A stretch of 44,673 nucleotides of DNA from an uncultured Prevotellaceae bacterium. GTDB taxonomy: Bacteria; Bacteroidota; Bacteroidia; Bacteroidales; Bacteroidaceae. A program made the translations under genes and the position numbers. The DNA lies in contig ONCQ01000020.1 in assembly GCA_900316355.1 (NCBI GenBank), positions 1-44,673 on the forward strand. The letters are read 5' to 3'. The notes under the pieces are model-generated. The model did not search any database. It was given only the letters and a program-made list of their open reading frames with translations, and was not told where the DNA came from. Shown here piece after piece: positions 1-44,673 of this stretch. The number at the start of each line of letters is the position of its first letter. Position 1 is the stretch's first letter.

Positions 1-1
1 C

Positions 2-786
2 CCCGAGATGGGCTTCCAGCTCCTCCTCGACCTGCCGCGCTACGAGCTTGATGCGTGGCTCAACTGGCAGAGCTACATCTTCGAGGAAGACACCCATCAA
101 GAGGCCTTCACCGTGGGTCTCCACCAGAAAATCACCCTCAACCCTCAGCCCTCAACCCTCAACCCTCAGCCCTCAACCCTCAACCCTCAACCCTCAACCT
201 ATACATCCCCATCGACATCCTCATCCAGCATCGTGGCGGAGAGCAGGACAACACCGACATGGGTGTGCAGACCATCACCAACGGCAGCATAGGCTTAGGC
301 CTGCAATGGTGTGCCCGTTCGCGCGTACTGGAGAGTCTTACCGCCGAGGTGGCAGCCCTCGGCTGTTGGCAGCAGAGCGGTCAGTTGTGGCCCTTCGATG
401 CCGGCGCTGGTGCCTCCGCCTCCCTCTCCGTGGAGTTTCAGAAGAATTTCCGTCTCTTCGGTCAGATCTTCTACGCGCGCGACTTCGTCTCGCTCTACGG
501 CATTCCCTTCTATAGCACCATCTCCCACAAGCAGCCGGGCGCGCGCCTCAGCTACGTCCTCACGCCCCACATCGGTGCCGAGTGGAGCCACACCTTCGCC
601 AAGAACTACATCCTCGGCGCCAAGGTCGATGCTTATCCTATGATTGAGGGCGAGCTCACCAATGCCGACGGCAGCGTGCGCTCCTCTGCCTTTTTCAACA
701 ACTTCTCCTTCGGCATCTATTTCCGATGCCATCCCCGTTTCCTGCTTGTCAACTACAACAAGAAACGCTCAGACAGCTATAAATGA
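2..786 (+). pseudogene. Outer-membrane-type beta-barrel protein, 5' truncated and frameshifted
   Basis: The gene enters from the left edge, so its start is not seen. Positions 2 to about 134 read well in one frame (aromatic-rich, e.g. LDAWLNWQSYIFEED). From about 199 to the TAA at 784-786 the plausible protein continues in another frame (LYIPIDILIQHRGGEQ, then alternating strand-like segments such as FNNFSFGIYFR). The switch falls in nine CCCTCAA/CCCTCAG heptamers at 135-197. Nine copies leave the halves out of frame; seven or ten would join them. The strand-rich, aromatic composition suggests an outer-membrane beta-barrel or porin-like protein, but I do not recognise a named family. The frame break could be a decayed gene, a phase-variable off state or a repeat-count assembly error. 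It ends 4 bases before the convergent murB. Confidence 0.55.
135..197 (+). repeat. CCCTCAA/CCCTCAG heptamer array (9 copies)
   Basis: Nine perfect 7-base units in the order A,G,A,A,G,A,A,A,A (last base). The higher-order unit of three heptamers is 21 bases, or seven codons (NPQPSTL). The same heptamers occur inside the ABC ATPase gene at 4263-4290, and a looser form lies at 5635-5672. Loss or gain of single units shifts the reading frame of the host gene. Confidence 0.95.
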
Positions 787-790
787 TGGC

Positions 791-1819
791 TTAGATGAAG
801 TTCACTTCGGGCTCAATGTGAATGCCGAAGTGGGATTCAACGTCTGCTTGAATCGATTTGCATAAATCGCTGACTTCCATACCGGTCGCTCCTCCAATAT
901 TGACGATTACGAGGGCTTGCTTTTCATAAACGCCGACATGGCCTGTGACCTTGCCTTTCCATCCGCATTGCTCAATCATCCATCCGGCAGGAATCTTCAC
1001 GCGGTCGGCATCGACCTCGTAGTGTGGGGCATCGGGATAGCTCTGGCGGATGTGCTCATAGATGCTACGCTCCACAATAGGATTCTTGAAGAAGCTTCCG
1101 GCATTGCCGAGGGTGGCAGGGTCGGGGAGCTTGGCATGGCGAATGTCGATGATGGTCTGGCGCAGCTGCTCGGCGGTGAGGTTGACCTCGTCGATATCGT
1201 GTTCGGCCAGGGCACGGCGTATGCCGCCGTATTCGAGGCGTGGGCGGAAGTCATGGGTGAGGCGGAAGTGTACGTGTGTGACGGCATAGCGTCCGCGGAG
1301 TTCGTTCTTGAAGATGCTGTCGCGATAGCCGTAGCGGCATTCCTCGTTGGTGAAATGTCGGATGGCGCCGGTCTCGAGGTCCACGGTATCTACGAAGAGG
1401 ATGAAGTCCTTGGCCTCGCTGCCGTAAGCCCCTATGTTCTGCACGGCAGCGGCTCCCACCTCGCCGGGGATGGCGGAGAGGTTCTCGAGGCCGTGCCAGT
1501 GGCTGTCAACGGCGTACTGCACCCAGTCGTCCCAGATGATGCCTGCGCTGACGCGCACATAGACATAGTCACCTTCGTTGGCCGTGACGGTGATGTCCCG
1601 CATGGTGGAATGCAGGATGGTGCCGGCGTAGTCGCCGAGGAAGAGCAGGTTGCTGCCTCCGCCGATGTGGAGGAGAGGAGTGGTGTCGCCGTTGGCGGCG
1701 CGACGGCCTACGAACATTTGCAGTTCGTCAACGCTGTCGTACTCCACGAAATGGGCGGCTTGTGCGTCGATGCCGAAGGTGTTATGCCCGCGTAGCGAGC
1801 AGTTGTCGAGGGTCTTCAA
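791..1819 (-). CDS. murB: UDP-N-acetylenolpyruvoylglucosamine reductase
   Basis: Cytoplasmic FAD enzyme that reduces UDP-GlcNAc-enolpyruvate to UDP-MurNAc with NADPH in peptidoglycan precursor synthesis. The 342 residues match the long, E. coli-type MurB. Visible motifs: the FAD-binding stretch around residues 49-58 (LLHIGGGSNL), SAIPGEVGAAAVQNIGAYGSE at about 115-135, the catalytic arginine in YGYRDS (R166), the proton-donor serine in GNAGSFFKNP (S242) and the C-terminal glutamate in IEPEVNF (E338). The gene lies 18 bases downstream of the DUF4348 lipoprotein on the same strand and is probably cotranscribed with it. It converges on the first gene of the window. Confidence 0.97.
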   Translation of the reverse strand: MKTLDNCSLRGHNTFGIDAQAAHFVEYDSVDELQMFVGRRAANGDTTPLLHIGGGSNLLFLGDYAGTILHSTMRDITVTANEGDYVYVRVSAGIIWDDWVQYAVDSHWHGLENLSAIPGEVGAAAVQNIGAYGSEAKDFILFVDTVDLETGAIRHFTNEECRYGYRDSIFKNELRGRYAVTHVHFRLTHDFRPRLEYGGIRRALAEHDIDEVNLTAEQLRQTIIDIRHAKLPDPATLGNAGSFFKNPIVERSIYEHIRQSYPDAPHYEVDADRVKIPAGWMIEQCGWKGKVTGHVGVYEKQALVIVNIGGATGMEVSDLCKSIQADVESHFGIHIEPEVNFI

Positions 1820-1837
1820 GATAGTTTGTTTAGAGTG

Positions 1838-2710
1838 TTAATTCTCAAGCTCGCGCAGGCGCCAAGTGTGGCCGTCGTGGATGAAGCCGAGGATGGATTC
1901 CATGCCGTTGCTGATGCCTCGCAGCTGCAGGATCATGCGGCGTGGGTCGTCGTAAGTCTGTCCGTAGGCGATGTTGATGAGCACGTCGGCAGGCATCTCA
2001 GGCTGGAACTCGAACCATTGGTCGGCATTGATGCTGCCTGTAGTGGGTTCGTAGGTCTCTGCGTCTATGGTGACGTATTTCAAGGGGTCTGAGACGTGGC
2101 GTCGCTGGAAGGCGCTGTCGGTGGTGAACTCACGGTAGAAGTCGAGGAAGGGGGCGAGGTCGGTGTGCCCGAAGGGTATCTTACAGAGCTCGGTGAGCAT
2201 CCAGAGGCCGTTGACGCTGTCACGCTGGAACACGAAGGACTCTATCATGCGGCTGTGGAGGTAGATTTGGTCCACGCGCGCCTCGCTCACGGTGGTGTCC
2301 TGTGCCATGGAGAACTGCCGGCGTGTGTTCCAAAGCACGGTGCAGAAGTCCCGATGCAGGAGCAGATAGTGGTGCTGCCAGTCCCGGCGCTGCAGGAAGG
2401 TGGTCTCGCCGTTCACGCCGACGACGGGTAGCGGGAAGCGGATGCGCGAGCGCTGCAGACGGTTGCTCTGGTCGAAGCTGAAGAGGAAGTCGTTGAAGAG
2501 CTCGTCAACGGTTTCCGGTAGTGGCACTTCTGCTGTCTCGATGTCGAGGAGCAGAGTGTCGGCAGCGCTCTCCAACGAGTCGAGGAACAGGCTGTCGGCC
2601 TCGTCGGCGGGGGCGTCTGTGATGGCGCGCTGCTGTTTGCTCGTGCAGGTGGCAAGCGTGATGCTGACGGCTGCCAGGCACGCCAGCGCCAGGAGGCTCG
2701 ATTTTGTCAT
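1838..2710 (-). CDS. DUF4348 family lipoprotein
   Basis: About 290 residues from the chosen start, with a lipoprotein signal peptide: MTKSS, a hydrophobic stretch, then a lipobox ending LATC and a Ser/Lys linker. An acidic linker follows, then the DUF4348 domain, beginning near VDELFNDFLFSF and ending GFIHDGHTWRLREL. The family is known from Bacteroidales and has no assigned function. The frame is open further upstream to an ATG at 2827, but the promoter box at 2785-2792 lies downstream of that codon, so only ATG 2746 or ATG 2710 is plausible. I prefer 2710 because it gives a clean signal peptide. It should be anchored in a membrane facing the periplasm or surface. murB follows in the same operon. 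Confidence 0.85.
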   Translation of the reverse strand: MTKSSLLALACLAAVSITLATCTSKQQRAITDAPADEADSLFLDSLESAADTLLLDIETAEVPLPETVDELFNDFLFSFDQSNRLQRSRIRFPLPVVGVNGETTFLQRRDWQHHYLLLHRDFCTVLWNTRRQFSMAQDTTVSEARVDQIYLHSRMIESFVFQRDSVNGLWMLTELCKIPFGHTDLAPFLDFYREFTTDSAFQRRHVSDPLKYVTIDAETYEPTTGSINADQWFEFQPEMPADVLINIAYGQTYDDPRRMILQLRGISNGMESILGFIHDGHTWRLRELEN

Positions 2711-2784
2711 CGGTCGGCCAAATCTTCTTGGCTGTTTGCTGTTCATAGAAGTGCTTCTGAAACTTCCTTTTTGTAAAAATCGTG

Positions 2785-2792
2785 CAAAAGTA
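2785..2792 (-). promoter_or_regulatory. -7 promoter box for the DUF4348-murB operon
   Basis: The minus strand reads TACTTTTG, matching the Bacteroidota -7 consensus TAnnTTTG. Transcription should start near 2780, upstream of the candidate starts at 2746 and 2710. No clear TTTG -33 element is seen. Confidence 0.6.
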
Positions 2793-2836
2793 CACTTTAT
2801 TTTTCGTATGACGCACGCTTTTCGCAAATATTTCGC

Positions 2837-2844
2837 TACCTTTG
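2837..2844 (+). promoter_or_regulatory. -7 promoter box for pheS
   Basis: TACCTTTG matches the Bacteroidota -7 box, about 34 bases before the pheS ATG. A weak TTTTCG lies near 2819 at -33 spacing. It is divergent from the DUF4348 promoter about 45 bases away. Confidence 0.7.
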
Positions 2845-2878
2845 CGCCGTTTTATGAAGATAAATCAATCCAACGACT

Positions 2879-3904
2879 ATGAATATGCTTGAAAAGATTA
2901 AGCAGATGCTTGAGGAAGTGCAGCAGATTTCAGCCGCTTCGCCCGAGGAGGTGGAGGCACTGCGCATCAAGTATCTGAGCAAGAAGGGTGAGATCAGCGC
3001 GCTGATGGAGGAGTTCCGCACCATCCCCAACGACATGAAGAAGGAGGTGGGGCGCCACATCAACGAGCTCAAGGACTTCGCCACCGAACGCATCAACCAG
3101 CTCAAGGCCGCTGCGGCAGCTCAGGAGACGGTGGCCGACGACCTCGACCTCACACGCACGCCGTACCCCATCGCCCTTGGCACGCGCCATCCGCTGACCA
3201 TCGTCAAGAACGAAATCGTCGATATCTTTTCGCGCCTGGGCTTCACCCTTGCCGAGGGCCCCGAGGTGGAGGACGACTGGCACGTCTATAGCTCCATGAA
3301 CTTTGCCGACGACCATCCTGCTCGCGACATGCAGGACACCTTCTTCGTGGAGGCACACCCCGATATCATCCTGCGTTCCCACACCTCCAGCGTGCAGGCG
3401 CGCATCATGGAGAAGCAGCAGCCGCCCATCCGCGTCATTTGCCCGGGCCGTGTCTATCGCAACGAGGCCGTCAGCGCCCGTGCCCACTGCTTCTTCCACC
3501 AGGTCGAGGGCCTCTATATCGACAAGAACGTCAGCTTCAAGGACCTCAAGCAAGTCCTCCTGCTCTTTGCCCAGGAGATGTTCGGCCCCGAGACGCAGAT
3601 TCGCCTGCGCCCCAGCTACTTCCCCTTCACCGAACCCTCGGCAGAGATGGACGTCAGCTGCACCATCTGCGGCGGTAAAGGTTGCTCTATGTGTAAGGGC
3701 TCCGGCTGGCTCGAGATTCTCGGCTGCGGCATGGTAGATCCCGCTGTCCTCGAGGCCAATGGCATCGACTCCAGCGTCTATACCGGCTATGCCTTCGGCA
3801 TGGGCATCGAGCGCATCGCCAACCTGAAGTATCAGGTCAAGGACCTCCGCCTCTTCTCTGAGAACGACGTCCGCTTCCTGGAGGAGTTCACGGCTGCGAA
3901 CTGA
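2879..3904 (+). CDS. pheS: Phenylalanyl-tRNA synthetase alpha subunit
   Basis: Catalytic subunit of the PheST enzyme that charges tRNA-Phe. The 341 residues are normal length. An N-terminal coiled-coil (about 1-85) is followed by the class II catalytic core: HPLTIVKNEIVDIFSRLGF (about 104-122), motif 2 around GRVYRNEAVSARAHCFFHQVEG (190-211) and motif 3 GYAFGMGIERIANLKYQVKDLRLF (303-326). A Cys cluster C261-x2-C264-x4-C269-x2-C272 in the catalytic domain looks like a zinc-binding knuckle. An alternative start two codons downstream (MLEK) is possible. The stop codon overlaps the ATG of the following ABC ATPase by one base. pheT is not in the window. Confidence 0.97.
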   Translation: MNMLEKIKQMLEEVQQISAASPEEVEALRIKYLSKKGEISALMEEFRTIPNDMKKEVGRHINELKDFATERINQLKAAAAAQETVADDLDLTRTPYPIALGTRHPLTIVKNEIVDIFSRLGFTLAEGPEVEDDWHVYSSMNFADDHPARDMQDTFFVEAHPDIILRSHTSSVQARIMEKQQPPIRVICPGRVYRNEAVSARAHCFFHQVEGLYIDKNVSFKDLKQVLLLFAQEMFGPETQIRLRPSYFPFTEPSAEMDVSCTICGGKGCSMCKGSGWLEILGCGMVDPAVLEANGIDSSVYTGYAFGMGIERIANLKYQVKDLRLFSENDVRFLEEFTAAN

Positions 3905-4614
3905 TGTTAGAACTCCGCTCCCTAACCCTCGCCTACAGCGACCGCCCGCTCTTCAGCGGCCTCGACTACGATGTCAAGGCCGGTGAGTTGGTTGGCATTA
4001 CTGGCGAGAGCGGAACGGGCAAGACATCGCTGCTGCGCGCTATCGTGGGCGTCATCCCCATCACCGCTGGCACCATCGAGGTCTGCGGCCTCCCCTTGGA
4101 TGTGCACCATATCCATGCCATCCGCCAGAAGATAGCCTACGTTCCGCAGGAGCTACAGCCCCCTGCCGAGGACGGCGCAGCCCTCATCGCCCTCACCCAC
4201 GCCCTTGCCTTCAACCGCGCCCTCCTGGCCTCCCAACCCACATCGCCAGCGGGACGCTTGACCCCTCAACCCTCAACCCTCAGCCCTCAACTCCCTCAGC
4301 TCCTCGCCTCCCTCGCCATCGACCCCGCACTGCTTTCGCTGGAGGCCTCGAAGCTCTCCGGCGGCCAGCGCCAGCGCATCCTCCTTGCCGCAGCCCTCGC
4401 GCTGCCCAAGCCCCTGCTGCTGCTCGATGAGCCCACCTCAGCCCTCGACGAGGAGAACAGCCAGCGCGTAGCCCTCGCCCTGCTGCGGGCCTGCCACGAG
4501 GAAGGCCGTGCAGCCCTCGTCGTCTCCCACGACCCCGTCTTCCTCCGCTTCTGCGATAAGGTGCTGACGCTTAGTCAAGCCCCTGAGCCCCCTAAAGGGG
4601 AGCGTAGAGGATGA
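3904..4614 (+). CDS. ABC transporter ATP-binding protein, FetA/YbbL-like
   Basis: Single ABC ATPase of 236 residues: Walker A GESGTGKT (34-41), Q-loop VPQE (Q82), signature LSGGQRQR (151-158), Walker B LLLLDE (171-176), D-loop SALD and H-loop histidine H209. The sequence around DEENSQRV resembles the FetA (YbbL) ATPase of metal exporters. The matching membrane partner, a FetB/YbbM homologue, is in this window at 36303-37076 rather than next to it, so the pairing is inferred. Residues about 110-131 (rich in P, Q, S, T) come from a CCCTCAA heptamer array between the Q-loop and signature. The last 13 residues (after VLTL) come from a GC-rich palindromic repeat. All catalytic motifs are intact. 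It is translationally coupled to pheS. Confidence 0.85.
   Translation: MLELRSLTLAYSDRPLFSGLDYDVKAGELVGITGESGTGKTSLLRAIVGVIPITAGTIEVCGLPLDVHHIHAIRQKIAYVPQELQPPAEDGAALIALTHALAFNRALLASQPTSPAGRLTPQPSTLSPQLPQLLASLAIDPALLSLEASKLSGGQRQRILLAAALALPKPLLLLDEPTSALDEENSQRVALALLRACHEEGRAALVVSHDPVFLRFCDKVLTLSQAPEPPKGERRG
4263..4299 (+). repeat. CCCTCAA/CCCTCAG heptamer repeat inside the ABC ATPase gene
   Basis: Four perfect heptamers at 4263-4290 (A,A,G,A endings) plus a degenerate copy to 4299. They encode TPQPSTLSPQ-type peptide in frame. It is the same unit as at 135-197. Confidence 0.9.
4577..4603 (+). repeat. GC-rich palindromic repeat at the ABC ATPase C-terminus
   Basis: AAGCCCCTGAGCCCCCTAAA followed by GGGGAGC. 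It can pair CCCC(T) with (A)GGGG and belongs with the other GC-rich palindromes. It encodes the last residues of the ATPase (QAPEPPKGE). Confidence 0.6.
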
Positions 4615-4710
4615 CGAATGAAAAATGACGAACTTTTGGAGCAGCGAGAGCCATAAGAGCCTGCTCTTAAATGGCCGAGTCGTGACAAAAGTCAACGAAG
4701 TTAATGAAGA
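4609..4710 (+). repeat. Intergenic tract with nested inverted repeats
   Basis: The spacer between the ABC ATPase and aguB has a short tandem (AATGACGAATGAAAAATGACG, 4609-4630 region). A nested inverted repeat follows: ACTTTTG 4631-4637 pairs with CAAAAGT 4685-4691, and GAGCAG 4638-4643 pairs with CTGCTC 4660-4665. No gene or clear promoter box is seen. Confidence 0.5.
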
Positions 4711-5586
4711 ATGAAACTCGCACTCATCCAACACCCCTGCACATCCTCGATCGATGACAACCGCTCGTGCATCGCTGCCGCCATCGCCGACGTCGCAGCC
4801 CGTGGCGCAGAGCTCGTCGTGCTGCAGGAACTGCACAACACGCCCTACTTCTGTCAGACAGAGAATGTAGAGCTCTTCGACCTGGCAGAGCCCATCCCCG
4901 GGCCCTCCACCTCTTTTTATGGCGCGCTCGCGCGTGAACACGCTGTCGTGCTCGTCACCAGCCTCTTCGAGCGCCGTGCCGCGGGGCTCTACCACAACAC
5001 CGCCGTCGTCTTTGAGCGCGACGGCAGCATCGCCGGCATACATCGCAAGATGCACATTCCCGACGACCCCGCCTACTACGAGAAGTTCTATTTCACCCCC
5101 GGCGACCTCGGCTTCCAGCCCATCCAAACCTCCGTCGGACGCCTCGGTGTGCAGGTCTGCTGGGACCAGTGGTACCCCGAGGGCGCACGCCTCATGGCCC
5201 TTGCCGGCGCCGACATCCTCATCTATCCCACCGCCATCGGCTACGAGAGCAGCGACACACCCGAGGAGCAGGCGCGCCAGCGCCAGGCATGGCAGCTCGT
5301 GCAGCGCGGTCATGCCGTGGCCAACGGACTACCCGTCGTGGCCGTGAACAGGGTAGGGCACGAGCCCGATCCCAGCGGCCAGACCCGTGGCATACAGTTC
5401 TGGGGCACCAGCTTCGTCTGTGGTCCCCAGGGCGAGCTCCTGGCTGAAGCCTCACAGACCGAGCCCGAGAACCTCATCGTGGATCTCGACCTCCACCGCT
5501 CCGAGCAGGTGCGCCGCTGGTGGCCCTTCCTCCGCGACCGCCGCATCGACGCCTACCAGGACCTCCTCCTGAGATTTAGAGAATGA
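4711..5586 (+). CDS. aguB: N-carbamoylputrescine amidase
   Basis: Nitrilase-superfamily hydrolase of 291 residues that converts N-carbamoylputrescine to putrescine, CO2 and ammonia. The catalytic triad is visible: E40 in VVLQEL, K113 in HRKMHIPDDP and C150 in GVQVCWDQWYPE. The segment PAYYEKFYFTPGDLGF is typical of the AguB subgroup. The agmatine deiminase that supplies its substrate lies 143 bases downstream on the same strand. The pair gives the agmatine route to putrescine; no arginine decarboxylase is in the window. Confidence 0.95.
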   Translation: MKLALIQHPCTSSIDDNRSCIAAAIADVAARGAELVVLQELHNTPYFCQTENVELFDLAEPIPGPSTSFYGALAREHAVVLVTSLFERRAAGLYHNTAVVFERDGSIAGIHRKMHIPDDPAYYEKFYFTPGDLGFQPIQTSVGRLGVQVCWDQWYPEGARLMALAGADILIYPTAIGYESSDTPEEQARQRQAWQLVQRGHAVANGLPVVAVNRVGHEPDPSGQTRGIQFWGTSFVCGPQGELLAEASQTEPENLIVDLDLHRSEQVRRWWPFLRDRRIDAYQDLLLRFRE

Positions 5587-5729
5587 GTGCCCCCCCTTCG
5601 GCCCCCGAGGGGGCTACGACACTTCGCATGTTTCACTCACCCCTCACCCCTTAACCCTCACCCCTTTAACCTCTTCCCTCTTCCCCAAGTCTCCCCTCGG
5701 GGAGATTTAGAGGGGGCCGCCCCCTCCCC
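5587..5729 (+). repeat. Mosaic of three repeat types between aguB and aguA
   Basis: The spacer is almost entirely repeats: a GC palindrome at about 5589-5614, a degenerate CCCTCA/CCCTTAA array at 5635-5672, and at 5689-5718 a GC-rich palindrome. The reverse complement of the last (GGCCCCCTCTAAATCTCCCC and on) matches the element at 24905. The aguA start follows 12 bases later. Confidence 0.7.
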
Positions 5730-6920
5730 ATGTCCATCCATTTCACCCCCAGCACCCCCACCATCAGCGACCTCACCCTGCATTTGCAGATGGCCAAGCC
5801 CGTCGCTGGTCCCGAGCAGACCGAGATCCGCTCCACCTTCTTCCCTGCCGAATGGTTTCCCCAGAGCGGCGTGCAGCTGACGTGGCCCCATGCCGCCACC
5901 GACTGGGCCCCGCTGCTTGCCGAGGTCGATGACTGCTTCATCCGCATCGCCCTGGAGATTCTTGTTCGCAATGAACTTCTGCTCATCGTCACCCCCGAGC
6001 CCGACCGCATCAAGGGCCTCTTCCACGAGCGCATCCCCTCGCGCCTGCTGCCCCACGTACGCTATTTCGAGTGCCCCACCAACGACACCTGGGCCCGCGA
6101 CCACGGCTTCCTCACCCTCATGACCGAGTCCGGTCCCCGCCTCCTCGACTTCCAGTTCAACGGCTGGGGCAACAAATTCCCCTCCGATTTAGACAATGCC
6201 ATCAATAGTCAATTGTCAAATTGTAAATCGTCCAATTGTAAAATCAACGGTACTTACGAATCGCATTTGGACTTCGTCTTCGAGGGTGGCAGCATCGAGA
6301 GCGACGGCCGTGGCACCCTCATGACCACCAGTGCCTGCCTCCTCTCGCCCAACCGCAACCCCGACCTCAACCGCTTGCAGATCGAGGAGCGTCTGCTGCG
6401 CTGGTTCCATGCCGAGCGCGTGCTGTGGCTCGACCACGGCTATCTCGCCGGCGACGACACTGACAGCCACATCGACACCCTCGCCCGCTTCTGCCCTGGC
6501 GGCACCATCGCCTACGTGCAGTGCACCGACCCCGCTGACGAGCACTACGAGGCCCTCACGGCGATGGAGGAACAACTTAAGGGCTGGCCCCTCTCTAGGC
6601 CCCTCTCTAACTCCCCCCGTGGGGGGGAGGACTCTGTGTCCTCAGAGGGGCTCCTCATACCCCTCCCCATGCCGTCCCCCATCTACGACCCCGATGACGG
6701 CCATCGTCTGCCCGCCACCTACGCCAACTTTCTCATTATCAATGGTGCCGTGCTGATGCCCACCTATGGACAACCTGAGAACGACGACCTTGCTCGTCGC
6801 CAGCTACAGAAGGCCTTCCCCAAGTACGACATCGTGCCCATCGACTGTCGCGTCCTCATCCGCCAGCACGGCTCCCTCCACTGCTCCACCATGCAGTTTC
6901 CCGTCGGTGTCCTCGCGTGA
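5730..6920 (+). CDS. aguA: Agmatine deiminase with two repeat-derived insertions
   Basis: Cytoplasmic enzyme of the guanidino-group modifying fold that turns agmatine into N-carbamoylputrescine. Family motifs: TWPHAATDWA (51-60), NDTWARDHGF (118-127), FEGGSIESDG (184-193), WLDHGYLAGDDTDSHIDT (233-250) and the nucleophile in HGSLHCSTM (C385). Two segments do not look like the family. Residues about 158-173 come from an AATTGTAAAT-type repeat. Residues about 286-309 come from a GC-rich palindrome. Both keep the frame and lie between conserved blocks. The first 30 residues are also unusual, and ATG 5790 is an alternative start. It forms a pathway pair with aguB and abuts the convergent ispE (stop to stop, no gap). 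Confidence 0.95.
   Translation: MSIHFTPSTPTISDLTLHLQMAKPVAGPEQTEIRSTFFPAEWFPQSGVQLTWPHAATDWAPLLAEVDDCFIRIALEILVRNELLLIVTPEPDRIKGLFHERIPSRLLPHVRYFECPTNDTWARDHGFLTLMTESGPRLLDFQFNGWGNKFPSDLDNAINSQLSNCKSSNCKINGTYESHLDFVFEGGSIESDGRGTLMTTSACLLSPNRNPDLNRLQIEERLLRWFHAERVLWLDHGYLAGDDTDSHIDTLARFCPGGTIAYVQCTDPADEHYEALTAMEEQLKGWPLSRPLSNSPRGGEDSVSSEGLLIPLPMPSPIYDPDDGHRLPATYANFLIINGAVLMPTYGQPENDDLARRQLQKAFPKYDIVPIDCRVLIRQHGSLHCSTMQFPVGVLA
6202..6247 (+). repeat. AT-rich TTGTAAAT-type repeat inside aguA
   Basis: Three degenerate AATTGT(C/A)AAAT-like units. The tract closely resembles the intergenic repeat before nadC at 32767-32793 (AAACTTGTAAATTCGTAAAC). It is locally far more AT-rich than the surrounding gene and encodes a Ser/Asn/Cys/Lys-rich stretch. 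Confidence 0.75.
6586..6656 (+). repeat. GC-rich palindromic element inside aguA
   Basis: A repeated GGCCCCTCTCTA, then a hairpin CTCCCCCC-GT-GGGGGGAG, then GAGGAC-TCTGT-GTCCTC, closed by AGAGGGGC pairing with GCCCCTCT. It is the same family as the intergenic copy at 24905-24971. In frame it adds about 24 residues to agmatine deiminase. Confidence 0.85.
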
Positions 6921-7733
6921 TTACAGCTGTCGCTGTCGCACGAAGCAGTCGGCGAACTTCTCTTCGGCGTGGTCGATGGGTGTGCGTAGGAGACCGAAAA
7001 GAGCTGAGCCACTGCCGCTCATGGCAGCGTAGGTGGCGCCGAGGTCGAGGAGACGGTCGCGGATGGCAGCAATCTCGGGATGGAGGGCGAAGATGTGGGG
7101 CTCGAAGTCGTTGACGAGGCGGCCCTGCCACTGCTCCACGGGGAGGGCGAGGATGTCCGTCAGGGGGCGCGCGGGCTGGCGGGGCGTGATGCCGGCGTAG
7201 GCATCGCGCGTGGAAACGTGGATGTCGGGCTTCACGACGATGATGGTCCAGCCGGAGAGGTTGACGCTAATGGGCGTGAGGCGATCGCCGATGCCAGTGG
7301 CGAGCATGGGGCTGTTCTCGATGAAGAAGGCGCAGTCGGCGCCGAGGGGTGCTACGAGCGCGCGCATCTCCGAGGGGCTCATGCCGAGCTGGAACTGTTC
7401 GTTGAGGAGCCGCACCATGAAGGCGGCGTCGCTGCTACCACCGCCGAGTCCAGCGCCAGATGGTATATGCTTGAAAATGTGTATGTCAAGTGCAGGAAGA
7501 TGATGTTTCGCTTCAACAGCTCTGAGGGCGCGTATGACAAGGTTGTCGGCGGGGTCGCAGTCGAGGACGTTGCCAGTCTGGCGGAAGCTGCCGCCAGCGT
7601 GTGACTCGGTGGCCTCAAGGGCATCCATGAGGGGGATGGGGTAGAAGACGGTTTCTATGTCATGGTAACCGTCTGGGCGGCGGGCGGTGACGTGGAGCCC
7701 GAGGTTGATCTTGGCGTTGGGATAAACGAGCAT
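6921..7733 (-). CDS. ispE: 4-diphosphocytidyl-2-C-methyl-D-erythritol kinase
   Basis: GHMP-family kinase of the non-mevalonate (MEP) isoprenoid pathway that phosphorylates CDP-methylerythritol with ATP. The 270 residues are normal length. Motifs: N-terminal NAKINLGLHVTARRPDGYHDIETV (about 6-29), the ATP-binding loop PSGAGLGGGSSDA (91-103), the catalytic aspartate in GADCAFF (D133) and the C-terminal GHMP motif AAMSGSGSALFG. It is transcribed divergently from the first M6 protease and converges with aguA, whose stop codon it touches. Confidence 0.96.
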   Translation of the reverse strand: MLVYPNAKINLGLHVTARRPDGYHDIETVFYPIPLMDALEATESHAGGSFRQTGNVLDCDPADNLVIRALRAVEAKHHLPALDIHIFKHIPSGAGLGGGSSDAAFMVRLLNEQFQLGMSPSEMRALVAPLGADCAFFIENSPMLATGIGDRLTPISVNLSGWTIIVVKPDIHVSTRDAYAGITPRQPARPLTDILALPVEQWQGRLVNDFEPHIFALHPEIAAIRDRLLDLGATYAAMSGSGSALFGLLRTPIDHAEEKFADCFVRQRQL

Positions 7734-7780
7734 TTTTGGATGATGAATAATTAGGGTTTAAAAATTATGGATTAACGGGT

Positions 7781-7788
7781 CAAAGGTA
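7781..7788 (-). promoter_or_regulatory. -7 promoter box for ispE
   Basis: TACCTTTG on the minus strand, a perfect Bacteroidota -7 box. CTTG lies on the same strand at 7808-7811, 19 bases upstream, as a likely -33 element. The predicted leader is about 40 bases. Confidence 0.7.
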
Positions 7789-7869
7789 AGGAAAAGAGAG
7801 GGACGGGCAAGGGAAGTAGTGCGAAAAAAGCAAATTCGGCGGTTAAAAACGCACTTTTTGCTGTTTTTC

Positions 7870-7901
7870 TTTGCGTGCGCGCGAAAGATTGTGTACTTTT
7901 G
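7870..7901 (+). promoter_or_regulatory. Promoter of the M6 protease pair
   Basis: TTTG (7870-7873), a 20-base spacer and TACTTTTG (7894-7901): a full Bacteroidota promoter. A possible TTG start at 7871 overlaps the -33 element, so the ATG at 7922 is the real start. Confidence 0.8.
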
Positions 7902-7921
7902 CGCACTCATTATGTGAACGT

Positions 7922-9640
7922 ATGAAAAAACTCTGTCTCTTTTTCTTGCTCGCTTGCCTGAGCACAGTTCTGTGGTCGGTGCCCGCTGAGCGTGTATTGC
8001 GTCGTCTTCCGATGGCCGATGGCACCTGGGTGCAGGCGCGTCTTGTCGGCGATGAACATTATGCTTGGTTCGAGACCCCCGAGGGCCGCATTCTTGAAGA
8101 GACGGATGCGGGCTACGTATTCTCTAATGACGATGCGGATGCGGTGCGCGCCACAGCGCGTAAGGCGCGCCGCTTGGAAGTGCGCCGCATCGGCTCGCAG
8201 TCCACAGCGCCGCTGCCCGCTTTGGGGTCACCGCGTATTCCCGTGATTCTCGTGAGCTTCAGCGACTCGGTGTTCCATGCGAGAGAGACCGACGAGGAAC
8301 TGCTGGCCTACTACAACCTCTACTGCAATGGCACACGCGACGGCCAGCACTACACCGCCCACGGCAGCGACGGCGCCATCCGCGACTACTATGAAGACCA
8401 AAGCCGTGGTGCCTTCTCGCCGGAGTTCGTGGTCGTGGGCCATGTGCGGCTGGACAATCCTGAATCGACCTACGGGCGTAATACCTCTTCCAAGAAGCAG
8501 GGCAGCGATGCGGATTTCAGCGGTTTCTGCCGTGATGCCATAACCAAGGCCATGTCGGAGTTTGATGTCGATTGGTCGCAGTTCGCTAATCGCGGCTACA
8601 ACCGCGTGGACATGGTGCTGTTCATCTTTGCCGGTTGCGGTGAGCACAACGGTGGCGCTGCCTCGACGCTGTGGCCTAAGTGGAAAACGCTGGGTTTCCA
8701 AGTCAATGGCGTGAACTTCTACTCGGGCCTCTGCAGCAGCGAGAATAAGCCTGTGAGGAATGATGGAGGATATATCGTTTCGGTGAAACCCGAGGGCATC
8801 GGTGTCCTCTGCCATGAGCTGAATCACGCGCTGGGGTTGCCAGATTTCTACGACATTAACTATAAGGGCTTTGGCATGGATGTCTGGAGCATCATGGACT
8901 TCGGGCAGTATGCCGGTAATAGCTACACTCCCGTGGCGATGACGGCCTACGAGCGCGAGTTCATGGGCTGGGAGACGATGCAAGAACTCACGACAGCGGG
9001 CTGGCTGACGCTCGAACCCACGGCGACGACAGGCAAGGGCTACAAAATCGTGAACCCTGCAAATGCCAACGAATACTACATCATTGAGAACCGCCAGGCC
9101 GTGGGCTGGGATAGGGCTGTGTGCGATTTCGGCCACGGACTGATGGTGACGCATGTGGACTATGACGCCGGAAAATGGTCGGGCAACACTGTTAACACCG
9201 ATGTCGACCACCAGCGCATGACCATCATCGCCGCCAACAACCGCTACCTCGGCACTTGCCACACAGAACTGCCGGCCTCGGAGATTATCAAAACGTGGAA
9301 CGGCAACCTGTACCCCTTCGAGGGCAACGACTCGCTCACGGCGTACTCCACGCCGGCGGCCACGGTCTTCACCGCTGCTGGCTTCATGCGCAAGGACCTG
9401 AATGGCATTTGCGAGAACACCGACGGCAGCGTAAGTGTCTATTTCGGCGACGGATACAAAACGGCCGTGGGCATCGGCGAGGTGCCGCAGGAGGGCTTGG
9501 AGAGCGAGGGCGCACGCGGCATCGTTTATGATCTGACAGGTCGCCGTTTGGCGCAACCCACCACGAAAGGAGTATATATTGTTGATGGCCGTAAGGTGTA
9601 TGTCCCCGGCCAGAATATTAGAAAGGTAATTAGAAAATAG
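7922..9640 (+). CDS. Secreted M6-family metalloprotease
   Basis: About 572 residues from ATG 7922: a signal peptide (MKKLCLFFLLACLSTVLWSVPA), a prodomain-like region, then an M6 (immune inhibitor A-like) catalytic domain. The zinc motif HELNH is at 298-302, followed by ALGLPDFYD, and IMDFG may be the Met-turn. The C-terminus (IVYDLTGRRL...KGVYIVDGRKV) resembles the short sorting-type tail of many secreted Bacteroidales proteins, suggesting export by the type IX system or surface attachment. The natural substrate cannot be told. A related protease follows one base after the stop, so the two form an operon and probably arose by an old duplication. Confidence 0.9.
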   Translation: MKKLCLFFLLACLSTVLWSVPAERVLRRLPMADGTWVQARLVGDEHYAWFETPEGRILEETDAGYVFSNDDADAVRATARKARRLEVRRIGSQSTAPLPALGSPRIPVILVSFSDSVFHARETDEELLAYYNLYCNGTRDGQHYTAHGSDGAIRDYYEDQSRGAFSPEFVVVGHVRLDNPESTYGRNTSSKKQGSDADFSGFCRDAITKAMSEFDVDWSQFANRGYNRVDMVLFIFAGCGEHNGGAASTLWPKWKTLGFQVNGVNFYSGLCSSENKPVRNDGGYIVSVKPEGIGVLCHELNHALGLPDFYDINYKGFGMDVWSIMDFGQYAGNSYTPVAMTAYEREFMGWETMQELTTAGWLTLEPTATTGKGYKIVNPANANEYYIIENRQAVGWDRAVCDFGHGLMVTHVDYDAGKWSGNTVNTDVDHQRMTIIAANNRYLGTCHTELPASEIIKTWNGNLYPFEGNDSLTAYSTPAATVFTAAGFMRKDLNGICENTDGSVSVYFGDGYKTAVGIGEVPQEGLESEGARGIVYDLTGRRLAQPTTKGVYIVDGRKVYVPGQNIRKVIRK

Positions 9641-9641
9641 G

Positions 9642-11378
9642 ATGACAGACATGAGGAAACTACTGATGATTGTCGCCTCGCTGATTGTGGCTGCCGCTGT
9701 GTATGCCCTTCCTGCGAGAAGCGGAGTAAAGAAGACGGTGACGCAGCCCGACGGCTCGACACTGACGCTCACGCTGTGCGGCGACGAACACTTTCATTAC
9801 TACACCGCGCCTGACGGCACGCCGATGCGCGAGAACGCGCAGGGCGAATGGGTGAAGGACACACGTGACATCGCAGCGCTGTGGACAGCCTCCACCAAGC
9901 GCCGCACCGCTCACCGCACCGTGCTGGCCGAGAAGACGCGTAAGTTGGCACGCATGGCACGCACCGATCGCCAGATGCGCCGCATCAAGGGCAGCTCCAA
10001 CTCGGTGACGGGCACCAAGAAAGGATTGCTGATTCTCGTGAACTTCCCCGACAAGCAGATGGTGAACAAAGACAAGAGCAAGGCCATCTATGAGCACGAA
10101 CTCAACGGCATCGGCGATCCCTATAACGGTAACCAAGGCAGCGTGCGCGAATACTTCCGCACACAGAGCTATGGGCTGCTGGACATCGAGTTCGACGTCG
10201 TGGGCCCTGTCACCGTGTCGCAGCTCATGAGCTACTATGGCGGGAATGACGCTGACGGCAATGACCTCCGTCCTGCTGAGATGGTGGATGAGGCCGTGAA
10301 GCTCGTGGACGACGAGGTGAACTTCGCCGACTATGACTGGGACGGCGACGGTGAGGTGGAGAATATCTACGTCACCTATGCAGGCTACTCGGAAGCACAA
10401 GGCGCCCCGAGGAGCACCATCTGGCCCCATCAGTCCACGCTCAACGACATGCTGGGTGAGTGGGCCTACAATTGGGCAACCGACTCATGGATGCTGGTGA
10501 AGGAGTATGTCCTCAAACTCGACGGTGTGCGCATCAATACCTACGCCACCGGCTCGGAGCTCACCGGTAAGTCTGGCACTCAGCTCGACGGCATCGGCAC
10601 CATGTGCCACGAATACAGCCACTGCCTCGGCCTTCCCGACTTCTACGATACCAGCTATGCAGGCGGCTTTGGCATGTATTCATGGTCTATTCTCGACCAT
10701 GGCAGCTACAACAACGAGGGCTACTGCCCAGCAGGCTACACCGCCTACGAGCGTTGGTTCTGCGGATGGCTAGAACCCACGGAGCTCACAGGCCCCGCCA
10801 CGGTGACGGACATGCCCTGCATCGAGGACGAGCCCGTGGCCTATGTCATCTACAACGACAACAACCGCAACGAATACTACCTCCTGGCCAACCACCAGAA
10901 GAAAGGCTGGAACCGCTACCAAGGAGGAGCCGGCTTGATGGTGATGCACGTGGACTACGATGAGAATGTCTGGGCCAACAACACCGTCAACAGCGACCCC
11001 ATGCGCCAACGCATGACCATCATTCCGGCTGACGGCCGCCTCTCACAGACCACGACCAAGCGCGACCTGTGGCCCTACAGCGACAATGTCAGCCTCACCG
11101 ACATCTCGTCGCCGAAGGCAGCACTCTATAACAAGAACACCGACGGCGTGAAGTTGATGCACAAGCCCATCGAAAATGTGAAGATGGAAAACGGACTCGT
11201 TAGTTTCGACTTCATGGGCGGCAACCCGGAATGCGTCATCACAGCCATCAGCGACCTGCCCGCAGACTCCTCCATGAAGCCCGCTACGGCTGACATCTAT
11301 GACCTCTCCGGCCGCCGCGTGCAGCACCCCGGAAAGGGTTTGTATATCATCAACGGTAAGAAAGTCTTAATCAGATAA
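9642..11378 (+). CDS. Secreted M6-family metalloprotease (second copy)
   Basis: 578 residues with a signal peptide near the N-terminus (MRKLLMIVASLIVAAAVYA; ATG 9651 is a possible alternative start). The catalytic domain has HEYSH at 323-327 followed by CLGLPDFYDT. A calcium-like acidic loop (DYDWDGDGEVE) precedes it. Where the first copy has IMDFG, this one has ILDHG, so the Met-turn methionine appears to be leucine. The C-terminal tail (ADIYDLSGRRV...GKGLYIINGKKV) is again the sorting-like motif. It is cotranscribed with the upstream protease; manC follows after four bases. Sequence identity to the first copy is modest, so the two probably differ in specificity. Confidence 0.9.
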   Translation: MTDMRKLLMIVASLIVAAAVYALPARSGVKKTVTQPDGSTLTLTLCGDEHFHYYTAPDGTPMRENAQGEWVKDTRDIAALWTASTKRRTAHRTVLAEKTRKLARMARTDRQMRRIKGSSNSVTGTKKGLLILVNFPDKQMVNKDKSKAIYEHELNGIGDPYNGNQGSVREYFRTQSYGLLDIEFDVVGPVTVSQLMSYYGGNDADGNDLRPAEMVDEAVKLVDDEVNFADYDWDGDGEVENIYVTYAGYSEAQGAPRSTIWPHQSTLNDMLGEWAYNWATDSWMLVKEYVLKLDGVRINTYATGSELTGKSGTQLDGIGTMCHEYSHCLGLPDFYDTSYAGGFGMYSWSILDHGSYNNEGYCPAGYTAYERWFCGWLEPTELTGPATVTDMPCIEDEPVAYVIYNDNNRNEYYLLANHQKKGWNRYQGGAGLMVMHVDYDENVWANNTVNSDPMRQRMTIIPADGRLSQTTTKRDLWPYSDNVSLTDISSPKAALYNKNTDGVKLMHKPIENVKMENGLVSFDFMGGNPECVITAISDLPADSSMKPATADIYDLSGRRVQHPGKGLYIINGKKVLIR

Positions 11379-11382
11379 TGTT

Positions 11383-12447
11383 ATGAGAAAAGACAACCAT
11401 CTCGTCATCATGGCCGGCGGCATCGGTAGCCGCTTCTGGCCCATGAGCACTGCCGACTGTCCCAAGCAGTTTATCGATGTGCTGGGCTGCGGACGCTCAC
11501 TACTTCAACTGACCATGGATCGCTTCGCGGACATCTGCCCGGCGGAGAATGTCTGGATTGTCACCAGCGCTCGCTACGCAGCCCTCGTGCATGAGCAGCT
11601 GCCCGAGGTGCCGGAGAACCATATTTTGCGAGAACCCTGCCGCCGCAATACAGCACCCTGCATCGCTTACGCCGCCTGGCGCATCAAAGCCTTGAACCCG
11701 CAGGCTAACATCGTCGTGTCGCCCTCGGACCATGTGGTGATGAACCCCGCTGAGTTCAAGCGCGTCATACTCTCGTCGCTCAAGTTCACGGAGGAGACCG
11801 ATAGCATCGTCACCCTAGGCATGAAGCCCACGCGCCCAGAGACGGGTTACGGCTACATACAGGCCGACTTGAGCGTCTCTAGTGCCCGAAACCGTGAGGT
11901 CTATCGCGTGGATGCCTTCCATGAGAAGCCCGAGTTGGCTGTGGCGCAGAAGTACATCAAGCGTAAGAACTTCTTCTGGAACAGCGGTATCTTCCTCTTC
12001 CGTGTCACCACCGTCGTGAATGCTCTGCGCATCTACGCCCCAGAGATTTCACAGATATTCGAGCCGCTTCTGTCCGTGTATGGCACCCCCGACGAGCAGA
12101 CCGCCATCGACCGCGAGTTCCCCAAATGCCCCAGCATCTCCATCGACTATGCCGTCATGGAGAAGGCTGAGGAAATCTTTGTCATGCCCTCTGATTTCGG
12201 ATGGAGCGACCTCGGAACATGGGGCTCCCTGCACGAGCATAGCGAAAAGGACGGCAATGGCAACGTCTGCATAGGACAGTGCATCGAGCTGCATGACTCC
12301 ATTGACTGCATCGTCCACACCATGCAGGAGAAGCGTGTCATCATCCAAGGACTCAACGGCTATATCGTGGCCGAGAAGGACGGTGCACTTCTCATCTGTC
12401 GACGCGAAGAGGAACAGCGTATCCGACAGTTCACGGAAGAAAAATAA
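11383..12447 (+). CDS. manC: Mannose-1-phosphate guanylyltransferase
   Basis: Makes GDP-mannose from mannose 1-phosphate and GTP, feeding GDP-fucose and mannose-containing surface glycans. The 354 residues correspond to the nucleotidyltransferase form without the phosphomannose isomerase domain. Motifs: MAGGIGSRFWPMS...CPKQF (10-29), NTAPCIAYAA, VSPSDHVV, FHEKPE, FFWNSGIF and SDFGWSDLGTWGSL. It sits four bases after the second protease, which suggests readthrough; the next gene begins 49 bases later. Confidence 0.95.
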   Translation: MRKDNHLVIMAGGIGSRFWPMSTADCPKQFIDVLGCGRSLLQLTMDRFADICPAENVWIVTSARYAALVHEQLPEVPENHILREPCRRNTAPCIAYAAWRIKALNPQANIVVSPSDHVVMNPAEFKRVILSSLKFTEETDSIVTLGMKPTRPETGYGYIQADLSVSSARNREVYRVDAFHEKPELAVAQKYIKRKNFFWNSGIFLFRVTTVVNALRIYAPEISQIFEPLLSVYGTPDEQTAIDREFPKCPSISIDYAVMEKAEEIFVMPSDFGWSDLGTWGSLHEHSEKDGNGNVCIGQCIELHDSIDCIVHTMQEKRVIIQGLNGYIVAEKDGALLICRREEEQRIRQFTEEK

Positions 12448-12496
12448 ATTGGAAGTTAAAGGAGTCAACCATAAAACAAAAGTACACAAAGAATAA

Positions 12497-13300
12497 ATGA
12501 GCAAGCAACAAGCAGAAAATCAGTTGGAGTCCATCCTCGACCTGAACGCCTCCAATGTGTGGACGGTCAACGAAAACGAAATCGTAGCATTGTGGGAAGA
12601 GGAGATGAAGGACGAGAGTTTCCCGCCCTATGAGGAGAAACTTCTGAACATCATACGTCTGGCCTACGAGGTCGTGCACTTCGACAGTGGCAACGAACGT
12701 GAGAGCGCCAAATACACCAATGGCGAATGGGCTACCTTCCCGCGCACCAACCTAAACAAAGGCATGGTGGCCATTCGCAAGCGCAACATCTCGCGCCTCA
12801 CAGACCTGAGCTACGAGAATATCCGCCACATCACGGCTGCCACGCTGCTGGAACTCATCAGCCGCAATTTCGGCGGCGGATGGGACAGCATCCCCCTGTC
12901 GATGAAGGACATCATCGAGAGCGGCTTCGAAATCAGCACCACCACGTTGCCCGCCACGCGCCTCCACATCGCAGGAGGCACCCTCGACCGTAAGGTGGCC
13001 GACGGCTTCGAAGTGCTGGAGGTGCCCAAGGGCACATGGGTGGAGGCTATCTTCGCCAAGAAAAAGGCACCTGCCACCAAGTTGCGATTGCTCATGGATA
13101 ATGAATACGATGAGGACGGTAACCGCCTGCAGTCCGATGATGATGACGATGACGAACGTGACGATGATCGCGAGGATGAGGTGGACGAGGACGATGTGCA
13201 GCCCACTGACGATGACACGTTCTACTCGACTTACGCCCCCGAGGCTGATGTCAAGGATGATGATGATGAAGACACAGGCGGACTCTCGGTGCTGGAATAA
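12497..13300 (+). CDS. Conserved-looking protein with a long acidic tail
   Basis: 267 residues. I do not recognise a family. Residues 1 to about 200 look folded: an N-terminal helix-rich part (ESILDLNASNVWTVNENEIVALWEEEM), a middle segment with LTDLSYENIRHITAATLLELISRNFGGGWDSIP and a basic part near KKKAPATKLRLLM. Residues about 208-262 are almost entirely Asp/Glu (runs of D), encoded by GAT/GAC/GAG codons. There is no signal peptide or membrane segment, so it is probably cytoplasmic. It lies between manC and a sodium symporter in one apparent operon (gap of 3 bases to the symporter). The acidic tail could bind basic proteins or metal ions, but this is a guess. Confidence 0.8.
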   Translation: MSKQQAENQLESILDLNASNVWTVNENEIVALWEEEMKDESFPPYEEKLLNIIRLAYEVVHFDSGNERESAKYTNGEWATFPRTNLNKGMVAIRKRNISRLTDLSYENIRHITAATLLELISRNFGGGWDSIPLSMKDIIESGFEISTTTLPATRLHIAGGTLDRKVADGFEVLEVPKGTWVEAIFAKKKAPATKLRLLMDNEYDEDGNRLQSDDDDDDERDDDREDEVDEDDVQPTDDDTFYSTYAPEADVKDDDDEDTGGLSVLE

Positions 13301-13303
13301 GCG

Positions 13304-14755
13304 ATGTCAGTAGGAATCATCCTGTTGGCATATTTCATGCTGTTGCTGATCATTTCGCGACGCACGGCAGGTAGCGCCAACAACGATACATTCTATAGAG
13401 GTGAGCGACGGTCCCCGTGGTGGGCCGTCGCCTTCGGTATGGTGGGAGCCAGCCTCAGCGGCGTCACCTTTGTGAGTGTCCCTGGTATGGTGCGCACCGC
13501 AGACATGACCTATCTGCAGATGTGTCTCGGCTTCATTCCCGGCTACGCCCTTGTGGCCTTCATCCTCTTACCCGTCTATTACCGCCTGCGCCTCACCAGC
13601 ATCTACACCTATCTCAACGAGCGCTTTGGGCGCACGAGCTACCACACGGGGGCTTCCTTCTTCCTCCTCTCGAAACTCCTGGGAGCCGCAGTGCGCCTCT
13701 ATCTCGTATGCGCCATCCTGCAACGCATGGTCTTCGATGCGCTGGGTTTGCCCTTTGCCCTCTCGGTGCTACTGTTGCTCGCCCTCATTTGGCTCTACAC
13801 CCGTCGCGGCGGCATCGGCACCATCGTGTGGACGGACTGCGCGCAGACGGTGGTACTCCTGTTGGCATTGGTGCTCATCTTAGCCGCCGTGCTCACGACA
13901 GAAGGGTGGGGCATTGGCGATGCTATCGCACAGATACACAGCAGCAAGATGAGCCGCATCTTCGTCTTCGACGATGTCAGCAGCCGCCAGTATTTCTGGA
14001 AACAGTTTGTCAGCGGCGCTTTCATCGTGGTGGTGATGACGGGCTTGGATCAGGACATGATGCAGAAGAACCTGACCTGTCGCACGCTGCGCGATTCGCA
14101 GAAGAACATGCTTGTCAATGGACTCCTCTACGTGCCCGCCAACCTCATGTTCCTTTCCTTAGGTGTTCTGCTTTATCTCTTTGCTGCACGCCATGCCATT
14201 GCCCTGCCGGCATCGGGCGATGAGCTGCTGCCCATGCTATGCTCGGGTGGCTATCTCGGACCGGCGGCCTCGCTGTGCTTCGCCCTGGGCATCTCGGCAG
14301 CTGCCTTCTCCAGCGCCGACAGCGCTCTCACGGCACTGACGACGAGCGCGTGTGTGGACCTATGTCATCGCCCTGACGACGAACGCCTGCGCCGATGGAT
14401 GCACGGTGTCGTGACGGTGGCTATCCTGCTGCTCATCCTGCTCTTTCGCGCCGTGAACAGCACCAGCGTCATCGATGCCGTGTATGTGATTGCCTCCTAC
14501 ACCTATGGCCCCCTGCTCGGTCTCTTTGCCTATGGCCTCTTCATGCCGCGCTGCTGGCATCCACGCGAGAGAATAGTGCCCCTCATCTGCGTGGCTTCCC
14601 CCGTCATCTGCTACCTCCTCTCCGCCTACGCCTCGGCGCGCTGGAACTACCATTTTGGCTACGAGCTGCTGCTAATGAACGGAGGCCTCACGGCACTCGC
14701 CTTGTGGATGGCATCCCGTCGGATAGACAGTGGGAAGACTAGCGCGGAGCGTTAA
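13304..14755 (+). CDS. Sodium:solute symporter family transporter
   Basis: 483 residues with about 12-13 hydrophobic segments, beginning at the N-terminus (VGIILLAYFMLLLIIS). The region FGMVGASLSGVTFVSVPGMV (about 45-64) and the following YLNERFG (about 105-111) are characteristic of the sodium:solute symporter (SSS) family. Sodium-site-like SSADSALTALT occurs around residue 335-345. The substrate cannot be assigned from sequence. It starts three bases after the acidic-tailed protein, the likely last gene of the operon beginning with the proteases or manC. Confidence 0.9.
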   Translation: MSVGIILLAYFMLLLIISRRTAGSANNDTFYRGERRSPWWAVAFGMVGASLSGVTFVSVPGMVRTADMTYLQMCLGFIPGYALVAFILLPVYYRLRLTSIYTYLNERFGRTSYHTGASFFLLSKLLGAAVRLYLVCAILQRMVFDALGLPFALSVLLLLALIWLYTRRGGIGTIVWTDCAQTVVLLLALVLILAAVLTTEGWGIGDAIAQIHSSKMSRIFVFDDVSSRQYFWKQFVSGAFIVVVMTGLDQDMMQKNLTCRTLRDSQKNMLVNGLLYVPANLMFLSLGVLLYLFAARHAIALPASGDELLPMLCSGGYLGPAASLCFALGISAAAFSSADSALTALTTSACVDLCHRPDDERLRRWMHGVVTVAILLLILLFRAVNSTSVIDAVYVIASYTYGPLLGLFAYGLFMPRCWHPRERIVPLICVASPVICYLLSAYASARWNYHFGYELLLMNGGLTALALWMASRRIDSGKTSAER

Positions 14756-14824
14756 TCTTCCCTAATCCTTTGCCATTTCAACAAAAATCTCTCCACTCTC
14801 GGCGCTCAACTCACAACTTTTTCG

Positions 14825-14832
14825 TACCTTTG
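14825..14832 (+). promoter_or_regulatory. -7 promoter box for map
   Basis: TACCTTTG lies only 5 bases before the map ATG at 14838. With the usual spacing, transcription would begin at or beside the ATG, giving a leaderless or near-leaderless mRNA. No clear -33 TTTG is seen. Confidence 0.65.
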
Positions 14833-14837
14833 CACCC

Positions 14838-15701
14838 ATGAACGGAAAAAAGAAGAATCGATGGACCATCATCAAGGGCCAGGAACTTACGGAGATGGAC
14901 CGCATCATTCTCGATGCACAGGAGCGTGGCAAGTTGGTGCCCTCACGCTCGCTCATCAAGACGCCCGAGCAGATTGAAGGCATCCGCAGGGCCGGCATCA
15001 TCAACACTGGCATCCTGGACATGCTCACCGACAAGATACACGCGGGCATGTGCACGCAGGAAATAGATGATATGGTGGCAGACTTCACTGTGGCCCACGG
15101 CGCCACATCGGCATGTCTGGGCTACGACGGTTTCCCCCGCTCATGCTGCACCAGCGTCAACGAAGTCGTCTGCCACGGTATCCCCAATGACTGGGAAGTG
15201 TTGGAGGATGGTGACATCATCAATGTCGATTGTACAACGATTCTCGACGGCTACTACGCCGATGCCTCGCGCATGTATGTCGTTGGTGGTAAGACGGATG
15301 CCAAGCGCCAGAAGCTGGTGGATGTGGCATGGGAATGTCTGAAGATAGGCGAGGAGGTGTGCTCCAAACCTTACGTCTATGTGGGTGACATCGGCAACGC
15401 CATTCAGAAGCACGCCCGCAAGAATGGTTTCTCTGTCGTTCGCGACCTCTCTGGCCACGGCGTCGGCCTTGAGTTCCACGAAGAGCCCGATGTGGACCAC
15501 TACGGCCACAAGGGCACGGGGATGCTCCTCGTTCCCGGCATGGTGTTCACCATCGAACCAATGATCAATATGGGTACATGGGAGGTGTTCTGCGACGAGG
15601 ACGACGGATGGACTGTGGTCACAGAGGACGAGCTGCCCAGCGCACAATGGGAGCACACGTTCGTGATGACGGAACATGGAGTGGAGGTGCTGACGCACTA
15701 A
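14838..15701 (+). CDS. map: Methionine aminopeptidase, type I
   Basis: Removes the initiator methionine from new proteins. The 287 residues show the full set of metal ligands of the pita-bread fold: D131 (NVDCT), D142 (ADASRM), H207 (GHGVG), E240 (FTIEPM) and E272 (QWEHTF), with the substrate histidine H113 in VCHGIP. The N-terminal 35 residues before SRSLIKTPEQIEGIR are extra relative to the minimal enzyme. An internal ATG at 14895 is possible if the very short leader at 14838 is not used. It precedes tsaD in the same direction, with a GC-rich hairpin element between them. Confidence 0.96.
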   Translation: MNGKKKNRWTIIKGQELTEMDRIILDAQERGKLVPSRSLIKTPEQIEGIRRAGIINTGILDMLTDKIHAGMCTQEIDDMVADFTVAHGATSACLGYDGFPRSCCTSVNEVVCHGIPNDWEVLEDGDIINVDCTTILDGYYADASRMYVVGGKTDAKRQKLVDVAWECLKIGEEVCSKPYVYVGDIGNAIQKHARKNGFSVVRDLSGHGVGLEFHEEPDVDHYGHKGTGMLLVPGMVFTIEPMINMGTWEVFCDEDDGWTVVTEDELPSAQWEHTFVMTEHGVEVLTH

Positions 15702-15703
15702 GA

Positions 15704-15740
15704 CCCACCCCCAACCCCTCCCGTGGAGGAAGGGGAATAA
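15704..15740 (+). repeat. GC-rich palindrome after map
   Basis: ACCCCCAACCCCTCC-CGT-GGAGG then AAGGGGAATAA. It is the same family as 33654-33690 and, in the opposite orientation, 15811-15846. It could act as a weak terminator, but no T-run follows. Confidence 0.7.
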
Positions 15741-15776
15741 TTTCCGTACAAGAAAAGACAATAAATAGATAATTAA

Positions 15777-16880
15777 ATGATAGAGAATATACAGCGAGCA
15801 AAGGATTCTACTCCCCTCCCTACAAAGGAGGGGCAAGGAGAGGGGGCTGCTGCAGGTGTGTCTCCTGTCACCATCCTCGGCATTGAATCCTCTTGCGACG
15901 ACACCTCAGCGGCTGTCATCCGCGATGGCTACCTGTTGTCGAACGTCACTGCATCGCAGGCTGTGCATGAGGCCTACGGCGGCGTGGTGCCTGAGTTGGC
16001 CTCGCGCGCGCACCAGCAGAATATCGTACCCGTGGTAGATCAGGCGTTGAAGCGCGCTGGCATTACGAAGGAAGAACTGTCGGCCATCGCTTTCACGCGC
16101 GGACCGGGCTTGATGGGTTCACTGCTCGTGGGCGTCAGCTTCGCCAAAGGGCTGGCTGCTTCGCTGGGCATCCCCATGATCGACGTGAATCATCTGCAGG
16201 GGCATGTGCTGGCACATTTCATCAAAGAAAGCGAAGTAGAGTCTTCTATTCCTCCTTTTCCTTTCCTCTGCCTACTCGTCAGCGGTGGCAATTCGCAAAT
16301 CGTACTCGTGAAGGCATACAACGATATGCAGATTATCGGTCAGACCATTGACGATGCCGCTGGTGAAGCCATTGACAAATGTTCCAAGGTCATGGGGTTA
16401 GGTTACCCCGGCGGCCCCATCATCGACCGCCTCGCGCGACAGGGAAACCCCGACGCCTTCCACTTTGCAAAGCCCGCCATCGAAGGCTACAACTATAGCT
16501 TCAGTGGACTGAAGACGTCGTTCCTCTATAACCTACGCGAGTGGATTCAGGAAGACCCTGATTTCATCGAGCACCATAAGGAGGATTTGGCTGCATCGCT
16601 GGAAAAGACCATCGTTGATATCCTGATGAACAAGTTGCGACGCGCAGCCAAGGACCTGAAGATAAAACATGTCGCGGTGGCCGGGGGTGTCAGCGCTAAC
16701 ACGGGTCTGCGCGAAGCTTTCAAGGACCATGCCCGTCGCTACGGCTGGACTATCTACATCCCCAAATTCAGCTATACTACCGACAACGCGGCCATGATAG
16801 CCATCACCGGTGCATTCAAATATGCCGACAAGGACTTCTGCCCTATGGAGGCTCCCGCATACAGCCGCGTGGCAATCTGA
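15777..16880 (+). CDS. tsaD: tRNA N6-adenosine threonylcarbamoyltransferase with repeat-derived N-terminus
   Basis: Catalytic subunit for t6A formation on ANN-decoding tRNAs, working with TsaB, TsaE and TsaC. Motifs: ILGIESSCDDTS near the start of the normal protein, SRAHQQNIVPV, the metal motif NHLQGHVLAH, VAVAGGVSANTGLR and YTTDNAAMIA. The 367 residues exceed the usual length by about 30. The excess is the N-terminus, where residues 11-24 (STPLPTKEGQGEGA) are encoded by a GC-rich palindromic element at 15811-15846. The family core begins at about residue 31. GTG 15858 (residue 28) is an alternative start that would avoid the insertion; no ATG lies between. Confidence 0.95.
   Translation: MIENIQRAKDSTPLPTKEGQGEGAAAGVSPVTILGIESSCDDTSAAVIRDGYLLSNVTASQAVHEAYGGVVPELASRAHQQNIVPVVDQALKRAGITKEELSAIAFTRGPGLMGSLLVGVSFAKGLAASLGIPMIDVNHLQGHVLAHFIKESEVESSIPPFPFLCLLVSGGNSQIVLVKAYNDMQIIGQTIDDAAGEAIDKCSKVMGLGYPGGPIIDRLARQGNPDAFHFAKPAIEGYNYSFSGLKTSFLYNLREWIQEDPDFIEHHKEDLAASLEKTIVDILMNKLRRAAKDLKIKHVAVAGGVSANTGLREAFKDHARRYGWTIYIPKFSYTTDNAAMIAITGAFKYADKDFCPMEAPAYSRVAI
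15811..15846 (+). repeat. GC-rich palindromic element inside the tsaD N-terminus
   Basis: CTCCCCTCCCTACAAAGGAG then GGGCAAGGAGAGGGGG. CCCCTCC (15813-15819) pairs with GGAGGGG (15827-15833). Its reverse complement matches the copy at 33654-33690. Its length is a multiple of three. Confidence 0.8.
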
Positions 16881-16900
16881 AATGGTGGACTCTCATCCCG

Positions 16901-16931
16901 TTCCCCAAAGGGGAAGACCTCGCAAGCGAGG
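16901..16931 (+). repeat. Two small hairpins after tsaD
   Basis: TTCCCC-AAA-GGGGAA at 16901-16915 and CCTCGC-AA-GCGAGG at 16918-16931. Both are perfect 6-base stems. They may end tsaD transcription or be another GC-rich repeat copy. Confidence 0.6.
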
Positions 16932-16947
16932 ATGAAAGGTTTATGAT

Positions 16948-16984
16948 GTTCAAGGGTTCAAGAAGTTCAATAGTTCAATTGTTT
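16948..16984 (+). repeat. GTTCAA-type short tandem repeat
   Basis: Four degenerate 8-9 base units of GTTCAAnn between tsaD and pncC (GTTCAAGG, GTTCAAGA, GTTCAATA, GTTCAATT). Confidence 0.65.
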
Positions 16985-17002
16985 AAGATATAAAAAAACA
17001 TT

Positions 17003-17506
17003 ATGAATATTCAGACGAAGTTAATCTCTCGTGAGATTAGTGAATATCTGTGGCGCTCGAACCAGACGGTGAGCACCGCTGAGAGTTGTACGGCCGGTAA
17101 AATCTCTGCCGCTATCGCCGCGCTGCCCGGTGCCAGTACCTACTTCCGCGGTGGCATCGTGGCCTATGCCAACGACCTGAAAGCGCTCTTGCTGGGCGTG
17201 CCCACCGCGCTGCTAGAAGAGAAGGGCGCCGTGAGTGAAGAGGTGGCGCGCGCCATGGCGGAAGGTGCTATCGAGCATCTGCAGACGCATTATGGCATCG
17301 CCGTCACGGGTTATGCCGGTCCCAGCGGTGGCCCCGAGGCTCCAGTGGGCACCATCTTTGTCGCGGTAGGAACGGCAGAACGCATCGAAGTGCGCGAACT
17401 CAAAGGCGACGACGGGCGCGAGGAAAATGTAGCACGCGCCACACTCACCGCACTGCAAATGCTGCTGGAGCGCTTGAAAAACGACTTTCCTCTTGGAGAG
17501 GAGTGA
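17003..17506 (+). CDS. pncC: Nicotinamide-nucleotide amidase (CinA C-terminal family)
   Basis: 167 residues forming only the C-terminal CinA domain, which deamidates nicotinamide mononucleotide to nicotinate mononucleotide in pyridine-nucleotide salvage. Motifs: STAESCTAGKISAAI (about 24-38), FRGGIVAYANDLKALLLGV (49-67) and AVTGYAGPSGGPEAPVGTIFVAVG (about 100-123). The usual AESCTGG motif is AESCTAG here. No signal peptide. It stands between tsaD and the ribosomal protein cluster, which has its own promoter. Confidence 0.9.
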   Translation: MNIQTKLISREISEYLWRSNQTVSTAESCTAGKISAAIAALPGASTYFRGGIVAYANDLKALLLGVPTALLEEKGAVSEEVARAMAEGAIEHLQTHYGIAVTGYAGPSGGPEAPVGTIFVAVGTAERIEVRELKGDDGREENVARATLTALQMLLERLKNDFPLGEE

Positions 17507-17522
17507 TTTTTTTGCTCAAACC

Positions 17523-17554
17523 TTTGCGTAATCCGAAAAAATGCAGTACCTTTG
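17523..17554 (+). promoter_or_regulatory. Promoter of the rpmB-rpmG-DUF4295 cluster
   Basis: TTTG at 17523-17526, a 20-base spacer and TACCTTTG at 17547-17554: a full Bacteroidota promoter. The rpmB ATG follows 55 bases later. Confidence 0.85.
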
Positions 17555-17609
17555 CACGCTGTTTGGAAGAAAAGTAATATTGAAAGTTACAAAAAGGAAA
17601 GATTAGAAC

Positions 17610-17846
17610 ATGTCTAAGATTTGTCAAATCACCGGAAAGAAAGCGATGCATGGTAATAATGTGTCGCACTCTAAGCGCCGCACAAAGCGTGTCTTCGACG
17701 TGAACCTCTTTACCAAGAAGTTCTACTGGGTCGAGGAAGACTGCTGGATCAGCCTGAATATCTCGGCTGCCGGTCTGCGCTTGATTAACAAGATTGGTCT
17801 CGATGCCGCTATCAAGCGTGCTGCTGAAAAGGGCTACCTTCAGTGA
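17610..17846 (+). CDS. rpmB: 50S ribosomal protein L28
   Basis: 78-residue large-subunit protein. It begins [32 protein letters not shown], typical of L28, and ends AAEKGYLQ. It is first in a three-gene cluster with L33 and a DUF4295 protein, an arrangement typical of Bacteroidota. Confidence 0.98.
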
Positions 17847-17888
17847 GCAGAGCCATCTGAGTCGTTAACATTCAAAACGTAGTAAATC

Positions 17889-18077
17889 ATGGCAAAGAAA
17901 GCTAAAGGCAATAGAGTACAGGTGATTCTCGAATGCACGGAAATGAAGGAGAGCGGCCTCCCCGGCACCTCCCGCTACATCACCACGAAGAACAGAAAGA
18001 ACACCCCTGAGCGCCTCGAGTTGAAGAAGTATAATCCGATACTCAAGCGCATGACGGTTCACAAGGAAATCAAATAA
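17889..18077 (+). CDS. rpmG: 50S ribosomal protein L33
   Basis: 62-residue large-subunit protein ([20 protein letters not shown]...[23 protein letters not shown]). It has only one cysteine, so it is the zinc-independent form. It lies 42 bases after rpmB and 13 bases before the DUF4295 gene. Confidence 0.98.
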
Positions 18078-18090
18078 AAACTGAAGCAAA

Positions 18091-18246
18091 ATGGCAAAGA
18101 AAACAGTCGCAACCCTGCAAACGGGTAAGACCGATGGCCGTAGCTACACAAAGGTCATCAAGATGGTGAAGAACGAAAAAGGTTCTTACTCCTTCGATGA
18201 GAAGATGGTCCCCAACGAGGCCGTCCAAGATTTCTTCAAGAACTAA
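18091..18246 (+). CDS. DUF4295 family small protein
   Basis: A 51-residue, lysine-rich protein (begins MAKKTVATLQTGKTDGRSYT, ends EAVQDFFKN). It matches the DUF4295 family, which follows L33 in Bacteroidota and is probably ribosome-associated, although its role is not established. The start ATG is 13 bases after the rpmG stop. The stop is TAA at 18244-18246, about 60 bases before a strong terminator. Confidence 0.92.
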   Translation: MAKKTVATLQTGKTDGRSYTKVIKMVKNEKGSYSFDEKMVPNEAVQDFFKN

Positions 18247-18306
18247 TTCAGGCATTCTTCAGGACTAATCTTCACAGCAAAGTAGCAACTTTCAATAACG
18301 CACAAG

Positions 18307-18345
18307 AAGAAGGCGTGACCCTCGAGGCCACGCCTTCTTTGTTTT
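18307..18345. terminator. Bidirectional rho-independent terminator
   Basis: A perfect 11-base stem, AAGAAGGCGTG (18307-18317) with CACGCCTTCTT (18329-18339), is followed by TGTTTTT on the plus strand and preceded by A-rich sequence for the minus strand. It separates the convergent ribosomal cluster and arabinose operon. Confidence 0.85.
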
Positions 18346-18359
18346 TGATGTGTAGGTTC

Positions 18360-19952
18360 TTACTTCTTGTACTGCACGGCGGCCTGCTCGATGGGCAAAC
18401 TCTGCTTGTAGTTCTCGATGTAGCGGTTGAAACCCTCGACATCTTCCTTGGTGGGAGCCACCTCGACACCTGTGTTGCCTGCGAAGACAACCTGGTCGAG
18501 ATAGTCGGGGAGCGTGAGACCCTTGGCGTTGTTCACCATGAAGCCGGCCAGCAGGGCGATACCCCATGCGCCGCCTTCGCCTGCTGTCTCCATCACAGAG
18601 ATGGGGGAGTTGAGGGCAGCAGCAAGCATTCGCTGACCCACCTTAGGTGTGGTGAAGTAGCCGCCATGACCCATGATGCGATCCACCTGCACATGCTCCT
18701 CGTTGAACAGAATGTCGTTGCCAATCTTCAGTACGCCGATGGCACCATAGAGCTGAGCACGCATGAAGTTGGCGAGCGAGAACTTGTCGTTGGCAGAGCG
18801 CACGAATAAGGGACGACCATCCATCAAACCCGTGACGGGCTCACCCGACACGTAGTTGTATGCCATCAGGCCGCCGCAGTCGGCATCGCCCGTGAGGGCT
18901 ACGTTGAAGAGGGTGGAGTAGAGGTCCATGGTGCTCTGCTTGACACCAATCAGTTCCTGATACTCTTTGAACATTTTCACCCATGCGTTGATCTCGCTGG
19001 TGCAGTTGTTGCAGTGGACCATTGCCACGAGGGAGCCGTCGGGCGTGGTGACCATGTCGAGAACCTCGTAGGGCTTCGTGAGCGGTTTCTCCAGCACAAT
19101 CATAGAGAACGAGCTGGTGCCGGCGCTGACGTTACCTGTGCGCTGACGGACGGCGTTCGTGGCTGCCATGCCGGTGCCTGCGTCGCCCTCGGGAGGACAT
19201 ACGGGGATGCCTGCCTTTAGGTGGCCGCTGACATCGAGCTTGATGGCACCCTCGGGGGTCAGGAAGCCAGCGTTCTCACCAGCCACGAGCACCTTGGGCA
19301 AGATATCCAGCAACTTCCATGAGAAGCCGCGCGGCTCGATAAGCTTATCGAACTTGGCCACCATTGTGGCGTCGTAGGTCTTCGTGAAGGGATCTACGGG
19401 AATCATGCCGCTGGCATCGCCCACGCCCAGCACCTTCTGACCTGTCACCTGCCAGTGAACGTAGCCGGCGAGGGTGGTCAGGAACTTGATGTCACCCACG
19501 TGCTCCTCGTTGTCGAGGATGGCTTCGTAGAGGTGGCTGATGCTCCAGCGCAAGGGGATGTTGTAGTTGAAGAGTTCGCTGAGCTCGGCAGCGGCCTTGC
19601 CCGTGTTGGTGTTGCGCCATGTGCGGAAAGGCACCATGATTTCGCCCTTGCTGTTGAAAGGCATGTAGCCGTGCATCATCGCCGAGAAACCGATGGCGGC
19701 AAGCGCCTCGATCTCGCAGTCGTACTCCTTCAGCACATTCTTGCGCAGGTCAGCGTAGCAGTCCTGCAGACCGTACCAGATAGCCTCGGTGCTGTAGGTC
19801 CACAGCCCATCTACGAGCTGGTTCTCCCATGTGTGGGAACCCTGTGCGATGGGCTTGTTCTCAGGGTCGATGAGCACAGCCTTGATACGGGTCGAGCCAA
19901 ACTCGATACCGAGAATGGCGCGACCACTTTCTATAATCTGTTTTGCTGTCAT
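18360..19952 (-). CDS. araB: FGGY-family pentulose kinase, probably L-ribulokinase role
   Basis: 530 residues with the FGGY fold: N-terminal ILGIEFGSTRIKAVLID (phosphate-binding), GFSAMMHGYMPF, GDASGMIPVD and ATP-binding parts AGTSSFSM and GEGGAWGIALLAG. By sequence it is close to xylulokinase-type kinases. By position, as last gene of the araD-araA cluster, it most likely phosphorylates L-ribulose. Bacteroidales arabinose operons commonly use such a kinase. It begins one base after the araA stop, so the two are translationally linked. A terminator follows. Confidence 0.88.
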   Translation of the reverse strand: MTAKQIIESGRAILGIEFGSTRIKAVLIDPENKPIAQGSHTWENQLVDGLWTYSTEAIWYGLQDCYADLRKNVLKEYDCEIEALAAIGFSAMMHGYMPFNSKGEIMVPFRTWRNTNTGKAAAELSELFNYNIPLRWSISHLYEAILDNEEHVGDIKFLTTLAGYVHWQVTGQKVLGVGDASGMIPVDPFTKTYDATMVAKFDKLIEPRGFSWKLLDILPKVLVAGENAGFLTPEGAIKLDVSGHLKAGIPVCPPEGDAGTGMAATNAVRQRTGNVSAGTSSFSMIVLEKPLTKPYEVLDMVTTPDGSLVAMVHCNNCTSEINAWVKMFKEYQELIGVKQSTMDLYSTLFNVALTGDADCGGLMAYNYVSGEPVTGLMDGRPLFVRSANDKFSLANFMRAQLYGAIGVLKIGNDILFNEEHVQVDRIMGHGGYFTTPKVGQRMLAAALNSPISVMETAGEGGAWGIALLAGFMVNNAKGLTLPDYLDQVVFAGNTGVEVAPTKEDVEGFNRYIENYKQSLPIEQAAVQYKK

Positions 19953-19953
19953 A

Positions 19954-21489
19954 TTACTTCAGGGCTTTGTTCAGCATGAAATAAACCTCGTTGTTGCGGA
20001 GGGTCTGCTTGAAGTCGGCGATGTTGGTCTGCTTGTTGATCTTCACATACTCGATGCCAAGCATCTCTGCGAAGTCCTCCCAGTACTCCTCGGTGATGTC
20101 GTAGGAGAAGGCGCTGTGGTGTGTGCCGCCAGCGAGAATCCATGCAGCAGCACCAATCTCGAAGGTGGGCTGGGGGATCCACAGTGCGCTGGCTACGGGC
20201 AGCTTGGGCATGGGCTTCGGCTCGATGCACTCAACCTCCTGAGAGATGAGACGGAAGCGGTTGCCGAGATCCACAACGGTAGCTTTCAGGCCAGCACCGG
20301 TCTTGGAGGTGAACACGAGGCGGGCGGTCTGCTGCTTGCGGATACCGATGCCGAGGAAGTGTACCTCGAGCTTGGGCTTGTCCTCGACAGCGATTAGCGG
20401 GCACACCTCAAGCATGTGGCTCTGCAGGCAGGAACTGCGGTCGCCGGCGAAGTTGAGGGTGTAGTCCTCAAGGAAGGAGCAGCCGGTTGGCATGCCCTGC
20501 TGGATGACCCAAAGGGTGCGATAGAGGCAGGCGGTCTTCCAGTCGCCCTCAGCACCGAAACCATAGCCTTCAGCCATCAGACGCTGGCTGGCAAGGCCGG
20601 GAATCTGGTCGAAGCCGCAGAAGTTAGGATCGTCGATGTCGGCATCGCCGAGGTCGTCGAAGTTGGTGGTGAAGGCTGTAGCGCCCTCATCCTTCAGCAC
20701 GCGGCGCAGTGCAATCTCAGCCTTGGCAGCGTTGTGTACTTTCTCCCAATATACTTTCTCACCGCTCTCGTCGATCTTGATGGTGTAGAGCTTCTTGTAC
20801 TCCTCAACGAGTGCGTCGGCTTCAGCATCGGTGACCTTCTTGTAGTAGTCCATAAGGCTGCTGACGGGGTAGTAGTCAACATGGTAGCCCAGACGCTGCT
20901 CGAACTCTACGCGGTCGCCATCGGTGACAGCCACGTTGTTCATGTTCATACCGAACATGAGGCAGCGTACGTTGTGTGCATCAGCAACGCCGGCAGCAAC
21001 GCGAGCCCACACGGCAATCTGCTTCTGTGCCTTCTCATCCTTCCAGTAGCCGCAAACGACCTTGCGAGCTACACGCATGCGGGTGCAGATGTGTCCGAAC
21101 TCGATGTCGCCGTGAGCGCTCTGGTTGAGGTTCATGAAGTCCATGTCGATTTCACCCCAAGGAATCTCGGCGTTGTACTGTGAGTGGAAGTGCAGGAGAG
21201 GCTTCTGCAGTTGCTGCAAGCCCTTGATCCACATCTTAGCGGGCGAGAAGGTGTGCATCCATGTGATGATACCTACGCACTTCTCGTCGTTGTTGGCAGC
21301 GAGCATCACCTGCTCCACTTCCTTGCTGGAGTTGGCTGTGCCCTTATAGACAATCTTCACGGGGATGTTGCCGCTCTTATTGAGGCCTTCAACCATTTCC
21401 TTGGAGTGAGCGTCAACAGCTACGACGGCGTCACCTCCGTAGAGCAACTGTGCACCAGTTACCCACCAAATCTCAAAGTTTTCAAACAT
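19954..21489 (-). CDS. araA: L-arabinose isomerase
   Basis: Converts L-arabinose to L-ribulose with a divalent metal. The 511 residues are full length. Typical motifs: N-terminal FEIWWVTGAQLLYG, the block GIITWMHTFSPAKMWI, LLHFHSQYN, LMAEGYGFGAEGDWK carrying metal-ligand glutamates, LEDYTLNF and GTHHSAFS near the C-terminus. It lies between araD and the kinase. A 67-base palindromic element fills most of the gap upstream and ends five bases before the ATG. Confidence 0.97.
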   Translation of the reverse strand: MFENFEIWWVTGAQLLYGGDAVVAVDAHSKEMVEGLNKSGNIPVKIVYKGTANSSKEVEQVMLAANNDEKCVGIITWMHTFSPAKMWIKGLQQLQKPLLHFHSQYNAEIPWGEIDMDFMNLNQSAHGDIEFGHICTRMRVARKVVCGYWKDEKAQKQIAVWARVAAGVADAHNVRCLMFGMNMNNVAVTDGDRVEFEQRLGYHVDYYPVSSLMDYYKKVTDAEADALVEEYKKLYTIKIDESGEKVYWEKVHNAAKAEIALRRVLKDEGATAFTTNFDDLGDADIDDPNFCGFDQIPGLASQRLMAEGYGFGAEGDWKTACLYRTLWVIQQGMPTGCSFLEDYTLNFAGDRSSCLQSHMLEVCPLIAVEDKPKLEVHFLGIGIRKQQTARLVFTSKTGAGLKATVVDLGNRFRLISQEVECIEPKPMPKLPVASALWIPQPTFEIGAAAWILAGGTHHSAFSYDITEEYWEDFAEMLGIEYVKINKQTNIADFKQTLRNNEVYFMLNKALK

Positions 21490-21494
21490 TTGTT

Positions 21495-21561
21495 AGTGGC
21501 CCCCCTCTTATCCCCTGCAGGGGGAAGACCAATGGGGGCAATGGGTCTATTGTTAGTAATG
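21495..21561 (-). repeat. 67-base palindromic element before araA
   Basis: AGTGGCCCCCCTCTTATCCC, then a CCCCTGCAGGGG palindrome, then ...GGGTCTATTGTTAGTAATG. It is the same length as, and closely similar to, the element at 24905-24971. It begins 5 bases from the araA start codon. Confidence 0.85.
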
Positions 21562-21571
21562 TTTATATGAT

Positions 21572-22282
21572 TTAGTGCTTCTGTCCTTTCTGGCCGTAGT
21601 AGGCGTTAGGGCCGTGCTTGCGGTTGTAGTGCTTCTCCACGAGCAAGGGATTCATGGTGAGAGCCGGATTGACGCTGAAGGCGACGAAAGCCATCTTGGC
21701 GCATTGCTCCATCACTTTAGCGTTATATACCGCATTGTCGGGAGAAGTACCCCAGGAGAAGGGACCGTGGTTCTTGACGAGCACGGCGGGAGTGTGGTCG
21801 GGGTTGATCTTGCGGATGTTCAGGATTTCGTCCACGATGACATTGCCCGTCTCCAACTCATACTGTCCCTCTACCTCTTCCTTTGTCATATCGCGCGTGC
21901 ACGGGATATCCTTATAGAAATAGTCGGCATGGGTGGTGCCGATGTTGGGGATGTCGCGGCCTGCCTGAGCAAAGGCTGTGGCATAGGTGGAGTGGGTGTG
22001 GACAACACCCTGGATGTTGGGGAAAGCCTTATATAATACAAGGTGAGTGGGAGTATCGCTGCTGGGGTTAAGTTCGCCCTCAACAACCTTACTGCTCTCG
22101 AGGTCCACGACCACCATGTCGCTGGCCTTCATCTCGTCATAACTGACGCCACTGGGCTTGATGACCACAAGGCCCTTTTCACGGTCGATGCCGGAGACGT
22201 TGCCCCATGTGAAGATGACGAGGCCTTGCTTGACCAAATCAAGGTTGGCCTTGAAAACTTTCTGTTTGAGTTCTTCTAACAT
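21572..22282 (-). CDS. araD: L-ribulose-5-phosphate 4-epimerase
   Basis: Class II aldolase-fold enzyme, 236 residues, that makes D-xylulose 5-phosphate. Motifs: [23 protein letters not shown] (about 24-46), the zinc histidines in [17 protein letters not shown] and the third zinc histidine in KNHGPFSWG. The end GPNAYYGQK is typical of AraD. It is positioned upstream of araA and downstream of araR in the same operon. Confidence 0.96.
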
Positions 22283-22300
22283 TGTTATTCGTATTTAATA

Positions 22301-22352
22301 GCTTAGTAGTTTAGTCGCTTGATAGTTTCGTAGTTTATGAGCTTAGTAGTAA
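22301..22352 (-). repeat. TTAGTAGTTT-type degenerate tandem repeat
   Basis: In the araR-araD gap, variants of GCTTAGTAGTTTA/CGTAGTTTA/GCTTAGTAG repeat over about 50 bases. No promoter box is obvious here. Confidence 0.55.
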
Positions 22353-22374
22353 TGATATAATAAGGTGTAGCTGT

Positions 22375-23055
22375 TCAGAGTTTGAACATCTTCACATCTT
22401 GATAGGCTAACTGGTTGAATCGATAGAGAATCGCTCCACGCTTGGAGGTCTTCCGGTCTATCTCTTCAGTCTTCTCGATAAACGGCATCTCGTTGATTCG
22501 TTTACGGAAGTTGCGCTTATCGATGGTTTCGCCCAGAATGGCTTCATAGAGCTGTTGCAGCTGTGTCAGCGTGAACAGCGGAGGCAGCAGATGGAAGCCG
22601 ACAGGGCGGGATGGCACCAGTGTGCGCAGGCACAAGAGCGCCTTGTTGATCATTTCCATGTGGTCGAAAAGCAGGTGCGGCAGATGGTCAACATCTTCCC
22701 AGTAAGCGGAGTTCTGGTAGTTGAGCTCTTTGCTGACATTGTCGATATCCACTAATGCGAAATAGGCGATGGACACAACTCGGTTTCCAGAGTCGCGGTG
22801 GACAGAACCGAAAGCCCCCACCTGACGCATATAGAGGTCATGGAGTCCAGTCAACGAACGCAGCACACGCTTGGCTGCATCGTCAATGTCTTCATCGCGA
22901 TTGACAAAACCACCCATCAGAGACCACTCACCTTGGCGAGGCTCAAAGGGGCGTTTTTGCAGAAGAACCTTTAACTGGCATTTTTTGAACCCGAAAATGA
23001 TACAGTCAACAGCGACATGAAACTTCGGGTATTGTTGATAGAATATTGTACTCAT
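22375..23055 (-). CDS. araR: AraR-type regulator, Nudix-fold sensor plus winged helix
   Basis: 226 residues. An N-terminal Nudix-like domain (about 10-150) carries the box position GGFVNRDEDIDDAAKRVLRS at 48-67. The catalytic acids of the consensus RExxEExG are replaced by V64, S67 and L68, so hydrolysis is unlikely. The C-terminal part (about 155-226: LTQLQQLYEAILGETIDKRNFRKR) is the DNA-binding winged helix. This is the architecture of the NrtR-family arabinose regulator AraR described in Bacteroides, whose domain senses L-arabinose. It lies between the symporter and araD genes it probably controls. Confidence 0.92.
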   Translation of the reverse strand: MSTIFYQQYPKFHVAVDCIIFGFKKCQLKVLLQKRPFEPRQGEWSLMGGFVNRDEDIDDAAKRVLRSLTGLHDLYMRQVGAFGSVHRDSGNRVVSIAYFALVDIDNVSKELNYQNSAYWEDVDHLPHLLFDHMEMINKALLCLRTLVPSRPVGFHLLPPLFTLTQLQQLYEAILGETIDKRNFRKRINEMPFIEKTEEIDRKTSKRGAILYRFNQLAYQDVKMFKL

Positions 23056-23110
23056 GAGTGTGTTGTAGTCGATGTGTCTAACAGATATGAAATTAAGGCT
23101 TTTCAGTGGA

Positions 23111-23150
23111 AATAATGGGAGTGGAGTGGGGACACTCCACTCCCATTATT
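23111..23150 (-). terminator. Perfect 18-base-pair hairpin between the symporter gene and araR
   Basis: AATAATGGGAGTGGAGTG (23111-23128) pairs perfectly with 23133-23150 around a 4-base loop. It starts 4 bases after the symporter stop codon. On the transcribed strand only ATTATTTCC follows, not a strong U-run. It may be a terminator, an attenuator or an RNA-stabilising end that lowers araR-araDAB expression relative to the transporter. Confidence 0.75.
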
Positions 23151-23154
23151 GACA

Positions 23155-24900
23155 TTACCAGAAATACCAGTAGAAGCAAGCGCAGAGGCCGATGACAACG
23201 AGTGTGCCGACGATATCCCATACACCCCAGCTTTCACGAATGCTCTTCTTGAAGTCTGCGGTGAACGTGATAGCCTCCACCTGTGCCTTGGAGGGGGCGG
23301 GCGTGAAGAAGCTGACACATATCATCAGGGCGATGATGAATACCAGCAGCCAGCACTCGAAGATGAGCCAGTTGGTCTGCCAGAACCATGTGGTGTTCTC
23401 CCAAAATGCGCCGTCCATCACAGCCTTGCCGGAATCAGTGATGACATTCGTAACCAGACGGAGCATGCCGACGAGGAAACCGCCGATAAGGCCCCATTCA
23501 CCAGCCTTTGGCGTAATCTTCTTGGAGAAGATACCGAGCGTGAACACGGCCACCATAGCGGGAGCAATCAGTGACTGGATATCCTGGAGGTAGCTGTAGA
23601 GGTTGCCCATAGACATCATCACAGGCATCCAAGCCAGACCCAGCAACACGACAACAACGGTAGCCATACGGCCTACGAAGACGTAGTGGGCTTCGCTCAT
23701 GCCCTTCTTCATGGGCTTGTAGAAGTCCTCTGTGAAGAGTGTTGCACAGCTGTTGAAGAAGGCTGCGAGGGAAGCTACGAGAGCGCAGACGAAACCGATG
23801 GTGACAATACCCTTGATACCAGCGGGCAGGATATTCTTCACCATCATGGCGAAGGCACCATCGGTGCTCTCATGATTGGTGATATCCATCACGATGCCGC
23901 TATCGGGGTTCTGCGAGAGGGCGTAGGCAATCATGCCTGGGATGAGGAACATGAAGCAGGGCAGAATCTTGAAGAATCCGGCTGCGATGGTACCGCGACG
24001 TGCACGGGCAATGACGGCTGCATTGTCCTCACCAGGTACCTGACCAAGTACACGTTGTACGATGTGCTGGTCTGTACACCAGTACCAGAAGCCGATGATG
24101 GAGGCGCCGAGGAAAACGACATAGCCAGGGAATTGCGGGTACATCGGGTCGGCGGGATCGGTGTGGAACATGTGGGTGGTGCCGAAGCCTTCGTGAGCGG
24201 CATTGCAGGCGGTCATCATGTTAGCCCAACCGGCAGTGATGCTGCCGTCGCCAAGAGCGGCCAGACCAAGGAAGAGTACCAAGAAGGAACCTATGATAAG
24301 GATAGGCGTCTGGATGGTGGAGAGCGTCATCACACCCTTCATGCCGCCGAAGACGGTGAAGATGGCAGTGATGGCAATCAGACCAATGGCACCATACCAG
24401 AAAGGAATTCCCAACAGGTACTTGAAGAAGATGCCGCCCGTGAACGCTGTCACGCTGACCTTAGTGAGCACATAGGCAACCAGCGTGATGATGCTCAGCC
24501 AGGATCCCGTACGCTGAGTGTAGCGGAACTTCAGGAAGTCGGGCATCGTGATAATCTTGCCCATCTTGTTGATTAGCAACTGGTAGAAAGGTACGAACAG
24601 CCAACCCAGAATCAGGATCATCCAACCCTGCATCTCCCAGTGAGCCATACCTACGCCGTCCTTGGCGCCTGTGCCGGCGAGACCTACGAGGTGCTCCGAA
24701 CCGATGTTGGCAGCAAAGATGGCCATACCAATCACGTACCAGGGTTCGCCCTTACCGAAGAGATAGGCAGAAGAGTCTTCGCCTTGTTGTGACTTTTTGT
24801 CTTTCCAGATGGCATACCATACGGCAGCCACGACACCTAAGAGGCCGACGACGAGAATCGCCCAGTCCAGCCAGATGAATTCATGTGAATTCCAGTTCAT
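23155..24900 (-). CDS. Sodium/sugar symporter (SSS family), probable arabinose transporter
   Basis: 581 residues with about 14 membrane segments in the SGLT-like branch of the SSS family. Motifs: FAANIGSEHLVGLAGTGAKDG (about 63-83), ITMPDFLKFRYTQRTGSWLS, FGGMKGVMTLSTIQT, WYWCTDQHIVQRVLG and sodium-site-like SLAAFFNSCATLFTEDFY. Its place between galM and araR suggests L-arabinose (or galactose) uptake, and the equivalent Bacteroides gene is often called araP. A palindromic element ends four bases upstream of its ATG. Confidence 0.92.
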   Translation of the reverse strand: MNWNSHEFIWLDWAILVVGLLGVVAAVWYAIWKDKKSQQGEDSSAYLFGKGEPWYVIGMAIFAANIGSEHLVGLAGTGAKDGVGMAHWEMQGWMILILGWLFVPFYQLLINKMGKIITMPDFLKFRYTQRTGSWLSIITLVAYVLTKVSVTAFTGGIFFKYLLGIPFWYGAIGLIAITAIFTVFGGMKGVMTLSTIQTPILIIGSFLVLFLGLAALGDGSITAGWANMMTACNAAHEGFGTTHMFHTDPADPMYPQFPGYVVFLGASIIGFWYWCTDQHIVQRVLGQVPGEDNAAVIARARRGTIAAGFFKILPCFMFLIPGMIAYALSQNPDSGIVMDITNHESTDGAFAMMVKNILPAGIKGIVTIGFVCALVASLAAFFNSCATLFTEDFYKPMKKGMSEAHYVFVGRMATVVVVLLGLAWMPVMMSMGNLYSYLQDIQSLIAPAMVAVFTLGIFSKKITPKAGEWGLIGGFLVGMLRLVTNVITDSGKAVMDGAFWENTTWFWQTNWLIFECWLLVFIIALMICVSFFTPAPSKAQVEAITFTADFKKSIRESWGVWDIVGTLVVIGLCACFYWYFW

Positions 24901-24904
24901 AGAA

Positions 24905-24971
24905 AGTGGCCCCCCTCTAACTCCCCGAGTGGGGAGGACCCTAAAGGGGCTTGGGTCTATTGTTACTAATG
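24905..24971 (-). repeat. 67-base palindromic element before the symporter gene
   Basis: AGTGGCCCCCCTCTAACTCC, a CTCCCC-GAGT-GGGGAG hairpin, outer GCCCC...GGGGC pairing and the tail GGGTCTATTGTTACTAATG. It is a sister copy of 21495-21561 and is placed the same way relative to the next start codon. It is related to the insertion inside aguA. Confidence 0.88.
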
Positions 24972-25042
24972 ATTAATTGATGACTTCGTTTGTTGAAGAC
25001 CTGTTTATCTTCTCCCCTTAGGGAGAGAACAGTAGGAACTTC

Positions 25043-26242
25043 TTATTTCACGGAGAATTTGTATGCGCAGTGGCTGAAGTATGTCTCGCCGGGCTTCAGG
25101 TTGGCTGAAGGCCAGTTTTCGCCTGCGCGGTGCGGGCTATCAGGATACTTCTGGCTCTCGAGGCAAACGCTGACGTGCTTCGGATACTTGATGCCGTGCT
25201 TGCGCAGGATGTCAGCATCGCGGCCTACGCCTTGGAAGTTGCCGGTATAGACCTGAATGCCGGGCTCGTTGGTGAAGACCTCCAGCAGAATACCTGTCTC
25301 AGGGCTGTAGAGGCTGGCAGCTACCTGGCTGTCATCGCCGCGATAGGTGTCCATGTCGTAGGTGTTCAGGCAGAAGTTGTGATCAACACCTGTGGCGTTC
25401 TTTATCTGTTCAAACGTGGTGTCGTTGACGACCTCTTCAAGAGGTCGCGGCTCGCGGAAGTCAAATGGAGTGCCCTCGACAGAAGCAATCTCGCCTGTGG
25501 GGATGTAGTAGATATCGGACGGGGTGAAGTTGTCTGCATTGACATAGAGAACCATATTGGTACCCGCGCGTGAGGGGTCGCCGTTGAGGTTGAAGTAGCA
25601 GTGGTTGGTTTGGTTGATGACGGTCTCCTTGGTGGTGGTAGCCTCCCAGGTGATGTCGAGGATATTGTCGTCGGTGAGCTTGTAGGTTGTCACAGCAGTT
25701 ACTTCGCCGGGGAACCCGTTGTCGCCATCGGGGCTTACGATGGTCAGTTTCAGCGTCTGGTCATCAACCTGCTCAGCATCATATACCTGATACTGCCAGC
25801 CGGTGGGGCCGCCGTGGAGGCAGTTATCGCCGTCGTTGGCCACCAGTTCGTAGGTCTCCTCACCAATCGTGAATGAGTGTTTGCTAATGCGGTTAGCATA
25901 GCGGCCGATGCTTGCGCCGTAGTCGCTGGGAGAGTTCTGGGAGTCGGCGTACTGAGCGACATTGTCGTAGCCCAGCACCACATCCTTCAGGTTGCCTTCA
26001 CGGTCGGGCACCATGATGCTGACCACGCGGCCGCCGAAATTGGTAATGCACACCTCCATGCCGTTGGCATTGGTCAGCGTGTATAGGGCTGTAGCCTTAC
26101 CGCCGATAGTGTCAATAAACTGTTCTGGATTCAGACCGCTAACCGTAAGCTCGGTAGTTGCAGCGGGTTTACGATCGGTGCAGGCTGCCATCAGAACAAC
26201 GGCTGCGGCAGCAGAAACAAAACCTTTCACGAAAGTCTTCAT
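25043..26242 (-). CDS. galM: Aldose 1-epimerase, lipoprotein form
   Basis: 399 residues: a lipoprotein signal peptide (MKTFVKGFVSAAAAVVLMAAC, lipobox LMAAC at residue 21) then the galactose mutarotase domain. Motifs: IGRYANRIS, NCLHGGPTGWQYQVYDA, INQTNHCYFNL (catalytic His), DHNFCLN and EVFTNEPGIQVYTGNF (catalytic Glu). The signal places it outside the inner membrane, where it would interconvert sugar anomers before uptake. It heads the arabinose part of the island, downstream of a promoter and a palindrome. Confidence 0.95.
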   Translation of the reverse strand: MKTFVKGFVSAAAAVVLMAACTDRKPAATTELTVSGLNPEQFIDTIGGKATALYTLTNANGMEVCITNFGGRVVSIMVPDREGNLKDVVLGYDNVAQYADSQNSPSDYGASIGRYANRISKHSFTIGEETYELVANDGDNCLHGGPTGWQYQVYDAEQVDDQTLKLTIVSPDGDNGFPGEVTAVTTYKLTDDNILDITWEATTTKETVINQTNHCYFNLNGDPSRAGTNMVLYVNADNFTPSDIYYIPTGEIASVEGTPFDFREPRPLEEVVNDTTFEQIKNATGVDHNFCLNTYDMDTYRGDDSQVAASLYSPETGILLEVFTNEPGIQVYTGNFQGVGRDADILRKHGIKYPKHVSVCLESQKYPDSPHRAGENWPSANLKPGETYFSHCAYKFSVK

Positions 26243-26297
26243 GATTGTTGTGAGATAGTAGTTAGTAGATAATGATTATTCCTTTTTGGCCTTGTAA

Positions 26298-26311
26298 GGA
26301 CGTAAACGTCC
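26298..26311 (-). promoter_or_regulatory. Palindrome GGACGTAAACGTCC in the galM leader
   Basis: A perfect 6-base inverted repeat around AA, just downstream of the predicted transcription start (about 26318). It could be an operator or a small leader hairpin. No second copy was noticed in the window. Confidence 0.45.
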
Positions 26312-26322
26312 CTAAATCGGTT

Positions 26323-26330
26323 CAAAGATA
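26323..26330 (-). promoter_or_regulatory. -7 promoter box of the galM-araP-araRDAB operon
   Basis: TATCTTTG on the minus strand fits TAnnTTTG. The predicted start is near 26318, giving a leader of about 75 bases before galM. The -33 position has no TTTG and is instead occupied by the palindrome at 26349-26365, as expected for a regulated promoter. Confidence 0.6.
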
Positions 26331-26348
26331 GTGCTTTTTTATTTAAGT

Positions 26349-26365
26349 AGTGTGCTTTTCACACT
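26349..26365 (-). promoter_or_regulatory. Putative operator AGTGTG-N5-CACACT
   Basis: AGTGTGCTTTTCACACT is a perfect 6-base inverted repeat over the -33 region of the arabinose-operon promoter. Its position suits the AraR encoded in the operon, but another regulator is possible. Confidence 0.5.
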
Positions 26366-26426
26366 TTTTTTGTGTTTTCATCGCATTTTTTCTACTAAAT
26401 GCCCCTTTTTAGCACTTCACGACATC

Positions 26427-26463
26427 AAAAAAGCGGCCTCCCGATGATGGGAAGCCGCTTTTT
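26427..26463. terminator. Rho-independent terminator after galK
   Basis: AAAAAGCGGCCTCCC (26428-26442) pairs with GGGAAGCCGCTTTTT (26449-26463) with one mismatch and a 6-base loop. T-runs on both strands make it bidirectional. It ends the galM-MFS-galK unit before the arabinose promoter. Confidence 0.85.
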
Positions 26464-26494
26464 AGGTGCTTTTGTTGAAAAGCGAGTAGAAGGT

Positions 26495-27655
26495 TTAGCA
26501 GAGTTTGCGTGCGCCGTCGCCAATTACTACGTCGATGATGATGGGTTCTTTGCCGAACTTAGCCTTGAATTTCTCCTTCGCTGCCTTCACGAAGTTGTCG
26601 TAGTAGTGCTCGTCCACGAGGTTGATGGTGCAACCGCCGAAGCCGCCGCCCATGATGCGTGAGCCCGTGACACCCTCTTCCTTCGCGATGTCGTTAAGGA
26701 AGTCGAGTTCTTCGCAGCTGACCTCGTACTCCTTGCTCAGACCGTAGTGAGTCTCATACATCATCTTACCGACGGTCTCGTAGTCGCCCTTCTCCAGAGC
26801 GTCGCAGACTGCCAGCACGCGCTCGCGCTCACCGATGACATAGCGTGCACGCTTGTAGTCCTCTTCACTGATCTTTGCCTTCACCTCATCGAGCTGTTCG
26901 TAGCTGGCATCGCGCAGGCTCTCCACCTCGGGATGAATCTCGTGGATAGCGGCGGCAGCACGCTCGCAGCTCAGACGACGGTCATTGTAGGGAGAACCTA
27001 CGAGGGCGTGCTTCACGTTGCTGTTTACCAGCACGAGTTTGTAGCCCTTCGGGTTCCAAGGGAAGTAGGCAACCTCGCCGCTGCGGCAGTCCATGCGCAT
27101 GAGATGACCGGCTTTGCCGAGGCAGGAGATAGCCTGGTCCATGATGCCGCAGTTGACACCGATGTATTTGTGCTCGGTGCGCTGTCCAACCTTTGCCAGC
27201 TCCAAGCGGTCAATCTTGTTGTCGCCGAAGAGATCGTTCAGGCCATAAGCGAAGCAGCTCTCGAGAGCGGCGGAAGAGCTCATGCCTGCGCCGAGGGGCA
27301 CATCACCTGCAAAGGCTGCGTTGAAGCCCTCCACGGGAACACCCAGCGCCATCATCTCGCGGCATACGCCGAAGATGTAGCGTGCCCATGTAGCCTTGGG
27401 ACCTGCGGGGTCGTCGAGAGAGAACTGCACGCGGTCCTTCAGGTCGATGGAGTAAACATCGACATTGCGGGTGCCGTTGGGCTTTATTTCAGCAATCATT
27501 CCCTGCTCCACGGCGCCGGGGAACACAAAACCGTTGTTATAGTCGGTGTGCTCGCCGATAAGGTTGATGCGGCCGGGAGCAGCATATACACTTCCTGTGC
27601 TACCATCGAAATGCTTGATGAAGCGACTGCGAACGTCTTCAATAGTAAGTTTCAT
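26495..27655 (-). CDS. galK: Galactokinase
   Basis: GHMP kinase of 386 residues that phosphorylates galactose at C1 in the Leloir pathway. Motifs: the galactokinase signature GRINLIGEHTDYNNGFVFP (about 28-46), the ATP loop PLGAGMSSSAALE (about 119-131), NCGIMDQAISCLGKAGH with the catalytic Asp, and GSRIMGGGFGGCTINLV. galT and galE are not in the window. It is third in a unit after the cytoplasmic mutarotase and MFS transporter. Confidence 0.97.
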   Translation of the reverse strand: MKLTIEDVRSRFIKHFDGSTGSVYAAPGRINLIGEHTDYNNGFVFPGAVEQGMIAEIKPNGTRNVDVYSIDLKDRVQFSLDDPAGPKATWARYIFGVCREMMALGVPVEGFNAAFAGDVPLGAGMSSSAALESCFAYGLNDLFGDNKIDRLELAKVGQRTEHKYIGVNCGIMDQAISCLGKAGHLMRMDCRSGEVAYFPWNPKGYKLVLVNSNVKHALVGSPYNDRRLSCERAAAAIHEIHPEVESLRDASYEQLDEVKAKISEEDYKRARYVIGERERVLAVCDALEKGDYETVGKMMYETHYGLSKEYEVSCEELDFLNDIAKEEGVTGSRIMGGGFGGCTINLVDEHYYDNFVKAAKEKFKAKFGKEPIIIDVVIGDGARKLC

Positions 27656-27665
27656 AGTGAATAGG

Positions 27666-27695
27666 GTTTTTAAGTTATTAGTTTTTAAGTTATTG
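27666..27695 (-). repeat. 15-base tandem repeat upstream of galK
   Basis: GTTTTTAAGTTATTA (27666-27680) is followed directly by GTTTTTAAGTTATTG, filling most of the galK-MFS gap. Confidence 0.8.
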
Positions 27696-27697
27696 GA

Positions 27698-28987
27698 TTA
27701 CTCGACAGGAATGTCGGTGTTTACATTCTTGGAACCCCAGAGGGCATAGTATAGGATATAAACTGCACAGAGCAGGGGCACCCAGTAGGAGATGAGGTAG
27801 CTGCCTGTCCAGTCTGCAACGAGACCCTGAATGGCCACCATGATAGCGAAGCCCACCACCATTGTCATGAACGCGCCGGAGGCGATAGCGGTGTATTTGC
27901 CTAGACCTTCCGTGGCAAGGTTGAAGATGCCACCCCACATCACGCTGGCACAGAGGCCGACGAGCAGGAAGCAGAAGATACCCACGGGAACGTTACCCCA
28001 AAGGATAGCCATATTCGTGTAGTCGATACCGGGTACGCTCACGGCCACTGTGGTGGGAAGATAGATACCTGCCAGAAGCAGGATGATGGCGAGACCGCTG
28101 ACGAAGGTTATCATTGCCTTGGTGCTGACCTTACCACCCACGCTGGCACCAATGAAACGACCGATGAGCATGAAGAGGAAGTAGATGGATCCCAGCGTAC
28201 CAACATAACCGGCGTCCATGGCGAGACCTGGGGTCGCAACGTCTTTTGCAGCTGTTAGATACTGGAGGATAAAACCAGGGATACCCATCTCAATGCCACC
28301 ATAGAGACCGATGGCCAGAATGCCAAGGTTGAAATGGCGGAAGGAGAAGGCGCTGTGAGGATCTTTCTCGCCGTCCTTCTTTTCCACAGGCTGCTGGGGT
28401 TCTTCTATCTTGGTGAAGAAGATGACGATGAAGGCAATTACGAAGATAGCCAGCGCAATCATCAGGGCAGGGGTAGCATCGGAAATCTTTGCCTTGGCGG
28501 CATCGCCGATGAGCGCACCCATGATAATATAGACAGCAACGGCTGCTGTGGAGTTAAACACACCACCCGTCTGGATGAGCTGGTTACCCTTGTTACCGCC
28601 ACCGCCAAGGATGTTCAGCATGGGGTTCACAACGGTGTTAAGGATACACATACAGCATCCGGAGATGAGGGCACCGCAGAGATAAACGGCCATACCGCCC
28701 CAACCGGAGAGCCACTGCACGAGGATACCCGTGATACCCACCAGCAAGCCGATGAGCGCTGTACGCTTGTAGCCCCACTTCTGAATCATCATACCAGCGG
28801 GAAAGCCCATGATCAGGTAGGCACCGAAGTTTCCGTAGTTACCAATCATAGCCATAAAGTTGGTGGTGCCGAACTGGTTTTTCACGATGACACCCATGGG
28901 CGAACACAGGTTCGTCACAAAGGCAATCATGGCAAAGAGGGCAATCATCACAATGATTGCGCCCCATTGTTTTTGTTGATTACTCAT
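27698..28987 (-). CDS. MFS sugar transporter (FucP/GluP type)
   Basis: 429 residues with about 12 membrane segments. It resembles the fucose/glucose-galactose permease branch of the major facilitator superfamily: MIGNYGNFGAYLIMGFPAGMMIQKWGYKRTAL in the first half, the NPMLNILGGGGNKGNQLIQTGGVFNS block near residues 120-150 and MWGGIFNLATEGLGKYTAIASG in the second half. The central cytoplasmic loop (EEPQQPVEKKDGEKD) is charged. Lying between a mutarotase and galactokinase, it most likely imports galactose (or glucose) with protons. Confidence 0.88.
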   Translation of the reverse strand: MSNQQKQWGAIIVMIALFAMIAFVTNLCSPMGVIVKNQFGTTNFMAMIGNYGNFGAYLIMGFPAGMMIQKWGYKRTALIGLLVGITGILVQWLSGWGGMAVYLCGALISGCCMCILNTVVNPMLNILGGGGNKGNQLIQTGGVFNSTAAVAVYIIMGALIGDAAKAKISDATPALMIALAIFVIAFIVIFFTKIEEPQQPVEKKDGEKDPHSAFSFRHFNLGILAIGLYGGIEMGIPGFILQYLTAAKDVATPGLAMDAGYVGTLGSIYFLFMLIGRFIGASVGGKVSTKAMITFVSGLAIILLLAGIYLPTTVAVSVPGIDYTNMAILWGNVPVGIFCFLLVGLCASVMWGGIFNLATEGLGKYTAIASGAFMTMVVGFAIMVAIQGLVADWTGSYLISYWVPLLCAVYILYYALWGSKNVNTDIPVE

Positions 28988-29028
28988 AATTTATTGTTTG
29001 GTAAGTATTTAAATAGATGCAGTTGAAG

Positions 29029-30108
29029 TTACTTCTCAACGCCAAACTTGTAGATGGTGGTTTGTGTATATTCCTCTCCGGGGGCTAAAACAACACCGGG
29101 GAAGTAGGGGCGATTGGGGCTATCGGGGAAGTGCTGTGCCTCGAAGCAGATGGAGGAACGGCGCGGGAAGGTGGCACCATGCTGGCCAGGGTAACCTGTA
29201 GCCCAGTTGTCGGTATATACCTGCACGCCGGGTTCGGTGGTGTAAACCTCCATCGTGCGACCTGTATGCGGTTCGAAAATCTTTGCGGCATAGCTGAGCT
29301 CGCCGGGCTGACGCTTGTTGAGCACGAAGCAGTGGTCGTAGCCGGCACCGTTGCGGGTCTGCTCGTCGTCGGCGTCAATCATATCGCCTACAGCGTGCAT
29401 CTTGGTGAAGTCGAAGGGCGTGCCCTTCACGGCGCGAATCTCACCGGTCGGGATGCTGGTGTCATCGATGGGCACGAAGAAGTCCGCATTGATCTGGCAC
29501 TGCAGGTCCATGATATCGGGCGTGGGATTGGCAATGCCCGAGATGGAGAAGAAACCGTGGTTGGTGAGGTTGATGATGGTCTTCTTGTCTGTGGTGGCCT
29601 TGTAGTCGATAACCAATTCGTTATCGTCGGTCCAACGGTAGATGACCGTGATGTCGAGGTTGCCGGGGAAACCTTCCTCTCCGTCCGGCGAGAGATAATG
29701 GAGGGAAAGTGTCTGTGCGTCGGTTTGTGTGGCCTCCCAGACGCGGGCGTGATAGCCTGTGGGCCCGCCGTGCAAATGGTTGGGACCGTTGTTGATGGCG
29801 AGACTGTATTCCTTGCCGTCGAGCGTGAACTTGCCTTTGCAGATGCGGTTGCCATAGCGGCCTATGAGAGTGGAGAGGAACGGTTCCGGGCTCTCCACTA
29901 CGCCCTGAATTGTGTCATGCCCTTGAATGACATTGGCAATCTTGCCATTTTTGTCGGGAACCATGATGGCGACGAGTGCACCACCGTAATTGGTGACGCA
30001 AACCTCATTTCCTGCCTTGTTGACGAGGGTGAACAAATCGGTCTGCTTCCCTTGTATAGTGGACTGAAAATCTTCACGTTTCAGCCCCGAAAGCTTGCTT
30101 ACTTCCAT
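29029..30108 (-). CDS. galM: Aldose 1-epimerase, cytoplasmic form
   Basis: 359 residues without a signal peptide (starts MEVSKLSGLKREDFQ). Mutarotase motifs: IGRYGNRICKGKFTL, NHLHGGPTGYHARVWEA, INLTNHGFFSISG (catalytic His), YDHCFVLN and EVYTTEPGVQVYTDNWA (catalytic Glu). It is first in the unit with the MFS transporter and galK. Together with the lipoprotein copy at 25043-26242, it puts a mutarotase on both sides of the inner membrane. Upstream lies a 202-base divergent spacer shared with the aminotransferase. Confidence 0.95.
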   Translation of the reverse strand: MEVSKLSGLKREDFQSTIQGKQTDLFTLVNKAGNEVCVTNYGGALVAIMVPDKNGKIANVIQGHDTIQGVVESPEPFLSTLIGRYGNRICKGKFTLDGKEYSLAINNGPNHLHGGPTGYHARVWEATQTDAQTLSLHYLSPDGEEGFPGNLDITVIYRWTDDNELVIDYKATTDKKTIINLTNHGFFSISGIANPTPDIMDLQCQINADFFVPIDDTSIPTGEIRAVKGTPFDFTKMHAVGDMIDADDEQTRNGAGYDHCFVLNKRQPGELSYAAKIFEPHTGRTMEVYTTEPGVQVYTDNWATGYPGQHGATFPRRSSICFEAQHFPDSPNRPYFPGVVLAPGEEYTQTTIYKFGVEK

Positions 30109-30265
30109 GGGTAAATGATTTTATATTGAACAATTACATCGCAAATTAAGCCAAAAAGTCTGACTAAAGCAAGTCTTTTTGCAAAAAGAATCCTAAAAAA
30201 TGCTTAAATCGTGCTTCACATGCATTTTCTTGCCCTCCTTTCTTGGGTTCTTAACCAAGAAATAG

Positions 30266-30273
30266 TAATTTTG
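30266..30273 (+). promoter_or_regulatory. -7 promoter box for the aminotransferase gene
   Basis: TAATTTTG matches TAnnTTTG. TTGG at 30243-30246, 19 bases upstream, may be the -33 element. The ATG is 37 bases downstream. Confidence 0.55.
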
Positions 30274-30310
30274 CGCAAATTTTGTGTAAGAAACAGAAAT
30301 TCTGCCCCGT

Positions 30311-31510
30311 ATGCCAAAAATATCAGTCCGTGGGTTTGAGATGCCCGCATCCCCGATTCGTAAGCTGGCTCCCCTTGCCAATGCCGCCAAACAGCGTGGC
30401 ATTCACGTCTATCATCTGAACATCGGCCAGCCTGATCTGCCCACGCCTCCTGCGGCTATCAATGCCATTCGCAACATCGACCGCACGATTCTCGAATATT
30501 CTCCCTCACAGGGCTATCTCAGCTATCGTCAGAAGTTGGTGAACTACTATGCCAAGTATAACATTGATGTGACACCAGATGACATCATCATCACCAGCGG
30601 TGGTTCCGAGGCGGTTTTGTTTGCTTTCCTTTCATGTCTTAATCCTGGCGATGAGATTATTGTGCCCGAACCGGCCTATGCCAACTACATGGCTTTTGCC
30701 ATCTCGGCCGGTGCTGTTATCCGTACGGTCACAACCACCATTGAGGAGGGCTTCTCACTGCCGAAGGTAGAGAAGTTTGAGGAACTCATTAACGAGCGCA
30801 CGCGCGCGATACTTATATGTAATCCTAACAACCCGACGGGTTACCTATATACGCGTCGTGAGATGAACCAGATTCGCGACCTCGTGAAGAAATATGACCT
30901 CTATCTTTTCTCCGACGAGGTGTATCGCGAATTTATTTACACGGGTTCCCCCTATATCTCAGCCTGTCATCTCGAGGGTATCGAGCAGAATGTGGTGCTC
31001 ATCGACTCTGTGTCGAAACGATACAGCGAGTGCGGCATCCGTATCGGTGCCTTGATTACGAAAAACGAGGAGGTGCGTAAGGCCGTGATGAAGTTCTGTC
31101 AGGCACGCCTCTCGCCCCCGCTCATTGGACAGATTGCAGCCGAGGCATCGCTGGATGAAGGCGAGGAGTACTCGCGCGAAGTCTATGATGAATATGTGGA
31201 GCGCCGCAAATGCCTGATAGATGGCTTAAACCGCATCCCCGGTGTCTATAGTCCTATCCCCATGGGCGCTTTCTATACGGTGGCCAAGCTTCCGGTGGAA
31301 GATGCCGAGGACTTCTGTGCCTGGTGTCTGCGCGACTTCAACTACGAGGGTGAGACCGTCATGATGGCTCCTGCTGCCGGCTTCTATACGACGCCTGGCC
31401 TCGGACGTAATGAGGTGCGTTTGGCTTATGTCCTGAAGAAGGAAGACCTCACCCGTGCGCTCTTCGTGCTGAGCAAGGCACTCGAAGCATATCCGGGGCG
31501 GAAAGAGTAA
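30311..31510 (+). CDS. PLP-dependent class I/II aminotransferase
   Basis: 399 residues of fold-type I aspartate aminotransferase. Motifs: YHLNIGQPDLPTP (about 34-46), SPSQGYLSYR, ITSGGSEAVLFAF (PLP phosphate region, about 104-116), CNPNNPTG (180-187), SDEVYREFIY (211-220) and the PLP lysine in DSVSKRYSECGIRIG (K246). The substrate is not certain; aspartate or an aromatic/branched amino acid is likely. One base separates its stop from the next gene, the FtsX-like permease, so they are cotranscribed. Confidence 0.93.
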   Translation: MPKISVRGFEMPASPIRKLAPLANAAKQRGIHVYHLNIGQPDLPTPPAAINAIRNIDRTILEYSPSQGYLSYRQKLVNYYAKYNIDVTPDDIIITSGGSEAVLFAFLSCLNPGDEIIVPEPAYANYMAFAISAGAVIRTVTTTIEEGFSLPKVEKFEELINERTRAILICNPNNPTGYLYTRREMNQIRDLVKKYDLYLFSDEVYREFIYTGSPYISACHLEGIEQNVVLIDSVSKRYSECGIRIGALITKNEEVRKAVMKFCQARLSPPLIGQIAAEASLDEGEEYSREVYDEYVERRKCLIDGLNRIPGVYSPIPMGAFYTVAKLPVEDAEDFCAWCLRDFNYEGETVMMAPAAGFYTTPGLGRNEVRLAYVLKKEDLTRALFVLSKALEAYPGRKE

Positions 31511-31511
31511 T

Positions 31512-32756
31512 ATGTCATTTGAATATTCCATAGCACGCCGCCTGTACGGCCACCGCGAGGAAGGCCGACGCTTGTCGCGGCCGGCGGTGAAGATTGCCAT
31601 GTGGGGCGTCGCTGTCGGCTTGGCAGTGATGATTCTCTCTGTAGGCATCATCCTCGGCTTCAAAGGGGAGGTACGCCAGAAGGTTGTCGGTTTTGGTGGC
31701 AGTGTGGAAGTCATCAATTACTGCAGTCTTTATACCGCCGAGGCACAACCTATTCAGGTGGATGGCGCCCTGCTGAAGCGCTTGAGCGCGATGCCGGGCA
31801 TCACCCATGCGCAGCGCTTCGCCACTAAGACATGTATGTTGAAGACCGACATCACCTTCAAGGGCGTGGTTCTGCGTGGCGTGGCGGAGGAATACGACAC
31901 CACCTTCCTGGCATCGCATCTGCGTGAAGGCCGTCTGCCTCGCTTTTCCGCTACTGCTGTCAGCAATGAGATCTTGATATCGGCTGCTATGGCCCGCGAG
32001 CTGCGTCTCCATGCCGGGGACAAAGTGTTTGCCTACTTCTTCTCCGACGATGTGAAGGCGCGCCGCTTCCTCGTGGCTGGTGTGTATGAGACATACCTGA
32101 GCGAATTTGACAATCATCTGGTGTTTACGGATTTGGCAACGACACAGCGCCTGAATGAATGGCGCCAGGACCAATGTGCCGGGGCAGAGCTGTCCGTACA
32201 TGACTTCGGCGAGGTGGAAGCTGTTACGAATCAGGTGCGTCAGGTGATGAACCGTACTGCTGACGCCGACGGCAACACCTACAGCACTCACAGCATCATG
32301 GAGCTCTACCCGGGACTATTCTCGTGGCTCCGCCTTCTTGATACCAATGTCTATGTCATTTTGCTGTTGATGATAGGCCTCAGCCTGTTCACGATGACGG
32401 CAGGCCTGCTCATCATCATCCTGGAGCGTACCAACTTCATCGCTGTGATGAAGTCCTTGGGCGCTGCCGACCATCAGGTGCGCCGCATCTTCCTCTCCTT
32501 CGCTGCTCTGTTGGTAGGGCAGGGGTTGCTGTGGGGCAATGTCCTGGGCATCGGTCTCTCATGGTTGCAGTGGCAGTTCGGTCTTGTCCATCTCGACCCT
32601 TCCACCTACTATGTCGATACCGTTCCGATTCAGTTCTCGTGGTGGCTGATACTCGCCTTGAACATCGCCACATTGCTCATCACGCTTCTGGTGCTCATCG
32701 TGCCCAGCCATCTGGTGTCCCGAATCCATCCGGCTCAGGTGATGCGCTTTGAGTAG
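31512..32756 (+). CDS. ABC transporter permease, LolC/FtsX-like
   Basis: 414 residues with the layout of LolC/LolE and FtsX-type permeases: one N-terminal membrane segment (about 26-48), a periplasmic domain of about 220 residues, then three membrane segments (about 275-300, 325-350 and 380-405). The start FEYSIARRLYG is typical of lipoprotein-releasing permeases. It would work with an ATPase (LolD-like) not seen nearby, exporting lipoproteins from the inner membrane. It is in an operon with the aminotransferase; nadC follows after a short AT-rich repeat. Confidence 0.87.
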   Translation: MSFEYSIARRLYGHREEGRRLSRPAVKIAMWGVAVGLAVMILSVGIILGFKGEVRQKVVGFGGSVEVINYCSLYTAEAQPIQVDGALLKRLSAMPGITHAQRFATKTCMLKTDITFKGVVLRGVAEEYDTTFLASHLREGRLPRFSATAVSNEILISAAMARELRLHAGDKVFAYFFSDDVKARRFLVAGVYETYLSEFDNHLVFTDLATTQRLNEWRQDQCAGAELSVHDFGEVEAVTNQVRQVMNRTADADGNTYSTHSIMELYPGLFSWLRLLDTNVYVILLLMIGLSLFTMTAGLLIIILERTNFIAVMKSLGAADHQVRRIFLSFAALLVGQGLLWGNVLGIGLSWLQWQFGLVHLDPSTYYVDTVPIQFSWWLILALNIATLLITLLVLIVPSHLVSRIHPAQVMRFE

Positions 32757-32766
32757 CCCTGCAAGA

Positions 32767-32793
32767 AACTTGTAAATTCGTAAACTTGTAAAA
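32767..32793 (+). repeat. AAACTTGTAAA direct repeat
   Basis: AAACTTGTAAA at 32767-32777 and 32782-32792 (period 15) before nadC. The tract is strikingly similar to the repeat inside aguA at 6202-6247. Confidence 0.75.
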
Positions 32794-32800
32794 TATAACC

Positions 32801-33649
32801 ATGTTAAGTGTAGAAGAACTCAACGATCGTCTCATCGATCTCGCTTTTGCCGAGGATATCGGCGATGGTGACCACACCACTTTATGTTGCATCCCTGCTG
32901 ACGCTATGGGCAAGAGCAAGCTGCTCATCAAGGAGGAGGGCATCCTGGCAGGCGTGGAAGTTGCCAAGGAAGTGTTCCACCGCTTCGACCCCTCCATGAA
33001 GGTCGAGGTGCTCATCGAGGATGGTGCCCATGTGAAACCCGGTGACGTGGCAATGATTGTCACGGGCAAGGTGCAAAGCCTGTTGCAGACCGAGCGCCTG
33101 ATGCTCAACATCATGCAACGCATGTCCGGCATCGCCACGATGACCAACAAATATGTGAAGAAGCTCGAAGGCACCAAGACCCGCGTTCTCGACACCCGCA
33201 AGACGACGCCCGGTATGCGTATGCTGGAGAAGGCTGCCGTGAAGATTGGCGGCGGCGTGAACCATCGCATCGGACTCTTCGATATGATTCTCCTCAAAGA
33301 CAACCATGTGGATTTCGCCGGAGGTATTGAGAACGCCATTAACCGCTGCCATGAGTATTTGAAGGCTAAGGGTAAGAACCTGAAGATAGAGATTGAAGTG
33401 CGCAACTTCGACGAGCTCAACCGCGTTCTCACCATCGGAGGTGTCAACCGCATCATGCTTGACAACTTCACCCCTGCTGACACCAAGAAAGCGGTGGAGC
33501 TGATAGCTGGACGCTATGAGACAGAGTCCAGCGGCGGCATCACCTATGACACCTTGCGTGACTACGCTGAATGCGGCGTTGACTTCATCTCTGTGGGCGC
33601 ACTGACGCACAGTGTGAAAGGTCTCGATATGAGTTTCAAGGCCTGCTAA
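32801..33649 (+). CDS. nadC: Nicotinate-nucleotide pyrophosphorylase
   Basis: 282 residues. It converts quinolinate and PRPP to nicotinate mononucleotide in NAD synthesis. Motifs: EDIGDGDHTT (18-27), LQTERLMLNIMQRMSGIAT, the phosphate-binding block TRVLDTRKTTPGMRMLEKAAVKIGGGVNHRIGLFD and ILLKDNHV. The end SVGALTHSVKGLDMS is typical. nadA and nadB are not present, so only the last step is encoded here. Confidence 0.97.
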   Translation: MLSVEELNDRLIDLAFAEDIGDGDHTTLCCIPADAMGKSKLLIKEEGILAGVEVAKEVFHRFDPSMKVEVLIEDGAHVKPGDVAMIVTGKVQSLLQTERLMLNIMQRMSGIATMTNKYVKKLEGTKTRVLDTRKTTPGMRMLEKAAVKIGGGVNHRIGLFDMILLKDNHVDFAGGIENAINRCHEYLKAKGKNLKIEIEVRNFDELNRVLTIGGVNRIMLDNFTPADTKKAVELIAGRYETESSGGITYDTLRDYAECGVDFISVGALTHSVKGLDMSFKAC

Positions 33650-33653
33650 AGGA

Positions 33654-33690
33654 CTCACCCCCCAACCCCTCCCTAACGAGGGAGGGGAGT
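33654..33690 (+). repeat. GC-rich palindrome between nadC and the DUF5686 gene
   Basis: A perfect 9-base stem CCCCTCCCT (33666-33674), loop AACG, AGGGAGGGG (33679-33687), preceded by ACCCCCCAA. It is the same family as 15704 and 15811. It could help end nadC transcription. Confidence 0.8.
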
Positions 33691-33704
33691 ATATACCGTT
33701 AGAA

Positions 33705-36104
33705 ATGAGAAGTCTGATACCCTGTATAAAGAATATAATCCTTTCCATTTTAGGAGAAGGACAGGGGAGGACTTTTCTTTTCTTTCTGGCGTTGTTTTTG
33801 TTCTGTAGTCCCCTCCTTGCTCAGAAGACCGTCTATGTGGAGCGGAACCTGAAGGAGGTAGAGGTGAAACCAAAGAAGCAGCGCTACAAGCGCAAGGGTA
33901 ACCCTGCCGTGGAGCTCATGCAGAAGGTGATTGCCGCCAAGGGCAACCACTCCCTTGATCAGAACGACTTTGTCAGCTACTACAAGTACCAGCGCATCAC
34001 CACCGGCTTCGACAATATCTCGCAGGAGAAGGCCGACTCTCTGAAGATTCTGCAGCGCCCGCTCCTGAAGCAGCAGGTGGAATACTGCCCGCAGACAGAC
34101 AAGTACATCCTGCCCATTCACTATATGGAGAGCGTCACGCACCACCTCTGGCGTCGCGAGCCAAAGAACGAGCGCGACTATGTTCTGGGCACCAACAGCG
34201 AGGGCGTCACAGACCTGCTGCCCATCGGCGACGAGGTAAATACCGTGGTGCAGAGCCTCTTCACCGACATCAACATCTACGATGATGTCATCAACTTCCT
34301 GTCACGTCGTTTCACCAGCCCTCTGTCCTCCCGCGCGGCCATCTCGTTCTTCCAGTTCTTCATCGAGGACACCGTCGTGGTGGATGACAAGTCCTGTATC
34401 CAGATGAGCTTCGTGCCCCAGAACCCGCAGGACTTCGGCTTCAGTGGCCGCCTATGGATTCTCAACGACAGCACCTTCCGTGTTCATAAAGGTCTCCTGC
34501 ATCTGCCCCTGCGCTCCAGCGTGAACTATGTCAATGCCCTGTCCATCGAGCAGCGCTTCACAGATCTCCCCAATGGACAGCGTGTGTTGCAAACCGACGA
34601 CCTCTTTGCCGAACTCGGTGTCATCAAAGGCAACCGTGCGGCCTTTGTCCACCGAGCCACAAACTACACGTCCATCAGCACCGACTCCATCCCCGACGAG
34701 GCTTTCCGCAAGAGCGACAAACTGCGCGAGGGTAACCACAACATTGAAGACCCCGACTTCTGGGCGCAGCACCGCGTGGACACCCTCTCGCGCTCCGAGA
34801 ATCAGCTGAAGAACATGATGTCCTCCCTTCAGACGCAGCGCGGCGCCGGAGTCATTCTCTATGCTGTCCGCGCCATCATCAACAACTACCTGGAGACCTC
34901 CCGTCATAATGGAAAGAGTAAGGTGGATATTGGTCCTGTGATGTCGATGTACTCCAACAACTTCATCGATGGCGCCCGCTTCCGCCTGGGAATGCAGACC
35001 ACCGCCAAACTATTCCCCAAGCTCTTCCTCAAGGGCTATGCCGCCTATGGCGTCCGTAGCCGCAACTGGTACGGCATGGGCGAGGTGGAGTACTCCTTCC
35101 TGCGCAAGGAACAGTCGCCCCATGAATTTCCTCGTCACAGCATCACGGCACAGTTCCGGCAGGATGTCTTCAGCCCTGCCGACATGATGTGGCAGCACGG
35201 CCGCGACAAGGACAACGTGTGGACCAGTTTCAAGACTCAGGATGTGCGTCACATGATGTTCCAACGCCATTTCCTGCTGCGCTACGAGTACGAGACCAAC
35301 ACCCACATCGACTTCAAGCTGCAGGCCCGCCATGCCCGCATCACCCCCTGCGGTGACCTTTTCTATCGTCGCCTCGATGGCGAGATGGTCGAGCATCTCT
35401 ACAACTCAGACCTGATGTTCTCTGTGCGTTGGGCTCCCGGCGAGGAAGTCATCAACTCCAAGCAGCGCCGCCACTACGTCCACCAGAACAACCCCATCTT
35501 CACCCTCTCGCACACCACAGGCATCAAGGGCATCCTCGGCAGCAACTACAACTACAATGTCACTGAGCTCACCGCCTACAAGCGCATCTGGCTCAATTCC
35601 TATGGTAAGATCAGCCTCAACCTGCGCGGTGCCGTGCAGTGGAACCGTGTGCCCTTCCCCCTCTTGCTCATGCCCGTGGCCAACAACTCCTACATCATCA
35701 CGCGTGACATGTTCTGCATGATCAACAACATGGAGTTCATCAACGACCGCTACCTCTCGTTTCAGGCTGAATGGGACCTCTCAGGCAAGCTCTTCAACCG
35801 CATCCCGCTGCTCAAGAAACTCAAGCTGCGCGAGGTCATTGGCTTCAAGGCCCTCTACGGCCACCTCTCCGACAGGAACAACCCCGCCAAACATCCCGGC
35901 GACCACGACCTCTTCGAGATGCCCATGCGCGACGGGCAGAGCATCGTACATGAGATGGGTAATGTTCCCTACATGGAACTCAACGTCGGCATCCATAACA
36001 TCCTCAAGATTATCCGTATAGACTATGTCTATCGCATCAACTACCACGACTTCCCCGGCGTCAAGAAGCATGGCGTCCGCTTCTGTCTCGAGTTTGACTT
36101 CTGA
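33705..36104 (+). CDS. DUF5686 outer-membrane-type protein lacking the N-terminal regulatory domain
   Basis: 799 residues. An N-terminal signal region (hydrophobic FLFFLALFLFCSPLLAQ at about 24-40) leads quickly to LKEVEVKPKKQRYKRKGNPAVELMQKVI, where the DUF5686 core begins. The rest, rich in alternating beta strands, ends CLEFDF with the terminal aromatic typical of outer-membrane barrels. Family members usually have a carboxypeptidase-regulatory-like domain between signal and core; here only about ten residues separate them. The signal region also contains ILGEGQGR, from a GC-rich element-like stretch at about 33739-33771. The function of the family is not known. Confidence 0.85.
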   Translation: MRSLIPCIKNIILSILGEGQGRTFLFFLALFLFCSPLLAQKTVYVERNLKEVEVKPKKQRYKRKGNPAVELMQKVIAAKGNHSLDQNDFVSYYKYQRITTGFDNISQEKADSLKILQRPLLKQQVEYCPQTDKYILPIHYMESVTHHLWRREPKNERDYVLGTNSEGVTDLLPIGDEVNTVVQSLFTDINIYDDVINFLSRRFTSPLSSRAAISFFQFFIEDTVVVDDKSCIQMSFVPQNPQDFGFSGRLWILNDSTFRVHKGLLHLPLRSSVNYVNALSIEQRFTDLPNGQRVLQTDDLFAELGVIKGNRAAFVHRATNYTSISTDSIPDEAFRKSDKLREGNHNIEDPDFWAQHRVDTLSRSENQLKNMMSSLQTQRGAGVILYAVRAIINNYLETSRHNGKSKVDIGPVMSMYSNNFIDGARFRLGMQTTAKLFPKLFLKGYAAYGVRSRNWYGMGEVEYSFLRKEQSPHEFPRHSITAQFRQDVFSPADMMWQHGRDKDNVWTSFKTQDVRHMMFQRHFLLRYEYETNTHIDFKLQARHARITPCGDLFYRRLDGEMVEHLYNSDLMFSVRWAPGEEVINSKQRRHYVHQNNPIFTLSHTTGIKGILGSNYNYNVTELTAYKRIWLNSYGKISLNLRGAVQWNRVPFPLLLMPVANNSYIITRDMFCMINNMEFINDRYLSFQAEWDLSGKLFNRIPLLKKLKLREVIGFKALYGHLSDRNNPAKHPGDHDLFEMPMRDGQSIVHEMGNVPYMELNVGIHNILKIIRIDYVYRINYHDFPGVKKHGVRFCLEFDF
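33739..33771 (+). repeat. Degenerate GC-rich element inside the DUF5686 signal region
   Basis: CCTTTCC-ATTTTA-GGAGAAGG followed by ACAGGGGAGG. It resembles a worn CCCCTCC...GGAGGGG element and encodes EGQG, as the tsaD insertion does. Confidence 0.4.
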
Positions 36105-36302
36105 TGCGATTGCCACACGATCGTGTTATTCAAAGAATAAAAATGGGGTGGAGATGAGAAAATGGTGTCATTATGGCACTTTTCGGACTAAAAGGATTGA
36201 CATGTGTAAGAAAATCTAAAAATAATGGTGATTTGTGCGCAAAATGATAGCATAGTTGCGAAAGATTTCGTACCTTTGCGCCGACTTTAGAAAGAGCGTA
36301 TC
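36105..36302. other. 198-base spacer before fetB
   Basis: It holds a 12-base perfect palindrome ACACGATCGTGT (36115-36126), an AT-rich middle and the fetB promoter box. No convincing small gene is seen. Confidence 0.5.
36271..36278 (+). promoter_or_regulatory. -7 promoter box for fetB
   Basis: TACCTTTG, a perfect Bacteroidota -7 box, 24 bases before the GTG start. No well-spaced TTTG is seen upstream. Confidence 0.65.
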
Positions 36303-37076
36303 GTGGATATTGATTTCCTGTCCTTGGCCATAGGCCTCCTGCTGCTCTGCATCCCCCTGTTTTTCTTGTGGGTGTTGCGCACGGGTCTCGTTCGCGCCAC
36401 GCTCGTAGCCGCAGGAAGGATGATCCTTCAGCTCTTCCTCATCAGCATCTATCTTCGCTATCTCTTTGAATGGGACAACCCATGGCTGAACATGCTGTGG
36501 GTGCTCATCATGGCTGTCGTGGCCACGCACGCCCTGGGACAGCGCACACGCCTGCAGTGGCGTGTGCTGGCGTTGCCCGCCTTCGTGGGCTTCATCGTGG
36601 CGGCAGCGGCCGTGGGCTTCTATTTCCTGCTCTTCGTGTTGCATCTGGACAACCCCTTCGGCGCCCGCTACTTCATCCCCATCATGGGCATCCTGATGGG
36701 CAATATGCTGGGCGTGAATGTGCTGACGCTCTCCACCTTCTATAGTGGTATCGCGCGCGAACATGCTACCTATTATTATCTGTTGGGCAACGGCGCCACG
36801 CGCTTCGAGGCTTGGCTTCCGTTCATGCGCGAGGCTGTCATCAAGAGCTTCACGCCCTGCATTGCCAACATGGCGGTGATGGGCATCGTGGCGCTGCCGG
36901 GCACGATGATAGGCCAGATTCTGGGCGGCTCGGCCCCTGACGTGGCTGTTAAGTACCAGATGATGATTGTCATCATCACGATGACGGCTTCCATGATTTC
37001 ACTCATTCTCACGCTGTTCCTCTCCACCCGTCAGGCTTTCGACGATTTCGGACGACTGGGGCAGGTGATGCGATAA
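36303..37076 (+). CDS. fetB: FetB/YbbM (UPF0014) family metal-export permease
   Basis: 257 residues with about seven membrane segments, starting at GTG. The family blocks are clear: GRMILQLFLISIYLRYLF (about 38-55), the central YFIPIMGILMGNMLGVNVLTLS (about 122-143) and the C-terminal GIVALPGTMIGQILGGSAPDVAVKYQMM (about 200-227). In E. coli FetB pairs with the ATPase FetA and is reported to export iron. The natural partner here is the ATPase at 3904-4614, more than 30 kb away, since no ATPase adjoins it. carB follows after 30 bases. Confidence 0.92.
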   Translation: MDIDFLSLAIGLLLLCIPLFFLWVLRTGLVRATLVAAGRMILQLFLISIYLRYLFEWDNPWLNMLWVLIMAVVATHALGQRTRLQWRVLALPAFVGFIVAAAAVGFYFLLFVLHLDNPFGARYFIPIMGILMGNMLGVNVLTLSTFYSGIAREHATYYYLLGNGATRFEAWLPFMREAVIKSFTPCIANMAVMGIVALPGTMIGQILGGSAPDVAVKYQMMIVIITMTASMISLILTLFLSTRQAFDDFGRLGQVMR

Positions 37077-37106
37077 AATACACTCTAACACAAAATACAA
37101 GGATCT

Positions 37107-40100
37107 ATGAAAAAGAACATGAAGAAAGTGCTGGTGCTGGGCAGCGGTGCTTTGAAAATCGGACAGGCAGGCGAGTTTGACTACTCCGGCTCGCAGGCGC
37201 TGAAGGCGCTGCGCGAAGAGGGTATCTCCAGCGTGCTCGTGAACCCCAACATCGCCACCATTCAGACGTCCGAGGGTATCGCTGACAAGGTGTATTTCCA
37301 GCCGGTGACTCCTTACTTCGTCACGGAAATCATCAAGAAGGAGCGTCCCGACGGCATCCTCCTCGCGTTCGGCGGACAGACGGCGCTGAACTGCGGCACG
37401 GAGCTCTACCTCAACGGTACGCTGAAGGAATACGGTGTGGAGGTGCTGGGCACAAGCGTCGAAGCTATCATGAACACCGAGGACCGCGACCTCTTCGTGA
37501 AGAAACTGGCTGAGGTGGATCTGAAGGTGCCCGTGAGCCACGCCGTGGAGAACATGGACGACGCCCTCAAGGCAGCCCGCGAGATCGGCTTCCCCATCAT
37601 GATCCGTTCGGCCTACGCCCTCGGAGGCCTCGGCAGCGGCATCTGCCCCAACGAGGAAAAGTTCGTGGAACTGGCCGAGAGCGCCTTCACCTTCGCACCC
37701 CAGATCCTTGTAGAAGAAAGCTTGAAGGGTTGGAAGGAGATTGAGTTCGAGTGCATCCGCGATGCCAACGACCGCTGCTTCACCGTGGCCTCGATGGAGA
37801 ACTTCGACCCCCTCGGCATCCACACCGGCGAGAGCATCGTCGTGGCGCCCACCTGCTCGCTCACCGAGGAACAGGTGAAGATGCTGCAGGATATCACCAT
37901 CAAGTGTGTGAAGCACCTGGGCATCGTGGGCGAGTGTAACATCCAGTTCGCCTTCAACGCCGTCACCAACGACTATCGCATCATCGAGATAAACGCCCGC
38001 TTGAGCCGAAGCTCCGCATTGGCTTCGAAAGCAACTGGTTATCCGCTCGCATTCGTAGCTGCCAAGATAGCCTTGGGCTACACCCTCGACCAGATTGGCG
38101 AGATGGGCACCACGAACTCCGCCTATGTGGCGCCCTCGCTGGACTACATGATTTGCAAGATTCCTCGCTGGGACCTCACCAAGTTCGCAGGCGTCAGCCG
38201 TCAGATCGGTTCCTCGATGAAGTCCGTGGGCGAGATCATGAGCATCGGCCGCAGCTTCGAGGAGATGCTGCAGAAGGGCCTGCGCATGATAGGGCAGGGC
38301 ATGCACGGCTTCGTGGGCAACGAGCACGTGGAGTTCGACGACCTCGACGATGCCCTGGAGAACCCCACTGACCTGCGCATCTTCGCCATCGCCGAGGCGC
38401 TGGAGAAAGGCTACACGGTGGAGCGCATCGAGCAGCTCACGAAGATTGACCCCTGGTTCATCACACGCATGAAGCGCATCGTGGACCTCAAGCACCAGCT
38501 GGAGAGCTACAACAGCCTGGAGGCTATCCCCGACAGCTTCCTCCTCGAAGTGAAGCAGGCTGGCTTCAGCGACTTCCAGATTGCGCGCTTCGTGCTCAAA
38601 CCCACCTCCGGCAATCTCGAGAAGGAGAATCTGGAAGTGCGCAAGCATCGCAAGCAGAGAGGCATCCTCCCCAGCGTGAAGCGCATTCCCACGGTGGCCA
38701 GCGAGCATCCCGAGCTCACCAACTACCTCTACTTCACCTACACCCACGTGCCTGCTTTTGGCGACCCCTCGGGCGAGACCTACAAGATAGCCCACGACAT
38801 CAACTACTATGCCAACGAGAAGTCCGTCATCGTGCTGGGCTCCGGTGCCTACCGCATCGGCTCCAGCGTGGAGTTCGACTGGTGCTCTGTCAATGCCATC
38901 AACACAGCTCGCAAGCTGGGCTACAAGAGCATCATGATTAACTACAACCCGGAGACCGTCAGCACCGACTACGACATGTGCGACCGCCTCTACTTCGATG
39001 AGCTGACGCTGGAGCGTGTGCTCGATGTCATCGACCTGGAACAGCCGCGTGGTGTCATCGTCAGCGTGGGTGGTCAGATTCCCAACAACCTGGCCATGAA
39101 GCTCCATCGCCAGGGCGTGCCTGTGCTGGGCACATCGCCCGTGGACATCGACCGTGCCGAGAATCGCGACAAGTTCTCTGCCATGCTCGACAAGCTGGGC
39201 GTGGACCAGCCCGCATGGCGCGCACTCACCAGCCTGGACGACATCAAGGAGTTCATCTCCGAGGTCGGCTATCCTGTCCTGGTGCGTCCCAGCTATGTCC
39301 TCTCGGGCGCTGCCATGAATGTCTGCTACTCCGACGAGGAGCTGGAGCGCTTCCTGCAGCTCGCCACCGAGGTCTCCCACGAGTACCCCGTCGTTGTCTC
39401 GCAGTTCATGCAGGAGACCAAGGAGATTGAGTTCGACGCCGTGGCCGACAAGGGCGAGATTGTGGAATACGCCATCTCCGAGCATGTGGAGTATGCCGGC
39501 GTGCACAGTGGTGATGCCACGATGGTGTTCCCTGCACAGAACGTCTATTTCTCCACCATCCGCCAGATGAAGAAGATTGCGCGCAAGATTGCTGCCGAGC
39601 TCAACATCAGCGGCCCCTTCAATATCCAGTTCCTGGCCAAGAACCGCGAGGTGAAGGTCATCGAGTGCAACCTGCGCGCTTCACGCTCCTTCCCCTTCGT
39701 GAGCAAGATTCTCAAGCGCAACTTCATCGAGACGGCCACCAAGATCATGCTCGATGCGCCCTACCAGCGTGCTGAGAAGAGCGAGTTCGACATCGACCGC
39801 ATCGGCGTTAAGGCCAGCCAGTTCAGCTTCGCACGTCTGCAGAATGCTGACCCCGTGCTCGGCGTGGATATGTCCTCCACCGGTGAGGTGGGCTGTCTGG
39901 GCGACGACCTCAACGAGGCGCTCCTCAATGCCCTCATCGCCACCGGCTACCGTCTGCCGAAGAAGGCTGTGCTCATCAGCTCCGGTGGGGCCAAGGGTAA
40001 GCTCGACCTGCTGGAGCCTGCCCGCCAGCTCGTGAAGAAAGGGCTGGAGGTGTATGCCACTGGCGGCACTGCTGCCTTCCTCAACGAGAACGGCGTCTTT

Positions 40101-40367
40101 GCACGCAGCGTCAGCTGGCCTGATGAGGAGGACGACGAGAATGTCCTCTCGCTCATCGCACAGCACAAGTTCGACCTCATCGTCAATGTGCCCAAGAACC
40201 GCACACGCCGCGAGCTCACCAACGGCTACCGCATCCGTCGTGCTGCCATCGACCACAACATCCCGTTGATGACCAACACGCGTCTGGCCAAGGCCTTCAT
40301 CGAAGCCTTCACCACACTCGATCTCGCCGACATCAAGATCAAGAGTTGGCAGGAGTACAATGCGTAA
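37107..40367 (+). CDS. carB: Carbamoyl-phosphate synthase large subunit
   Basis: 1086 residues, full length. It makes carbamoyl phosphate for arginine and pyrimidine synthesis with the glutaminase subunit CarA (not in the window). The two homologous ATP-grasp halves are visible: VLGSGALKIGQAGEFDYSGSQALKALRE at the start and VLGSGAYRIGSSVEFDWCSVNAI at about 575-597. ENFDPLGIHTGESIVVAPT and NARLSRSSALASKATGYPLAFVAAK belong to the first half. The MGS-like regulatory domain is at the C-terminus (about 950-1086). The last 8 bases overlap the cyclophilin start. Confidence 0.97.
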   Translation: MKKNMKKVLVLGSGALKIGQAGEFDYSGSQALKALREEGISSVLVNPNIATIQTSEGIADKVYFQPVTPYFVTEIIKKERPDGILLAFGGQTALNCGTELYLNGTLKEYGVEVLGTSVEAIMNTEDRDLFVKKLAEVDLKVPVSHAVENMDDALKAAREIGFPIMIRSAYALGGLGSGICPNEEKFVELAESAFTFAPQILVEESLKGWKEIEFECIRDANDRCFTVASMENFDPLGIHTGESIVVAPTCSLTEEQVKMLQDITIKCVKHLGIVGECNIQFAFNAVTNDYRIIEINARLSRSSALASKATGYPLAFVAAKIALGYTLDQIGEMGTTNSAYVAPSLDYMICKIPRWDLTKFAGVSRQIGSSMKSVGEIMSIGRSFEEMLQKGLRMIGQGMHGFVGNEHVEFDDLDDALENPTDLRIFAIAEALEKGYTVERIEQLTKIDPWFITRMKRIVDLKHQLESYNSLEAIPDSFLLEVKQAGFSDFQIARFVLKPTSGNLEKENLEVRKHRKQRGILPSVKRIPTVASEHPELTNYLYFTYTHVPAFGDPSGETYKIAHDINYYANEKSVIVLGSGAYRIGSSVEFDWCSVNAINTARKLGYKSIMINYNPETVSTDYDMCDRLYFDELTLERVLDVIDLEQPRGVIVSVGGQIPNNLAMKLHRQGVPVLGTSPVDIDRAENRDKFSAMLDKLGVDQPAWRALTSLDDIKEFISEVGYPVLVRPSYVLSGAAMNVCYSDEELERFLQLATEVSHEYPVVVSQFMQETKEIEFDAVADKGEIVEYAISEHVEYAGVHSGDATMVFPAQNVYFSTIRQMKKIARKIAAELNISGPFNIQFLAKNREVKVIECNLRASRSFPFVSKILKRNFIETATKIMLDAPYQRAEKSEFDIDRIGVKASQFSFARLQNADPVLGVDMSSTGEVGCLGDDLNEALLNALIATGYRLPKKAVLISSGGAKGKLDLLEPARQLVKKGLEVYATGGTAAFLNENGVFARSVSWPDEEDDENVLSLIAQHKFDLIVNVPKNRTRRELTNGYRIRRAAIDHNIPLMTNTRLAKAFIEAFTTLDLADIKIKSWQEYNA

Positions 40368-41058
40368 GGCCCTGATAACCCTCTTGCTTGGCGTGGCCCT
40401 CGTAGGTAGCGCCAAGCCCAAACAGAAACCTGCCGTGGTCCGCTTGGAGACCACGGCAGGCATCATTCGTGTGGAACTCAGCGACGAGACACCCCGTCAT
40501 CGCGACAACTTCCTGAAGATTGTGCGCGACGGTGTCCTCGACAGCACCCTTTTCCATCGCGTCATCAAGGACTTCATGATTCAGGGTGGCGACCCCGACA
40601 GCCGCGTGCATCAGGGAGCCGACGGCAGCATCGTCTCACCCTCGCGCGACAAAGTGCTGGGCGAAGGCGGACTGCCCTACACCCTTGAACCTGAGTTCCG
40701 TCTGCCCTGGCTGTTCCACGAGCGAGGCGCGCTGGCTGCTGCCCGCGAGGGCGACGATGTGAACCCGGAGATGCGCAGCAGCTCCACGCAGTTCTATATC
40801 GTCTATGGCCGCAGCTTCGGCGAGACATCGCTGGGCAAGGTACGAGGCGCTCTCGAGGAGAACGGCATAGAGATGAACTATGAGATGTGGCAGACGTATC
40901 TCACACGTGGAGGGGCGCCACATCTCGACGGCACCTACACCGTCTTCGGCCACGTCATCGATGGCATGAAAGTTGTCAAGGCTATCCAGGCCACTGCTAC
41001 CGATTCCAACGACCGCCCCCTCACCGATGTCATCCTTCTGCGTGCCGTAGTGGAGTAG
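40360..41058 (+). CDS. Secreted cyclophilin-type peptidyl-prolyl isomerase
   Basis: 232 residues with an N-terminal signal peptide (ALITLLLGVALVGSA). Cyclophilin motifs: DNFLKIVRDGVLDSTLFHRVIKDFMIQGGD (49-78, active-site R67), SSSTQFYIVYG (140-150) and PHLDGTYTVFGHVIDGMKVV (187-206). A long insert (about 80-135) between the active-site strands is usual for periplasmic Bacteroidales members. It would assist folding in the periplasm. The start overlaps the carB stop, so the two are cotranscribed. It converges with the phosphatase gene 11 bases away. Confidence 0.93.
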   Translation: MRKALITLLLGVALVGSAKPKQKPAVVRLETTAGIIRVELSDETPRHRDNFLKIVRDGVLDSTLFHRVIKDFMIQGGDPDSRVHQGADGSIVSPSRDKVLGEGGLPYTLEPEFRLPWLFHERGALAAAREGDDVNPEMRSSSTQFYIVYGRSFGETSLGKVRGALEENGIEMNYEMWQTYLTRGGAPHLDGTYTVFGHVIDGMKVVKAIQATATDSNDRPLTDVILLRAVVE

Positions 41059-41069
41059 GAGGGTGGTGG

Positions 41070-41537
41070 TCAGCGTTCAAGTGCTTGCAGCAGGGCTTGA
41101 CAGCCTTCCAGAACATCGCGCCAGGTGGCCTCAAAGTCGCCTGTGTACCATGGGTCGGCGACATCGCCGGGTCGTCGCGTGAAGTCCATCAGCATTGTGA
41201 TTTTCCCTTCCGGGTCGCCCCCACTGATGTTGCGCATATTGCGGATGTTCCAGGAGTCCATGCCTATGAGTAGGTCATAGCGGTCGTAGTCCGTGCTCGT
41301 CATTTGGCGTGCCGTCTTGCCCTCGCAGCCGATGCCGTGCTCGGCGAGTTTGCGGCGTGCAGGCGGATAAATGCCATTGCCGATTTCCTCTGTCGAGGTG
41401 GCAGCTGACGCAATCTCAAAGCTCTCCTCCACTCCGGCTTTTTTCACGAGGTCCTTCATCACGAACTCTGCCATCGGACTGCGGCAGATGTTACCGTGGC
41501 ATACGAAAAGGATGCGATGTGTGGTTCCTTTGCTCAT
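41070..41537 (-). CDS. Low-molecular-weight protein tyrosine phosphatase
   Basis: 155 residues with the CX5R loop CHGNICRS (C13-R19) directly after the first strand (ILFVCHG) and the general acid in DPWYTGDF (D128). Such enzymes remove phosphate from tyrosine residues; some relatives act on arsenate or regulate capsule kinases. It is last in a minus-strand operon after a secreted C1-type peptidase (gap of 13 bases). Confidence 0.93.
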   Translation of the reverse strand: MSKGTTHRILFVCHGNICRSPMAEFVMKDLVKKAGVEESFEIASAATSTEEIGNGIYPPARRKLAEHGIGCEGKTARQMTSTDYDRYDLLIGMDSWNIRNMRNISGGDPEGKITMLMDFTRRPGDVADPWYTGDFEATWRDVLEGCQALLQALER

Positions 41538-41550
41538 CTCTTATCAGAAT

Positions 41551-42678
41551 TTATTCGTAGTCAAAACGGGCTGTCCTCATGGCGGCGTGCAGGTCCTCGG
41601 GGAGCGCGTGGCGGTTGAGGAAGAGGTAGATGGTGTTCAGCGCGATGTAGTCGCGTGACATGTACCAGATACCCTCGTATATCCCGTGCTTGCCCCATGA
41701 GTTTTTTACCATGTAGTAGGGGAGACCCTGCTCGTCGGTGGCTTTGCCGTAGATGAGCATCACGTGGTCGTAGGTGAAACGCCAGTCGTCCCACTGCTCC
41801 TGTCGCAGCAGCTGCGTAGGCTGTATGCTGTCGGGCAGCATGGCAAGCCCAGTGCGGGTGAAGTCTCCCGACACATCGCCGCCCCATGCCACGGTGTAGC
41901 CTGCATCCAGCGCCGCGTCGAGGACAGCCATCAGCTGACCGACGGGGATGTTATAGCTGGGCTTGAGTCGCCATTTGTAGGGTGATTCGATGATGAACCA
42001 TGCGTTGAAGGGATGATGCGTGAAGCTGGTGAGGCTGACATAGTCGCTGAAGTCAAGGCCCAGGCTTTGTGCAAACGACTGCGGCGTGAAGACCTGTCCC
42101 TCATAGGAAAATGTCGAGGGGCAGCAACCCACGTAGCGCTCGATGACAGCCTGCACGCTGTCCTGCCAATGAGCGAGGGGAGCCTTGGCGCCTTTGACGA
42201 CGATGCTGCTCACACGGCGCTCCAGTTCGGGAAAGAAAACCTTGAAGTTGGCCAGCGAGTCACCAGTCAGCGAGCCTGGAGCGGGCATGGCATCCTCGGG
42301 GCAGATGCCGTAGCGGCGGATGACCTCCAGCACATCATCGCAGGAACCGCCCTCTGAAATCTGGCTGTAGCCGTGCATCCGCACGTAGTGCGTGGCGCAG
42401 TCCATGTAATCCTTGTTCACCACGAACATCTCGCACAGGTCATAGGCCTTGCCCGTCTTGCGCAGTATCTCGCTCTCGAAGAAGCTCAGCGTGGCATAGG
42501 CCCAGCAGGTGCCGCTGCGGTGCTGGTTCTTGATGCTTGTGATGGGCAGCTCCTTCACGGTCGTGAAGGTCTTATGCGCGTCTGAGGCGATGGCGCTTCT
42601 TTGTAGATGCTCTTGTGACAACGCCGGCGTAGAGGTCGCAATGAGGAGCGCGAGAATCCATCCGGATGATTTTGTCAT
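41551..42678 (-). CDS. Secreted C1-type cysteine peptidase, bleomycin hydrolase-like
   Basis: 375 residues with a signal peptide (WILALLIATSTPALSQ). Papain-like catalytic residues: oxyanion Q52 and nucleophile C58 in NQHRSGTCWAYA, H305 in TYDHVMLIYG and N326 in VKNSWGK. The arrangement and the segment AWFIIESPYKWRLKPSYNIPVGQL match the aminopeptidase C/bleomycin hydrolase branch, which is normally cytoplasmic. The signal peptide suggests export to the periplasm. Its start overlaps the nitroreductase stop by four bases (ATGA). Confidence 0.9.
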   Translation of the reverse strand: MTKSSGWILALLIATSTPALSQEHLQRSAIASDAHKTFTTVKELPITSIKNQHRSGTCWAYATLSFFESEILRKTGKAYDLCEMFVVNKDYMDCATHYVRMHGYSQISEGGSCDDVLEVIRRYGICPEDAMPAPGSLTGDSLANFKVFFPELERRVSSIVVKGAKAPLAHWQDSVQAVIERYVGCCPSTFSYEGQVFTPQSFAQSLGLDFSDYVSLTSFTHHPFNAWFIIESPYKWRLKPSYNIPVGQLMAVLDAALDAGYTVAWGGDVSGDFTRTGLAMLPDSIQPTQLLRQEQWDDWRFTYDHVMLIYGKATDEQGLPYYMVKNSWGKHGIYEGIWYMSRDYIALNTIYLFLNRHALPEDLHAAMRTARFDYE

Positions 42679-43178
42679 GACTGTTGGGTGATGTCGTGGA
42701 TAGACTTACGTGTCTTCTCTCTAGGACCATCGGCAGCATAGCCGATGGGAATCAGCACGGCTGGTTCCTCGTTGTCGGGGATGGCGAAGAGCTGTTTGCA
42801 TTTCACAGCATCGAAGTTGCATACCCAGCAGGTGTCCAAACCCTGCTCACTGGCGGCCAGGCAGAGATGCTCCACAGCGATGGCAATGTCGATGTTGCCA
42901 TGAGCCTTGCCATCGGCACGCACCCATTCTTCATCGTGGAGGATGCTGCAGATGATGTACATGGGCGCTGTCTGGAACCACTCGCGGTTGTAGCACTCAT
43001 GTAGCTTCGCCTTGCCGCTCTCGCTGCTGACGATGTGGAACATCCACGGTTGCTTGTTAACGGCTGAAGGCGCATAGCGCACGCACTCCATCACATAGTC
43101 GAGTTTCTCCTTTTCCACGTCGCACGGCTGATAGGCTCTGCAGCTGTACCTGTTCTTTACGAGTTCAAGAAAGTTCAT
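42675..43178 (-). CDS. Nitroreductase family protein
   Basis: 167 residues of the FMN-binding nitroreductase fold: NRYSCRAYQPCDVEKEKLDYVMECVRYAPSAVNKQPWMFHIV at the start, NIDIAIAVEHLCLAASEQGLDTCWVCNFD in the middle and IPIGYAADGPREKTRKSI near the end. Members reduce nitro compounds, quinones or flavins with NAD(P)H; the specific substrate is unknown. It is first gene of the minus-strand operon with the C1 peptidase and phosphatase. It is divergent from glutathione peroxidase. Confidence 0.93.
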   Translation of the reverse strand: MNFLELVKNRYSCRAYQPCDVEKEKLDYVMECVRYAPSAVNKQPWMFHIVSSESGKAKLHECYNREWFQTAPMYIICSILHDEEWVRADGKAHGNIDIAIAVEHLCLAASEQGLDTCWVCNFDAVKCKQLFAIPDNEEPAVLIPIGYAADGPREKTRKSIHDITQQS

Positions 43179-43229
43179 ATTCTTCCGTTTTTAGAGATGA
43201 TTCTGCGCCTAAAATCCCCTTGTCGAGGG

Positions 43230-43237
43230 CAAAGATA
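43230..43237 (-). promoter_or_regulatory. -7 promoter box for the nitroreductase operon
   Basis: TATCTTTG on the minus strand, about 51 bases before the ATG. No clear -33 element is seen. Confidence 0.55.
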
Positions 43238-43331
43238 AGGATAATTGCTCAATTACGTGCTCTTTGGGCGAATGTTTTAATAAGATTTAGTAAGCGTCCA
43301 CAATGTTAAACGATATTAAAAGATAAGGTAA

Positions 43332-43375
43332 ATCGCTTGCGATATAAATTATTCTCCTTACCTTTGCGTCGCAAA
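43332..43375 (+). promoter_or_regulatory. Glutathione peroxidase promoter with two palindromes
   Basis: The -7 box TACCTTTG lies at 43359-43366. ATCGC-TT-GCGAT (43332-43343) spans the -33 region and TTTGCG-T-CGCAAA (43363-43375) spans the end of the -7 box and the start site. The direct repeat CGATATAAAT occurs on both sides. The layout suggests a regulated promoter, perhaps bound by the OhrR-type protein encoded downstream. Confidence 0.6.
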
Positions 43376-43408
43376 CGATATAAATCACCATTGTAAAAAT
43401 AATAAGGT

Positions 43409-43954
43409 ATGCAGACAATTTATGATTTCAAGGCTCTCACGAGCAAAGGTAAGGAGATAGATTTCTCCCAGTTCGAAGGTAAGGTATTGCTGATTGTGAA
43501 CACCGCAAGCAAATGTGGCTTTACCCCTCAGTTCGCAGGACTCGAGGAACTGAATCAGAAGTACAAGGACAAGGGCCTCGTCGTTATCGGCTTCCCCTGC
43601 AACCAGTTTAAGGAGCAGGATCCGGGTTCGGACAGCGAGATTGAGGGCTTCTGCCAGCTGAACTATGGAGTGACATTCCAGATTATGAAGAAGATTGATG
43701 TCAACGGTGCTGCCGCAGACCCCATCTTTGAATATCTCAAGGCGCAGGCTCCCACCGAGGAGTACCACGGTCTGAAGGCTAAAGCTGCCAAGGCGCTCTT
43801 CAAGACTATCAGCAACAGCGTGGAGAAGGACAGCGACATCAAGTGGAACTTCACCAAGTTTCTCATCTCAAAGGATGGCGCCACTGTCAAACGCTATGCT
43901 CCCACCACAGCGCCGAAGGACTTCGAAAAGGATGTCGAAGCCATGTTGGCCTGA
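43409..43954 (+). CDS. Glutathione peroxidase family (Cys type)
   Basis: 181 residues. It reduces hydrogen peroxide or organic hydroperoxides. Active residues: C36 in NTASKCGFTPQ (Cys in place of selenocysteine), Q66 in GFPCNQF and W146-N147 in IKWNFTKFLI. The cytoplasmic form has no signal peptide. Bacterial members of this Cys type usually take electrons from thioredoxin. An OhrR-like regulator starts 31 bases after the stop. Confidence 0.96.
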   Translation: MQTIYDFKALTSKGKEIDFSQFEGKVLLIVNTASKCGFTPQFAGLEELNQKYKDKGLVVIGFPCNQFKEQDPGSDSEIEGFCQLNYGVTFQIMKKIDVNGAAADPIFEYLKAQAPTEEYHGLKAKAAKALFKTISNSVEKDSDIKWNFTKFLISKDGATVKRYAPTTAPKDFEKDVEAMLA

Positions 43955-43985
43955 TAACAATGAAAAAGTAAAGAATTCAGAGCTC

Positions 43986-44426
43986 ATGCATGCTGAATTA
44001 CTGCTTGACAATCAGATCTGCTTTCGCCTCTACACGGCGTCGCGACTGATTACCCAAGCCTACACGCCGATGTTCACGGAGCTGGGCATCACCTATCCGC
44101 AGTACCTGGTGCTCATGGTGCTGTGGGAGAAGGATTGCCAGCCCGTGAACGACATCGCCCACCGGCTGTTGCTGGAGACAAACACCGTGACGCCGCTGCT
44201 TCAGCGAATGGAGAAGCAGGGGCTCGTGGTGCGCCAGCGCGGACAGGAAGACAAGCGTCAGCAGCTCGTCAGCCTGACGGAGAAGGGTAGGGCGTTAGAG
44301 GAAGAAGCCTACAATGTTGTTCCCTCAAGAATGGGAGCAGCGTTGCGGGCTTGTCCGCTGAAAATCGACGACTATGAGCATCTGGCCGCAGAGCTGGATG
44401 CCCTCATAGCGTCGCTGAAGAAATAA
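43986..44426 (+). CDS. MarR/OhrR-family redox-sensing regulator
   Basis: 146 residues from ATG 43986; the open frame extends upstream, but that part overlaps the peroxidase gene. The start LLLDNQICFRLYTASRLITQAYTPMFTELGITYPQY closely follows OhrR, with the peroxide-reactive cysteine at C12 and the two partner tyrosines (in AYTP and TYPQY). The winged helix spans about 60-100 (VNDIAHRLLLETNTVTPLLQRMEKQGLVVRQR). OhrR proteins repress peroxide-defence genes until the cysteine is oxidised. Here the adjoining target is a glutathione peroxidase, not an ohr gene. Confidence 0.93.
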   Translation: MHAELLLDNQICFRLYTASRLITQAYTPMFTELGITYPQYLVLMVLWEKDCQPVNDIAHRLLLETNTVTPLLQRMEKQGLVVRQRGQEDKRQQLVSLTEKGRALEEEAYNVVPSRMGAALRACPLKIDDYEHLAAELDALIASLKK

Positions 44427-44440
44427 TTGACACAAGGGAA

Positions 44441-44673
44441 CTACCTTCCCCAGCCGCCCTGTGGATTGTTGTTGACGATGATGTCATCCTCGTCGTCGAG
44501 GTTGATGTTTGGCTGAGCATGGCCGGATATTGCCATGCGTAACACGAATGTGAAAGTTTTGCATTCACTTTGGTCTCCAGGATCTCCCGTGAGGACTGTG
44601 TCACGCGCAGCCCTGTCTCGTCCATCTGAGTGCTCAGGCGCTCGGCCTGTTCGGTGAGCCACTGGATGCTCTG
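44441..44673 (-). pseudogene. C-terminal fragment of an unidentified protein, probably frameshifted
   Basis: Read from the right edge, one frame gives a helix-like sequence (IQWLTEQAERLSTQMDETGL, then SSREILETK). After about 44565 the plausible protein continues in another frame (AQPNINLDDEDDIIVNNNPQGGWGR, stop at 44441-44443). The AT-richer stretch at 44540-44575 marks the switch. Either an insertion has broken the gene or the tail belongs to a separate short gene. I do not recognise the family. It is convergent with the OhrR gene. Confidence 0.4.

Follow-up and report, generated by a model that had tools for sequence, protein, structure and literature searches.

The stretch of DNA analysed here, 44,673 nucleotides long and called the window below, is contig C31 of a 3.16-Mb genome with 69 contigs. 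The gene aguA for agmatine deiminase lies at positions 5730-6920 on the plus strand and encodes 396 residues; its assignment draws on the open reading frame (ORF), Pfam family PF04371, Foldseek and AlphaFold. The PF04371 domain is complete in a Pfam scan, the best solved-structure match by Foldseek is 1zbr, and the closest named records (among the best 80 of 576 matches) come from uncultured Prevotellaceae or Bacteroidaceae assemblies, some of them from ruminants. Within the gene lies a palindromic element of a repeat family termed B (6586-6651, plus strand), which is read in frame as AguA residues 286-308, WPLSRPLSNSPRGGEDSVSSEGL. A GC-rich palindrome in frame had been claimed for this place by a sequence-only reading, and it was located there, C/G-rich and with limits now set at 6586-6651.

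The element begins with two tandem copies of a 12-nt tail unit, GGCCCCTCTCTA, at 6586-6597 and 6598-6609 on the plus strand; similar duplications of 12-nt tails are found in copies from genome G015. The other parts, to which no strand is assigned, are a main hairpin CTCCCCCCGTGGGGGGGAG at 6611-6629 with the stem CTCCCCCC/GGGGGGAG, a second hairpin arm GAGGACTCTGTGTCCTC at 6627-6643, which matches the inner arm GGACTCCGTNTCCTC of paired copies, and a closing inverted foot AGAGGGGC at 6644-6651, which is the complement of GCCCCTCT. Judged by this layout, the aguA copy resembles an inverted pair that has lost an internal part and whose 12-nt tail has been duplicated in tandem. Computed folding of the single strand gives a closed stem with inner hairpins at -36.7 kcal/mol, a value unexceptional for the composition (z -1.43 versus shuffles).

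All columns invariant in 41 AguA proteins are kept in the window protein, including the His, Asp and Cys motifs, which we take to be the catalytic ones. Together with the complete PF04371 domain, this agrees with the early claim of intact catalytic motifs. Modelling had been proposed to see whether the insert is a surface loop; in the AlphaFold model (alignment of 41 sequences, mean pLDDT 88.6) it appears as a low-confidence loop between helix 273-285 and strand 309-313. Block means of pLDDT over residues 281-310 are 86, 55 and 66, so that the insert falls at 55-66, and the core is mostly above 90. The N-terminal 30 residues of the model are likewise of low confidence.

We aligned 110 AguA sequences, comprising the window protein, 29 loci (the best from the 45 of 61 genus genomes with a match) and 80 further proteins (the best 80 of 576 matches); 104 of the 109 other sequences are distinct. 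The spacing from MEEQLK to PLPM is 26 residues in the window protein and 13 residues in 102 of the 109 others, and the remaining seven loops measure 11, 11, 14, 14, 17, 23 and 46 residues, the odd lengths among close relatives being those of L036 (23), L037 (46) and L063 (17). According to the sequence-only reading, an ordinary loop would be indicated if a homologous peptide occurred in AguA of distant genera. No SPRGGE-like peptide occurs in any of the 109 other AguA sequences (104 distinct), and an ordinary loop of the AguA family was rejected on this comparison. The gain of about 24 residues first claimed holds for the coding length, since about 23 residues (286-308) are encoded, but not for the net gain over the usual loop, which is only 13 residues because native loop residues are missing and the element stands in their place. 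Among the relatives compared, no empty site with exact junctions was found, and the flanking loop sequence has diverged.

The same loop is occupied differently in related genomes. In AguA of G016, 85% identical to the window protein, it contains a C/G palindrome of another kind, for a net length difference of one residue, and in AguA of G003 an AT-rich stretch. In G015 and at L063, a C/G palindrome lies in another AguA loop, and that of G015 belongs to family B in the opposite orientation. AT-rich stretches also lie in frame in AguA loops, such as GTCAATTGTCAAATTGTAAAT at 6205-6243, which occurs as a single copy in the window. In-frame inserts of other kinds, AT-rich or of a GGAGCAGGG-type tandem repeat, were seen in AguA loops at L035 (from G003, second site in aguA) and L070.

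Two other elements are present in the window. A related copy with a shorter stem at 24905-24947 (plus strand) lies just upstream of the minus-strand ORF 23155-24900, and it is intergenic because it falls between this ORF and the minus-strand ORF 25043-26242. It shares the order of foot, C/G stem, GGAC and foot with the aguA element, as expected from the earlier assignment of both to one family. A family A-like hairpin, of a variant with a two-base loop, lies at 5680-5717 on the minus strand (copy C31:5691-5715), just upstream of the aguA start codon. Sites of the CCCCTCTNNNNCTCCCC type (at most one mismatch) number three in the window versus 0.09 expected from 100 shuffles.

Two palindromic families and their host genes

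Pattern searches with at most two mismatches were made for family B, CCCCTCTCNNNCTCCCCCCNTGGGGGGNAG, and family A, CCCCTCTAAATCTCCCCGTNAGGGGAGACTT, the latter pattern requiring a four-base loop, together with control patterns, that for family B being its pattern read backwards. Family B is present in 15 of 61 genus genomes, with 71 copies in G015 alone, and family A has 37 copies in 10 of the 61. The controls gave no match in the 61 genomes for either family, and a chance palindrome was rejected accordingly. Among 399 genomes drawn from the taxonomic family, 9 genomes in 4 of the 30 genera carry family A. Near-identical copies are dispersed over many unrelated genes and several species, and family B often occurs as inverted pairs.

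A census covered family A in full (37 copies) and 105 copies of family B from six of the 15 B genomes (G015, 67 of 71 copies; G067, 14 of 17; G000, 11 of 15; G016, 6 of 8; G064, 4 of 6; G066, 3 of 10). A search for copies inside genes had been suggested from the sequence; 35 of the 37 A copies and 91 of the 105 B copies prove to lie within an ORF of 200 codons or more. The other 2 A and 14 B copies lie outside such ORFs, and we count them against the reading of insertion in genes. Separately, ten family A-like two-base-loop hairpins (L001-L010) are clustered on contig C15 of G000 (12277-17388) with TTAAGGG/TTGAGGG-type repeats around them, mostly outside long ORFs.

The 35 long-ORF copies of family A sit in 32 ORFs, all of which contain a Pfam family at or above the gathering score, and host names used here are taken from these domains. 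For family B, 53 of 68 scanned host ORFs contain one; the 68 are a subset of B hosts, include two overlapping reads (L014 and L016) of one lacZ-like ORF and contain a few hosts found via a shorter core pattern. Lacking such a family, some of the other 15 ORFs may be spurious. Hosts of family A include DNA primase, CTP synthase, UvrA, arginyl-tRNA synthetase (ArgS), topoisomerase and a poly(A)-polymerase-type nucleotidyltransferase, as well as CarA, CarB, FeoB, CbiD, NAGLU and a TP_methylase-CbiC ORF. Hosts of family B include PheT, ValS, CysS, Rho, MetH, a ClpC-type ATPase, chorismate synthase (AroC) and shikimate dehydrogenase, and further QueA, KsgA, lipoamide-dehydrogenase-type enzymes, pyruvate formate-lyase, asparagine synthase and LacZ. 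Some host ORFs recur with both families. An NanM-symporter ORF has A in G033, B in G000 and G064, and B elsewhere in the ORF in G067; for the TP_methylase-CbiC ORF, the family is A in G000 and in G003, and B in G064. In some ORFs, an element lies between two domains, GcpE and DUF559 (L222:5749-7419 and L248:210-1946) or TP_methylase and CbiC (L012:193-2187 and L381:689-2194), as if it had fused neighbouring genes.

Loops of other hosts were compared at 30 AroC, 30 ClpC-type and 29 ValS loci. Chorismate synthase of G015 has SPPRGESERG where the loop of relatives is an unrelated stretch of similar length, and in G000 a different C/G palindrome fills this loop. In a loop of the second ATPase domain of ClpC-type proteins, G015, G016 and G019 have different palindromic inserts, and other sister species have unlike stretches. 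In aguA, aroC and clpC, sister species differ in the palindrome or other insert that fills a given loop. In the alignment of ValS, two inverted family B units of G015 and G016 (L249, L250) flank a native segment, KVIVAENEEEAYKLALETYPIL, which is present in similar form in relatives without the units. The cysS gene of G016 (L248:1950-3536) also has two inverted B units around a native-looking stretch, its likeness to ValS being one of spacing. Both arrangements look as if an inverted B pair had landed around a native stretch.

Reading frame of the intragenic copies

Copies within genes lie in frame, with a strong preference for one frame in family A and for two in family B. Frame R1 (SLPSRGDLEGS) is used by 33 of the 35 long-ORF copies of family A, when about 8 are expected if open frames are used equally, and 31 of the 37 copies have exactly four open frames. 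R1 is closed by a stop in three copies, namely both long-ORF exceptions and one in an ORF of 121 codons. After collapsing related flanks and copies of the same ORF, 27 of 29 host clusters remain in R1. Stop codons alone are insufficient as explanation, since 30 of 34 A copies keep at least two open frames over about 110 nt, and a stop-codon filter as the only cause of frame bias was rejected on these counts. Twelve further A copies came from the draw of 399 genomes, and some of their hosts are orthologues of hosts already counted. Of the 11 located in long ORFs, 9 read R1 and 2 read F1 despite an open R1, which speaks against a strict lock.

For 77 internal copies of family B, the frames R0 (LPPTGG), F0 (SPRGGE), R1, R2, F1 and F2 are used 46, 21, 9, 1, 0 and 0 times, versus about 15, 15, 15, 9, 15 and 8 expected. 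Every one of the 105 copies has F1 open; with copies near ORF ends included, one in 91 uses it. The aguA copy of the window is in F0. In G000, 14 copies have a two-base loop, and each of them is found either outside long ORFs or no more than about 20 codons from an ORF end. As pattern A accepts the four-base loop alone, the frame lock applies to the variant with that loop.

The preference for certain frames may reflect selection at the protein level. When variation was compared between codon positions in family A, purifying selection left no clear trace. A further-reaching suggestion, which we put forward as tentative and rather doubtful, is that family A is mobile DNA living almost only as a protein-coding module, in one orientation and frame. 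If true, either the peptide itself would be selected or spread of the element would be coupled to coding sequence, and these bacteria would routinely use transposable DNA to reshape loops of essential proteins.

Origin of the aguA insert

The explanation that we consider very probable as a whole runs from insertion of a non-autonomous repeat through persistence as an in-frame loop peptide to later decay. On this view, a small non-autonomous palindromic repeat spreads through this Bacteroidales genus by inserting new copies of itself, of which the aguA insert would be one. Copies in genes may persist where they are read in frame, free of stops, as a peptide of mild character, in a surface loop or linker that tolerates it, and native loop residues would then be lost or replaced. 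Afterwards the element may decay, here by tail duplication and internal deletion. Each copy would accordingly have arisen by insertion, and a transposase presumably moves the palindromes.

One alternative is that the elements are ordinary REP or REPIN sequences moved by TnpA_REP (RAYT-like) proteins, with intragenic copies as a by-product. We lean against this, yet give it serious weight. Y1-type TnpA proteins, with motifs that we take to be those named HUH and YxxxNP, were found with profile A2 in 40 of 61 genomes, including all 15 with family B and 25 of the 46 without it (Fisher p 0.001, with genomes treated as independent of kinship). Three tnpA matches in G015 have B copies at about 350 bp, about 1.1 kb and, for the match on C21, about 420 bp, and the frequent inverted pairs of family B resemble REPINs. 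Against this, the genome-level association ignores kinship, and a search with PF01797, which is less sensitive and missed many tnpA, gave TnpA in 23 of 61 genomes and in 7 of the 15 with family B. Of 22 tnpA loci inspected, 15 have a readable TnpA ORF; flanks of these 15 are mostly without family A or B, with family B in the flank of two, and most hairpins within or next to tnpA have other sequences, three being GTAG-tagged and inside the gene. Moreover, no GT[AG]G/CGTC tag stands at the hairpin foot in inspected A and B copies, and most copies are intragenic, unlike REPs. The three GTAG-tagged hairpins lie in frame inside tnpA genes (L357, L364, L368) and are of the kind described as in-frame REP insertions in tnpA genes in excerpts of PMC6006769, with which the TnpA motif names were also compared.

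It is improbable that the elements function at the RNA or DNA level, as mRNA hairpins, attenuators or protein-binding sites, with their coding being incidental. Strong C/G hairpins would suit such a role, as would the short distance by which the intergenic copy at 24905 precedes the start of an ORF. However, intragenic frame and strand preferences have no RNA-level reason, the folding of the aguA copy is unexceptional for its composition (z -1.43), and the hosts have no obvious function in common. Least credible is an ordinary variable AguA loop turned C/G-rich and palindromic through local slippage, for although the loop varies in some close relatives (23, 46 and 17 residues in L036, L037 and L063) and the tail is a tandem 12-nt duplication, the same 30-nt sequence recurs exactly or with one or two mismatches in many unrelated genes of 15 of 61 genomes with no control match, and these dispersed near-identical copies refute slippage for the core of the insert.

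Comparison with known elements

In-frame palindromes are known above all from Rickettsia, with scattered cases elsewhere. The present data add, in a gut lineage of another phylum, two related and mostly intragenic families in universally conserved enzymes. Their frame preference exceeds what stop codons require, and its source is directly testable. In these genomes, the toleration and uptake of new loops by proteins can be studied as a natural experiment on a large scale, and caution is advised, because protein loops in such genomes can be repeat-derived. A search of open-licence full text in PubMed Central found no description of this palindrome family in Bacteroidales, in agreement with the sequence-only reading, which knew of no named equivalent.

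That reading had likened the insert to Rickettsia palindromic elements (RPEs). The likeness is supported, since many unrelated genes contain in-frame copies of this family, with insertion itself as the probable origin. The known relatives are not RPEs alone but include intragenic REPs (PMC3733652). RPEs are palindromes that lie in frame in conserved genes of unrelated kinds and encode a conserved peptide (Ogata 2000/2002, as cited in excerpts of PMC10969869, PMC2229807 and PMC3767692), and the same excerpts place RPE inserts in solvent-exposed regions, with the same loops struck in different species. In our families, unrelated protein genes likewise contain in-frame palindromic repeats, and the encoded peptide is conserved (SLPSRGDLEGS in 33 of 35 long-ORF copies of family A). 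In the AguA model the insert is a predicted loop of low confidence (pLDDT block means 55-66), which may be exposed. Excerpts of PMC3767692 model RPE inserts on tRNA ribosyltransferase-isomerase and phenylalanyl-tRNA synthetase, and both kinds of enzyme also carry copies here. Unlike RPEs, the present elements have Bacteroidales rather than Rickettsiaceae as hosts, their C/G-run sequence is visibly different as judged by eye, family A is almost confined to one frame, and long ORFs contain 91 of 105 B and 35 of 37 A copies, versus a reported half or so of the RPEs.

Intragenic GTAG/CGTC REPs were described in 2013 as hairpins of 20-40 bp, single or as inverted dimers, some wholly inside ORFs (excerpts of PMC3733652). 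The same excerpts derive a 'double foot' REP from central deletion of an inverted dimer, and the aguA copy has this 'double foot' layout; inverted dimers of family B are a second likeness to REPs and REPINs. In contrast, inspected copies are without a GTAG/CGTC tag beside the hairpin, and the large majority of both families in ORFs of at least 200 codons (91 of 105 and 35 of 37) differs from REPs, which those excerpts describe as mostly intergenic.

MITE-like repeats (ERIC/RU-1, RU-2, RU-3 and Correia) sometimes form in-frame gene fusions and are primarily intergenic, according to excerpts of PMC2229807 and PMC2759123, in which Correia elements of one size class lie within genes and those of the other class between genes. 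In this genome, family A appears to show a similar split between its two loop lengths. Unlike ERIC, RU and Correia elements, our families have a visibly unrelated sequence, by eye, and no target duplication was recognised in the flanks of inspected B copies. We therefore separate families A and B from REPs, because they are without the tag and the extragenic habit, and from RPEs, because they belong to another phylum. We file them as RPE-like protein-coding palindromes in Bacteroidales, neither RPE nor REP.
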